Origin: a candidate division FCPU426 bacterium
Lineage (GTDB): Bacteria; Oederibacteriota; Muellerivitia; Muellerivitales; Muellerivitaceae
Direction: 5' to 3'
Assembly (NCBI GenBank): GCA_003152075.1
Contig: PLZG01000022.1
Coordinates: forward strand, 30,300 to 76,808
DNA length: 46,509 bases
Shown: positions 1-46,509 of the stretch, piece by piece
Numbering within the stretch: the stretch's first letter is position 1
Layout of the letters: each line of letters begins with the position of its first letter
Program-made: the position numbers and the translations under genes
The notes under the pieces: generated by a model
The model's input: the letters and a program-made list of their open reading frames with translations, nothing else
What the model was told of the DNA's origin: nothing
The model's database searches: none

Positions 1-2142
1 CTATTCATGACCTTCCAATTTTTCCTTGGGAATCAAATCGTCCTCGTTTTTTAACGGTTTGATTTCGGTCGAACAAACAACCCTATCCCGCCCTGTGTGT
101 TTGGCGTGATAAAGGGCCAAATCGGCTGTCCGAAGAACCTCCAAAGCGGTTTTACCGTCATCCGGAAAAAGCGCGACACCAATCGAAAGAGTGACCAGCC
201 CCAAATTGGTGTTCAAATGGCTTACCTTTAAGTCCTTTACCAACTCCCGTATCTTTTCCGCCATAAGCTTGGCTTCCTCCATGCCTGTTTCCGGAAAAAG
301 CAGCACCATTTCCTCACCGCCATACCGGCAGGCCGTATCTCCCTTTCGGATAGACTTGTTTAAAAGGGAGCCGATCTCGAAAAGAATACGGTCCCCCGAT
401 TCATGACCGAACTTGTCGTTAAACTGTTTGAAATGATCAATATCGAGCATCAAGACCGCCAGTTTGCGGTTGCTTCGTTCGATTCTTCCGATCTCCCTTT
501 CCAGGGCCTCTTCCAGGTAACGGCGGTTGAAAAGTCCGGTGACGACATCGCGGATGCTCTGGTTTTTCAAAGTCTCGCGCAACCGCAAATTAGCCAGGGC
601 CAGCGCGATCTGTTCCCCGATCAACCCCGCCAGCTTTTTCTCCCGATCCTTAATCTTTCCGCGGACATCGGAGCTCACATGGATCATCCCGACCAATTTG
701 CTTTGGGCGGCCAAAGGAACACAGACATATTCCTTCGGAAAGGGTTCTTGAAGATGCTGGCAAAGCAACGCGGTTTCTTCGGTGTTGACCAAATGAGCCT
801 GGCTTCGGCGCAAAGCCCAACACTCCTCCGACGGGAAAGCGGATTTGCAGGAAATGTTTTTTCCGAAATCCGAGACACTTTGGACCTCCGTCTTGGAATT
901 ATTAATCACCAATAACCTTCCGGAGGTTTCTGGAAAAATCGTGCGAAGCATGGCGGCGCTCGTTTTGGCCACCTCCTCCACCGTCAAGCAGGCTTGCAGG
1001 GATTCCACCAGGTTCGAAATGATTGAAATCTCATCGTTGTGCCGTTCCGACTTGACCAGCGATTCCCTCAAGAGCTTTAAGTCCCCCAAAATGATTCCCT
1101 CATTCTTCTTCTTTTCCGTGATATCGGACCAAACGATGATGCCGCCGATGATTTTACCGTTGTTATCCTTGAGGGGTCCGCCGTTGACCAAAAGGAATGC
1201 GCCATAGGGATTTTTCTTGTTCCGCAGGATTACCACCTCGTCGAATAACTCCTGGTTGCTAAAAGCGCGCACCAAAGGTAATTCGGAATAATCCAGTTTA
1301 GTCGTGCCGTCCGGCTGAAAAAATCCGATTTTTTCTGGCCAACTTTTTAGGGGAGGCATATCGGCGAAATCGAATCCCAATAAATTTTCAGCGGCGGGGT
1401 TGACAGTGAGGAACCGGCCTTCCAAGTCGACGGCCATCACCCCGTCGGCCATATTGTTCTGTACCAACCGCAGGATATCGGATTTTTGCCCGAGTATCCG
1501 TTCCGCGCTCAGCCGCCGACTCATTTCGTAACGCACAAGGATATAAATGAGGATGAGCAGAACTAGATCCACTAAGAATCCACCCCAAAAGGCCCTGGTC
1601 GTTTCAGTAAACCGTTGCCGTTGTTGAACGGTTTGCTGATTTGAAATATCCGTTTCTTCCTTTTGAATATCCACCACCACTTGGTAGATGCTGCCCAACG
1701 TTTCGGTTCCTTGGGACCGTTGGATTAGCTGAACCGCTTTCTTAAGCCCCCCTTGGCGGCGGGCCTCAACCGTTTTTTTGAAAAAATTGATTTCTTGGAC
1801 CAATAAACTATTTAATTGATCCAGTTTTTTTTGTTGTTCCGGACGCCCCTGGATTAACTTTCGTATCTCGGTAATCCGTCCATCGATCAGGAAAAGGGAT
1901 TCCTGGCAGGACTGGAGATAGGATTCCTCGCCCGTCATGATGAAATCCCGCTGATATCCTTTGGCCTCCGAAATATCCCGCAAGATATTTTCCAACTTCT
2001 CCAGTGTTTGATGGATCTGCAAAAGGTCCCCGGAAGAAGACATAAAATCAAGGGTTTTTTGATGGGAATAAACCCCAACCCCCAGAAACACTGTCATCAT
2101 GACGATGAACCCTATTAACATTTTTCGGTTTAACGAAATCAT
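1..2142 (-). CDS. Membrane-bound diguanylate cyclase (CHASE3-PAS-GAF-GGDEF)
   Basis: Predicted to make cyclic di-GMP from two GTP at the inner membrane. The 713-residue protein has a first membrane helix (about 8-26), a helical periplasmic region resembling CHASE3 (30-180), a second helix (185-204), a PAS domain (225-345), a GAF-like domain (375-520) and a GGDEF domain (530-690). The active-site loop is GGEEM (608-612), an accepted variant, and a product-inhibition I-site RKGD (599-602) lies five residues before it, so an active, feedback-inhibited enzyme is likely. No EAL or HD-GYP domain is seen. The ATG at 2142 begins just before the first helix. It follows the PorV-like gene by 42 bp on the same strand, which suggests co-transcription and a possible link between c-di-GMP and surface proteins; that link is inference. 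Confidence 0.93.
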   Translation of the reverse strand: MISLNRKMLIGFIVMMTVFLGVGVYSHQKTLDFMSSSGDLLQIHQTLEKLENILRDISEAKGYQRDFIMTGEESYLQSCQESLFLIDGRITEIRKLIQGRPEQQKKLDQLNSLLVQEINFFKKTVEARRQGGLKKAVQLIQRSQGTETLGSIYQVVVDIQKEETDISNQQTVQQRQRFTETTRAFWGGFLVDLVLLILIYILVRYEMSRRLSAERILGQKSDILRLVQNNMADGVMAVDLEGRFLTVNPAAENLLGFDFADMPPLKSWPEKIGFFQPDGTTKLDYSELPLVRAFSNQELFDEVVILRNKKNPYGAFLLVNGGPLKDNNGKIIGGIIVWSDITEKKKNEGIILGDLKLLRESLVKSERHNDEISIISNLVESLQACLTVEEVAKTSAAMLRTIFPETSGRLLVINNSKTEVQSVSDFGKNISCKSAFPSEECWALRRSQAHLVNTEETALLCQHLQEPFPKEYVCVPLAAQSKLVGMIHVSSDVRGKIKDREKKLAGLIGEQIALALANLRLRETLKNQSIRDVVTGLFNRRYLEEALEREIGRIERSNRKLAVLMLDIDHFKQFNDKFGHESGDRILFEIGSLLNKSIRKGDTACRYGGEEMVLLFPETGMEEAKLMAEKIRELVKDLKVSHLNTNLGLVTLSIGVALFPDDGKTALEVLRTADLALYHAKHTGRDRVVCSTEIKPLKNEDDLIPKEKLEGHE

Positions 2143-2184
2143 AACGGCTCCAATATCTATCGATCGAAAAATTAAAATCCGGCT

Positions 2185-3498
2185 TCAGGGAATCTCTACA
2201 CCCTTTACTTCCGAGCTTTTTGTTTCCTGGCCGTCGGCTCCAACCGTCTTCACCTTGAAATAATAAGTGATGCCGCGCAGGCCGATTTCACCCGACCAAT
2301 GGACCAGGGTGACCGGCTTGTCCGTCATTTTTTTGAACCCGGCCCCAGGAACCAGGCTGCCGTAAACGTTGTATCCGCCCGCGGGAGAATCCATCAAGGT
2401 TTGAGGCTCCCAGGAAAGGTTAACCGTGTCATTGATGACCTGCGCCTCAATGGGAAACCCCGCCTCAGTAGGAACGGTGTCTAGGGCCGGAACAGTCTTA
2501 ACGGGTTTTGGATGGTTTTTATCGTGCCGGACAAGGGGAACGACTGCCGTTTCGACGGGAACAGGGATGGATTTAACGGGGGATAGAACCGATTTCTCCG
2601 GAGAACCAAAAAAGATTCCCATCGTGATCCAATGAACCACGCCCAAATCGCCGATATTGGCGATCGCGTAATCAAAATGATAGTTTTCACCCAACCTCAC
2701 ACCAACCCCGAGGGAAGGCTGGACAAAAGCGTTGGTATAGTCTTGGACCCTGACTCCGGCGCGAAAGGCCACCACATTCCCGATCCAATATTCGCCTCCC
2801 AATTGAACCTGCAAGTCCTGACCTTCTATGCGGTCTAATTCCACGGAAAGTGATTTATCCTTATCCCCAAAGGAAGCGCCAAATCCGTACAAAAAGGGAA
2901 AGCCCCCCTTCGCGCTGGTCAACAAGCCGATATTTTTTACCACCGCTCCCAACTTTAAAGGCTTCCAATCGGTCTCATAAAAGAGTCCCAGATCCATCCC
3001 CAAGTCATTACTCCCTGCCCCCCCGAAAGCCGTGCCCACATAGCGCAAGGAAGCGCCAAAGGCGAGATTCTTTAACCCAAAACCGCTCTCATAACCGAGA
3101 ACCCCCTGGTAGCTATCTGATGAAAAGGACGCTTCCACCCCGCCCGTATTGTCAAAACTAGGTATCCAATAAAAGGAAAGACCCCCGCCGATGACCCCGG
3201 CCCCCGCAAGGACCCGGGCGTAAGCCGCTGACTCCTCATTGGTTCCGCCGAACCAGGACAAGTGGGAAAGTGACAATTGATCTTGCGGGAGGGTAACCAG
3301 GGCTGCCGGATTGGAAAATAAATCCATAGCGCCGTCGGAGAGGGCGACGAAAGACCCTCCCATACCGGATTCCCGCGCGTCTTGTGGAACGAGTAGGAAT
3401 TGACGGCCCGCCTGGGATGCTTGATCCGCCAGGAGGGGTTGACCGATCGACAAAAACAAGAGCAGGCCAATGGCTATTTTTGGGGGGAGCATCTTCAC
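2185..3498 (-). CDS. PorV/PorQ-family outer-membrane barrel with C-terminal FN3-like domain
   Basis: A signal peptide (about 1-24) precedes a PorV/PorQ-type beta-barrel: an N-terminal block with the family pattern GRQFL..., ARESGMGGSFVALSDG and NPAAL (32-70), then repeated amphipathic strands to about residue 300. A Pro/Val-rich linker leads to a C-terminal domain (350-437) with fibronectin III character (NLSWEP, GYNVYG, YYFKVKTVG). Known PorV shuttles type IX secretion substrates by binding their C-terminal domains; PorV/PorQ relatives also occur in phyla without a proven T9SS. The GTG start overlaps the stop of the upstream surface-protein gene (GTGA); an ATG two codons later (3492) is an alternative. 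The FN3-like tail is not usual for PorV, so a structural or adhesive role is possible. Confidence 0.82.
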   Translation of the reverse strand: MKMLPPKIAIGLLLFLSIGQPLLADQASQAGRQFLLVPQDARESGMGGSFVALSDGAMDLFSNPAALVTLPQDQLSLSHLSWFGGTNEESAAYARVLAGAGVIGGGLSFYWIPSFDNTGGVEASFSSDSYQGVLGYESGFGLKNLAFGASLRYVGTAFGGAGSNDLGMDLGLFYETDWKPLKLGAVVKNIGLLTSAKGGFPFLYGFGASFGDKDKSLSVELDRIEGQDLQVQLGGEYWIGNVVAFRAGVRVQDYTNAFVQPSLGVGVRLGENYHFDYAIANIGDLGVVHWITMGIFFGSPEKSVLSPVKSIPVPVETAVVPLVRHDKNHPKPVKTVPALDTVPTEAGFPIEAQVINDTVNLSWEPQTLMDSPAGGYNVYGSLVPGAGFKKMTDKPVTLVHWSGEIGLRGITYYFKVKTVGADGQETKSSEVKGVEIP

Positions 3499-4652
3499 CG
3501 TTCCCGCACAACGGCGATTTTACGGACATAATGGCTTTCACCTATTTTAATTAAAATAAAGTAAACGTCGGACGCGACCAATGTTCCCTGATCGTTGCGT
3601 CCATCCCAAGGTACGCTCCAAGTACCAGCCGTCTTGTCCCCATCCACCAATGTCCTGACCCTCAGGCCCAGCACGTTACAAACCGACAATTGAACAGGGG
3701 CGTCCGCCGAAACTTTGTAATAAAGAAGGACGCTCTCCACGGTGGGATTGAATGAATTGTGATTTGCCCCAAAAACCCCGTCCGGCGTAAATCCATTGCC
3801 TCCCACGGCTCCAACAGCGGTTGCCGTGGCGGTGACAGTGGGGGTGACGGTCGGCGAGGCGATTGTGCTGATATTGCTGGTGAGTCCCACCGCGCCGGTC
3901 ATGGCCAAGGCGCGGCCTTCAAACACGGCCCCGGAAGCAATGGTGATGGAAACATTCGTTAAGAGAATGCCCTTGAAGACCGAATTAGCGGCAATGGTGC
4001 AGCTGCTTCCCACCTGCCAAAAAACGTTGGTGGCTTGCGCGCCGTTGACCAGGATGACTTGACTGCTAGCCACGGTAATGAGGGTAGACACGATTTTGAA
4101 AATAAAAATGGCGTTCGAGTCACCCTGGCCATCCAGGGTGACAGGGCCCGTTATTCCAAGTGAACTCGGTTCCGTATAAAGACCGGGTGTAAGCGTTTGG
4201 CTCCCAATATCATAAGCAGGAGTAAAGGTGACGCCGCCTGTGCGCCCCACCGCGTCGTTATAGGCAAGGGTCAAGTCCCCTTGGGCGGTTTGCGCGGAGC
4301 TGTCACCCAGATGACGGACACCACCACAACTCAAGACGACAAGGGGTGTTCCGGTCTCCGCGGACCCTGAATATTCCCCAAGATTCCCGCAGAGCGTGGT
4401 AGCCCCGGTATTGGTAATTCCGGTAGCGGCCAGGACCGCGTAAGTGGCGTCCGAACGAAGATTGACCGTTGCTTGGGTTTGTGACAAAGCTGTACCGTCC
4501 GCTAAATAAAACAGGGAAAGAAAAGTTAACGCGGAAAAATTTTTAAATGATTGTTTAGGACTTAAAACAATGTCGAGCGAAAGGGAAAAATCGTAAAAAC
4601 GTTTGAAAGGCGGAATGTTAAGACTCCTGATCGGATGAATTCTTTCACTCAA
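3495..4652 (-). CDS. DUF3494 ice-binding/adhesin-like surface protein with FlgD/CTD-like C-terminus
   Basis: A hydrophobic segment (about 38-56) looks like a signal peptide. It is followed by a DUF3494 beta-solenoid domain (66-262) with the family's features: LAATGITNTG near the start, DLTLAYNDA, LTPGLY, LDGQGDSNAIFIFKI and a NVFWQVGS stretch. A Thr/Val/Ala linker (266-285) joins a C-terminal domain (290-385) of the FlgD-Ig/T9SS-sorting type (SFNPTVES, VCNVLGLRVRTLVDG, WDGRNDQG, DVYFILIKIG). DUF3494 proteins bind ice or act in adhesion; nothing here shows which. The only in-frame start ahead of the signal peptide is the TTG at 4652, leaving an odd 35-residue leader, so the true start is uncertain. 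Overlap with the PorV-like gene indicates coupled expression. Confidence 0.82.
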   Translation of the reverse strand: MSERIHPIRSLNIPPFKRFYDFSLSLDIVLSPKQSFKNFSALTFLSLFYLADGTALSQTQATVNLRSDATYAVLAATGITNTGATTLCGNLGEYSGSAETGTPLVVLSCGGVRHLGDSSAQTAQGDLTLAYNDAVGRTGGVTFTPAYDIGSQTLTPGLYTEPSSLGITGPVTLDGQGDSNAIFIFKIVSTLITVASSQVILVNGAQATNVFWQVGSSCTIAANSVFKGILLTNVSITIASGAVFEGRALAMTGAVGLTSNISTIASPTVTPTVTATATAVGAVGGNGFTPDGVFGANHNSFNPTVESVLLYYKVSADAPVQLSVCNVLGLRVRTLVDGDKTAGTWSVPWDGRNDQGTLVASDVYFILIKIGESHYVRKIAVVRER

Positions 4653-4677
4653 ATATTTTTATCTGCCCTTTAAAGAG

Positions 4678-4694
4678 TGCAAGAACGGAGCCAA
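4678..4694 (-). promoter_or_regulatory. Candidate sigma-54 promoter (-24 TTGGC / -12 TTGCA)
   Basis: On the minus strand TTGGC (4690-4694) is followed after seven bases by TTGCA (4678-4682), giving the GG-N10-GC geometry required by sigma-54. Transcription would begin near 4667, about 15 nt before the TTG start of the DUF3494 gene. Only the core elements match well; the bases between them do not match the fuller consensus, and no activator gene is in view. Confidence 0.4.
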
Positions 4695-4882
4695 GGAAAT
4701 TCTGTCATTGAGAGCATGATTATCGACTTGATTACGGTTCGGAACGAGAATTGACTTTAGGTTTTGGGCGGGTCGATCAAAATGAGACTGCTGCTACCAT
4801 TATGGTAAACCCAGGCAGGGCTGTACGGGTCGGACGAAGCAAATGATCGGGTTGAAGGATGGGAACATCGAATTCGACAGGA
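4695..4882. other. Non-coding stretch between the ArsC-like gene and the DUF3494 gene
   Basis: Together with the flanking promoter candidate and repeat this makes a gap of 322 bp without a gene. I see no RNA gene or riboswitch in it. The one suggestive element is a short protein-like stretch on the minus strand (stop at 4757-4759, readable back to about 4843) reading SDPYSPAWVYHNGSSSLI and ending IDPPKT. It resembles the C-terminal end of a decayed gene, but it is too short to judge. Confidence 0.35.
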
Positions 4883-4971
4883 AAAAAAAACACCCACGTC
4901 TGACACAAAGCCACAAAGACTCTAAGTGAGACGAGATTTTCTTTGTGTCTTCGAGACTTCGTGTCAGACGT
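4882..4971 (-). terminator. Long-loop inverted repeat acting as terminator after the ArsC-like gene
   Basis: Perfect 11-nt arms ACGTCTGACAC (4896-4906) and GTGTCAGACGT (4961-4971) enclose further degenerate CACAAAG-type repeats. On the minus strand the hairpin follows the stop codon of the ArsC-like gene directly and is followed by a run of nine T (complement of 4882-4890), as in an intrinsic terminator. The arms belong to the CACAAAG/CACAGAG class of dispersed repeats also seen at 10069-10136. Confidence 0.6.
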
Positions 4972-4974
4972 TTT

Positions 4975-5322
4975 TTAAAGAATCTCTTTTAGCCGTTCGG
5001 CGGGGCGGGCAAGGATGGCCCGGGCTCCCTTTTCCACGATAGGCCTCTGCATCAATTCAGGATGCTTGATCATCAACTCCACCGCTTCAGCGTCCGAAAC
5101 TTCCTTTTCACTTAACTTCAACTTCTTGTAAATATCTTCCTTGGAACGGAAGAGCTCCGAGGCCTTGATTCCCATTTTCTTGACCAGCTCAGCCAGCTTT
5201 GCTTTGGAAAGAGGCTCGATGTAATAATCCACCGAATCCATTTCCACGCCGCTTTCCTTAAGAGCTTTGAATACTTCCCGGCATGTGGAGCAGGTTGGTT
5301 TTTGGTAAATGGTGATTTTCAT
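4975..5322 (-). CDS. ArsC/Spx-family thioredoxin-fold protein (arsenate-reductase-like)
   Basis: A 115-residue protein of the ArsC/YffB/Spx family, complete at the usual length. It opens with a beta strand and a CxxC motif (C11-S-T-C14), then the family pattern around DYYIEPLSKAKLAELVKKMG and, near the end, MQRPIVEKGARAILARP, where the RPI segment and following basic residues place the substrate oxyanion in ArsC. Arsenate reduction is possible, but many family members act as general thiol reductases or regulators, and no arsenic genes (arsB, arsR) are nearby. The gene starts 3 bp after the pyruvate kinase stop codon, so it is the last gene of the PHP-era-pyk unit and ends in the hairpin described at 4882-4971. 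Confidence 0.85.
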   Translation of the reverse strand: MKITIYQKPTCSTCREVFKALKESGVEMDSVDYYIEPLSKAKLAELVKKMGIKASELFRSKEDIYKKLKLSEKEVSDAEAVELMIKHPELMQRPIVEKGARAILARPAERLKEIL

Positions 5323-5325
5323 TAG

Positions 5326-6363
5326 CTACCTCTTTCTAGTAAGTTCATGGTCAACCGCATGGGCAATTTTAGCCATCATCTCCACCGTTTCCAACGGGAA
5401 GTCCCCGATGGCGGTCTCTTCCGAAAGCATTACGGCGTCGGTACCATCCAGGATAGCGTTAGCCACGTCGCTCACCTCTGCCCGGGTGGGCCGCACGTTA
5501 TGAACCATGGACTCTAACATTTGGGTGGCGGTAATCACGGGCACCCGGTGTTTCCCGGCCCTTTGGATGATGTGCTTTTGCACGAGAGGAACTTGCTCCA
5601 AAGGTATCTGAACCCCCAGGTCTCCCCGTGCCACCATGACCATGTCGGTCACTTTGAGAATACCTTCCAGGTTTTGAACCGCCTCGGCCCTCTCGACCTT
5701 GGCCACGGTTTGGATTTTCTTGCCCTTTTTTCGGGCGTAGGCCTTGGCCTTGAGCACGTCTTTTCCCGTTTCCAGGAAGGATATCCCGAATAGATCAACA
5801 CCATGCTCCAAACCGAAGTCCAAATAACGCAAATCCTGATCGGTCACAGGCTCCACAAAAAGTTTTCCCTCGGGGATATTTAGCCCCTTATAAGAAAAAA
5901 GACTCCCACCCACCAAAACCTTGCATTTGACCGCCGAACCCTTTATTTCCTCCACTTGAAGTTGGATAAAACCGTCGTTCAGGTAAATCAGATTCCCCAC
6001 TTTTACGCTTTGGGACAGCTGGGGATAATCCACTGGTAGGCTTTCCTGGAAAACCCTCATAATCTTTCGACCGCTCAGCCAGACCGTGTGATCCTTCCTC
6101 AAATGAACGGGTTCATGTTTGAGTTTCCCAACGCGGATTTTGGGACCAGGTAAGTCGATCAGAATTGGGCAGTGGTGTCCAACCTCTTTGGCGGCTTTTC
6201 GAATATTCAGGATATCCTCCGCGTGCTGGGGCAGGGTTCCATGGGCGAAGTTCAGCCGGGCCATACTCATTCCAGCCCGCATCAGTTCCATAAGTTTATT
6301 CTCTGACCGTGACGCCGGGCCAATGGTGCAGACAATCTTGGTTTTGTGATGTCTTGATTTCAT
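5326..6363 (-). CDS. pyk: Pyruvate kinase, short form lacking the C-terminal domain
   Basis: Catalyses phosphoenolpyruvate + ADP to pyruvate + ATP. The A and B domains are intact: [10 protein letters not shown] (9-18), RLNFAHG (36-42), the mobile B domain (about 80-175), catalytic lysine in [18 protein letters not shown] and [10 protein letters not shown], ending in [15 protein letters not shown]. At 345 residues it stops where the C-terminal regulatory domain (about 120 residues in ordinary pyruvate kinases) should begin. In the potassium-site region it has Leu71, Lys75 and Val78 where potassium-dependent enzymes carry Thr113, Glu117 and Thr120 (rabbit numbering); Lys at that position is the recognised mark of potassium-independent enzymes. 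Ala40 replaces the usual Ser. Start ATG overlaps the era stop (ATGA), so the two are translationally coupled. Confidence 0.9.
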
Positions 6364-7271
6364 TTTTTCTTTTCCACCGCGTATCCAAGTTTTTTCAAGA
6401 TGGCCTCATCTTTGCGCCAGTTTTTAAGGACCTTCACCCAAAGCTCTAGAAACACCTTTTGCTCCAACATTTTCTCAATTTGATGCCGGGCTTCCGTTCC
6501 CAGCGCCTTCAATTGCTTTCCCCCGGCCCCAATGACAATTCCCTTTTGGCTGTCCTTTTCCACGTAAATGGTGGCTTTAATTACAACCGGGGCGGGTGGC
6601 TCTTTTTCCACGTAGTCTTCAATTATGACCGCCACTCCATAAGGAAGCTCTTCCTGCAATTGCAAAAAACATTGTTCCCGGATCATCTCCGAGGCGATTT
6701 CCCTCATGGTTTTGTTGGTTAGTTCTTCCTCCGGAAATAGGGGCGGCTGGTGCGGCAAACACTTCAGAAGTTGTTCGAGTACCTGCGGAACACCCTTACC
6801 CGATCTGGCCGATATGTTAAAAAGGAGCCAATCCCCCATCTCACTTTTAATCTTTCCGGTCAGTTCTTGAATCCGGCCCGCCGGTACCTTGTCGATCTTA
6901 TTGAGCAAGCAAAGCACTGGTTTCTTGAACTTTTTGAGCCATTCTGCCACCAAATATTCCTCATCCTTTAACCCATCCTTGGCGTCGATTAGAAAAAGAG
7001 CCGCGTCTGCCCCGTCCAAGACCTCCTCAACCTCATGGAGCATGTATTGGGAAAGTTTGTTGTGGGGCTGGTGGATGCCCGCCGTGTCGTAAAAAACGAT
7101 TTGGGAATGGTCGTCCTGGTAGATACCCGCCATGGAACCACGGGTGGTTTGAGGGCGGTGGGACACTATGGCGATCTTTTGCTTCAAGACCGTATTGAGG
7201 AAAGTGGATTTGCCTACGTTGGGCTTACCCAGGATGGCCACCGCACCGCAAACAAAATCCTTAGAGTCCAT
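6360..7271 (-). CDS. era: GTPase Era
   Basis: Era binds the 3' end of 16S rRNA and assists 30S assembly. The 303-residue product has the G1 P-loop GKPNVGKS (15-22), the TTRG switch segment, G3 DTAG, G4 NKID, and a C-terminal KH domain with [14 protein letters not shown]. Length and domain order are normal. The ATG at 7271 is preferred over an in-frame TTG one codon upstream; its A is shared with the TGA stop of the PHP gene (TGATG). Its cluster with ybeY, phoH and the CorC-like gene is a widely conserved ribosome-maturation neighbourhood. The final residues run straight into the pyruvate kinase start. Confidence 0.96.
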
Positions 7272-8038
7272 CAAGCCACTTCAATCTTGCGGGGAATATC
7301 AAAAATACGGTCTTCCTTCACGCCGAACTTCTTGATCATTTCCTTAGGATAGTCCAACACGCAGGTTTTCAGTGGTTCATGACCGTCCGAACCCACCGAG
7401 AAAGTCAGGCCCGCGTCCACGGCCTTTTTCATCAGCCGGTCGTAAGGGGTTATCCAGCGATTGGAGATTTCCATGGCTACGTTGTACAAGAGAAGGGTTG
7501 TAACCAGTTTCTCTTCCCACCACTCCGGAAAGGCCTCCTCAGGGTTCTTGGAGCGTGCCAGGGCTGGCAACATGGTGCAATGGCCCAGAATGCTGTATTG
7601 CTGTTCGGCGTATTCTTTGTTCAAGAGATCGAGGTGCGCCTGAAAGAAAAGGTCCCAATCCTTTATCTGGGCTCCCGGGTTGTAATCCGGCAGGCCACCC
7701 TTGATGAACTTAATCAATGGGCTAAATCCCATTCGAACACCGTTTACTTCCATCCCATGGACGCTGCCGATCATGTAATCGAATTTCTTTCGAGCTTCGC
7801 CACTGACGGTAAACCCCCGCCCCAGGTCCATTTCCAACCCTCTGGCCACGGGGTACTGGGAGAGAAAATCCGCGTAGGCTAATAGCCGGTCATTCGAATT
7901 AAGATAATCGCCCAAGCCCGCGTGGTCGGACAAACCCACCCTCACCTTTTCTTCCTTTGCCCGTTCCAGAATCTGTTCGATGGATTGTCGTCCATCGGAC
8001 CACTCAGCGGTGTGGTTATGGCAATCGAGATAGTTCAT
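7271..8038 (-). CDS. PHP-domain phosphoesterase (HisJ-like)
   Basis: A 255-residue PHP-family metal-dependent phosphoesterase. Metal ligands are visible in order: HNH near the start (residues 7-9), SDH (about 37-39), GLEMD, GSVHG, GHC and the closing GSDGHE. This resembles histidinol-phosphatase HisJ and related small PHP proteins. The absence of his genes argues against assigning histidine biosynthesis, so the substrate is open. The stop codon shares its last base with the era start, placing it in one transcript with era, pyk and the ArsC-like gene. A REP-like repeat pair lies in the 137 bp between this gene and the upstream tlyC/corC-like gene, so the unit may have its own promoter there, though I could not pick one. 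Confidence 0.85.
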   Translation of the reverse strand: MNYLDCHNHTAEWSDGRQSIEQILERAKEEKVRVGLSDHAGLGDYLNSNDRLLAYADFLSQYPVARGLEMDLGRGFTVSGEARKKFDYMIGSVHGMEVNGVRMGFSPLIKFIKGGLPDYNPGAQIKDWDLFFQAHLDLLNKEYAEQQYSILGHCTMLPALARSKNPEEAFPEWWEEKLVTTLLLYNVAMEISNRWITPYDRLMKKAVDAGLTFSVGSDGHEPLKTCVLDYPKEMIKKFGVKEDRIFDIPRKIEVA

Positions 8039-8051
8039 TTAAAAACCCAAT

Positions 8052-8145
8052 CCCTTCTCCCCTTGCGGGAGAAGGTTAGGATGAGGGGCAAGAAGAACTA
8101 ATAATCCACCCTCACCCAGACCCTCTCCCGTCAAGGGAGAGGGGG
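8052..8145. repeat. Pair of REP-like hairpins in inverted orientation
   Basis: Two GC-rich palindromes face each other. In the first, CCTTCTCCC (8053-8061) pairs with GGGAGAAGG (8067-8075), trailed by a GGATGAGGGG segment. In the second, CCCTCTCCC (8121-8129) pairs with GGGAGAGGG (8135-8143), preceded by CCTCACCCAGA. The pattern matches the REP/BIME-like extragenic elements common in many bacterial genomes. It fills the gap between the tlyC/corC-like and PHP genes and may act on transcript stability or termination. Confidence 0.8.
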
Positions 8146-8175
8146 ATAGTGCTTTAATTCCCAAGCCAATATGAT

Positions 8176-9591
8176 TCAAGACGTCTTCTCCGCATTAGTA
8201 TCCGTAGTTTCAACCGAGAGTTCAGCGACTGGCATTGCCACATTTTGGGTTTCGGATAACGAGGTTTTAGGTTTCTTTTTGCGCGGCTTGGGAGCCGCTG
8301 TTTCAGACGAAGCCGTCGGCAAAGGTGTTTTGCGTTTGTTCACCCTAACTTTTTGTACGCTGGTCTCGCTGGCTTCCAGGATCTTGAAAGCCGCTTCCTT
8401 GTCCTCAATCACCCGGCCCTTTTTAGGGACCTTCCCAGCCAATTCCATCAGGTAACCACCCAGACTGGCGACGTCGCCTTTCGGTTTCAGGCTCAATCCC
8501 AAAGCCTCATTGATGTCGTCCAAGGATACGTCCGCCTCAATAACCCAAACCCCTTCCCCCTGCTTGGCAATGGCTCTTTCCTCTTCCGCCTCATGCTCCT
8601 CGCGGATTTCCCCGACGATGACCTGCACCAGATCCTCGAAGGTGACCAACCCGGCCGTGCCACCGTACTCATCGACCACGATGGCCATATGGAATTTCCC
8701 CTTGCGGAATTCCCGCAGAAGACGATCCACCCGCATGGTCCCAGGAACAAAATAAGTCTTCCTTAGGAGATCGTGGACTTTGATGAGGTCTCCGTTTTGC
8801 CAGATGGACAACAGGTCCCTGGTGTGGATGATGCCCACAATCTTATCTTGGGTTCCCTTGTATACCGGCACGCGGGAATAACCGTGCTGGACGATCTGGT
8901 CCAGTAACTTTTCAAAGGGTGCCTGGATATCCACGCAAAACATCTCGGTCCGGGGAATCATGACTTCGCTTACCTTCATGTCGGTAAACCGGAAAATGGA
9001 GTGGATCATCCTTTTTTCCTCTTCCTGGATGTTTCCCGACTCCTGTCCCATTTCGATCAAGTGCTTAACATCGTCTTCCGTGACCAGGGCCGCTGAGGCT
9101 TGGCCCAATCCCGGAAAAAGCAGGGCAACTCCCCGGGCCAACACCCAGCTCAAGGGGGAAAGGAGTTTGTCAAAAAGATAGATGGGAGTGACTAGCCATG
9201 GGGTCGCCTTGGCCGAGTGGATTCGGGCCATGACCTTGGGGATGGCCTCCCCGAAAACGATGAGGACTACCATAACGGCCCCGGATACAGCGGTCCCCGT
9301 CAAGGTACGATTCCAGTGGTTGGCCTCGGAAAAATGGACGGCCATGTAGGCGGCCAAGGTGGTCACAGCGACATTGACCACGTTATTTCCCAAAAGAATG
9401 GTGGTGAGAATGCGGTTGGGGTGGTCATGCCATTCTTTGAAAGCCTTGCCCATGAGGCCCGGGGCCGCCATTTGCCCCTGCAAAAGGGGCCTGGGATAGG
9501 AAAGAAGGCTGGTCTCGACAGCGGAAAAAAACATGGAAGCCAAAACCAGGATAACCAGCAGGATGAGATGGGTTAAAAGGTAAGTGTCCAT
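8176..9591 (-). CDS. HlyC/CorC-family membrane protein (CNNM-CBS-CorC)
   Basis: A 471-residue protein of the CNNM/CorC (also called TlyC or hemolysin) family, related to magnesium/cobalt efflux. The CNNM (DUF21) membrane domain covers about residues 1-190 with hydrophobic segments near 8-26, 60-85, 97-118 and 130-160 and the family pattern SAVETSLLSY. A CBS pair follows (about 205-335: VMIPRTEMFCVD, YSRVPVYKG, MAIVVDEYGGTAGLVTFEDLVQVIVGEI), then a CorC_HlyC domain (350-425). The last 45 residues are an unconserved Lys/Pro/Ser/Thr-rich tail. Its place between ybeY and era is the usual one for this family. No Shine-Dalgarno precedes the ATG; it begins 7 bp after the ybeY stop, suggesting coupling. 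Confidence 0.92.
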   Translation of the reverse strand: MDTYLLTHLILLVILVLASMFFSAVETSLLSYPRPLLQGQMAAPGLMGKAFKEWHDHPNRILTTILLGNNVVNVAVTTLAAYMAVHFSEANHWNRTLTGTAVSGAVMVVLIVFGEAIPKVMARIHSAKATPWLVTPIYLFDKLLSPLSWVLARGVALLFPGLGQASAALVTEDDVKHLIEMGQESGNIQEEEKRMIHSIFRFTDMKVSEVMIPRTEMFCVDIQAPFEKLLDQIVQHGYSRVPVYKGTQDKIVGIIHTRDLLSIWQNGDLIKVHDLLRKTYFVPGTMRVDRLLREFRKGKFHMAIVVDEYGGTAGLVTFEDLVQVIVGEIREEHEAEEERAIAKQGEGVWVIEADVSLDDINEALGLSLKPKGDVASLGGYLMELAGKVPKKGRVIEDKEAAFKILEASETSVQKVRVNKRKTPLPTASSETAAPKPRKKKPKTSLSETQNVAMPVAELSVETTDTNAEKTS

Positions 9592-9598
9592 AGGGGCA

Positions 9599-10054
9599 TT
9601 AAACCGTGAATTTCCTTAACAAGCGGTCCTGCAGGTTGAACATCTTTTTTTCCTGCAGCCGGGTCACATGATCATAACCTAAAAGATGGAGAATTCCATG
9701 TACCAGCAAAAGGGCCAATTCCCGCTTAAATTCCTTGCCTTGTTCGACCGCTTGCCGGCGGGTTTGGGGAACGCTGATGACCACGTCGCCCAAGGGGACC
9801 AATCCATTCAAACCGTCTTTCAACTTTTTACCTTCCAAAAGGGGAAAGGATAGCACGTCGGTTGTTTTATCCTTCTTCCGGTATTGGCGATTCAAACGGC
9901 GGACTTCCGAATCCCCCGTCAGGACAATGGAAAGTTCCGAGCGTTTTTCAAAAGCGGGGCCTTTTACCTTTTTGAGCACGAGAGAAGACAAGCGACGAAG
10001 CCATGCCGGGGAAACAGGCTGGGATTTTACCGAACAGCGGACAAGAAGTTTCAA
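9599..10054 (-). CDS. ybeY: rRNA maturation RNase YbeY
   Basis: YbeY is a zinc endoribonuclease-like factor needed for 16S rRNA 3' maturation and ribosome quality control. The signature HGILHLLGYDH, with its three histidine ligands, is present at about residues 119-129. The N-terminal half shows LSIVLTGDSEVRRLNRQYR and TTDVLSFP, both family hallmarks. Length (151) is normal. The start is TTG at 10054, supported by a GAGAGGT Shine-Dalgarno about six bases upstream. The gene follows phoH, as in many bacteria, with an inverted repeat between them, and precedes the CorC-like gene by 7 bp. Confidence 0.95.
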   Translation of the reverse strand: MKLLVRCSVKSQPVSPAWLRRLSSLVLKKVKGPAFEKRSELSIVLTGDSEVRRLNRQYRKKDKTTDVLSFPLLEGKKLKDGLNGLVPLGDVVISVPQTRRQAVEQGKEFKRELALLLVHGILHLLGYDHVTRLQEKKMFNLQDRLLRKFTV

Positions 10055-10068
10055 AAAAGACCTCTCAA

Positions 10069-10136
10069 CACAGAGTGAACAGAGTACAGCCTAAGTATTT
10101 TCCGAAAAAATAAGTCTTACTCCGTTTAACTCTGTG
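10069..10136. repeat. Inverted repeat of the CACAGAG class between phoH and ybeY
   Basis: CACAGAGT (10069-10076) is mirrored by ACTCTGTG (10129-10136), with further weaker pairing inside (ACAGAGTA against TACTCCGT). The element lies immediately after the phoH stop and ends just short of the ybeY Shine-Dalgarno on the minus strand. It may slow or stop phoH transcripts, but no clean T-run follows. The same repeat type forms the hairpin at 4896-4971. Confidence 0.6.
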
Positions 10137-10137
10137 G

Positions 10138-11118
10138 TTAATTTTTCGGTTTCTTTTCTTCCTCATGGGAATGGTAAGCCTCCAGGATATCTTTCACCAA
10201 TTGATGCCGAACCACATCCTTTGGGCTGAAGAAAACGAACTCAATCCCCTTCACCTTGGAAAGAATGTGCTGAATCTCGATAAGGCCCGAGCTCTTTCCC
10301 AAGGGAAGATCGATTTGGGTGACGTCGCCGGTGACCACAACCTTGGAGCCCGTCCCCATGCGGGTGAGGAACATCTTCATCTGCTCGGGGCTTGTGTTCT
10401 GGGCCTCATCCATGATGATGAAAGCGTTCGACAGGGTTCGGCCCCGCATATAGGCCAGGGGGGCCACTTCCACCGTTCTTTGGTGGAAAAGCCGTTGAAG
10501 CTTTTCGTATTCGACCATGTCATAGAGTGCGTCATAGAGGGGGCGCATATAGGGATCCACCTTGTCCTGCAGGTCGCCAGGAAGGAAGCCCAACTTTTCA
10601 CCGGCCTCAACCGCGGGCCGGGTAAGGATCAACCTTTCCACTTCCCCATTCCGCAGGGCGGCTACCGCCATGGCCATGGCGAGGTAGGTCTTGCCCGTTC
10701 CCGCTGGACCGATTCCAAAAACGATATCCTTGGCCTTAATGGCTTCCACGTATTTATGCTGGTTGTCCGAGCGGGCGAAGATGGGTTTCTTATGGGAGGA
10801 AACCAGGATGGTCTCCCGCGTCGGACCTTCTTCCTCCAGGGGATGCCCTTTGGCCTCGGCAATAAACTTCTTAACCGCCCCGGGCTGAAGGTATCCCTCG
10901 TAGCCCTTCTTTAAATGTCCCCTCAGGCGCTCAATGACCTGGGTAGCGTGGGAAACTTCCAGGGGCTCCCCGGTAAGGATGATCTCATTCCCACGGGCCA
11001 CCAGGGTAACGGGGAAGGAATCCCTGAGCAGTTTCAGGTTATGGTCCTTCTCCCCCACCAGTTGCAAACATTCCTGCTGGTCCTCGAACATAATTTTTCG
11101 GCTGACGGCTTGTGACAC
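10138..11118 (-). CDS. PhoH-family ATPase (PhoH/PhoL)
   Basis: A 326-residue PhoH-like P-loop ATPase, typical of the ybeY-linked form. After an N-terminal KH-like region (about 10-70) come the Walker A GPAGTGKT (137-144), TRPAVEAGEKLGFLPGDL, Walker B IIMDEAQN and the VVTGDVTQIDLP motif. Family members associate with YbeY and are implicated in RNA processing; the exact role is unsettled. I place the start at the GTG at 11118 because a strong GGGAGG Shine-Dalgarno sits five bases upstream; the reading frame stays open for 28 codons farther but without a ribosome site. The 176 bp upstream holds an inverted repeat and the terminator of the LysM gene. Confidence 0.93.
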   Translation of the reverse strand: MSQAVSRKIMFEDQQECLQLVGEKDHNLKLLRDSFPVTLVARGNEIILTGEPLEVSHATQVIERLRGHLKKGYEGYLQPGAVKKFIAEAKGHPLEEEGPTRETILVSSHKKPIFARSDNQHKYVEAIKAKDIVFGIGPAGTGKTYLAMAMAVAALRNGEVERLILTRPAVEAGEKLGFLPGDLQDKVDPYMRPLYDALYDMVEYEKLQRLFHQRTVEVAPLAYMRGRTLSNAFIIMDEAQNTSPEQMKMFLTRMGTGSKVVVTGDVTQIDLPLGKSSGLIEIQHILSKVKGIEFVFFSPKDVVRHQLVKDILEAYHSHEEEKKPKN

Positions 11119-11139
11119 GAAAACCTCCCAAAAAGCTAT

Positions 11140-11205
11140 CAGTTCGCAGCTATCAGCTGTCAGTAAAATCTTTCCATAAACGACTTCGCTGATGGCTGAC
11201 AACTG
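11140..11205. repeat. Inverted repeat of the CAGC-TATCAG class upstream of phoH
   Basis: Left arm CAGTTCGCAGCTATCAG (11140-11156) and right arm CTGATGGCTGACAACTG (11189-11205) are inverted copies agreeing at 14 of 17 positions. Arms built from CAG/CTG-rich 8-10-base units of this type recur at 25183-25285, 26028-26140 and 27490-27631. Confidence 0.7.
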
Positions 11206-11211
11206 CCTTTA

Positions 11212-11250
11212 AATAAAAAACTCCCTTTTCACTCATGCGAGAAAAGGGAG
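11212..11250 (-). terminator. Intrinsic terminator of the LysM lipoprotein gene
   Basis: Perfect 10-bp stem CTCCCTTTTC (11221-11230) with GAAAAGGGAG (11241-11250) and a 10-nt loop. On the minus strand it is followed by a T-rich tract (complement of 11212-11220). It ends the transcript of the LysM gene 45 bp after that gene's stop codon. Confidence 0.85.
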
Positions 11251-11294
11251 TCATTATTCTAAAACTAACGTTAGGCGATCGAAACCGATCCCAC

Positions 11295-11816
11295 TTAGAA
11301 ATAATCAATCGGCAAAGCTTCACGAGGCTTGTGATGGGGCACATAAACCGGGGTATCGCTGGCGTCCTTGCGGGACTTTTTGATTTCTTGTTCGTTGAAG
11401 TCCTGACGGATGCAGAATTCCTGTTTGGGATAAATCAAATCCGGGTCGACGATTTGATCCCGGTTGGCCTTAAAGATCAGGGGCCATTGGAAATTGTCAT
11501 GATAACCACTGCCCGATCCTGAAATATCCCAAAGGGTATCGCCCCTGACGACGATGTACTTGTTGCAAGGGTTCGCTGCGGGTGGGGGCGGTGGTGCCGC
11601 AACCTCTTCGGCCGGCGCGGGAGGCGGCGGAGCCTCAGCTACTACTGGAGGAGGAGTCGGCGCCAGGGTGGGCGGCGCGATAGGAGGAGCGACCACCTCA
11701 TTGGCCGGAGGCATGGTGGGGACTTCCGCGCCTTCAATGCGCTTTTTCCCCGCGCAACCTATGGATAACAGGAATATCGTCGCCGTAGCGGTTAAAAACC
11801 ATTTCGAACCGTTCAT
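11295..11816 (-). CDS. LysM-domain lipoprotein with proline-rich linker
   Basis: A 173-residue predicted lipoprotein: signal peptide with lipobox LSIGC (cysteine about residue 21), a long Pro/Ala/Val linker (30-80) suited to spanning the periplasm, and a LysM peptidoglycan-binding domain (about 86-138) beginning YIVVRGDTLWDIS and ending PDLIYPKQEFCI. The LysM copy has an enlarged middle containing NFQWPLIFKANRDQI, seen in other LysM proteins of Gram-negative bacteria. The tail is polar. Likely function is anchoring or organising the cell wall. It is monocistronic, with its own sigma-70 promoter (11857-11885) and terminator (11212-11250). Confidence 0.88.
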   Translation of the reverse strand: MNGSKWFLTATATIFLLSIGCAGKKRIEGAEVPTMPPANEVVAPPIAPPTLAPTPPPVVAEAPPPPAPAEEVAAPPPPPAANPCNKYIVVRGDTLWDISGSGSGYHDNFQWPLIFKANRDQIVDPDLIYPKQEFCIRQDFNEQEIKKSRKDASDTPVYVPHHKPREALPIDYF

Positions 11817-11856
11817 TTCCTATTCCCCCTTGGTCGCTTCAGCTACCAGTTCGAAT

Positions 11857-11885
11857 ATTATGGGAGCAATCCCCCAACCCGTCAA
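11857..11885 (-). promoter_or_regulatory. Sigma-70-type promoter of the LysM lipoprotein gene
   Basis: On the minus strand TTGACG (11880-11885) and CATAAT (11857-11862) are separated by 17 bp, each matching consensus at five of six bases. The predicted start point is near 11850, giving a leader of about 34 nt before the ATG at 11816. Confidence 0.7.
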
Positions 11886-11924
11886 GGATGACCAACTGGC
11901 CATTAAGCATGGAAAAGACGGCGT

Positions 11925-11952
11925 TTAACAAAAGCTTTCCAACTGTTAAAAT
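11925..11952 (+). promoter_or_regulatory. Sigma-70-type promoter of the alpha-galactosidase gene
   Basis: TTAACA (11925-11930), a 16-bp spacer, and TAAAAT (11947-11952) each match consensus at five of six positions. The start point would fall near 11959, only about five bases before the ATG at 11964, which has no Shine-Dalgarno. The transcript may be nearly leaderless, or the true start codon lies farther in. Confidence 0.5.
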
Positions 11953-11963
11953 CCCCAAGCCAC

Positions 11964-14141
11964 ATGATCACTTTTAATTCCAAACAAAAAATATTCCACC
12001 TGGAAGGCCAAGGGACCTCTTATGTCATTGGCGTCTCGCCTCGCGAAGACTTCCATCACCTTTACTGGGGCAAATCCCTTTCCTCAAAAAGCCTTCAAAA
12101 GATCCTCCGGGATTGGCAAAAAAGAGCCATTGAGACCGAACACCATATCAGCCGGGAATTCCAGACACGTGAATTTCCAGACTTCGGACATAACGACTTA
12201 AGGGCACCCGCTTTCCAAGTAAAACAAGCCGATGGTTCCCGAGTCAGTGAGTTTCTTTATGTCTCTCATAGCATCACTCCAGGCAAACCCGATTTCGGCC
12301 TTGGTCCCTCTTCCCAAGTTGAAGACAGCGACCAAGTCCAAACCTTGCGGATCAATCTTGTCGACAAGCTCAAAAAACAGGAATTGGAACTTTATTACAC
12401 CCTTTATCCTCAACGGAACATCGTAGTTCGCCGGACCATCCTGAGAAATAAGGACGCCAAGCCCATCAGCCTTTTAAAACTCATGAGCTCCAGCCTGGAT
12501 TTTGCCCCCGGCCCCTATCGCCTGGTGCGTTTCCCAGGCGCCTGGGCCAACGAACGAAAAATGGTTGAGGGGCCTCTGTTACCTGGCACCACCCGCTTGG
12601 AAAGCCGCCGGGGGATTTCTTCCCATGAGATGAACCCCTTCACCATGGTCACCCGGGGGGAAGCCACCGAGGAGAAAGGTGAGGTTTATGGTTTCGCCCT
12701 AGCCTATAGCGGCAATTGGCTGATGGAGGCCGAACTGTTTCGCACCGGCGGCTTGCGGCTCAACGCCGGCTTAAACGATTTCGACTTCGAATGGCAGCTT
12801 AAACCCGGCGAAAACTTCACCACCCCCGAATGCGTCCTGGCCTATTCCCCCAATGGCTATTCCCAACTGAGCTTGGATCTTCACCATTTCACCCGAGAAA
12901 AAGTAATTCGGGGAACTTGGCAATATAAGCCCCGGCCCATTCTCATCAACAATTGGGAAGCCACCTATTTCAAATTCAACCATGACAAATTGATGAAAAT
13001 CGCCAAGGCTGGCAAGGAAGCGGGAATCGAGTTGTTTGTCCTAGACGATGGGTGGTTCGGCAAACGGGACAACGACACCACTTCCCTGGGTGACTGGTTC
13101 GTGGACAAAAGAAAATTACCCAAAGGTTTACGCGGCCTTTCCGATGACATCCATGGCCTGGGACTCAAGTTCGGCCTTTGGATAGAGCCCGAAATGATTT
13201 CTCCTCAAAGCCAGCTTTACAAGAAACATCCCGACTGGTGCTTGCATGTTCCTGGCCGAAAACGCCGTATGGCCCGAAGCCAGTTGGTGCTGGACATGAG
13301 CCGTCCTGAGATAAGGGATTACCTGTTCGATACCATTAGCAAAGCGTTGGAAGAGGCCCGGGTGGATTACGTGAAGTGGGACATGAACCGCTCCCTCTCG
13401 GAAGTGGGAAACAGGGTTCTTTCGCCCCAAAAACAGGGTGAGCTATACCACCGTTACATGATGGGAGTTTATGACCTGATGGACCGCCTAAACCGGAGAT
13501 TCCCGAGGGTGCTTTTTGAGGGTTGCTCTGGCGGCGGCGCAAGGTTTGACCTAGGGGTTTTGAGCTACCATCCCCAAATTTGGACTTCAGATAACACCGA
13601 CGGCCTAGAACGCCTCTTTATCCAATATGCCACAAGCTTCGCTTACCCGCCCATCGCCATGGGTGCCCATATTTCCAGCGTTCCCAACCACATCACCCAC
13701 CGGTCCATCCCTTTGAAATGGCGGGCCTTGGTGGCCATGTCCGGCAACTTCGGGGTGGAAGCCGATATTTCCAAATGGAGTCCACGAGATCGAAAGGAAC
13801 TGGCCGGTTATATCCGATTTTATAAGGAAATCCGCCCCCTAGTTCAATTCGGCGATTTCTACCGGTTGGAAAGCCCCTATAACTCCCTACAAACTTCCTG
13901 GATGTTTGTGAATAAAACCCAAACGGAGGCATTGCTGTTTGTGTTTCAGGTGAAGCCTTGGACCAAAGGCACAAAGGTCCCGCCGATCAAGTTGCGGGGT
14001 TTAAATCCAAGTAAAACTTATGAAATCAAGGGAGAGAAGTTAAAAATTTCAGGGAAAAAGATGATGAAAGTCGGCTGGCTACCAAAGGCTTTTAGAACCG
14101 CGCGAGGAAATTACCATAGTTCGCTTTACCGTTTAATATGA
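11964..14141 (+). CDS. Alpha-galactosidase, GH36
   Basis: Hydrolyses alpha-1,6-linked galactose from oligosaccharides such as melibiose or raffinose. The 725-residue length and the domain order (N-terminal beta-sandwich to about 310, TIM barrel to about 630, small C-terminal domain) fit GH36. Diagnostic segments are LFVLDDGWFGKRDNDTTSLG, the nucleophile in YVKWDMNR (Asp473) and the acid/base in IWTSDNTDG (Asp543), preceded by FEGCSGGGARFD. No signal peptide is present, so it acts in the cytoplasm on imported sugar, although no transporter is nearby. It is transcribed divergently from the LysM gene and ends 10 bp from the convergent NHL gene. Confidence 0.95.
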   Translation: MITFNSKQKIFHLEGQGTSYVIGVSPREDFHHLYWGKSLSSKSLQKILRDWQKRAIETEHHISREFQTREFPDFGHNDLRAPAFQVKQADGSRVSEFLYVSHSITPGKPDFGLGPSSQVEDSDQVQTLRINLVDKLKKQELELYYTLYPQRNIVVRRTILRNKDAKPISLLKLMSSSLDFAPGPYRLVRFPGAWANERKMVEGPLLPGTTRLESRRGISSHEMNPFTMVTRGEATEEKGEVYGFALAYSGNWLMEAELFRTGGLRLNAGLNDFDFEWQLKPGENFTTPECVLAYSPNGYSQLSLDLHHFTREKVIRGTWQYKPRPILINNWEATYFKFNHDKLMKIAKAGKEAGIELFVLDDGWFGKRDNDTTSLGDWFVDKRKLPKGLRGLSDDIHGLGLKFGLWIEPEMISPQSQLYKKHPDWCLHVPGRKRRMARSQLVLDMSRPEIRDYLFDTISKALEEARVDYVKWDMNRSLSEVGNRVLSPQKQGELYHRYMMGVYDLMDRLNRRFPRVLFEGCSGGGARFDLGVLSYHPQIWTSDNTDGLERLFIQYATSFAYPPIAMGAHISSVPNHITHRSIPLKWRALVAMSGNFGVEADISKWSPRDRKELAGYIRFYKEIRPLVQFGDFYRLESPYNSLQTSWMFVNKTQTEALLFVFQVKPWTKGTKVPPIKLRGLNPSKTYEIKGEKLKISGKKMMKVGWLPKAFRTARGNYHSSLYRLI

Positions 14142-14151
14142 GGTTGAAAAG

Positions 14152-15228
14152 TTATGGCTGAAATTTCACAATCCGTTCGTTTCCATAATCAGCCACAAAA
14201 ACACTGCCATCTTTTCCAATGCCAAGACCCATAGGATAAAGGGATATTTTTTTGGTTCCTTGTGCTCTCCCGCAAACCAGCACATTACCTTTCGAATCAA
14301 ACTTTTGTATACGGTTATTATCCGAATCCAAAACATACATCTCTCCATTATTCCCAAGCGCAATCCCAACTGTGTTATTAAACTGACCCATCCCGCCTCC
14401 ATTTCTTCTCCAAGACTTTAAAAATTTTCCGTTCGAATCAAATTTTTGGACACGACAATTCCCAGAATCAACAACATAAACATTTCCAAAACTATCAGCC
14501 TTAACACAGTTAGGATTGTAGAATTCTCCATCCTTTGAGCCTTTTCGCCCCCACTCAGTTACCGCTTTTCCCTGAGGATTGTATCGAATGATTTTCGAAA
14601 ACTCCGTTTCCACAAGATAAACAAATCCATTCCGGCCCACTGTAATGCCACAAGGTTTATGATATTGTCCAAACCCCGGACCATAACTTCCAAATCTTTC
14701 CAATAGTTTTCCATCATGATCTACCTTCAATACCGATCCCGTTTTACAATCAGAAATATAAATATTGTTCTTTTCATCAAGAGCCAAATACAACGGACAA
14801 TCCACACGCCTCATTTCAAGGATTCCGCGATGAGCCTCCTCGCCTTCAGGAACAAAAGGGGGTTTTCCAGATATCAGGAAACCCGCTTTTTCTTCACCCA
14901 TCTTTTCAACTTCATCCGAAATAGAATGTTGGGGCAAATTCGGAAGATTAGAAACTTCCAATTTTTTTTGAGCTTGTTTGAAAAAGTCTTCCACTGACAA
15001 GACACTAACCAGAACCCCGACCTCATTAAATTCAACAATATTTCCATAATTGATATCCGTAACAAAAACATCACCATCATTGCCAATCGCCAAATCAAAT
15101 GGTTTACCAACATCGCCTCTGAAGCCACGTGGTAATTTCCAGGATTGAATAAAGGATAAGGGATCAGAGAAAAGAGGGATGGGAAATAAAGCGCAAAGTA
15201 AAATTAGGACCAGCAAACGCTTCAACAT
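14152..15228 (-). CDS. Exported NHL-repeat beta-propeller protein
   Basis: A 358-residue protein with a signal peptide (about 1-21, hydrophobic LLVLILLCALFPIPLF) followed by NHL repeats forming a six-bladed propeller. Repeat cores recur as GIALGNNGEMYVLDSDNNRIQKFDSKG, with variants FVTDINYGNIVEF, YISDCKTGSVLKVD, YLVETEFSKIIRYN, YVVDSGNCRVQKFD and FVADYGNERIVKF. NHL propellers usually bind proteins or ligands; no catalytic site can be named. A linker of about 60 polar residues interrupts the first and second blades. Base composition is visibly AT-richer than in its neighbours, hinting at separate origin. It lies downstream of a relic of the aspS 3' end. Confidence 0.88.
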   Translation of the reverse strand: MLKRLLVLILLCALFPIPLFSDPLSFIQSWKLPRGFRGDVGKPFDLAIGNDGDVFVTDINYGNIVEFNEVGVLVSVLSVEDFFKQAQKKLEVSNLPNLPQHSISDEVEKMGEEKAGFLISGKPPFVPEGEEAHRGILEMRRVDCPLYLALDEKNNIYISDCKTGSVLKVDHDGKLLERFGSYGPGFGQYHKPCGITVGRNGFVYLVETEFSKIIRYNPQGKAVTEWGRKGSKDGEFYNPNCVKADSFGNVYVVDSGNCRVQKFDSNGKFLKSWRRNGGGMGQFNNTVGIALGNNGEMYVLDSDNNRIQKFDSKGNVLVCGRAQGTKKISLYPMGLGIGKDGSVFVADYGNERIVKFQP

Positions 15229-15247
15229 AGGATAATTCTACACAATC

Positions 15248-15334
15248 TTAGCTAAGGTCTTCCAACTCAATCTTGATCTTCAATTCCTTGATCAATTCGG
15301 GGTCAATCTCCGAAGGCAAACCCGTCATCAAGTC
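15248..15334 (-). pseudogene. Relic of an aspS 3' end (last 28 codons and stop)
   Basis: Read on the minus strand this 87-nt stretch gives DLMTGLPSEIDPELIKEL followed by KIKIELEDLS and a TAA stop, aligning without gaps to the end of the intact AspRS (DLMTGSPSEIDEELMKEL, KIKIELEDLT). I count 68 of 87 identical bases, with many differences at third codon positions, so this copy diverged as functional aspS before being stranded here. Homology begins five bases past the vapC stop and ends at the aspS stop, so the vapBC module lies exactly between two aspS tails. Confidence 0.85.
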
Positions 15335-15338
15335 TGGA

Positions 15339-15779
15339 TTATTCATACCTCCAAAGCCACACCACATCAACTCCCGCCCATTCGCCTAAGCGGCCTTGGA
15401 TGCGGTCCGCCGTAAGAAGTGGAAAGCCCGTTTTTTTGGCAAGCTGAACGTAAAGAGCGTCATAAACGGTCGCTTTCGGGATTCCGTGTTTGCGGGCAGA
15501 CGCCGTCAGAGCCACTGATTGAGCAAGAAATTCGGCGTCCCAAGGCGCCTTATCCGATAACTGGGCCGCCGCCAGAAGAAACCAACGTTGACCCTGAGGC
15601 CCCATTCTTGTAAATCGGTTGGCTAATTCATAAAGCGCGAATTCGGGAACGATCACGCGTACTTCCCCGTCCCCGAATCTCTGGTAAAGCTGATCTGCCT
15701 CTTCCCAGTTAGGTTCTTCTTTTCCCAGGTACCACTTGAGGAGCACTGAGGCATCTACCACAAAGACAGGGATGGTCAC
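15339..15779 (-). CDS. vapC: VapC-type PIN-domain toxin
   Basis: A 146-residue PIN-domain RNase, the toxin of a type II toxin-antitoxin pair. The acidic metal-binding residues are in place: Asp9 (VVDASVLLKW), Glu51 (ALYELAN), Asp107 (VYDALYVQLA) and Asp125 (LLTADRI). Family members cleave tRNA or rRNA when the antitoxin is lost. The start is GTG, overlapping the vapB stop as GTGA, the usual arrangement for coupled antitoxin and toxin translation. The reading frame is full length with no visible lesion. Five bases after its stop codon the duplicated aspS tail begins. Confidence 0.9.
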   Translation of the reverse strand: MTIPVFVVDASVLLKWYLGKEEPNWEEADQLYQRFGDGEVRVIVPEFALYELANRFTRMGPQGQRWFLLAAAQLSDKAPWDAEFLAQSVALTASARKHGIPKATVYDALYVQLAKKTGFPLLTADRIQGRLGEWAGVDVVWLWRYE

Positions 15780-16039
15780 TTATGGTCCCGTTCCCTGTCC
15801 TCCCGGATCATCTTGATGGCCGTCTTCCCCTTGCCCCAACCTGTAGCCCTGGCCTCCTGAACGCTTAATCGCCATTCCTCGAAGCCAGTCCTCTCGGCAG
15901 GAGGAATATAAACCACACCCGAGAACCAGTGTCTGACCGCCTCACGAACGGCTTCAGAGCGGGTCATATGGTTTTTTTTGGCCTTATCATCCATACGCTT
16001 GAGCATTTCATCGGGAAGGGAAACAAGGATTTTGGACAT
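15776..16039 (-). CDS. vapB: VapB-type ribbon-helix-helix antitoxin
   Basis: An 87-residue antitoxin. Its N-terminus (SKILVSLPDEMLKRMDDKA, then TRSEAVREAVRHWF) is a ribbon-helix-helix DNA-binding domain of the CopG/MetJ type; the C-terminal half (from about residue 45) should wrap the VapC active site. The ATG at 16039 is chosen over an upstream frame extension because GGAGG lies about five bases before it and because the promoter and operator sit just upstream. The pair is expected to repress its own promoter through the palindrome at 16050-16068. Confidence 0.9.
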   Translation of the reverse strand: MSKILVSLPDEMLKRMDDKAKKNHMTRSEAVREAVRHWFSGVVYIPPAERTGFEEWRLSVQEARATGWGKGKTAIKMIREDRERDHK

Positions 16040-16049
16040 TACAGCCTCC

Positions 16050-16068
16050 GGATATCTAGTAGATATCC
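16050..16068. promoter_or_regulatory. Palindromic operator for VapB autoregulation
   Basis: GGATATCT (16050-16057) and AGATATCC (16061-16068) are perfect inverted 8-mers around a 3-base centre. They lie between the predicted -10 and the vapB Shine-Dalgarno, covering the likely transcription start, the expected site for ribbon-helix-helix repression. Confidence 0.75.
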
Positions 16069-16070
16069 AA

Positions 16071-16099
16071 AGGATAAGCTGATTCAGAAAGGAAGTCAA
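16071..16099 (-). promoter_or_regulatory. Sigma-70-type promoter of vapBC
   Basis: On the minus strand TTGACT (16094-16099) and TATCCT (16071-16076) are 17 bp apart. The -35 box begins 9 bp after the aspS stop codon. The start point is predicted at about 16064-16066, inside the palindromic operator. Confidence 0.65.
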
Positions 16100-16107
16100 T
16101 CTTCCGC

Positions 16108-17898
16108 TTAGGTTAAATCTTCCAACTCAATTTTGATCTTCAGTTCCTTCATTAGTTCTTCGTCTATTTCCGAGGGAGAACCTGTCATTAAGTCCGTAGC
16201 CTTGGCGGTCTTGGGGAAAGCGATGACGTCGCGGATATTGGGCGAGCCCGTCAGGAGCATAGCGATACGGTCCAACCCGACAGCCATTCCCCCATGGGGC
16301 GGGGCGCCGTAGGTCAAAGCTTTGAGTAGGAAGCCGAACCTCTCCTGCGCCTTTTCAGGCGAGATATCGAGCATACCGAAGACTTTAGACTGCAATTCGG
16401 AATCGTGGATACGGATGGTTCCACTGCCCAATTCAAAACCATTCAAGACCATGTCATAAGCGCGAGCCGTGACTTTAGTGGGGTCAGTATCCATAAGCGG
16501 TAAGTCCTTATCCATGGGGGCAGTAAAGGGATGGTTCATGGAAAAAAGCCTTCCCTTTTCGTCCTTCCCGAACATGGGAAAGTCCGTTACCCAGGCGAAG
16601 GCCCACTTGGGACCTTTCTCAAACAATCCCTTGCGCCGGGCCAGTTCTACCCTCAAGGCGCCTAGTGAATCGTTCACTACGGTCAGCTGATCCGCACCAA
16701 AAAGGAGCAGGTCCCCTTCCTCACCCTTCAGCACTTTTAATAGTTCCGTTTGCACTTCAGGAGAGAAATATTTGGCGATATTGGAATCCAGTTTGCCGTC
16801 CTTGACCTTGAACCAAGCCATCCCCTTAGCCCCATACTTGCCAACGAAGCCGGTTAATTCTTCGACATCCTTACGGGAAAAGTCCGCGCAACCCTTGGCG
16901 TTGATGGCCTTCACAATCCCACCTTGGGCCAACACATCCTTGAAAACCTTGAAGTCTGATTTAGCGGCCACCGAACCCACGTTCACCAGAGGAAGGTCAA
17001 AACGAAGATCGGGTTTATCGTTACCGTAGTTTTCCATCGCTTCGGCATAGGTCAAACGGCGGAAAGGAGTCTTTAAGTCCTCGCCCAGGGATTCTTTCAC
17101 AATGGCCTTCATCAGACCCTCGCCGACGTGGTAAATGTCCTCCTCGTCGATAAACGACATCTCCAAGTCAATCTGGGTGAATTCCGGTTGGCGGTCGGCC
17201 CGCAAGTCCTCGTCCCGGAAACACTTGGCTATTTGGAAATACTTATCAAGCCCTGCGATCATGCAGGTTTGCTTTAACTGCTGGGGGCTTTGGGGCAAAA
17301 CGAAGAACTTGCCGGGATTGACCCGGCTGGGCACTACATATTCACGCGAACCCTCGGGAGTGTTCTTTATGAGGATCGGGGTCTCGATTTCAAGGAACCC
17401 TTCCCCGCTCATGTAATTGCGGGCCGCCATGGCCATCTTGTGGCGAGCGATGAGTTTGTTTTTCATGGTTTCACGGCGCAGGTCGAGATAACGGTATTCC
17501 ATCCGGGTTTCTTCAGCCACATCCACATCGTCTTCGATCGGGAATACAGGAGTCAAAGAGGGGTTCAAGACCTTCACTTCGTTACAACGGATTTCCACTT
17601 CTCCTGTGGCAATCTTGGGGTTTATGGTTCCCTCGGGGCGTTTGGTCACTTCGCCTTTGACGGCCAATACCCATTCATTTCGGATAAGGTGAGATTGTTT
17701 CAAGGCTTTATCGGCCAATTGCGGGTCGAAAACGATCTGGGTCACCCCATAGCGATCGCGCAGGTCGACAAACACCAACCCGCCGTGGTCCCGGCGATGG
17801 TGTACCCACCCCATGAGGGTCACGGTCTTGCCGATGTCGGAAGCCCGAAGGTCCCCGCACTTGTGTGATCTTTTCCAGCCGCTCATCATTTCAGCCAC
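16108..17898 (-). CDS. aspS: Aspartyl-tRNA synthetase, bacterial type
   Basis: Charges tRNA with aspartate. The 596-residue protein has the N-terminal OB-fold anticodon-binding domain (about 15-110, with VTLMGWVHHRRDHGG), class II motif 1, motif 2 region (CFRDEDLRADRQPEFTQIDLEMSF), a bacterial GAD insertion (about 290-420) and motif 3 (GGMAVGLDRIAMLLTG). Length and order are normal. Start GTG at 17898 has an AGGAGA Shine-Dalgarno about eight bases upstream. An intrinsic terminator sits only about 16 bases before this start, separating it from hisS. The last 28 codons are duplicated beyond the vapBC module. Confidence 0.97.
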   Translation of the reverse strand: MAEMMSGWKRSHKCGDLRASDIGKTVTLMGWVHHRRDHGGLVFVDLRDRYGVTQIVFDPQLADKALKQSHLIRNEWVLAVKGEVTKRPEGTINPKIATGEVEIRCNEVKVLNPSLTPVFPIEDDVDVAEETRMEYRYLDLRRETMKNKLIARHKMAMAARNYMSGEGFLEIETPILIKNTPEGSREYVVPSRVNPGKFFVLPQSPQQLKQTCMIAGLDKYFQIAKCFRDEDLRADRQPEFTQIDLEMSFIDEEDIYHVGEGLMKAIVKESLGEDLKTPFRRLTYAEAMENYGNDKPDLRFDLPLVNVGSVAAKSDFKVFKDVLAQGGIVKAINAKGCADFSRKDVEELTGFVGKYGAKGMAWFKVKDGKLDSNIAKYFSPEVQTELLKVLKGEEGDLLLFGADQLTVVNDSLGALRVELARRKGLFEKGPKWAFAWVTDFPMFGKDEKGRLFSMNHPFTAPMDKDLPLMDTDPTKVTARAYDMVLNGFELGSGTIRIHDSELQSKVFGMLDISPEKAQERFGFLLKALTYGAPPHGGMAVGLDRIAMLLTGSPNIRDVIAFPKTAKATDLMTGSPSEIDEELMKELKIKIELEDLT

Positions 17899-17914
17899 GT
17901 TATTTCTCCTGGTA

Positions 17915-17939
17915 ATAAAAAAGGCCCCTAAAAGGAGCC
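17915..17939 (-). terminator. Intrinsic terminator/possible attenuator between hisS and aspS
   Basis: On the minus strand the stem GGCTCCT (17933-17939) pairs with AGGGGCC (17923-17929) apart from one mismatch, with a 3-nt loop, followed by six T (complement of 17917-17922). It ends the hisS transcript, yet lies so close to the aspS start that aspS transcription must either read through it or start at it. A weak promoter candidate (TTGAGC, then TATTAT 16 bases on) precedes it, which would put this hairpin at the very 5' end of the aspS leader. Confidence 0.75.
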
Positions 17940-17978
17940 GTATAATAACACAACTTTAAAGACGCTCAACACCTCCAT

Positions 17979-19412
17979 TTAGTCTTCCACACCCTCCGAG
18001 AGCCGTTCCATGATGTCGTAAAGCTCGGCCAGGGGCATTTCCTTATCCTGGCGGGTGGAAAGCTGGCGGACTTTATAAGACTTTGGCCCGGGTTTGAAAT
18101 CGGTGATGGCATAGTCAATACCGTTGGCTTGAGCGGTTTCCATCTGCTTTTTGAAGTCCTTCTTTTCCAAACAAGCTTCCACTTGGATACCTTCTGAGCG
18201 CAATTGCTCGGCCAAGGCCATGATGTCCTTTTCAGACTGCCCATTGTTGGCGATAAAAACCCGGGGGTAAATAGTCTGGGAAGCCGACTTTTCTTTTTCC
18301 ACCAAAAGCAACATGATGCGCTCGAATCCCAATGAAATTCCTACCGCAGGCGTGCCCTTAGGCCCACCCAGTTTTTCAATCAACCCGTCATACCGTCCCC
18401 CTCCGCCAATGGAGAAGGAAAATTCTTTGTCTTCCACGTTGATCTCGAAAACCAGCCCGGTGTAATAGTCAAAACCCCTGACGAGGAGTGGATCGAAAAC
18501 GATTTGGGCATCCGGATTAACCGCGTGAATTCTTTGCCGGATGGATTTGATATTGAGCCATATCTTCTCGGCCTGGCCGATCTTGAAATGAACGGGATCA
18601 AGTTGTTTGTGCAGGGCGTTCTTGATGAATCCATCGACCTTGTTCAGGACCTCCATGGAATGGCCCAGGGCCTCGATCTCTTTCATGACCTGGTCGGGGG
18701 GCTGCTTGTCGAGCTTGTCGATGGCCACCGCAATCCCTGCCACCTGGTTAGCGTCCACCCCCATGCCGGTTAACAGGTCTGGAAGCAGCCGTTTGTCGCT
18801 GATCCGAATCTTGAATTTACCGACTCCCAGGGCCTTTAAGACCCGGTCGGTAGCCAGAAGCAACTCTACTTCGTAGGAATCGGAGGTCCCACCCACAATG
18901 TCGATATCGCATTGGTAGAACTCGCGGTAACGGCCTTTTTGGGGTCGGTCAGCCCTCCAGACAGGACCGATGTGATAACAACGAAATGGCTTAGGAAGGT
19001 TGTTGGAGTGGTTGGCGTAATAACGGGCCAACGGAACCGTGAGGTCGAAACGAAGACCCATGTCGGATGAACTATTTTTAAGACGACTTATCCATTCATC
19101 AACAGATTCTTTGTTCTTATCGTCTTCTTCCGCAAAACCTTTTATATTTTTCCGGAAATAATTATGTGCCTCTATAGCCGCATTAGCGTAATCATCGCCA
19201 CGTTTTTCAACTTTAAACATCAACTTCTCGTTCTCGCCACCGCCTTTACCTTGTAACACCTCAATGTTCTCCATGACAGGTGAATCAATGGGCTGAAAAC
19301 CATAGAGTTGGTAATGGTGTTCAATTAGGCGGATAAGCTTTTGACGTAGGAGGGTTTCTTTGGGGAGCCAGTCTCGCATGCCCTTAGGCGGGCCGAATTT
19401 TGTGTTATCCAC
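17979..19412 (-). CDS. hisS: Histidyl-tRNA synthetase with internal insertion
   Basis: Charges tRNA with histidine. About 477 residues from the GTG at 19412, which has AAGGGG six bases upstream; the open frame extends 10 codons further to a TTG without a ribosome site. Motifs: FGPPKGMRDWLP at the N-terminus, motif 2 region LRFDLTVPLARY and RPQKGRYREFYQCDIDI, histidine-specific RGFDYYTGLVFE, motif 3 GISLGFERIMLLL, and a C-terminal anticodon-binding domain. Between FKVEKRG and LRFDLTVP about 45 extra residues occur (DDYANAAIEA through SSDMG), encoded by visibly AT-rich DNA; a shorter spacer exists in some HisRS subfamilies. Followed by a terminator ahead of aspS. Confidence 0.96.
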   Translation of the reverse strand: MDNTKFGPPKGMRDWLPKETLLRQKLIRLIEHHYQLYGFQPIDSPVMENIEVLQGKGGGENEKLMFKVEKRGDDYANAAIEAHNYFRKNIKGFAEEDDKNKESVDEWISRLKNSSSDMGLRFDLTVPLARYYANHSNNLPKPFRCYHIGPVWRADRPQKGRYREFYQCDIDIVGGTSDSYEVELLLATDRVLKALGVGKFKIRISDKRLLPDLLTGMGVDANQVAGIAVAIDKLDKQPPDQVMKEIEALGHSMEVLNKVDGFIKNALHKQLDPVHFKIGQAEKIWLNIKSIRQRIHAVNPDAQIVFDPLLVRGFDYYTGLVFEINVEDKEFSFSIGGGGRYDGLIEKLGGPKGTPAVGISLGFERIMLLLVEKEKSASQTIYPRVFIANNGQSEKDIMALAEQLRSEGIQVEACLEKKDFKKQMETAQANGIDYAITDFKPGPKSYKVRQLSTRQDKEMPLAELYDIMERLSEGVED

Positions 19413-19442
19413 CGAGAACCCCTTAATAAGCAAATGCTTCAA

Positions 19443-19617
19443 ATACTACGTGGGCGTCATAAATGCCACCCCTACAACACCCCTCACCCTACCCATCTCT
19501 CCGAAGGCTCTCAAAGGGAAGACCCCCTATGAACCCTCAAAACCAAGGGACGAGGATTTAGTCTTCGTGCCTTGCGATGACAATCAAGAATTCAAAATTC
19601 ATAATTCAAAATTGCCT
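19443..19617. repeat. Mosaic of three dispersed-repeat types upstream of hisS
   Basis: This 175-bp gap contains a GGGTGGCATTTATGACGCCC-type hairpin (read on the minus strand, about 19452-19471), a decayed REP-like segment with CCCCTCACCCT and CCGAAGG (about 19477-19515), and an AT-rich run of AATTCAAAATTCATAATTC units (19588-19606) next to a TTGCGATGAC fragment. No gene is visible. The fragments look like nested insertion of different short repeats. Confidence 0.55.
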
Positions 19618-21948
19618 TTATTGTACCTGCTGGTACTTTCCGCCCTGGATCTTCAAAATCGGCACCAGTTTTTCAGCCTCATTATGCCCGCCGAAACTTG
19701 TCTTGCCGCTAACCCCCTCGAAATCCTTGATGGCCAAAAGGCTGCTGTGGATGTCATCCCGGGTGACGGCCGTTTCCGTGGCTTTTAACATCAAACGGGT
19801 CGCGTCAAAGGCCTGGGCCGCGTACCGGTCCGGCCTTTTGGCGAAGCGTTTCAGGTAATCATCAGTGAATTTTTTAATCAGGTCATTGGAGCTATCGACG
19901 TAGAAACCCGACACGAAATAGGAACCTTCCAAATCTTTGGCCCCTTCCTTCAAAACAATTTCATTTTCCCAGGACTGAGCGCCCAAGAAAACGGGGTTCA
20001 AATCGTCGAAATGAATTTGGGAGACAATTGATGGAATCTCCACCGCGTGCGCCGGAAGGTAAAGACCCTGGTAATTCGAGGCCATTCGGATGAGCGCTGG
20101 GGGCTTTAAGGGATTGTAGGGAATCTTGCTTTGGTAAACCTTCACAAATTGGTTCTTCTTGGCGTCCATTTGGAAAGCCTCGAAATAAACCAAAAAATCC
20201 CAAGTGGGGTGGGCGCTCCAATCGTTTGGCGGGTTCGTTTCAATCACCCTCCCCGTGACAATCAGGGAAGCTTGAATGTCCTGGGCTATATCCCCCCATT
20301 GCTCAGCGCTAACCGCCAATGTGGTACCCTTGAATTCCACGGGCAAACGGCCCATTGCCTGTTGAATCAAGTCATCGCTCCTGAGGATGTAATCGGTTTG
20401 GGTTTTGAGGGATTCCTTAACGGCATCGTTAACGTTTTTCACAATCGAGGGACAAGTCGTATTGGTTAGCCCTTCCACCAATGGGACAAACGCCATGGTA
20501 GGGATTACGACCGAAACCCCCGCCGCGCTTGTCGAGGCTCCGGAGACTTCCTTGGCCTTCAGCAAAATTTTGCCCACTTCTTTTTTCAAGTTGTATTTGA
20601 GTTCCTCAATGCGGCGATTATTCTCCCTCTCAATTTCCTTGAGAATCTCGGGGTCCTGGCCACCAATGGAAACCAATTGGCTCTTGAAATCCGTGGAGTT
20701 GGGAGGATAAGTGACGGAAGAGGTTACGGTGGCCCCCATGGATTGCACGGTTTTCTGGAATTCATTGGAAAGGGTCTGGCCGTAATCGTCCTCGGGCGCC
20801 AGAATGGCGAACCGTTTGAAACCCAGTTTCTCCACCGCGTATCGGGCGATGGACTGGCCCTGCATCTCGTTGGTCATCCCGTTCCCCATGACATAGGGAC
20901 TGATGGTAAAAAGCTCATTTCCCACAGCAGAAGGCACCAACAAAACAATCCGTTGTTGATTGGCCTGAGGGGCTAACTCGGCCGTTTCGGCGTCCCGGAA
21001 GGGGCCAATGATAGCGTCCAGGTTTCCATCCTTGGTAAGTTCCTGATAAACCTTTAAAGCCTGCACCGGATCACCCATGGTGTCACGTACCATTACGGAC
21101 ATCTGCTTGCGGGTTCCCCCTGAGGGGCTGGCCTGCTCAAGCGCCAGGCTGATTCCATTCCAAATCGATTCCCCATAACTTTTAAAGCGGCCCGTTTTAG
21201 GCAACAGCACCCCGATCTTCCAGCTTTTGCCCTGCTGTTGGTTTTGGAGTTGTTGAAGAAGCAACTGGGCGGCCCCTGCGGAAGGGTTATCGGGGCATTG
21301 CTGGGTAAAGGTGTTTAAATGCTCAATGGCCTCGCTTTGCATTGCCGCCTGGGTCTCACGGCTTCCCAATTGGAACAGGGCGAAGCAATTCATGGGTGAG
21401 TCAGGGTAATTGGAAACGTAGCGTTTCAAATCCTCCAGGCCCATGGAATAGGTCAGCATGAATTCCATCATTTGGCGGCTTTGAACCACATAGGGGGATT
21501 TGGGATATTTTTGCATAACCGTCTGGAAGGCCGCTAAAGCGGGAAGGTAATCTTTTTTGTCGTTATAAATCTGGCCTACCATGTACTGGGACTTGTCCAA
21601 CTGGGACGCGGCGTTTGGAACTTGCAGGATCTTCTGGAAAGTTTTCAACGCTTCGGCCAAATTGTCATGGTTGTATTGGTATTGGGCTACGATGTAGTGG
21701 GAAATGAGATTGTGATGGTCCGCGGCCGCGGTCCCGATGGCCGCCAAGGCAGACTGGTAGTCCTGGTTGGTTACGTCTTCATGAACATTCACCAAGGCGG
21801 GAATTTTAGGGCCCGCGGAGGGGGTGGGAGAGGCTTGGGAAGTTGTCGGCTGGGGTTTCGTGGCCGATTCTTCGGGCCTGATGGTCGCCCGACCCCCGCA
21901 ACCAGCTGTCAGAAGAGCCAAAACTAAAAAGGTTGATCGAAATTTCAT
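19618..21948 (-). CDS. LpoA-like lipoprotein: TPR plus periplasmic-binding fold with TolB-N/CsgG-like insertion
   Basis: A 776-residue predicted outer-membrane lipoprotein (lipobox LTAGC, Cys17). A Pro/Thr/Ser linker is followed by TPR-like helices (60-235) and a type I periplasmic-binding (leucine-binding-like) fold starting SWKIGVLLPKTGRFKSYGESI (242) and resuming at about 615-776. TPR plus this fold is the architecture of LpoA, which activates penicillin-binding proteins. Between the halves lie about 180 extra residues: a charged helix (435-468), then VVIPTMAFVPLVEGL, DYILRSDDLIQQAMG and ASLIVTGRVIE (480-570), resembling the TolB N-terminal/CsgG/LpoB fold. A branched-chain amino-acid receptor role is unlikely given the lipid anchor and TPRs. 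Its ATG overlaps the GH5 stop (ATGA). Confidence 0.78.
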   Translation of the reverse strand: MKFRSTFLVLALLTAGCGGRATIRPEESATKPQPTTSQASPTPSAGPKIPALVNVHEDVTNQDYQSALAAIGTAAADHHNLISHYIVAQYQYNHDNLAEALKTFQKILQVPNAASQLDKSQYMVGQIYNDKKDYLPALAAFQTVMQKYPKSPYVVQSRQMMEFMLTYSMGLEDLKRYVSNYPDSPMNCFALFQLGSRETQAAMQSEAIEHLNTFTQQCPDNPSAGAAQLLLQQLQNQQQGKSWKIGVLLPKTGRFKSYGESIWNGISLALEQASPSGGTRKQMSVMVRDTMGDPVQALKVYQELTKDGNLDAIIGPFRDAETAELAPQANQQRIVLLVPSAVGNELFTISPYVMGNGMTNEMQGQSIARYAVEKLGFKRFAILAPEDDYGQTLSNEFQKTVQSMGATVTSSVTYPPNSTDFKSQLVSIGGQDPEILKEIERENNRRIEELKYNLKKEVGKILLKAKEVSGASTSAAGVSVVIPTMAFVPLVEGLTNTTCPSIVKNVNDAVKESLKTQTDYILRSDDLIQQAMGRLPVEFKGTTLAVSAEQWGDIAQDIQASLIVTGRVIETNPPNDWSAHPTWDFLVYFEAFQMDAKKNQFVKVYQSKIPYNPLKPPALIRMASNYQGLYLPAHAVEIPSIVSQIHFDDLNPVFLGAQSWENEIVLKEGAKDLEGSYFVSGFYVDSSNDLIKKFTDDYLKRFAKRPDRYAAQAFDATRLMLKATETAVTRDDIHSSLLAIKDFEGVSGKTSFGGHNEAEKLVPILKIQGGKYQQVQ

Positions 21949-23003
21949 TTAATCCCCGATTGAAGAATTTCCAGCATTTCCCCGTCCAATGGTCCCGTTT
22001 GGCCATTAGCCGTTTTGGAATAAATCCCAAAATCCAGCCACTTGTAATTCCAGTAAGCCCAACCAGTTTTCATCTCAGAAAAGAGGCTGACCACATCCCT
22101 CGTCCAATTCAGGCGGGCTTCCCTGGGGGCCTGGTCGTAAACCCCAAACTCCCCGCAATAAAGGCCATACCCTTCCTTGGCCAACCGGCGTACGGGGCTC
22201 AACAATTCTCTCAAGGCTTCCCTATTCCAAACCCGGTTCTCGAATTCCAATGTTTCCCGTGTCATCGTCGGCAGATTCCTGGCAAGATACTCAGCCGTCT
22301 TTGGGACAGCTCCGGGATAGGCAACCGTTTCTTTATAACCTTCCCCGCCCTGCCACCAAGGGGCCTTTTGATGGGTCACCAACATGGGAAGGTAAAAATG
22401 AAAACTGTAAACCAAGTTCGGCCCCTGAACCGCTTGGGCCAAATCCTCCAGTTTAAGGACCGAACCCCAATAGGTCGATTCCACCATGATCACCCGAAGC
22501 CGGTCCTCGGCTTGGATGGCCTTACAAACTTTCACGGCCACCCTGTTCCAATCGGCGGCATGGCTTGCCGTTGGCTCGTTTAAGATATCAAACCAAAGAG
22601 GAGCGTCCATTCCCTTCAGGGCATGGGCCAATTCAACCCAAAGGCCGCAAAAAGAGTCTAAATCTTCGTCGTTTTTCCACAAATTATCAAGTTCGGGTTT
22701 GGCGAAGGAATGCCAGGGAACCTGGTGCAAATCTAAAACCGTTAAGAGTTTCGCGTCCCTTGCCCAACCCAAAACCTCTTTGAGGAAAGCCAACCTTTTT
22801 GGCGAAAGCTTCCCCCGCCCGGCTTTTTCGAATAACCAGGGCCCATCCACAGGCAAGCGAATGGAGTTAAAACCCCACTTGGAAATCGTTTCGAAATCGC
22901 TCTTCTTGATGAAATTCTCAATGTGCTTATCGGACAGGTCGGATTGGGAAAGCCAGCCGCCCAAGTTGAAACCAACGGGGCGAACTAGAATCGGAGAGAT
23001 CAT
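21945..23003 (-). CDS. Cellulase-family glycoside hydrolase, GH5-like
   Basis: A 352-residue clan GH-A TIM-barrel enzyme resembling GH5 endoglucanases/glucosidases. Recognisable parts are GFNLGGWL at the start, NSIRLPVDGPWLF, VLDLHQVPWHS, the acid/base in DILNEP (Glu143), YSFHFYLP, and the nucleophile in YCGEFGVY (Glu285), ending in WAYWNYKWLDFGIY. No signal peptide is present, so it probably acts on intracellular glycans or glycosides; substrate cannot be named. AGGGA six bases upstream supports the ATG at 23003. It overlaps the LpoA-like gene by 4 nt and follows dut by 18 bp. Confidence 0.88.
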   Translation of the reverse strand: MISPILVRPVGFNLGGWLSQSDLSDKHIENFIKKSDFETISKWGFNSIRLPVDGPWLFEKAGRGKLSPKRLAFLKEVLGWARDAKLLTVLDLHQVPWHSFAKPELDNLWKNDEDLDSFCGLWVELAHALKGMDAPLWFDILNEPTASHAADWNRVAVKVCKAIQAEDRLRVIMVESTYWGSVLKLEDLAQAVQGPNLVYSFHFYLPMLVTHQKAPWWQGGEGYKETVAYPGAVPKTAEYLARNLPTMTRETLEFENRVWNREALRELLSPVRRLAKEGYGLYCGEFGVYDQAPREARLNWTRDVVSLFSEMKTGWAYWNYKWLDFGIYSKTANGQTGPLDGEMLEILQSGIK

Positions 23004-23021
23004 GGAATTCCCTGTCGCGAA

Positions 23022-23471
23022 TTAAATGCCCGTGTGTCCAAAGCCGCCCGCGCCCCGGATGGTCTCTTCCACCTTCTCCACTTGGACAATTTTGGCATGG
23101 GCCACGGGGGAGATTAATAGCTGGGCGATCCGATCGCCTCTTTTCAAGGTAACGGTTTCCTGGCCAAGGTTGATAACCAGTACCTTCACCTCGCCACGGT
23201 AATCCGAATCGATGGTTCCTGGGGCGTTAGTCAGGGTTAACCCCTGTTTCATCGCCAATCCGCTGCGCGGTCTCACACACCCCTCAAACCCTGGCGGGAT
23301 CTCCATTTTGAGCCCCGTCGGAATAATCCCCCGCTCCCCCGGTTTTAATAGGACTGGTTCGCCCAAGGAGGCTTTTAAATCCAATCCCGCAGCCCCTTCC
23401 GTTGCATAAGTAGGTAAACCCAAATCGTCATTGCCTGGCAAGAGTTCTATTTTCAATAAGGGTTTTTCCAT
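23022..23471 (-). CDS. dut: dUTP diphosphatase (trimeric dUTPase)
   Basis: Hydrolyses dUTP to dUMP, keeping uracil out of DNA and supplying dTMP synthesis. The five motifs are visible in 149 residues: EGAAGLDLKA, PRSGLAMK, GTIDSDYRGEV, RGDRIAQLLI and the C-terminal glycine-rich RGAGGFGHTG that closes over the active site. Length is normal. It starts an apparent transcript with the GH5 and LpoA-like genes, with an 82-bp AT-rich gap upstream; a TATAAA (minus strand, 23499-23504) could be a -10 box but has no good -35. Confidence 0.96.
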   Translation of the reverse strand: MEKPLLKIELLPGNDDLGLPTYATEGAAGLDLKASLGEPVLLKPGERGIIPTGLKMEIPPGFEGCVRPRSGLAMKQGLTLTNAPGTIDSDYRGEVKVLVINLGQETVTLKRGDRIAQLLISPVAHAKIVQVEKVEETIRGAGGFGHTGI

Positions 23472-23553
23472 GATTTATCCAAAAAAAGTTTTATAGCCAG
23501 GCCGAATGGCGCCGGAAAAATATTATTCTAAAAATTATTGAGAAAATTAAAAA

Positions 23554-25164
23554 TCAAGAATTCAAAACTTTATTGTTTTTTTCAACGTGGGCGGCTTCCC
23601 GAATCTTATCTTCCATATCAACAAAGGTTTTCGGAGGGAAGCAAAAGAAAGGATATTCCCGAAAACCCAGCACATTCCTGGTTTCCTTCAACTTGCCGAT
23701 ATCCAGGAGGCCCTGTTCCAGGATTCGAATAGCCTCTGTATAACCCTCATAGAGGGCGAAGTTAAGTTCCTTTATTTTATAGGCCGCTTGGGTTTTCTGA
23801 TTTGGATCCTGTAACGCCCCAAGCCACTTCACTTTGGAATCAGCTAAATTCTTTAAAAAGGCGTTACTCAAGTACTCCTTGAATTTCGGTTGCATGAAAA
23901 GGGGCAGTTCCTTTTGCCAGGCTTCGGATTTCGTAAAAAGGTACTCGGGATTTTTGGCCAGGGCCCTTCCCCACCACTCGATTTTTTCCTCATGGGAAAG
24001 GATTTTTTCCATGGCCCGGCTTTCCTCCGGATCTACCAAGTAAGTGGCCGAAACGACCCCATAGGCTAAGGGGTTCATCTTGAACACCTTGGTAAACAAC
24101 AGGTCCCCCACTTCCTCATAAGTCGACCCGCCGACGCCATGGATGAAAAAATCACAAAGGTACATGCGGCAGAAAAGGGTTTGGGGAATGGCCTTGGGCC
24201 AGAGGGAAAGAGCCAAAGTACCTATCTCCCCGGTAAGCTCATCAAAATTCAAGCTAAAGGACTCGCCGCCCTTAGTTTTGATCATCATGTGCTTACCTTC
24301 TTTTTTAGCCATGAGGGAATGGCGCTGGTGATATTTGGTCGCCCCCCAGAAAGGTATCTCAAACCACCAATTTTCGAATTTGAGGTTCGGCATGGGGGTG
24401 AGGTCATGGGTAATCCCGTGTTTCTTTCGGTACTCATCCAGGGATTTGTTGTAGCTTTCCGTCATCTCGGGCAGGTTCGTAAGCCATTGGGCGACAAATT
24501 GGAGGAAGGGCTCGGAAGCCCAAAGCTTGCTCCCAATAAGAATGGTTCGGCTGGTGCCGCAAATTTCGTCCAACATCTTAATCGTGTGGATATGGACATC
24601 GTTCCAAGTGGGGGTTTTCCCAACACCCTTCATCACTTTTTCGCTGAAGTCACTCAGGAGGGGTTTGATCTTTTCAGGGCAATAGACCTGGCCGTCGGCG
24701 AATATTTTCTCAAGGGCCTTGGCCTCGGGCGCTGGCAGGAAGGCGTAAGGGGTCACCCTCTCCTGTTGTTTCATGTCCTTGGACGAATAAAATTCCAATA
24801 TCTTTTTCCGGGCCTTGCCGTTTTCCTCCACTTCCGGAAGGTAATGCAAAAATTCCGGAACCAGAGCTGTGTCGGTGATTTTATGGCAAGCCGTGCCCGA
24901 AATGGACTCAGCCAGGATACTGGCGGAGAGGCACTTGGCCCATACTCCAGGATGGAAAAAGATAGGTTGGTGGCCTGAGAGAACAAGGGGTTGTTCAGTG
25001 GGTAGTTTGAGGAACTCCCGGACCTTATGGGCGGTTTGGCCCCACAAAGTTTGTTTAACCAGCCTTTCCCGGTTGCGAAGGGCATCTTCCTTCCACTGGA
25101 CAAGGGGCGGTTCAAAGTAAAATTCACCGTGGTGCTTCGGTATTTTGTCCGTGATGTCAGCCAT
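23554..25164 (-). CDS. BshC-like conserved protein of unknown function
   Basis: A 536-residue protein I recognise only distantly. The segment VLSGHQPIFFHPGVWAKCLSASILAE (residues about 60-85) occupies the place of the GQQ-containing N-terminal motif of BshC, the putative cysteine-adding enzyme of bacillithiol synthesis, and a later FFIHGVGGSTYEEVGDLL (about 350-367) also resembles that family; total length is similar. It is clearly divergent, with GHQP instead of GQQ. No bshA or bshB homologue is adjacent, so bacillithiol synthesis should not be assumed. GAGGT six bases before the ATG supports the start. The C-terminal third is helical (KIKELNFALYEGYTEAIRIL), as in the coiled coil of BshC. 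Confidence 0.6.
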   Translation of the reverse strand: MADITDKIPKHHGEFYFEPPLVQWKEDALRNRERLVKQTLWGQTAHKVREFLKLPTEQPLVLSGHQPIFFHPGVWAKCLSASILAESISGTACHKITDTALVPEFLHYLPEVEENGKARKKILEFYSSKDMKQQERVTPYAFLPAPEAKALEKIFADGQVYCPEKIKPLLSDFSEKVMKGVGKTPTWNDVHIHTIKMLDEICGTSRTILIGSKLWASEPFLQFVAQWLTNLPEMTESYNKSLDEYRKKHGITHDLTPMPNLKFENWWFEIPFWGATKYHQRHSLMAKKEGKHMMIKTKGGESFSLNFDELTGEIGTLALSLWPKAIPQTLFCRMYLCDFFIHGVGGSTYEEVGDLLFTKVFKMNPLAYGVVSATYLVDPEESRAMEKILSHEEKIEWWGRALAKNPEYLFTKSEAWQKELPLFMQPKFKEYLSNAFLKNLADSKVKWLGALQDPNQKTQAAYKIKELNFALYEGYTEAIRILEQGLLDIGKLKETRNVLGFREYPFFCFPPKTFVDMEDKIREAAHVEKNNKVLNS

Positions 25165-25182
25165 GAACCAAACCTCGAAATT

Positions 25183-25284
25183 CAGGTGTCAGGTTTCAGC
25201 CAAAAAAACCGACATTAACTCTTTAACAAAAGAAATGGCGGTTGGTTTCATTATAAGCCGAGAACTGATGTCTGATAGCTGCTT
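25183..25284. repeat. Degenerate CAG/CTG inverted repeat between GT2 and BshC-like genes
   Basis: CAGGTGTCAGGTTTCAGCC (25185-25203) on the left and ACTGATGTCTGATAGCTGC (25264-25282) on the right are imperfect inverted arms. The right arm ends at the stop codon of the GT2 gene. Same class as 11140-11205. Confidence 0.5.
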
Positions 25285-26004
25285 TTATGCGGGCGAAAAC
25301 GAGGAAGAAAGGCCAAGAATTTTAGATTCCCTTTCAATGACCCCCAAATAGTGATTTAAACGTTCATCCCTGTCCGCGAATTGGTTGTTGAAATTCCGGC
25401 TGTAATCCTTGTAGATCAAAGGAACGGCGATTTCGGTGATTTTCAGCCCGGCTTTGGCCGCCTGAAGCCAGAACTGAATAGGAAACCCATAATTGGTCTC
25501 GGTGAGATTTAGTTTTCTTAAGGCCTCGACCTGATAGCCCTTAAACCCGCAAAAGCTGTCGGTCAAGTTATATCCCGTCAGCAAGCGAAGCTTTTCCGTG
25601 ATGACGCGGTTAACTTCCAACCGGTCTTGGGGGGGATGGTCGGTGGCCAAAAGCGGGTTCAGGTACCGGCTCCCGGAAACGATATCAAATTTGTCCAAAT
25701 GCTCCAAAAAGCAGGGGACGAATCCGGGCTCATGCTGTTCGTCCGCGTCCATGGTGACGCAAAAACGATAGTTGTTGGCCTTAACGAACTCGAATCCATC
25801 CATCAGGGATTTTCCATAACCCTCGTTTTGGGGATGGCGAATAATCGCCTTGACGGAAAGCCGCTCGAGAATGGAGGGAGTAGCGTCATCCGAACCATCG
25901 TCCACAATGACCACATCAGCGTTTTTATACTCGGAAAGCCGGGAAAGGATTTTTTCCAACGTGGGAGCTTCGTTATAAACGGGAACAATGATGGCGAAAC
26001 GCAT
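25285..26004 (-). CDS. GT2 glycosyltransferase (dolichyl-phosphate-mannose-synthase-like)
   Basis: A 239-residue GT-A enzyme: AIIVPVYNEAPTLEKIL at the N-terminus, nucleotide-binding VIVDDGSDDAT, NEGYGKSLMDGF, the metal-binding DADEQHEP, then DSFCGFKGYQ. This subgroup transfers a sugar from a nucleotide sugar to a polyprenyl phosphate or other acceptor. Lacking membrane helices, it works at the cytoplasmic face. GGGAG six bases upstream supports the ATG. It sits between a TPR protein and the BshC-like gene, each flanked by inverted repeats, so co-transcription is uncertain. Confidence 0.88.
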   Translation of the reverse strand: MRFAIIVPVYNEAPTLEKILSRLSEYKNADVVIVDDGSDDATPSILERLSVKAIIRHPQNEGYGKSLMDGFEFVKANNYRFCVTMDADEQHEPGFVPCFLEHLDKFDIVSGSRYLNPLLATDHPPQDRLEVNRVITEKLRLLTGYNLTDSFCGFKGYQVEALRKLNLTETNYGFPIQFWLQAAKAGLKITEIAVPLIYKDYSRNFNNQFADRDERLNHYLGVIERESKILGLSSSFSPA

Positions 26005-26027
26005 TTAAGGCTCCCAAAAAAGTTATA

Positions 26028-26140
26028 AGTCGGCAGTCGACGGTTTGTAGCAAGGCTTTCCAAATCTAGTAAGGGCATCTCAAAAAATCAACAGGGGAAA
26101 ACCTGAGGTTAGTTATCGACCGTGGCCTGTTGACTGTCAG
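26028..26140. repeat. Degenerate inverted repeat between TPR and GT2 genes
   Basis: Left arm around GGCAGTCGACGG (26032-26043) and right arm around CGACCGTGGCC and TTGACTGTCAGC (26117-26140) are loosely inverted copies of the CAGTCGAC class. The centre (about 70 bp) shows no gene. Confidence 0.5.
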
Positions 26141-26143
26141 CTA

Positions 26144-27394
26144 TTAGTGAGGAATCGTACCCACATTGGGGTCAGTGGTGGGTTGGGCGACCTCAACCGG
26201 AACAATTTGGGTTGCCGGGGTCGGGGTGGGAAGTATTTGGGGCGGGGCCGGGGAGGCCGCGGAAGATTTATTTTTACCGCTCTTAGGAGAAAGAGCAACG
26301 GGAGTATCCTGCACCGGAGCCGCCGAGGTGTCCTGGCCTGGAATTTTCGGGATTGCTTGCGGGCCATTGGGGTTGCTGCTGGCCGCGGCCTCATTTTGGG
26401 CAAGCTTTTTTTCCATGGCCAGCTTCTCGGCTTCTTTCTTGGTCATCATCGGCTTGCGAATTTCAATAACGTGAGCTCTGGCTTCCTCGTCCTTGGGATA
26501 GACTTCCATGTATTTTTGCCAGTGATAGAGCGCCAAACCCATCTGGTCATCACGCTCATAGATCAAGGCGACTTCCTTATGAGCCTGGGTTTGCTCGTCA
26601 TCCGCATCCAAAATCATGAGGTATTCCCGCCTGGCATTGTCCCAGTCGCGGATATTTTTATAGTGCTCAGCCAGGCGATAATGAGCGGGGATGTTGTTTG
26701 AGTCCAGGTCCGCAGCGGCCCTATATTGCTCAACCGCCTTTTTCTCATCACCCTTATCCAGGTAAGTGTCTCCCAGTTTTGCCCGCGCCGTCGTGTCGAC
26801 CGGATTGGCCAGGATAGATTGGCGGTAATAGGCAAGGGCCTCGTCGGTTTTCGACATGGCCCTATAGGCATCTCCCAGCCTCTCGTACACCTCAGCGTTG
26901 TCTGGAAAAGCCCTCACCGCGAGTTTGAGCTCGGGAATAGCGTTGTTATATTGCTTCATCTCGAAGTAAGTCATGCCCAGGTTGTAGTGAGCCGAGCCGA
27001 AATTGGGATCCACCCTCAGGACCCTTTTCGCGTAAAGAATGGCCTGGGAGTAAATCTTCTTTTGGAGGTAAACATAGGACACGTTAGAAAGGGCCTGGGG
27101 ATATTTGGGAAGGATTTGGAGAGCCTTTTGAAATTGTTCCAGCGCCTCATCCAACATGTTCTTCTTCGCGTAAAGCATCCCTAGGTTGTTGTGGGCTTCG
27201 GCGTTGTAGGGATCCCTCTCGACGGCTTCCTGGAAATACTGGATGGCGGTTTCCTTGCGGCCTTCTTTGATGTAAACATTGCCTTTATCCAGGTAAAACT
27301 GCCCGTTCGGCTGATCCGCCCGAAGGCTCGCCGTTAGGAAGGAAAAAAGAACGGTGAATAGGTTTAGGGAAATAATTCTTGAAGAATGGGACAT
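26144..27394 (-). CDS. Exported TPR-repeat protein
   Basis: A 416-residue protein with a signal peptide (MSHSSRII... to about residue 27, cleaved near LRADQ). From about 30 to 310 it is a continuous array of tetratricopeptide repeats with canonical spacing (for example NAEAHNNLGMLYAKKNMLDEALEQFQKAL in part), a scaffold for protein binding. The last 110 residues are Lys-rich then Pro/Ala/Thr-rich and disordered. The ATG at 27394 is chosen because AGGAG lies six bases upstream; the frame is open eight codons more to a GTG. Possible roles include assembly of cell-envelope or polysaccharide machinery, which the context suggests but does not show. Confidence 0.85.
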   Translation of the reverse strand: MSHSSRIISLNLFTVLFSFLTASLRADQPNGQFYLDKGNVYIKEGRKETAIQYFQEAVERDPYNAEAHNNLGMLYAKKNMLDEALEQFQKALQILPKYPQALSNVSYVYLQKKIYSQAILYAKRVLRVDPNFGSAHYNLGMTYFEMKQYNNAIPELKLAVRAFPDNAEVYERLGDAYRAMSKTDEALAYYRQSILANPVDTTARAKLGDTYLDKGDEKKAVEQYRAAADLDSNNIPAHYRLAEHYKNIRDWDNARREYLMILDADDEQTQAHKEVALIYERDDQMGLALYHWQKYMEVYPKDEEARAHVIEIRKPMMTKKEAEKLAMEKKLAQNEAAASSNPNGPQAIPKIPGQDTSAAPVQDTPVALSPKSGKNKSSAASPAPPQILPTPTPATQIVPVEVAQPTTDPNVGTIPH

Positions 27395-27489
27395 CCCGGC
27401 TCCTTGAGGGCGGTTCACAGGCGGTCAAGACCCAACAGCCAAACGATTTTACGGGAGGGGGTAAGACCCGTCAACGGTCAAAAGCAGTC

Positions 27490-27631
27490 CACAGTTCACA
27501 GTCGACAGCTGACAGTCAGGCCAAAAAATACGGAAAAAGCTTTAAACACTTCGATAAACCAAAGGCAGTGTCGTCAACTTTGGCTTCACGAATTAAGCCG
27601 GACTGTCGACCGTCGACTGCCAACTGTTAAC
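27490..27631. repeat. Long inverted repeat of the CAGTCGAC class
   Basis: Left arm starting CACAGTTCACAGTCGACAGC (from 27494) and right arm around GGACTGTCGACCGTCGACTG (27600-27619) are inverted copies over about 32 nt with only a few mismatches. The right arm runs to the stop codon of the phosphomutase gene, so on the minus strand the structure follows it directly and may terminate or protect its transcript. With the 95 bp to its left this fills a 232-bp gap with no gene. Confidence 0.7.
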
Positions 27632-29021
27632 GGTCTTTAGCCAGCTGATTCTTGGCGGCATTTAAGAGAGCCTGAACTTCCTTGTGGGAAGGCGCTTCCG
27701 CGTAGAGCCTTAAGAGGGGTTCGGTTCCTGAAGCCCGGACCAAGAGCCAGCCCTTTTCCAATTTGAGTTTCACGCCGTCCATGGTGTTAATGCCGGTCAC
27801 CTGGTGCCCGGCCACGTGGGTAGGAGGGGATTTTTTCAACCGTCCTAAAATCCGCGCCTGGCGCTCAAAGGAAATGTTCTCCAGGTCGATTCGGCCGGAA
27901 TTAAAGGGACCAAATTCCTTTTGCAGGAAATCAATGGCTTGGCTTACGGATTTTTTCATCGTGACCAGAGCCTCCAAAAGAAGCAATCCGGACAAAAGCC
28001 CGTCTCGCTCCGCCAAGTGTCCCTTCACCGCGATTCCACCACTTTCTTCCAGGCCCAAGAGGATATCCTCCCTCAGCATGACCTCACCAATGTACTTGAA
28101 GCCTATGGGGGTTTCATAGACGGGTATCCTCCACCGTTTTGCCATACGCTCAATCATGAGGGTACCCGAAACCGTCTTAACGATCCCGCCTCTTAAACCC
28201 TTGTTGACCCAGAGGTGATACAAAAGGAAGGCGTGAAGTTTGTGAACATCGACGAAGTTCCCTTTCTCATCCATCATGCCGATGCGGTCCCCATCGCCAT
28301 CAGTGGCGAAACCCACGTCGGCTTTGGAAGCCTTGATGGCTTTGGAAAGGGGGCTCAGGTTCCCGCCTACGGGCTCCGGCTGGCGGCCCCCAAAAAACAC
28401 GTCTCTTTCACCGGCTACCGTTTGGGCCTTGGTGCGGCCTCCTGAGATGAGATGTTCAAAATGCCTTTCATCCACACCATGCATGGAATCCACGACTACT
28501 TTGAGTCCAGCCTTGCGGATAAAAGACAGGTTGACCTTTTTTTTCATGGTGTTCAGGTAAAAAGGAAGCCAATCGGTTTTTGGGAGCTTGGCCTTTTTGG
28601 CGGATTCAACGGGTTTGGAAGGAATAGCCTTCTCAACTTGCTGGGTGAATGAGGAGGGGGCGGAAACACCAGGGGGAAGCTTGATCTTGAAGCCGTTGTA
28701 GGCACCCGAATTATGGCTGGCGGTGATCATGACGCCCGCGTCGGCTTTCTTTTCCTTGATGGCTAGGGAAAGGGCCGGTGTGGGTAGCAAGCGGGAGGCC
28801 AGCGTAACCTGGTGTCCGAGTGAGGCCAACACCTCGGCTGCGGCCAAAGCGAACTTGTCGGAGAAAAAACGGGTGTCATATCCCACGAACACCCGGCTGG
28901 ATTTCTTCTTGCGGCGAAGAATCATTCCCAGGCCATAAGCGGCCCGGCGAACATTGGGAAAGGTGTAGGTCTCAGCGACCTTCGCCCGCCAGCCGTCTGT
29001 ACCAAACTTAATTACGTCCAT
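27627..29021 (-). CDS. Phosphoglucomutase/phosphomannomutase family enzyme
   Basis: Alpha-D-phosphohexomutase interconverting hexose 1- and 6-phosphates, feeding nucleotide-sugar synthesis. The 464 residues contain the four signature sites: catalytic phosphoserine in TASHN (Ser102), metal-binding DGDGDR (241-246), sugar-binding EESGG, and the C-terminal phosphate-binding RASGTEPLLRLYAEA. Whether glucose or mannose is preferred cannot be read; the linked nucleotidyltransferase of the GDP-mannose-pyrophosphorylase type favours mannose. The start FGTDGWRAKV a few residues in is typical, so the ATG at 29021 fits. Confidence 0.93.
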   Translation of the reverse strand: MDVIKFGTDGWRAKVAETYTFPNVRRAAYGLGMILRRKKKSSRVFVGYDTRFFSDKFALAAAEVLASLGHQVTLASRLLPTPALSLAIKEKKADAGVMITASHNSGAYNGFKIKLPPGVSAPSSFTQQVEKAIPSKPVESAKKAKLPKTDWLPFYLNTMKKKVNLSFIRKAGLKVVVDSMHGVDERHFEHLISGGRTKAQTVAGERDVFFGGRQPEPVGGNLSPLSKAIKASKADVGFATDGDGDRIGMMDEKGNFVDVHKLHAFLLYHLWVNKGLRGGIVKTVSGTLMIERMAKRWRIPVYETPIGFKYIGEVMLREDILLGLEESGGIAVKGHLAERDGLLSGLLLLEALVTMKKSVSQAIDFLQKEFGPFNSGRIDLENISFERQARILGRLKKSPPTHVAGHQVTGINTMDGVKLKLEKGWLLVRASGTEPLLRLYAEAPSHKEVQALLNAAKNQLAKDR

Positions 29022-29157
29022 GACTCGTCTTCTTTCCCAACAACCCGGAAGCAGAGTCCACGCCGCCAGGGGTTTGGAATTATGAATTTTTAATTCTTAA
29101 TTTTGAATGATTGAAATTTCCGCTTCCCGGAAATAACAAAAATTTAAATCTGCCTTT
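29022..29157. other. Non-coding gap with AT-rich AATTC repeat
   Basis: Contains an AT-rich stretch (29078-29107) made of AATTATGAATT and TTAATTCTTAATTTTGAAT units, the same type as at 19588-19606, and a short hairpin TTCC-GCTTCCC-GGAA (29117-29131). It follows the glycosidase stop on the minus strand and could end that transcript. Confidence 0.4.
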
Positions 29158-30789
29158 CTAGTAAAGGATAATTCCCGAAACCGACCTAGCCTGGATAGGC
29201 AACTGCAAGGGTTTGTCCGTCTTGAATGTTCCACGGTAAGGCTTAATGGGATCAATCGGGAAAGGCCCGCCGCCCCCTAAGGGGCCAACTGTTCCATTCC
29301 AAGAAACTTGTTTTTCATTCAGGCTTTTACCCGTCAAAACCCAACCCATAAGTTTGCCCTTGGGGGTAAAGCCAGCCAGGTCGAAAGTGACCGTTTGGTT
29401 CTTATCGTTCTCGTTTACGATGATCAAGCCAACCTCTCCGCCTGAAAAGCGGCTGGCGTAAACTTTGACCGCAAGATCAGAACTTTCAGCCGCAACCATC
29501 TTGTCCCCAAAGGCCCGGGAATAGAGGGCATAGGCGTAATAGGAAGGGCGGGGTGTCGCGTCAGGTGTGGAATTGTCCCCCGAAGCCAACATCGCCATGT
29601 CTCCGTGCAGCTTGGCGTCCAAGCCATTCTTCCAATCCCAATAATTGGAGGCCACATAACCGGCCTTAATATGCTCACCCAACACCTCGGCGGTAAAGAG
29701 ACCGTTCAAAAGTTGGATCTCAGGCTCCGGGGAAGCGTTGACCAAGTTGAACTCGGTCAAGGCCACGGGAATCCCCTTTTCCGCGGGGGCATATTTGTCG
29801 ACCATAACTCCGGCAGATTTGTAACCATCGGCGATCTTGTGCAGGTTTCCCAAGAAAGTTTCGTTGGTGGGATTCAAGTAGGTGTCGCCGTTGAATGGCC
29901 ACATGAAATATTGATGCAGGATCAAGTAGTCGGCCTTTCCCTTCAACTCAGGAAGCAAACCTCTCATCCACCAGAAAAAACCCGTCCATTCGCCACCGTC
30001 GTCCGTATCATGGCCAACCGCACCGATATAAATATCGGGATCGACTTTCTTCATGGCGTCAGCGATGATCCGAAGGTCTTTGCCGTAGACATCGCCCGTC
30101 AATTGGGCCTTGCCTGCCATCTTGTTTCCTTCTTCCCAGTTTCCATAAACCTCATTACCGATTTCCCAATAGCGGACCTTGAATTTCTTTTCGATATTGC
30201 AATATTTAACCCAACGGGCCGCCATATCCGCCGCGTACTTGACGTCCATATACCTTGCCGCACCGTAATTCACAGTAAAAATAGCCTCCGAATTTGTCTG
30301 ACGACAAAACTCGATGAAATCATCCGTCAAAACCATTCCAGACTTAGTCATTCGAGTCGCGTCACCCCCATCATGTTCCTTTGTATGGGTGCCATATTTA
30401 TCATCCCAATGATAGTTGTCGGAGGAACTTCCGCCGGGCCAGCGCCAGAACTTGATGCCAGACTGTTTGGCTTTTTCGATGCGGTCTGGATCCATGAACC
30501 AGTCCTTGCCACTCCACCAGGAGGCATTATTGCCGAACTGGTAAGGGGTAACATTGTGAAGAACTTTGGAAGCGTCAATCTTTAAGGTAACTTTGGAACC
30601 ATACTTGAATTTCCAGAGCTTGCCATCGGTTTGGAATTCCGGGGCCGCCTTAGTAAAGGTGGTCGGTTCCGCGTCATTGGTGGCGGGGTAAAGTTCGAAG
30701 GCCTTGGGCCGGGCCGCTTGGGGGCTGTCTGCCGCCTGGACGGAGGGGGTCAACAAGAGTAAACCGATTAAAAAAAGCAGAAACGGCAT
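29158..30789 (-). CDS. Secreted clan GH-A glycosidase (GH51/GH39-like)
   Basis: A 543-residue exported enzyme: signal peptide (about 1-19, ending VQAAD), then a TIM-barrel domain with FWRWPGGSSSDNYHW, the acid/base in EIGNEVYG (Glu213) and nucleophile in ALTEFN (Glu346), then a C-terminal beta-sandwich (about 430-543). The pattern recalls alpha-L-arabinofuranosidases (GH51) and related GH39/GH30 proteins; family cannot be fixed by eye. It could trim the polymer made by the neighbouring genes or degrade external polysaccharide. It follows the Rieske gene by 41 bp. Confidence 0.8.
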   Translation of the reverse strand: MPFLLFLIGLLLLTPSVQAADSPQAARPKAFELYPATNDAEPTTFTKAAPEFQTDGKLWKFKYGSKVTLKIDASKVLHNVTPYQFGNNASWWSGKDWFMDPDRIEKAKQSGIKFWRWPGGSSSDNYHWDDKYGTHTKEHDGGDATRMTKSGMVLTDDFIEFCRQTNSEAIFTVNYGAARYMDVKYAADMAARWVKYCNIEKKFKVRYWEIGNEVYGNWEEGNKMAGKAQLTGDVYGKDLRIIADAMKKVDPDIYIGAVGHDTDDGGEWTGFFWWMRGLLPELKGKADYLILHQYFMWPFNGDTYLNPTNETFLGNLHKIADGYKSAGVMVDKYAPAEKGIPVALTEFNLVNASPEPEIQLLNGLFTAEVLGEHIKAGYVASNYWDWKNGLDAKLHGDMAMLASGDNSTPDATPRPSYYAYALYSRAFGDKMVAAESSDLAVKVYASRFSGGEVGLIIVNENDKNQTVTFDLAGFTPKGKLMGWVLTGKSLNEKQVSWNGTVGPLGGGGPFPIDPIKPYRGTFKTDKPLQLPIQARSVSGIILY

Positions 30790-30830
30790 GGGATTCCTTT
30801 CAAATGAAGTGGCGAGATTCTACCATCCCA

Positions 30831-31145
30831 TCAATACAATTTCACCCAAACAACTCCAGCCTCGATGAGCGTTGGAAAGGTATTCAACTTCAAGTCCGGC
30901 TCGTTCAAACACTCGCCCGTTTTAATGTTGGATTTGTAGCCATGCGCCTTGCAAATGATCAGGTCGCCAGTACAGTTACGGGGGTCCAACCTGACTTCGG
31001 CGTGGGGGCAATAAACGCCCGTGGCGTAAACCTGTTCCCCCCTGCGGTGAAGCATGAGGGCCATATTCTCAACTTCGGTTTCGACGCTTTTGTTGTCCGG
31101 GATATCTTGAAGGAAAAGGGATTTTTTATACCCGAGAATATCCAA
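30831..31145 (-). CDS. Rieske-type [2Fe-2S] ferredoxin
   Basis: A 104-residue single-domain Rieske protein. Ligands are Cys46 and His48 (YCPHAEV) and Cys65 and His68 (CKAHGY). The Gly usual after the first His (CPHxG) is replaced (CPHAE). Such ferredoxins pass electrons to oxygenases or hydroxylases, but no oxygenase is nearby. The frame begins at a TTG at 31145 without a Shine-Dalgarno; it keeps the strand that precedes the cluster-binding fold, so I accept it with reserve. It lies 13 bp after the nucleotidyltransferase gene and 41 bp before the secreted glycosidase, so it is probably co-transcribed with sugar genes. Confidence 0.82.
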   Translation of the reverse strand: MDILGYKKSLFLQDIPDNKSVETEVENMALMLHRRGEQVYATGVYCPHAEVRLDPRNCTGDLIICKAHGYKSNIKTGECLNEPDLKLNTFPTLIEAGVVWVKLY

Positions 31146-31158
31146 GAGGAGGGGTCAG

Positions 31159-32199
31159 TTAAACACGGGCGTGGTCACCCAATACGCTTCCAGCGCCCAC
31201 GCGGGAATGGCTTGAAATCCGACAACCACGGCCCAGGATGACCTCGTCTAGGTTGACATGGTCTCCAACAAGCACGTCATCCCAAAGAACGCTTTTGGAA
31301 ACCATGCTTTTCTTGCCGACAACGCAGTTCTTGCCCAGCACAGCGTAAGGAAGAATACGGGCGTCATCATGTATGACACAACCATCCCCGATAATCACCG
31401 GGCCTTTCAACAAGACCCCTTTTCCAAGCTTTACATTCTTACCCATGAAAATTTTATTCTGTCGACGGTTCAATTTGGCGTAAACCGGGAAGGCCCCGTT
31501 CAACACGTCCCAATGACTAGTTAAGTATTTGCGGGGGGTGCCGATATCCTGCCAATAGCCTTCCCAAACGAACCCACCGAAGGGGTGGTTGTCCTTCAAG
31601 AGATGGGGGAAAAGGGCCCGTTCGGCTGAGTAATTCACGCCAGGAGGAATAAGGTCGAAGACTTCCGGTTCAAATACGTAAACACCAGCGTTGATGGTAT
31701 CAGCCACCACCTCTTCCGCCGCGGGCTTCTCGAGGAATTTCGTGATTCCTCCCTTAGGGTCCATTAATACCAAACCGTAAGCCGTTGGGTCCTCAACCCT
31801 GACTAAGCCAAGAGTGGCCCAGTGCTTCTTTTTCTTATGGAGGGCGATCATGGTGGAAAGCGGGATATCGGTCAAAATGTCCCCATTAAAAATGACAACC
31901 GGGGATCGCTTCACAAATTTTTCGGTATTTTTAATGGCTCCGGCGGTTCCCAAGGGATGATTCTCTAAGGCGTAATGGATCTTCACACCCAAATGGCTTC
32001 CGCTTCTAAATACTTTTTTGATATCCTGCGGCCGGTAACCGATGGAAAAGACGATTTCGCGGATGCCGACCTTCCGAAGGGCTTCCACTTGGTAGGTTAG
32101 GAAGGGAACGCCGCACAAAGGCACAATGTTTTTTGGAATGTGGTTGGTTAGGGGCCTCATGCGGGTTCCCTGACCGCCTACTAAGATGATGGCTTTCAT
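31159..32199 (-). CDS. Sugar-phosphate nucleotidyltransferase with left-handed beta-helix tail
   Basis: A 346-residue nucleotidyltransferase of the mannose-1-phosphate guanylyltransferase (GMPPB-like) type. The N-terminal Rossmann-like domain has ILVGGQGTRMRPLT (5-18), FNGDILTDI and FLEKP, with GYWQDIGTPRKYL. The C-terminal hexapeptide repeats (from about 250: IFMGKNVKLGKGVLLKGPVIIG and onward) form a left-handed beta-helix. It probably makes GDP-mannose or a related nucleotide sugar for the polymer; the specific nucleotide cannot be read off. AGAGGT four to five bases upstream supports the ATG. A large inverted repeat separates it from the epimerase gene. Confidence 0.88.
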   Translation of the reverse strand: MKAIILVGGQGTRMRPLTNHIPKNIVPLCGVPFLTYQVEALRKVGIREIVFSIGYRPQDIKKVFRSGSHLGVKIHYALENHPLGTAGAIKNTEKFVKRSPVVIFNGDILTDIPLSTMIALHKKKKHWATLGLVRVEDPTAYGLVLMDPKGGITKFLEKPAAEEVVADTINAGVYVFEPEVFDLIPPGVNYSAERALFPHLLKDNHPFGGFVWEGYWQDIGTPRKYLTSHWDVLNGAFPVYAKLNRRQNKIFMGKNVKLGKGVLLKGPVIIGDGCVIHDDARILPYAVLGKNCVVGKKSMVSKSVLWDDVLVGDHVNLDEVILGRGCRISSHSRVGAGSVLGDHARV

Positions 32200-32225
32200 T
32201 AAAACCTCTTAAAAATTTTAATCGC

Positions 32226-32356
32226 TGTCATTGCGAGGAGTGGCCGCCGAATAGGCGGCCGATCACGACGAAGCAACCCCAGTTTAAATATGCTTTTGGC
32301 AAGACCACACATGAACTGAGGTTGCTTCGTCGCCAACTTCGCTCCTCGCAATGACA
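32226..32356. repeat. TCATTGCGAGGAG-class inverted repeat with nested hairpin
   Basis: Left arm TGTCATTGCGAGGAG (32226-32240) to GACGAAGCAACC (32267-32278) mirrors the right arm from GGTTGCTTCGTCG (32320-32332) to CTCCTCGCAATGACA (32342-32356). The left arm carries an extra perfect hairpin GGCCGCC-GAATA-GGCGGCC (32242-32260) that the right arm lacks. This class of ATTGCGAGGAGCGAAGC-type repeats is scattered through many bacterial genomes. It fills the gap between epimerase and nucleotidyltransferase. Confidence 0.85.
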
Positions 32357-32370
32357 ACTAAACAACTACC

Positions 32371-33288
32371 CTATAACTTCTTGTAGCATTCAACAGTTTC
32401 TTCAAGTCCAGCTTTGAGGTCGAACTTCGGTTCCCATTTTAAGAGTTTTTTTGCTTTGGAGTTGTCCAAAACACTCTTCTTTAAATCCCCCAACCGGGCA
32501 ACCCCATGTTTAGGCGCCTTGGAATAGCTGGTTGCCTTGGCCAAGGTCTCAAAAAGCTGGTTGGTGGTAACGCTGACGCCCGTTCCAATATTAAAGGCCT
32601 CGTTTTGGGGGTAATCCAAGGCCAGCATATTGGCCCTGGCCACGTCCTTCACATAGACATAGTCCCTAACGTTATAACCATCTCCGTGGATTTGGAAATC
32701 ACCCCCATGGAGCATGCAGTTGGTGAAAATAGCCACCACTCCCCCTTCACCGGAAGCATCCTGCCGGGGACCGAAGACATTGGCATAACGAAGGGTCACA
32801 TATTCCAACCCGAAGTTCTGGGCGAAGACATCCAGGTAATGTTCCACTGAGTATTTACTGGCTCCATAGACCGAGAAAGGCCGAGCGGGATAGGTTTCAG
32901 GGAAGGGACCCTGTTCCGCCTCGCCATACATGGCCCCGCCCGAGGAGGCGAAGATGAATTTTTTCACGTCCGCCCTGCGGCAAAGATCCAAGAGGAGAAC
33001 CGAACCCAGTACATTCACCTTCACGTCGAAGTAAGGATCCTCCATCGAAGCCTTAACCTTGATCTGCGCCGCGTGGTGGTTGACCACCTCAATACCCTCA
33101 CCCTTCATTACATCTTGGAGTTTATCGTCCAGGATGTTCATGTGATAGAACTTGGCTTTGAGGTTAAGGTTTTCTTTTTTGCCCGTGGAAAGGTCATCGA
33201 CAATCACCACATGGTGCCCCGCCTCAATATAGGCATCCACCACATGGCTACCTATGAACCCCGCTCCGCCGGTTACTAGAATTTTCAT
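32371..33288 (-). CDS. NAD-dependent nucleotide-sugar epimerase (GalE-like SDR)
   Basis: A 305-residue extended short-chain dehydrogenase: NAD-binding GGAGFIGSH (7-15), Asp31-type acceptor in VIVDDLSTG, FASSGGAMYGE with the catalytic Ser/Thr region, YGASKYSVE (YxxxK catalytic pair, about residues 142-146), and RYANVFGPRQDASGEGGVVAIF for substrate. It resembles UDP-glucose 4-epimerases of polysaccharide clusters. GGAG eight bases before the ATG supports the start. It should supply a modified sugar to the neighbouring glycosyltransferases. Confidence 0.92.
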   Translation of the reverse strand: MKILVTGGAGFIGSHVVDAYIEAGHHVVIVDDLSTGKKENLNLKAKFYHMNILDDKLQDVMKGEGIEVVNHHAAQIKVKASMEDPYFDVKVNVLGSVLLLDLCRRADVKKFIFASSGGAMYGEAEQGPFPETYPARPFSVYGASKYSVEHYLDVFAQNFGLEYVTLRYANVFGPRQDASGEGGVVAIFTNCMLHGGDFQIHGDGYNVRDYVYVKDVARANMLALDYPQNEAFNIGTGVSVTTNQLFETLAKATSYSKAPKHGVARLGDLKKSVLDNSKAKKLLKWEPKFDLKAGLEETVECYKKL

Positions 33289-33315
33289 AAAAATGGCTCC
33301 ATGTATTAAGCGGCT

Positions 33316-33819
33316 TCATAATTTCAATGTTTGAAGAATCTTCTCAACAACCTTTTCCGGCAAATCAGATCCAACCTCAACTTGGTATTCGTTCTCTTGC
33401 GCAGGCCTACCTATAAGAACCTTATTTTCATGAATTGAATTTTCATAATCACGATTGCCACTATCCCTGGATGGATTCAAGATTCGTCGTTTCAATTCGT
33501 TGGAATCATCTAAGAATAAGGTAAGAATCGCACAAGCAGCGTTTGGAAACAAACCTTTAAATCGCACCATTCGTTCCACTTTTGCGTCTACCACCAGGAT
33601 ATTCTTGTAACCAAACTTTAGATATCGTTCCAATTTGAATATAAGAATTTCTTCAGATAACCGCTCTTCTTCCGGTGATGCATCCCGCCAATCCTCCTGA
33701 AGATGTGCGCTCCGGATCCAATCCAACTCCAAACATGGCGATTTCAGTTTTCCCTTAAGAATCCGGCTGAGGGTGGTCTTACCAACTCCCGGCGCACCTA
33801 CAATAAAAATAATATCCAT
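33316..33819 (-). CDS. Small P-loop ATPase/kinase, unknown substrate
   Basis: A 167-residue protein beginning MDIIFIVGAPGVGKTT, a textbook Walker A loop (8-15). A lid-like basic segment (ELKRRILNPSRDSGNRDY) in the middle suggests a small-molecule kinase of the AAA/adenylate-kinase-like class. The substrate cannot be inferred. Base composition is AT-richer than the flanking genes. It fits tightly between the epimerase (27 bp) and the polyprenyl sugar transferase (12 bp), so it is probably co-transcribed. No Shine-Dalgarno is evident before the ATG. Confidence 0.75.
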   Translation of the reverse strand: MDIIFIVGAPGVGKTTLSRILKGKLKSPCLELDWIRSAHLQEDWRDASPEEERLSEEILIFKLERYLKFGYKNILVVDAKVERMVRFKGLFPNAACAILTLFLDDSNELKRRILNPSRDSGNRDYENSIHENKVLIGRPAQENEYQVEVGSDLPEKVVEKILQTLKL

Positions 33820-33831
33820 TAATGGCTGCCG

Positions 33832-35220
33832 TTAATATGCATGCTTATGTTCCAAAATATCTAGAACCGTCCTCAAGATGATCTTTATATCGAACAACAA
33901 ACTCCAGTTTTCAATGTAGTAAATGTCATACTTCACCCGCTCATGCAGGGACGTGTTGCCCCGGAATCCGTTCACCTGGGCCCAGCCGGTAATGCCCGAC
34001 TTCACCTGGTGACGCTCAAAATATCGAGGAATTTCCTTCTCAAACTTCTCCACCAATCCCGGCACTTCGGGGCGTGGCCCCACCAGACTCATGCGGCCCG
34101 TTACGACATTCAAAAGTTGGGGTATCTCATCCAAACTTGTCTTACGCAGGAATTTGCCAAAACCCGTAACCCGGGGGTCATCCTGAGCGGTGAAAGCCAC
34201 ACTCTCCGTTCCCACCTTCATGGTGCGGAACTTCCGCATGTGAAAAATACGGCCATCCCGCCCCACCCTTTTCTGGTGGAAAAGAATGGGGCCAGGCGAG
34301 GTCAGCTTAATCCCCAAGGCCAGCAGAAACCAAACAGGGCTCAAGAGAATGATCCCAACCAGGGCAAAAACAAAATCAAAACCTCTTTTAAGAACTCGGT
34401 TGTGCAGGGCGCTTAAGGGGGCCTCCTTCATTTCAAAGATCGGCATGTCGAGCAGTACATCGCTTTCCAGCGGGCTTGTGATAAGGCCAAAAAGATCCGA
34501 TACGATTTTGTACTTCACCCTTGTGTCCTGCAGTGAAACCAACATGGATATCAGCTGGCCATGGGCGGAAGAGGGCAAGGCGAAAATGACCTCATCGGCC
34601 TTGTATTGTTCGTTGAGTTTGGTGAATTGGGCGAGTGTCCCAACGATCTTGAATCCCTCCACTTCCCCCGAGGATTTCCCTTCCGAAACAATTCCCACGA
34701 TCCGGTAACCCAACCCCGGATCTTGCTTGATCCTTTGCAGTAAAACCTTAGCCGTCTCCCCTGTTCCCACCACAAAAATCCGTGTAACCCCCACGCCCCG
34801 GCGCCGAAGGATGATTTGAATTCTTCTTAACAAAACCCTCTCCAACCAAACGCTGACAACCACAAAAAGCGCCGAAAGGCCGATGACTAGGCGCGAGAAG
34901 GTAAAAAATTGAAAGAGGAACGTTGAAGCCGATATGAGAACGGAGGAAATAAAGACTGCCTGGATCACCTTTGAAAGTTCGTCCACCCCCGAAATACCAC
35001 GCCTTTTACGGTAAAGCCCTATGTACTTGAACACAAGGAGGTGGACCCCTACGAACATTAAGATAAAAGACCTGTAATGGGCGTAAGGGGTAATGGTTTC
35101 AACTTTTATCCACCCGGAATAAAACCGGGCCCAGTTCGCCAATAGGAAGGAACCGGCCACCAAAAGGCCATCACCGAAAAAACTGGCGACCGAAAAAATG
35201 GATGGGATTCTTATCTTCAT
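33832..35220 (-). CDS. Polyprenyl-phosphate sugar-1-phosphate transferase (WcaJ/WbaP-like)
   Basis: Initiating enzyme of lipid-linked polysaccharide synthesis: moves a sugar-1-phosphate from a nucleotide sugar to undecaprenyl phosphate. In 462 residues it has about four N-terminal membrane helices (10-120), a Rossmann-like CoA-binding-type domain (150-255, with [15 protein letters not shown]), and the C-terminal bacterial sugar-transferase domain (265-455) with a membrane-dipping helix, [39 protein letters not shown] and GPRPEVPG. This is the WcaJ type; glucose or galactose is the usual sugar. It identifies the region as a polysaccharide-synthesis locus. Confidence 0.94.
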
Positions 35221-35292
35221 TGGGTTCCGTTCTTCTGATTAAGGAGTCGTTATAGTTTAACCATTGGGCACTGGTGGGGCAAAGGGGAATGG

Positions 35293-35913
35293 CTAGACTT
35301 TTAGGTTCTCTTCTTGGATAGCAGCCCCGTAAATCCGGCGGAAATACACCTGCATCTTGAACAAAAACTTGGCATCCAAGGTTGGGGGAATCACTTCGGC
35401 CTCGCGACCGTAGAGCTTCTGAATAAGACCCCTCGCCTCATCCGAAACGGTCAAGAAATGAGTCACCCCCCGGCTGGATTTGAGGTCGCACCCTTGGAGG
35501 TAACCTCGAAAAAGCCAGCCCTTCTGTCGCGGGATGGCGGTTTCATCCCCTTCGTCCCAAAGACCATCCATAGGGCTTTGAAAATAACAAACATGTGTGG
35601 CGCTGACGAATGGGCTTACCCATTTGGCGCAGGCCGAGTGAAGCGAAATCACCAAATCATAAGGGGTAAGGTTTAGGCTCCTCATCGCCCCCCAATAAAG
35701 GGGACGGTACCAAGAAGGATGGCTTTGCCCAAAGGGCAGCCTTTGAATGAAGGTCGTGGTAATGCGGCGGTCCCGAAAAAGGGGGTCCATTTTTTCGGAC
35801 TGGTAAACCAGGGTGAAAAGGTCCGCTTTCGGGAAAAGTTCCAAAAACGAGAGAAGGACTTTTTCTTTTTCCCCCATATTGGTCATCCAGTCGTGGATTA
35901 AAGCGATTCTCAC
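35293..35913 (-). pseudogene. Truncated GT4 glycosyltransferase (N-terminal half only)
   Basis: Reads RIALIHDWMTNMGEKEKVLLSF and FTLVYQSEKMDP, then ITTTFIQRLPF and YDLVISLHSACAKWVSP, HVCYFQSPMDGLWD, HFLTVSDEARGLIQKLYGREAEVIPPTLD, the acceptor half of WbaZ-type GT4 enzymes. The protein ends about 20 residues later, whereas relatives run about 370-400 residues and carry the nucleotide-sugar site (EGFG..ExxA) in the missing half. Only 72 bp separate it from the next gene, with no remnant of the C-terminal domain, so a deletion rather than a frameshift is likely. A GTG at 35913 with GGAGG upstream is the best start (about 206 residues). It may be inactive or need a partner. Confidence 0.7.
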
Positions 35914-36050
35914 TTTTTGAGCCTCCAACTGGATAACATTTTTTTGAAAAGAGCGAAAAGTCTAACTTGAAAAAAGGATATTTCCAAGGTTTTCCTCCGT
36001 CGAGAAGGTAAAATGAGGCCCGTAACCCATCAACCCCATTGGAAAGAATC

Positions 36051-37253
36051 GTGCGAGGAAATTCCCTCTTCAAAAAAATTGACCGCTGGCTAGGTATCCC
36101 GTTGGTGATGTTTTTCGGCGCCCTCGTCCACGCTTGGCGGTGCTTCTTCCGTTCGCCACCTAAAATCCTGAAGGCCGGGGATAGGGTTTTAGTGGTCAAA
36201 TTGTCCGCGTTAGGGGACACACTCCTGCTTTTGCCGGTTTTCAAGTCCATCAAACAAAAAGTAGGCCCTCAGGGTCGTTTATTTATGATCGCCACATCGG
36301 TGAATCAGGCGGCCTTGGAAAAATTTCCTTTTGTGGACGAGGTACTGATAGTCGATTTTTTCCGGATCTTCAAAAACCCCTTCGCGCTTCTAAAATTCTT
36401 GGCCCAATTGAGGGCATTTAAGCCCAAATTGGCCCTGGATTTCGACCAATGGCTGAGAATCTCGCCGATACTTTGTTTTATTTCCGGCGCCCCCCGACTC
36501 TTGGGGTTCCGCACCGCCCACCAATACCGGCACGCCCTTTTCCATCAAAGTGTCCCTAACCAAAAGGGCGAGCATGAATCCGAGCAATTCGCCAAGATAG
36601 CCCAGTTGGCGGGCGTTCAGCGTGAATCCATCGAAGCTTATAACGGCTTTCTGGAGCGGGAAGGTTTGTTCAAGGGACCTGCCACGGATAAAACCGCGGT
36701 GGTTAAAAAAACGAGGATTCATTTTCATCCCGGTTGCGGTTCCTATGGTCGGCTGAGAGCCTGGCCCGAGGAATATTACGCCAAACTGGCCCAAAGCCTG
36801 GCCGTAACCCAGGATGTCCTTATTCAAATAACAGGCATGGGAAGTTACGAGGAAAACCTTGTCAGGGATATCATCCGGCAGTCCGGCATTGACATTCAGG
36901 ACCATTCGGGCCGTTTGGAGATCACCGAGTTGGCGGATTTATTGAGGAAGGCGGACTTGGTGGTTTGCGGCAATACTGGCGTGATGCATTTGGCAACGGG
37001 CCTGGGCAAGGCCCTGGTGGTAACGAACGGACCTGCGGACCCCGTGAAATGGGGGCCCAGCTTGCCGGAATCAAATAGCGTAAAAAAAACTGGAATGGGT
37101 GAAGTAAAGGTACTATCCGCCAATTTGCTTTGCAGTCCCTGTACGACTTTGGGATTCGAGTACGGATGCCCTTTCAGGTGTTGCATGGAATCTATCGAAG
37201 TGAAAACGGTCTTGAAAGAATGCCTTGATCTCTTGAAAACGGCTAGGGGATAA
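36051..37253 (+). CDS. GT9 glycosyltransferase (heptosyltransferase-like)
   Basis: A roughly 400-residue GT-B enzyme of family 9, the family of LPS heptosyltransferases. After a short hydrophobic N-terminal segment come VLVVKLSALGDTLLLLPVFKSIK (near 45-67), the C-terminal half with HPGCGSYGRLRAWP, DHSGRLEITELADLLRKADLVVCGNTGVMHLA, and NGPADPVKWGP. A Cys-rich end (SPCTTLGFEYGCPFRCC) matches the C.PC...C pattern of the family. The GTG at 36051 has GGAAAG five bases upstream; the frame opens four codons earlier at a TTG. It is on the plus strand, against its neighbours, and its end is 8 bp from the convergent zinc-ribbon gene. Confidence 0.88.
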   Translation: MRGNSLFKKIDRWLGIPLVMFFGALVHAWRCFFRSPPKILKAGDRVLVVKLSALGDTLLLLPVFKSIKQKVGPQGRLFMIATSVNQAALEKFPFVDEVLIVDFFRIFKNPFALLKFLAQLRAFKPKLALDFDQWLRISPILCFISGAPRLLGFRTAHQYRHALFHQSVPNQKGEHESEQFAKIAQLAGVQRESIEAYNGFLEREGLFKGPATDKTAVVKKTRIHFHPGCGSYGRLRAWPEEYYAKLAQSLAVTQDVLIQITGMGSYEENLVRDIIRQSGIDIQDHSGRLEITELADLLRKADLVVCGNTGVMHLATGLGKALVVTNGPADPVKWGPSLPESNSVKKTGMGEVKVLSANLLCSPCTTLGFEYGCPFRCCMESIEVKTVLKECLDLLKTARG

Positions 37254-37261
37254 ACCGGACT

Positions 37262-37618
37262 TTAGGAAATGAAGAGATAAATGAGAAACCAGGCCGTACC
37301 AATGGCCAGCGCGCCTAGGAAAGAGACAAAGAGGGCCTTTTGCCAATCCCAGCTGAAGCCGCCCCTTCTCTGCCCTACCGGTGAAGTGGCCATTCCATCG
37401 TTTTCCGCCATATGGCCGCAAGCCTCAGCCGCGAAAGACTTGGTGGCCCAAACGCCCGCCCAGCATTGACGGCAGACCATCCTTTGGCAGTGGGGACAAG
37501 CCGCGAAATCCTTCGGATAAAGGGTTAGTTGGGTTCCGCAAATTTGGCATCGTTGCGGATCGTCAATGAGTGTGTTTTTCTTATCGTTCTTCAACAAGTC
37601 AGCCTCCAACTTTTTCAC
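37262..37618 (-). CDS. Small zinc-ribbon membrane protein
   Basis: A 118-residue protein with four Cys pairs or Cys/His pairs (C24-C27, C41-C44, C49-C52, C67-H69) in a zinc-ribbon/RING-like arrangement, then one C-terminal membrane helix (about 95-116) preceded by basic residues, so the zinc domain should face the cytoplasm. No family can be named. The first start is GTG at 37618; a TTG seven codons later (37597) has a better Shine-Dalgarno (GGAGG, five bases). It stands between glycosyltransferases, but a link to polysaccharide work is only positional. Confidence 0.7.
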   Translation of the reverse strand: MKKLEADLLKNDKKNTLIDDPQRCQICGTQLTLYPKDFAACPHCQRMVCRQCWAGVWATKSFAAEACGHMAENDGMATSPVGQRRGGFSWDWQKALFVSFLGALAIGTAWFLIYLFIS

Positions 37619-37672
37619 GGCTTTAAGAGCCCAAAGTCTACTCTGAAACCAAGGGAATTTTAAGTTTAAACT

Positions 37673-38977
37673 TCAGCTTTCTTTCGAGAATTCCATGACT
37701 TCCAAACCCACCACCAGGCAATAGGCCAGTGAAAGGAAATTCAGGCCGCGGGAAAGTAGTCCCTTGTCACGGGAAACCCGGCCGCTTAAAAACTTCAGAA
37801 CCGCGATATCACAGGCCTTTCGTTTTTCCTGTAGCACATGGCGTTTGCGGTAAATAGCCAGGGGGTGGCTCAGGATCCAAGTCACCGCGAAAAAGTTCCC
37901 CAGGAAAAAATTAAAACCCAGCCCCAGGCTTTGCGCCAGCCGCCCCAGGGCTTCCCCGACGATCCAGGGAAGAATTTTTAACAGGTTACCCGTTTCATAA
38001 AAGAGGAATAGGTTCAACCACCGGTTGCGGGTCTGGTAATAAACCGTTTTCCAGCCCTGGAACTTGGACATGGTGCCGCCCGGCTCGTGAAACACCTTGG
38101 CGTCCGGGGACTTGCGAACCTGGCGGTTTTGAAGCCTGAACCTCCAACCCAGGTACACATCCTCCTGGTAAATGAAATAATCGGGGTCAAAGGGCCCCTC
38201 GGGCGCGAGAAAGCGAGCGTACATGAGGGAACAGCCCTCGGGATAAAATACCGCCTGGGGGTCCTCAAAATAACCTTCCACGGGATTCCCCAGGAGGTTA
38301 AGGGTCCATTGGTCTTCTTTCCTGTTTTCCTCCACCCCCTTGTTGGATTTAACCGCCGAGGCCAACACCCCCACCTTGGGCCAATGTTCCTGAAAGTCCG
38401 AGACCATCCTAGCCAACCAATCAGGTGTCACTACCGCGTCATTGTTCAAAAGCACCACCAGGTCCCCGGTCGCGTACTTTGCGCCCAGATTGCTTCCCAT
38501 GGCGAATCCGAAATTTTCCTGGCATTCCATAATCTTCACCTGAGGATAATTAGCCTTCACGAAGGAAACGCTGGTGTCCTCCGAGCCGTTGTCCACCAGG
38601 ATGATTTCATGCGGAAGATAAGTCTGGGTTTTCAGGGCAAAGAGGCAGTGCCAAAGGAAATCCACCCCGTCATGGTTGACCACGACCACCGAAACCCTGG
38701 GTCTCCCCAGGGAGCCCTCGAATTCCTGTTCCATGCGCCGCAAAAGCGAGAGAGTCGGGGGGTAGCCTTCTGGAAGCGGAAGATAATCTTTCTTTGTGGG
38801 CAATGAACTGGGCTCAAAGATCTTCCGAACCGGCTTAAAAGAAATTATTTTTTTCGGAGAGTGCTTCTCGGGGACGGATAACCTTTTTATCGGCTTTGGG
38901 CGCCGAATGGGTTTTTGGAATTTTCTCTTTGGACGGATTTTTAACCGGGGTATTTTTCTAATTCTTTTTTTAGCCAT
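37673..38977 (-). CDS. GT2 glycosyltransferase (rhamnosyltransferase-like) with basic N-terminal extension
   Basis: A 434-residue GT-A enzyme: VSVVVVNHDGVDFLWHCLFAL (about 97-117), ILVDNGSEDTSV, NFGFAMGSNLGAKYATGDLVVLLNNDAVV with the NDD-type metal site, PEGCSLMYAR, and YFIYQEDVYLGWR. This is the WsaE/WbbL-like polysaccharide group. The catalytic domain only starts near residue 95; before it lie about 60 residues dominated by Lys, Arg and Pro (KKRIRKIPRLKIRPKRKF and onward), an unusual tail that may bind membrane or be a mis-placed start. Hydrophobic helices occur near the C-terminus. The ATG overlaps the preceding gene by 8 bases. Confidence 0.88.
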   Translation of the reverse strand: MAKKRIRKIPRLKIRPKRKFQKPIRRPKPIKRLSVPEKHSPKKIISFKPVRKIFEPSSLPTKKDYLPLPEGYPPTLSLLRRMEQEFEGSLGRPRVSVVVVNHDGVDFLWHCLFALKTQTYLPHEIILVDNGSEDTSVSFVKANYPQVKIMECQENFGFAMGSNLGAKYATGDLVVLLNNDAVVTPDWLARMVSDFQEHWPKVGVLASAVKSNKGVEENRKEDQWTLNLLGNPVEGYFEDPQAVFYPEGCSLMYARFLAPEGPFDPDYFIYQEDVYLGWRFRLQNRQVRKSPDAKVFHEPGGTMSKFQGWKTVYYQTRNRWLNLFLFYETGNLLKILPWIVGEALGRLAQSLGLGFNFFLGNFFAVTWILSHPLAIYRKRHVLQEKRKACDIAVLKFLSGRVSRDKGLLSRGLNFLSLAYCLVVGLEVMEFSKES

Positions 38978-40115
38978 GAGCCTGTACGGTCATCTTCAAG
39001 GCAGTCAAGGTCTGCTTAGCGGTGTTTTCCATTTGGAACAGGCTGATTCGAGTTCGCCCCTTATCCTTCAAAACTCCTTTGAAGGATGGCTCGTTCACGA
39101 TCCTTTCCATGGCATTGGCCCAATCCCCCACGTTGGAGGGGTCAATCATCCAGGCTCCATCCCCCGCGACTTCCGGGATAGCGGCGCTATTGGAACAAAT
39201 AACGGGCAAGCCGCAACCCATGGCTTCCAAAATGGGCATCCCGAAACCTTCCTTGATCAAGGGATAAACCAACGCCTCCGCCCCGGTGTACAAACCCGGA
39301 AGGACCTCCCCGGGTACGTAATCCAGCCAACGAACCTTGTTGGCCAATTGGGGCGATAGAATAAAGTGCATAAAATCATCCCCGATCCAACCCTTGGGAC
39401 CCGCCAAAATCAACTCATGGTCTGATTGAACCTTTTGCTTGAATAAAAGGAAGGCGTGGACGAGGCGCAGGAGATTTTTTCTGGGTTCCATGGTACCCAC
39501 GAACAAAAAATAAGGCCTCGTTAAACGGTACTTGTCCCTTACGGCGAGGACTTTATCCAGTGAGGCGGGATGGCGAAATCCATCGGGAAGGCCATGGGGT
39601 ATGACCCTCACCTTGTTTTCCGGAAGATGCTTGTAATGTTTTAACATTTCCTTCCGGTTGTAATCCGAACAGGTCAGGATTAAATCAGCTTTATCCTCTT
39701 CTTTTTCCAAAGTGTGGCCAAGGGTCTTAATCGCTTCTTGGGAAGCCATCTCGGGATTCGTCAGGAAGGTTAAATCGTGGACGAATAGGACTTTTTTACC
39801 TTGTTTTTGGGGCGTTGGCAGGTAATTGGGGTAAAAATAAACGTCCGCAGGGCGGCCGATAAGGCTATCCATGGCGGGGGTTCCCAGGGTATTCCAGGTG
39901 AGCTTCAGGGCCGCCCAAGGATAATGGGTTGCGCTGACGGACACGAAACGGTTTTCATAAACCCGGTCCTTTTCCTCGGGGGTTGGATTGTTCATCCAGA
40001 CATATATTTTATCCTCTTCCAGGATGTGCGACATGGCTTCCAAAAGGTGGGTCAGGTACCAACCCACACCCTTGCGCGCGCCTTGGAGACAGGTGCCATC
40101 AATTCCAATGATCAA
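38970..40115 (-). CDS. GT4 glycosyltransferase
   Basis: A 381-residue GT-B enzyme resembling mannosyltransferases of polysaccharide loci: IIGIDGTCLQGARKGVGWYL at the N-terminus, LFVHDLTFLTNP, FLFVGTMEPRKNLLRLVHAF, then the GT4 signature EGFGMPILEAMGCGLPVICSN and IPEVAGDGAWMIDP. Nearly the same layout appears in the gene at 42394. The TTG at 40115 is supported by GGAG seven bases upstream. Its stop lies inside the start of the next gene (8-base overlap). It is divergent from the Wzy-like gene, with the two starts 120 bp apart. Confidence 0.92.
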   Translation of the reverse strand: MIIGIDGTCLQGARKGVGWYLTHLLEAMSHILEEDKIYVWMNNPTPEEKDRVYENRFVSVSATHYPWAALKLTWNTLGTPAMDSLIGRPADVYFYPNYLPTPQKQGKKVLFVHDLTFLTNPEMASQEAIKTLGHTLEKEEDKADLILTCSDYNRKEMLKHYKHLPENKVRVIPHGLPDGFRHPASLDKVLAVRDKYRLTRPYFLFVGTMEPRKNLLRLVHAFLLFKQKVQSDHELILAGPKGWIGDDFMHFILSPQLANKVRWLDYVPGEVLPGLYTGAEALVYPLIKEGFGMPILEAMGCGLPVICSNSAAIPEVAGDGAWMIDPSNVGDWANAMERIVNEPSFKGVLKDKGRTRISLFQMENTAKQTLTALKMTVQAHG

Positions 40116-40235
40116 TTGTGTTCTCCGGGAAAATTAAATCGATGGTTCAAGGGTTTCTAGTATACTTTAGCCCTTGTGGTTTTAAAGTTATAAGTAAACT
40201 CACAAATCTTTGTTTATTTCAACCCAAGGACGCGT

Positions 40236-41618
40236 TTGTTTCCCATGAAAGCGGATACCTACCCCAGTGGCTCGAGCCTTTTTCATTTTTTTTTAAAATC
40301 CAAAGCCATTTCAACCTTTCTTTTTGCCGTGCTTTTCTTCCTCTGTTTTTCGGATCAGGTTTTTTCGACCCGAATACTCGGGTTCAATTTTCGCTGGGGT
40401 CAAATTCTTCTTTTATTACTGGCTTGGCCCTCTCTAACACGATTGATAGCCGACGTTCGGAAAGGCTCACTTGAGGGAAATAACCGGTTAAGGCTTTTAT
40501 TTTATTGGGCCCCCTTTTTCCTTATCTATGGGCTTGCCGCCCTGAACTCAACCTCCCCTTTTTTAACGGGGATAAAAGGATGCTGGGGAATATTCAACAT
40601 AGGTTGCGCTTTATTAGTGGTATTGAACCCGCAGTGGGACCTTTGGACGAAAAACGCTTTTCTTCGGGGTTTCCAATGGGGCATTGGGTTAGTCGCCGGG
40701 ATAATCTGGGTTCAATTGTTGGCGTCCTGTTGGTTTGGAATATCCCAAGCTGGCAATATCCACGATCAGATTAGTCAACGCGTAACCATTTCCTTCCCCC
40801 ACTTCGTTCTTCTTTTGGGATTCGGTCAACCCATTGGAACATTTGATAATATTAACCTATTTCGTCCATGTGCCTTTTACTATGAACCTTCCTATGCGGG
40901 TTGCGCGTTGTCTTTCGCCCTCCCCCTCTTGTTGATTTTGGATGAACAAGAGGGATCTGCCCGGAAGGGTTGGTTACCCGGTTTCATTTTGGCGACAGTT
41001 TTTCTGGTTAGTTCCCGGTCCGGCATTTTGTCGGCCTTTTTGAGCCTATCCCTGGCCTCTTTTTATTTTCTCCTTCAAAACCAAAAAACATTCCTCAAAA
41101 CCATCGGTAAATGCCTTGGAGTCGGGTTTCTTTTGGTCCTTATGTTTTGCGCCACCCCCCATGCCAGGAAATTCGTCCATTACATCTTTTTTCCCTTGGG
41201 CATTGAGTCCGTTTCCAGATTTAATAATATTGGAACCAGCGAGGGCGGGCGGTTCGCGAATATTATCCAAAGCCTTAAAATTTGCAAGCTACATCCTTTT
41301 CTGGGCAACGGGATTTACGCCGGTTCGGGAGTAGGCGGCAACGGCCTGGGGCAACTGGCCATGAATACTTGGCTCGAAATCGGGCTTGAGTCTGGGGCTT
41401 TTGGAGTATTAACTTTCCTGGGAGCACTCTTGGCTTCGATGCGTTGGGCCCTGAAAGGTGGTTTTTTTCCGGGAGAAAAGTTCTGGGCCTTCGCCGCTTG
41501 GACATCTCACCTTGCCTTGAATCTGAATTTAACTCAGACATTCCCCCGGCTGGACTACTGGTTGATATTTTATTTTTCAATCTATCTCTTAATCCGCTCC
41601 GGCCTGAAAAAGTTTTAG
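40236..41618 (+). CDS. O-antigen ligase/polymerase-like membrane protein (Wzy/WaaL family)
   Basis: A 460-residue polytopic protein with about ten membrane helices and the characteristic large periplasmic loop between late helices (about 320-385, including SEGGRFANIIQSLKICKLHPFLGNGIYA and MNTWLEIGLESGAFG), which is the O-antigen ligase (Wzy_C) pattern. In this cluster a polymerase of lipid-linked repeat units (Wzy) is more likely than a lipid A ligase, but sequence alone does not decide. The TTG at 40236 is preferred: AAGGA ends five bases before it, whereas the ATG at 40245 is 14 bases away. It runs opposite to all neighbours and converges with the methyltransferase gene. Confidence 0.85.
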   Translation: MFPMKADTYPSGSSLFHFFLKSKAISTFLFAVLFFLCFSDQVFSTRILGFNFRWGQILLLLLAWPSLTRLIADVRKGSLEGNNRLRLLFYWAPFFLIYGLAALNSTSPFLTGIKGCWGIFNIGCALLVVLNPQWDLWTKNAFLRGFQWGIGLVAGIIWVQLLASCWFGISQAGNIHDQISQRVTISFPHFVLLLGFGQPIGTFDNINLFRPCAFYYEPSYAGCALSFALPLLLILDEQEGSARKGWLPGFILATVFLVSSRSGILSAFLSLSLASFYFLLQNQKTFLKTIGKCLGVGFLLVLMFCATPHARKFVHYIFFPLGIESVSRFNNIGTSEGGRFANIIQSLKICKLHPFLGNGIYAGSGVGGNGLGQLAMNTWLEIGLESGAFGVLTFLGALLASMRWALKGGFFPGEKFWAFAAWTSHLALNLNLTQTFPRLDYWLIFYFSIYLLIRSGLKKF

Positions 41619-41635
41619 GGCCCGATCGCCCTTTT
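41617..41635 (+). terminator. Short terminator-like hairpin after the Wzy-like gene
   Basis: AGGGC (41617-41621) and GCCCT (41628-41632) form a 5-bp stem around a 6-nt loop, with TTT after it, placed at the stop codon of the Wzy-like gene and before the convergent methyltransferase stop. Short stem and T-run make this a weak terminator. Confidence 0.4.
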
Positions 41636-41637
41636 CA

Positions 41638-42366
41638 TCATTTCTTTTTCTTTTGCCTAAGCTTTTGGGCGCCTAAATAAAAATTCGTTTCCAAGCTTTG
41701 GACAAGGGGGAAATCAACAAAACCCCGTTCATAACCTTTTAGTTTCTTTAATCGAAAAAAAATTCCCCAAGCCATTGTGGGAAAAAGAAGAGCCAAAGGC
41801 CTGGCGATAAAAGGGGGGAATGGGTAAAAATTAGCCCCTCCAAAACCCATTAGCTGATAAACCCCGGGAGCGCAGCTTTCAAGGAAATTCAAGATGTCCC
41901 CCTTCGTGAAACCCCTCACATGGGCTGAATTGGTTTTGCAGGGACTCGGTTGCTTCCCGAAAGCCAGTAATATCCGGTTATGAAGGGCGGCCATGTTTGG
42001 AATTCCAAGAATCAACGTCCCCCCCGCCGAAAGAACCCGCGATATCTCATGAAATATCCAAAACACTTCCTTCGTGTGTTCCAGCACCTGGTTTATGATC
42101 ACAACATCCACCGTGCCGTCACCGAAAGGCAGACGGTCTTTCTCGATGTTTAAGCCATAAACCTTTATGCCCCCCGCCGAAAGCTTCCTGGCGTACTCCG
42201 GGTGGACCTCGATGCCGTAAAGCTTGGATTGCGGACAAACCTCCCGCGCCAATCTTAAATCATCACCCCCGCCAGCACCTAAATCCAAGACGGTTTGATA
42301 AGGGCCCGATTCTTGAAGAAAAAGCTTAATGAGCGGCCTTCCATAATTTAAGGATCGATCAATCAT
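41638..42366 (-). CDS. Class I SAM-dependent methyltransferase
   Basis: A 242-residue methyltransferase: VLDLGAGGGDDLRLA (SAM motif I, about 22-36), acidic GIEVHPEYAR, FGDGTVDVVIINQVLEHTKE, and LSAGGTLILGIPN. Its C-terminal part has a hydrophobic stretch (FPPFIARPLALLFPTMAWGIFF) and a Lys-rich end. Members in such clusters methylate sugars or act on lipid-linked intermediates; the acceptor is not identifiable. GGGGAG six bases before the ATG supports the start. It follows the GT4 gene by 27 bp in the same direction. Confidence 0.88.
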   Translation of the reverse strand: MIDRSLNYGRPLIKLFLQESGPYQTVLDLGAGGGDDLRLAREVCPQSKLYGIEVHPEYARKLSAGGIKVYGLNIEKDRLPFGDGTVDVVIINQVLEHTKEVFWIFHEISRVLSAGGTLILGIPNMAALHNRILLAFGKQPSPCKTNSAHVRGFTKGDILNFLESCAPGVYQLMGFGGANFYPFPPFIARPLALLFPTMAWGIFFRLKKLKGYERGFVDFPLVQSLETNFYLGAQKLRQKKKK

Positions 42367-42393
42367 TTTTTCTCCCCAAAACCATTGTTGGAT

Positions 42394-43473
42394 TCACGAA
42401 AGGTTAATTTTATCCATTAAAGCGCTTGTCTGGGCAGCGCATTTGTCCCAGGAAAATTCCTTGGCCCTTTTTAAGCCCTTTTGGATCAAATCATTCCTCA
42501 GTTTTTTGTCCCGTATCAGCCGAAGTGTTTTTTCGGCTATATCGGCGGGACTATAGGGGTCAAAATAAAGTGCCGCGTTGGAACAAACTTCGGGGATCGA
42601 TGCGGCATTGGACGCCGCCACGGGACAACCGCAAGCCATGGCCTCCAGCGGGGGCAGGCCAAAACCCTCGTAAAGGGATGGGAAAATCAAGGCTTCCGCC
42701 TGGGCATAATAGCCTTTCAACTCTTCAGCGCTGACCTTACCCGTGAACCTAACCCTCCCCCCAAACCCTTCCGCGATTTTCTGAACTTCCCGGTCCCCCG
42801 TGATAAACCCTTCTTTTTGGCCGACTAGGACCAAGTCGTGGGGTAACTTGTCCTTCAACAGTTTGAAAGCTTCCAACAACCTTTTCAAGTTTTTATGGGG
42901 CTTGATGTTTCCGACGTAAAGCAAGTAAGGGTTAGCGCCGGATTCTTTCTTTCCCCTTAGCTCGAAAAAAGACAGGTCGACACCCAGGGGGATGACTTGG
43001 ATTTTTTCCGGTTGGGCGCTCGTAAGCCTCATCAATTCTCTTTTCGTAAATTCCGAAATGACGGAGATGGCCGAGGCCTTCCTCACCGCTCGCCCGAACA
43101 TGAACTTGGCGTATAGGTGCCGATGGAATCCCCCCACGAACTCCCCCATGGCCAGGTGGAACAGGTCATGCACCGTTACTAGCATTTTCCCACCATAAAA
43201 CACCGGAATATCGTAATGCGGAACCCAAAGTAAATCAGTATCCTTGGGTATTTTCCTGGCCAGCTCCCATTGCTGGCCCAGGGAATAAATGGGTGAATGG
43301 CATTCCACCCATTGGACAGCCGGACCTTTCGCCCAATCCGGGGCCTCCCCTTTCTTCCCTAGAAGACAAAAGGAATCTTTTGACCGGAGCCGAACGAGAC
43401 GCAGTACGACGTTTTGAATGTAGATGCCAATCCCAGAGGAATAAAGCATCCTAATATCGATGGTGATTTTCAT
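42394..43473 (-). CDS. GT4 glycosyltransferase
   Basis: A 359-residue GT-B enzyme, similar in plan to the gene at 38970. Motifs: MKITIDIRMLYSSGIGIYIQNV at the N-terminus, VTVHDLFHLA, LLYVGNIKPHKNLKRLLEAF, then EGFGLPPLEAMACGCPVAASN and IPEVCSNAALYFDP for the nucleotide-sugar site. It probably transfers mannose or a similar sugar to the growing lipid-linked unit. Start ATG overlaps the stop of the previous GT4 gene (ATGA), so the two are translationally coupled. Confidence 0.93.
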   Translation of the reverse strand: MKITIDIRMLYSSGIGIYIQNVVLRLVRLRSKDSFCLLGKKGEAPDWAKGPAVQWVECHSPIYSLGQQWELARKIPKDTDLLWVPHYDIPVFYGGKMLVTVHDLFHLAMGEFVGGFHRHLYAKFMFGRAVRKASAISVISEFTKRELMRLTSAQPEKIQVIPLGVDLSFFELRGKKESGANPYLLYVGNIKPHKNLKRLLEAFKLLKDKLPHDLVLVGQKEGFITGDREVQKIAEGFGGRVRFTGKVSAEELKGYYAQAEALIFPSLYEGFGLPPLEAMACGCPVAASNAASIPEVCSNAALYFDPYSPADIAEKTLRLIRDKKLRNDLIQKGLKRAKEFSWDKCAAQTSALMDKINLS

Positions 43474-44624
43474 TTGGTTTTCCTCGAGATCACTTCAAGG
43501 ATTTGGTCAACTCTCTTATCCCAGGAATTCCGGCGGGCGAACCGGACATAAGAAGCCTTACGAGATTTGGCGGCCATTGCCTTGCGGATGGCCCGGATAA
43601 AAGAAGGGGCGTCCTGGGTTAAATAAGTGGGAGACTTAAGCCCCTTTAATTCCTCCCATTCCACGCTTACCACGGGTAATCCACAGGCCATGTACTCGTA
43701 GAGCTTGATGGGGCTGACCGAGTTGATTAATTCATTGTTCTTGAATGGGATCAACCCCACTTGGCAGGCCTTCAAGTTGGCTGGAATGGTTCCGTAAGGC
43801 CGGGGCCCCAACACATGGATATTCTTAAACCGCGCCAGCCCTGATAAATCAATTCGCGGGGGGCCGATCAACACGAAAGAAACTTTCGGAAGTCCTTTTG
43901 CCGCGGCCTCTAAAAGTTCCAGGTCAAACCATTTTTCCATGGCGCCCACATAAACCGCCCGTGGCTTGGGGATAGTCCTTAAGTCTTCCGGTTCCCTTTC
44001 GGGCGTCCCGTTGAAATGCTCAAAATCCACTCCGTTTGGAATATAAATGGAATCCCGAAAGCCGAACTTTTTCTCCAACCATTTTTGAAGTGGCCGGGCG
44101 GTGACGATAACCGAATCACAATGCTCGATCGCGTATCGTATCAGCCCTTCCATCGTGCGGGGTGTTGTCTCAAAACCCAACACATTGTCAGTCAGGCGGA
44201 GGATATTTTTTTTAGCCCCGACTTCGTTCATCAAGGGCACGAAACGCGGATCTCCCATTAAGAAAAGGTCAAAAGGTCCACGTTTTCCAATCACCCCATT
44301 CAGGGGTGGAAAAGTGAATTTGAGGTTATTCCAAGCGGTCCAGGAATTATCGAAAGGTAACAGGCGCGCGAAAGGAAAAAGGGAAAAGGGAACGTAGGAA
44401 AAGAGGCCTGGCATTTGGGTTTTACCGACCGCCAGCCAATTTTTCAGGCGTTTGAGGGTCTCGCCCCGTTTGGAGGTAAAAAGGTTCGCCAGGTGCAAAG
44501 GGGTTAGTGGGGTTGAAAGATAAGTCACTTGATAGCCCTTTTGGACAAGCCCCCGGGCCAGATGGTGGCAACCCACTTGGAAAAGCGAGTCGAAATGAGT
44601 ATGTTCCCCCATTAAAATTTTCAT
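43470..44624 (-). CDS. GT4-like glycosyltransferase
   Basis: About 384 residues from the ATG at 44624, preferred because it overlaps the stop of the heparinase-like gene as ATGA; the frame runs 40 codons farther upstream inside that gene without support. GT-B features: MKILMGEHTHFDSLFQVGCHHLARGL, NGVDFEHFNGTP, AVYVGAMEKWFDLELLEAAAKGLP, FVLIGPPRIDLSGLARFKNIHVLGPRPY and SPIKLYEYMACGLPVVSV in the donor site. This resembles the subgroup with an SPxKxYEYMAxGxPVV motif, common in exopolysaccharide loci. Sugar specificity is unknown. Confidence 0.9.
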   Translation of the reverse strand: MKILMGEHTHFDSLFQVGCHHLARGLVQKGYQVTYLSTPLTPLHLANLFTSKRGETLKRLKNWLAVGKTQMPGLFSYVPFSLFPFARLLPFDNSWTAWNNLKFTFPPLNGVIGKRGPFDLFLMGDPRFVPLMNEVGAKKNILRLTDNVLGFETTPRTMEGLIRYAIEHCDSVIVTARPLQKWLEKKFGFRDSIYIPNGVDFEHFNGTPEREPEDLRTIPKPRAVYVGAMEKWFDLELLEAAAKGLPKVSFVLIGPPRIDLSGLARFKNIHVLGPRPYGTIPANLKACQVGLIPFKNNELINSVSPIKLYEYMACGLPVVSVEWEELKGLKSPTYLTQDAPSFIRAIRKAMAAKSRKASYVRFARRNSWDKRVDQILEVISRKTK

Positions 44625-46509
44625 GGTTGTGTCCGATTCTGAATTTTCCAAGCAACGCTTTTGGAGGTTGATCTTAAAACCAGGACAGGAGCGGGTTCTT
44701 TCTCGCCATAGGCCTTTGAGACAAACCCATTTTCCATTTCCCAACGGCCATCCTTGGAGGTCAATTTAACGAAAACCCCGTCCAGGTTTACCTCCACTTC
44801 ATCAGGGGGATAAAGCTGAACCCGACTGCCCGGGGCCAGGTGGAAATAAATTGATTTTTGGCCCGGGAGATCGCATTCATCTGTTCCCTCCAAACGATCC
44901 TCTTTCAAATTTAGGGTCCGCCTTACGGTTACCCCATATCCCTCATGTTCACCGACAAAAATTTTTTGATCGAATTGGATCACCTTGGCGTTGGAACGCT
45001 CCTTCATTTGAAATAGTCCTGCCGGTCCGGGCTCCCATGCATTCTGTTCCTTCCCGTCAACAACCATGGTGTTGTGCATCGCCGTGGATCGGAATAAATT
45101 CCGTTGTTCCGGCAGGGGCGTGTAGAGGTAGGTTCCAGGGTCCACAATCAGTGAGACGCCCCCAACAGCCAACTCAAAGGAAAGCTGGTCGTTATGGGCA
45201 TGCCCGCCGTTTCCATTTTGTCCCACCGGACCACAGCGGACGGTTAAATCAAACCCACTTTTTTTGAAACGGTAAAGCCCAAAGGATTCATATGCAATTC
45301 GGGCACGTGGGGCCGCACCTCTTCCGGCATGGATTTCTTCTTTTAGCGCCAGTTGAAAAACCACCTCAGCCTCGGCCTCGTAGCCAACGGCAAAATCCGT
45401 TAATTCTTTTCGATTTAATAGGCCGTTGAAAGCCGCAACCAAATGACGGTGGTCCAGGGAGTTTTCCTCCACCGGCAATAATTTGAAAAATCGACCGCTG
45501 TCATTATCCCCAATTTGAACTATCTGGCCGTTCGGTTTGGACAAATCCATCGTAAAACCTGGTATCTTTCCGAACTTGTCCCAATATCCCTCGGAAAATT
45601 TTTCATAAAAACCATCCCAACGGCCGCCCTCAATCTGCAGTCCAACCAAAAGGGTCGTCGAATAGACAACCATTTCCGCCGACAACCTGTGATAACTGGC
45701 GGAAGCCTCAAAATTAGCCCCGTCTTTTCCAAACTGGGACACTACCTCTTTATTCAATTCCTCAAGCACGAAGGTCACCCAACGGTCCGACTCTTTTCCT
45801 TCCGGCAAATGAGCCGTGGCCCAAAGGAGACCTGCGATATCGGCCAAATAATGATTGGATCTGAGTACCGGATCCCATTCCAAGTGGTTGAAAATATGGT
45901 CCGCGTGTTCCCTGACGCTTCGCAGAAGGACACTCTCGAAATCCGGGTCGAATTCCGCGCCGAAGGAATGGAACAAATCATAAGCCAATGCCCAATTGGC
46001 AACCCGGATGGCCACATCCATCGTGCAGGACCAATTGACGCCGTACCGGGGCGGATTGGTGGCGATGAAATCGAGGATTTGATTCCTGAATTCCTTAAGG
46101 TAAACCGAAGGTTCAGAAAAACCATCGGCCTTCCGTAAGGCCGAACCATAGGCCCAGGCCAGGGCTGTCAGGTGCTGCATCCGGGCAAGTTCCCAGGGAA
46201 CCTTCACGTCCTGTCCCGGTGTTTTTCCATAAAGGATGTCTCGGCTCAAGACATTTTCCTTCCAACGGTGCCCGGACTTGAAATCCAACTGCCAATCAAT
46301 AGGTTCGTAGTTCTGTTCGATCAGTCCCCAAATTCGCCTGGATTCAGGTAGATTCTTGCTGTTAATCCGCGTCAGGAGCCAGCGTCCCTCCGAATCGGCT
46401 ATGACCGATCCTTCCGGCTCAAAAACGATTCCTTCAAGTCCCGCGCATTTCATCCCGTGCTTTATTTTTACCCAACCGGATCCCAATAGGTTGAATTCGT
46501 GGTCCAAAA
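44621..46509 (-). CDS. Heparinase II/III-family protein, 5' end outside window
   Basis: At least 629 residues; the reading frame is open to the window edge, and family members start with more sequence before HEFNLLGSG, so the true start lies beyond. An N-terminal alpha/alpha barrel (to about 340, with LARMQHLTALAWAYG, DVAIRVANWALAYDLF and NHYLADIAGLLWATAHLP) is followed by a beta-sandwich domain with GPVGQNGNGGHAHNDQLSFEL, the region that holds the metal/active-site His in polysaccharide lyases, and FRSTAMHNTMVVDG. Such proteins occur beside glycosyltransferases in capsule/exopolysaccharide loci, where they may cut or trim an acidic polymer. No signal peptide can be judged. The stop overlaps the GT4 start. 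Confidence 0.88.
   Translation of the reverse strand, partial: LDHEFNLLGSGWVKIKHGMKCAGLEGIVFEPEGSVIADSEGRWLLTRINSKNLPESRRIWGLIEQNYEPIDWQLDFKSGHRWKENVLSRDILYGKTPGQDVKVPWELARMQHLTALAWAYGSALRKADGFSEPSVYLKEFRNQILDFIATNPPRYGVNWSCTMDVAIRVANWALAYDLFHSFGAEFDPDFESVLLRSVREHADHIFNHLEWDPVLRSNHYLADIAGLLWATAHLPEGKESDRWVTFVLEELNKEVVSQFGKDGANFEASASYHRLSAEMVVYSTTLLVGLQIEGGRWDGFYEKFSEGYWDKFGKIPGFTMDLSKPNGQIVQIGDNDSGRFFKLLPVEENSLDHRHLVAAFNGLLNRKELTDFAVGYEAEAEVVFQLALKEEIHAGRGAAPRARIAYESFGLYRFKKSGFDLTVRCGPVGQNGNGGHAHNDQLSFELAVGGVSLIVDPGTYLYTPLPEQRNLFRSTAMHNTMVVDGKEQNAWEPGPAGLFQMKERSNAKVIQFDQKIFVGEHEGYGVTVRRTLNLKEDRLEGTDECDLPGQKSIYFHLAPGSRVQLYPPDEVEVNLDGVFVKLTSKDGRWEMENGFVSKAYGEKEPAPVLVLRSTSKSVAWKIQNRTQP

What the first reader, a model, noticed from the sequence alone, without database searches (positions are those of the whole stretch)
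19618..21948. LpoA-like protein with a TolB-N/CsgG/LpoB-like domain inserted in its binding fold
LpoA (TPR plus periplasmic-binding fold) and LpoB (small TolB-N/CsgG-like fold) are separate outer-membrane activators of penicillin-binding proteins in enterobacteria. Here a stretch with IPTMAFVPLVEGL, YILRSDDLIQQ and ASLIVTGRVIE sits between the two lobes of the binding fold. If correct, one lipoprotein joins both activator types. Lobe boundaries are read from the sequence; the domain identity is my inference.
Basis: inference. Interest (0 to 1): 0.6.

Follow-up and report, generated by a model that had tools for sequence, protein, structure and literature searches.

The report
LpoA-like lipoprotein with inserted LpoB-fold domain
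In a little-known bacterial phylum (the one holding candidate division FCPU426), an outer-membrane lipoprotein that resembles the cell-wall-synthesis activator LpoA carries, inside its binding fold, a second domain of the type found in the other activator, LpoB; the combination is phylum-wide, was not seen elsewhere, and would be a new way of building a cell-wall regulator if the function holds.

Summary
The 776-aa ORF (19618-21948, -) is a predicted lipoprotein with TPRs and a type I periplasmic-binding fold related to LpoA (LppC, 47 bits, above cut-off; a LivK-like control from the same genome gives no match). Residues ~484-611 form a TolB-N/CsgG/LpoB-type domain. AlphaFold gives that topology. 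Foldseek of the isolated domain returns CT253, GNA1162, LpoB, FlgT, CsgG and PelC. A profile of relatives finds only LpoB in the PDB, weakly (E 0.008). One correction: it sits inside lobe 2, not between the lobes. Its slot is where E. coli LpoA has disordered region 2. The domain fills this slot (160-227 aa) in every complete homologue of the phylum read; 29 homologues from other phyla have short loops (5-101 aa). It is under purifying selection. In other phyla, insert-free homologues often lie tail-to-tail with class A PBPs carrying the LpoA docking domain; in this phylum that docking domain was not found in class A PBPs. PBP regulation is therefore the best functional guess, but unproven. 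Whether the domain is LpoB itself, rather than another member of the superfamily, is not shown.

The parts
19618..21948 (-). lpoA-like gene with inserted domain, 776 aa
   Evidence: ORF; relatives in nearly all genomes of the phylum
21898..21948 (-). signal peptide and lipobox, residues 1-17 (Cys17, Gly at +2)
   Evidence: sequence TAGC|GG; Cys conserved in >=90% of the alignment
21229..21783 (-). TPR domain, residues ~56-240
   Evidence: Pfam TPR_6 1.3e-8 and others; all-helical in the model; missing in two families of the phylum
20659..21228 (-). type I periplasmic-binding fold, first part (residues 241-430: lobe 1 and start of lobe 2)
   Evidence: Peripla_BP_6 7.7e-50, LppC 1.5e-12; LivK, LivJ and full-length LpoA in Foldseek
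20536..20652 (-). long helix at the start of the insert, residues 433-471
   Evidence: AlphaFold model; charged, conserved in the alignment
20500..20535 (-). low-confidence linker, residues 472-483 (Pro/Thr-rich in many relatives)
   Evidence: pLDDT < 50 at 473-480; alignments
20116..20499 (-). inserted TolB-N/CsgG/LpoB-type domain, residues 484-611
   Evidence: topology; Foldseek hits to GNA1162, LpoB, FlgT, CsgG, PelC; profile hits to LpoB
20071..20115 (-). return segment to lobe 2, residues 612-626
   Evidence: alignment
19621..20070 (-). type I periplasmic-binding fold, remainder (residues 627-776)
   Evidence: alignment with LivK and E. coli LpoA; profile C block
17979..19442 (-). hisS, gene after lpoA-like; adjacency kept in most loci checked across the phylum (context, not part of the mechanism)
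   Evidence: NCBIfam hisS; synteny
21945..23003 (-). GH5-family gene overlapping the lpoA-like start by 4 bases (context)
   Evidence: Pfam Cellulase 3.3e-32; neighbour kept in relatives

Best explanation
The gene encodes an outer-membrane lipoprotein of the LpoA type: Cys-anchored, a rigid TPR stalk, then a periplasmic-binding-fold head that has lost its amino-acid pocket. Into lobe 2 of the head, at the loop that is a disordered region in E. coli LpoA, the ancestor of this phylum gained a TolB-N/CsgG/LpoB-type domain, carried on a long helix and a flexible linker. The structure, position, spread and selection on it are shown by computation. [quoted passage not shown] Probabilities: architecture about 0.93; LpoA-like role in peptidoglycan synthesis about 0.5; the inserted domain itself contacting the PBP about 0.3.
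For: LppC match above cut-off spanning the TPR/binding-fold junction; a LivK control from the same genome has none. hhalign with E. coli LpoA 97%, E 1e-11. Full-length H. influenzae LpoA is among the fold hits and aligns across both domains, though with low TM-scores. The insert profile (24 seqs) finds only LpoB structures at E <= 10; the wider profile again has LpoB first, then PelC and FlgT. Members match FlgO 8.5e-6, FlgT_M 6e-5, LpoB 9.5e-4, CsgG 3.8e-3 and NCBIfam LpoB in 6 of 24. Foldseek of the domain: CT253 1.9e-5, GNA1162 2.4e-4, LpoB 4.9e-4, FlgT, CsgG, PelC. hhalign: LpoB 54-60%, a CsgG-like lipoprotein of the same genome 94%, unrelated NagZ 0.8%. Slot 160-227 aa in the phylum versus 5-101 aa in 29 homologues from other phyla. 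The same slot holds E. coli LpoA flexible region 2, S493-N531 (PMC4111904). dN in the insert equals that in the lobes (0.184 vs 0.190). Outside the phylum, 5 of 20 loci picked without regard to neighbours have a class A PBP tail-to-tail, mostly with the ODD/PCB_OB domain. Amino-acid-binding residues are lost. The genome has BamA (Omp85) and LolA.
Against: In this phylum the gene sits beside hisS, not beside a PBP. The class A PBPs read here show only transglycosylase and transpeptidase domains; no convincing ODD or UB2H in the phylum. Many genomes outside the window's own family also carry a separate LpoB, so the fusion is not simply a merger of the only two activators. The TolB-N/CsgG fold serves many roles (secretion, flagella, curli, polysaccharide export). 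The isolated-domain model is of low confidence (pLDDT 59), and the window member alone matches no family.
Confidence: 0.5

Rival explanations
1. It is an envelope scaffold or assembly lipoprotein unrelated to PBPs: the TolB-N-type domain acts as an oligomerisation or partner-binding module, as in GNA1162, PelC, FlgO/FlgT or CsgG, and the binding fold is a passive head.
For: FlgO and FlgT_M give better family scores than LpoB; a CsgG-like lipoprotein of the same genome matches the profile better than LpoB; Foldseek ranks CT253 and GNA1162 above LpoB; class A PBPs of the phylum lack known docking domains.
Against: Insert-free homologues neighbour ODD-bearing class A PBPs in other phyla; LppC match above cut-off; LpoB is the top solved structure by sequence.
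Confidence: 0.33
2. It is a ligand sensor or transport binding protein of the LivK kind, with TPR and TolB-N decorations.
For: The binding fold scores far better with Peripla_BP_6 than with LppC; LivK/LivJ are the top fold hits.
Against: Pocket residues present in the LivK-like protein of the same genome are replaced here and in most relatives (residue roles from general knowledge of LIV-binding proteins). No ABC transporter genes among the neighbours examined. A separate LivK-like protein exists. The lipobox, TPR stalk and insert are not features of such proteins.
Confidence: 0.1
3. The insert is only an enlarged loop of the ordinary binding fold, and its resemblance to LpoB is a chance match.
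For: Window member alone matches no family; other phyla have loops of up to ~100 aa in the same slot; single-profile E-values are modest (0.008-0.02).
Against: Independent sequence profiles, a beta-alpha-alpha-alpha-beta-beta-beta topology and Foldseek hits nearly all to one superfamily; unrelated control 0.8%.
Confidence: 0.04

Closest known systems
LpoA (LppC, PF04348; E. coli b3147, H. influenzae structures 5kcn, 5vbg)
   Same: Outer-membrane-type lipoprotein, TPR stalk plus type I periplasmic-binding head; profile and fold matches; amino-acid pocket lost; insertion slot shared with E. coli flexible region 2.
   Different: A ~128-residue folded domain plus helix in that slot; no ODD in the PBPs of the phylum; gene beside hisS; about 17% identity to E. 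coli LpoA.
LpoB (PF13036, TIGR02722; 4q6l, 4q6z, 2mii)
   Same: Closest solved structure by sequence profile; same superfamily fold; carried on a flexible linker.
   Different: Inserted in another protein, not a free lipoprotein; no match at curated cut-offs for the window member; no UB2H partner; separate true LpoB genes exist in many genomes of the phylum.
GNA1162, CT253, FlgO/FlgT middle domain, CsgG, PelC
   Same: Same TolB-N/CsgG-type fold family by Foldseek and Pfam.
   Different: Free-standing or differently arranged proteins with other roles.
Insert-free LpoA-like proteins of other phyla (e.g. L022, L037, L101, L103)
   Same: Same TPR plus binding-fold architecture, detected by the same profile.
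   Different: Short or disordered loop in the slot; several lie tail-to-tail with class A PBPs, most of them with ODD.

Membership tests
LpoA / LppC | Lipoprotein signal with TPR stalk and type I periplasmic-binding head | tested here: met
   Lipobox, Pfam TPR and Peripla_BP_6, model
LpoA / LppC | Score above the Pfam LppC cut-off | tested here: met
   47.4 bits vs 28.8; LivK control has no match; E. coli LpoA 451 bits
LpoA / LppC | Cognate class A PBP with ODD (PCB_OB) in the same genome | tested here: not met
   No PCB_OB in G000; its class A PBPs carry only Transgly and Transpeptidase, plus a sub-cut-off BiPBP_C match in one
LpoA / LppC | Binds and stimulates PBP1A transpeptidase | not testable with these tools
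   Needs biochemistry
TolB-N / CsgG / LpoB superfamily (inserted domain) | Fold topology and structural match | tested here: met
   topology; Foldseek (model confidence modest)
TolB-N / CsgG / LpoB superfamily (inserted domain) | Sequence-profile match | tested here: met
LpoB in the strict sense | Match to PF13036 / TIGR02722 at the curated cut-off | tested here: not met
   Window insert: no match; only weak matches in some relatives
LpoB in the strict sense | Partner PBP with UB2H | tested here: not met
   UB2H absent from G000 and its family; not in the class A PBPs scanned
LpoB in the strict sense | Binds and stimulates PBP1B | not testable with these tools
   Needs biochemistry
LivK-type substrate-binding protein | Conserved amino-acid pocket residues | tested here: not met
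   Ser, Thr, Tyr and acidic positions present in L068 are replaced

The most novel reading that the evidence does not exclude
A phylum-wide, single-protein activator of peptidoglycan synthesis in which an LpoA head and an LpoB-type domain contact one class A PBP lacking both known docking domains, so that the two activators known separately in enterobacteria work here as one part.
Probability: 0.22. Interest if true: 0.75.

Novelty: new variant of a known kind. Interest (0 to 1): 0.55.

Why it matters
LpoA and LpoB have been described as recent, separate inventions of gamma-proteobacteria and enterobacteria (PMC3060616). A deep phylum that fixed an LpoA-like lipoprotein with an LpoB-fold insert, and insert-free LpoA-like genes tail-to-tail with ODD-bearing PBPs in other phyla, suggest that outer-membrane control of cell-wall synthesis is older and more modular than that. 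The shared insertion slot also gives a testable idea for the unexplained disordered region 2 of E. coli LpoA: a site facing the partner.

Tried and rejected
Considered a frame or assembly artefact: rejected (in-frame in all complete homologues of the phylum, purifying selection). Considered a plain ABC binding protein: disfavoured (pocket lost, TPR stalk, LppC match). Single-protein search of genome contigs found nothing and the 24-sequence alignment was too diverse; a 7-sequence alignment then gave named relatives. Viral contigs: none. Pfam/NCBIfam on the window insert alone: no meaningful match, hence the family profiles. Weak PCB_OB hits in the phylum lie in 125-691-aa frames at places other than the class A PBPs, so were not counted as ODD; weak UB2H hits lie in other frames, mostly over 1000 aa. 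Isolated-domain AlphaFold was of low confidence; its fold hits are used only with the sequence evidence. Literature searches found no report of such a fusion in the open-licence library. Structure prediction was given only window proteins and loci from the search for related loci, as its rule states.

Full report
Observation. The ORF at 19618-21948 (-) encodes 776 aa with a lipobox at Cys17. Pfam finds TPR repeats, Peripla_BP_6 (7.7e-50) and LppC, the LpoA family (47.4 bits, cut-off 28.8). A LivK-like protein of the same genome has no LppC match, so the LppC signal is not a generic property of binding proteins. E. coli LpoA aligns with the family profile (hhalign 97%, E 1e-11), and full-length H. 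influenzae LpoA is among the fold hits of the model and aligns across stalk and head, although with low TM-scores and large rmsd.

The inserted domain. Homologues were gathered from the phylum (candidate division FCPU426 by record titles). The extra stretch aligns across it with the pattern typical of TolB-N/CsgG domains (a VAIIRF-type first strand..SYALA....ADYLIVG.I). A profile of 24 inserts finds only LpoB structures in the whole PDB at E <= 10 (best 0.008); a wider profile ranks LpoB first, then PelC and FlgT. Single members match FlgO (8.5e-6), FlgT_M, LpoB and CsgG in Pfam and LpoB in NCBIfam (6 of 24). hhalign gives 54-60% with E. coli LpoB, 94% with a CsgG-like lipoprotein of the same genome, 50% with the phylum's own separate LpoB, and 0.8% with unrelated NagZ. 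AlphaFold of the full protein (mean pLDDT 75) shows a long helix 433-471, a low-confidence linker, then strand-helix-helix-helix-strand-strand-strand at 484-611 with short extra strands. The isolated domain, though of low confidence (pLDDT 59), matches CT253, GNA1162, LpoB, FlgT, CsgG and PelC in Foldseek; 8z5n ('LPHT ring', possibly the same flagellar ring protein) is also among the first five. Three lines agree on the superfamily; they do not single out LpoB.

Where it sits. The insertion lies between the helix ending DFKSQLVSIGG and the strand QGLYLPA of lobe 2, not between the lobes. E. coli LpoA aligned with the family has its loop at the same place. NMR work found that loop, region 2 (S493-N531), disordered and absent from H. 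influenzae LpoA (PMC4111904; numbering checked). The slot is 160-227 aa in the phylum, 5-101 aa in 29 LpoA-like or related proteins of other phyla, and 4 aa in LivK.

Spread and selection. The insert profile matches in 41 of 45 genomes of the phylum, with about 32 in the long frame of this gene; two families (541-576-aa proteins) lack the TPR stalk but keep a shorter version of the domain. Among 384 genomes searched, the matches listed outside the phylum did not cover the insert (that list is cut at its end). dN in the insert equals that in the lobes (0.184 vs 0.190), and dN/dS is about 0.2 for the close pair L003/L004, so the domain is under purifying selection. In most loci checked the gene lies next to hisS, which points to vertical inheritance.

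Function. Among 20 loci taken from other phyla without regard to neighbours, 5 have a class A PBP immediately tail-to-tail (L090, L099, L100, L102, L103), and two further loci chosen because of a neighbour also have one adjacent (L085, L086). Of the six such PBPs scanned, four carry PCB_OB (the Pfam domain taken here to correspond to ODD) above the cut-off, one weakly (L090), one not (L099). This supports an LpoA-like role for the insert-free relatives. In FCPU426 the class A PBPs read (L110, L111, L112, L113) lack PCB_OB and UB2H, and G002, G005 and G008 have a single PF00912 protein and no separate LpoB. The pocket residues of LivK are lost (their roles are from general knowledge). The genome has BamA (Omp85) and LolA, as expected for outer-membrane lipoproteins. 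From this I infer, without proof, that the protein regulates a class A PBP and that the inserted domain adds or replaces a contact. An envelope scaffold role is the main rival.

Known or new. The parts are known; the arrangement is not reported in the literature searched, a library that lacks most subscription journals. It is a new variant of the LpoA type. It fails two strict LpoB tests (family cut-off, UB2H partner) and one LpoA test (ODD partner), so the claim made is 'LpoA-like with a TolB-N/CsgG/LpoB-type domain', not 'LpoA-LpoB fusion'.

Noticed in passing
L090, L099, L100, L102, L103 (also L085, L086): LpoA-like genes without insert lie next to class A PBP genes, in six of the seven tail-to-tail, in phyla other than that of the window; most of the PBPs scanned carry the PCB_OB (ODD-type) domain, whereas ODD was described as limited to gamma-proteobacteria (PMC3060616).
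   Followed up: partly
L069-L076: Two families of the phylum have 541-576-aa versions that lost the TPR stalk but kept the inserted domain.
   Followed up: partly
L038-L047: Separate LpoB genes (~205 aa) in the phylum (and in L047, another phylum) are followed by a conserved ~440-aa lipoprotein-like gene of unknown role.
   Followed up: no
window 23554-25164 (-): A 536-aa protein conserved in the window's family and order has no Pfam or NCBIfam match at the thresholds used.
   Followed up: no
window 21945-21948: A GH5-family gene overlaps the start of the lpoA-like gene by 4 bases; the pair is kept in relatives.
   Followed up: partly
L114 (G000 contig C29): A separate CsgG-like lipoprotein in the same genome is the best full-genome match to the insert profile after the gene itself.
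   Followed up: partly
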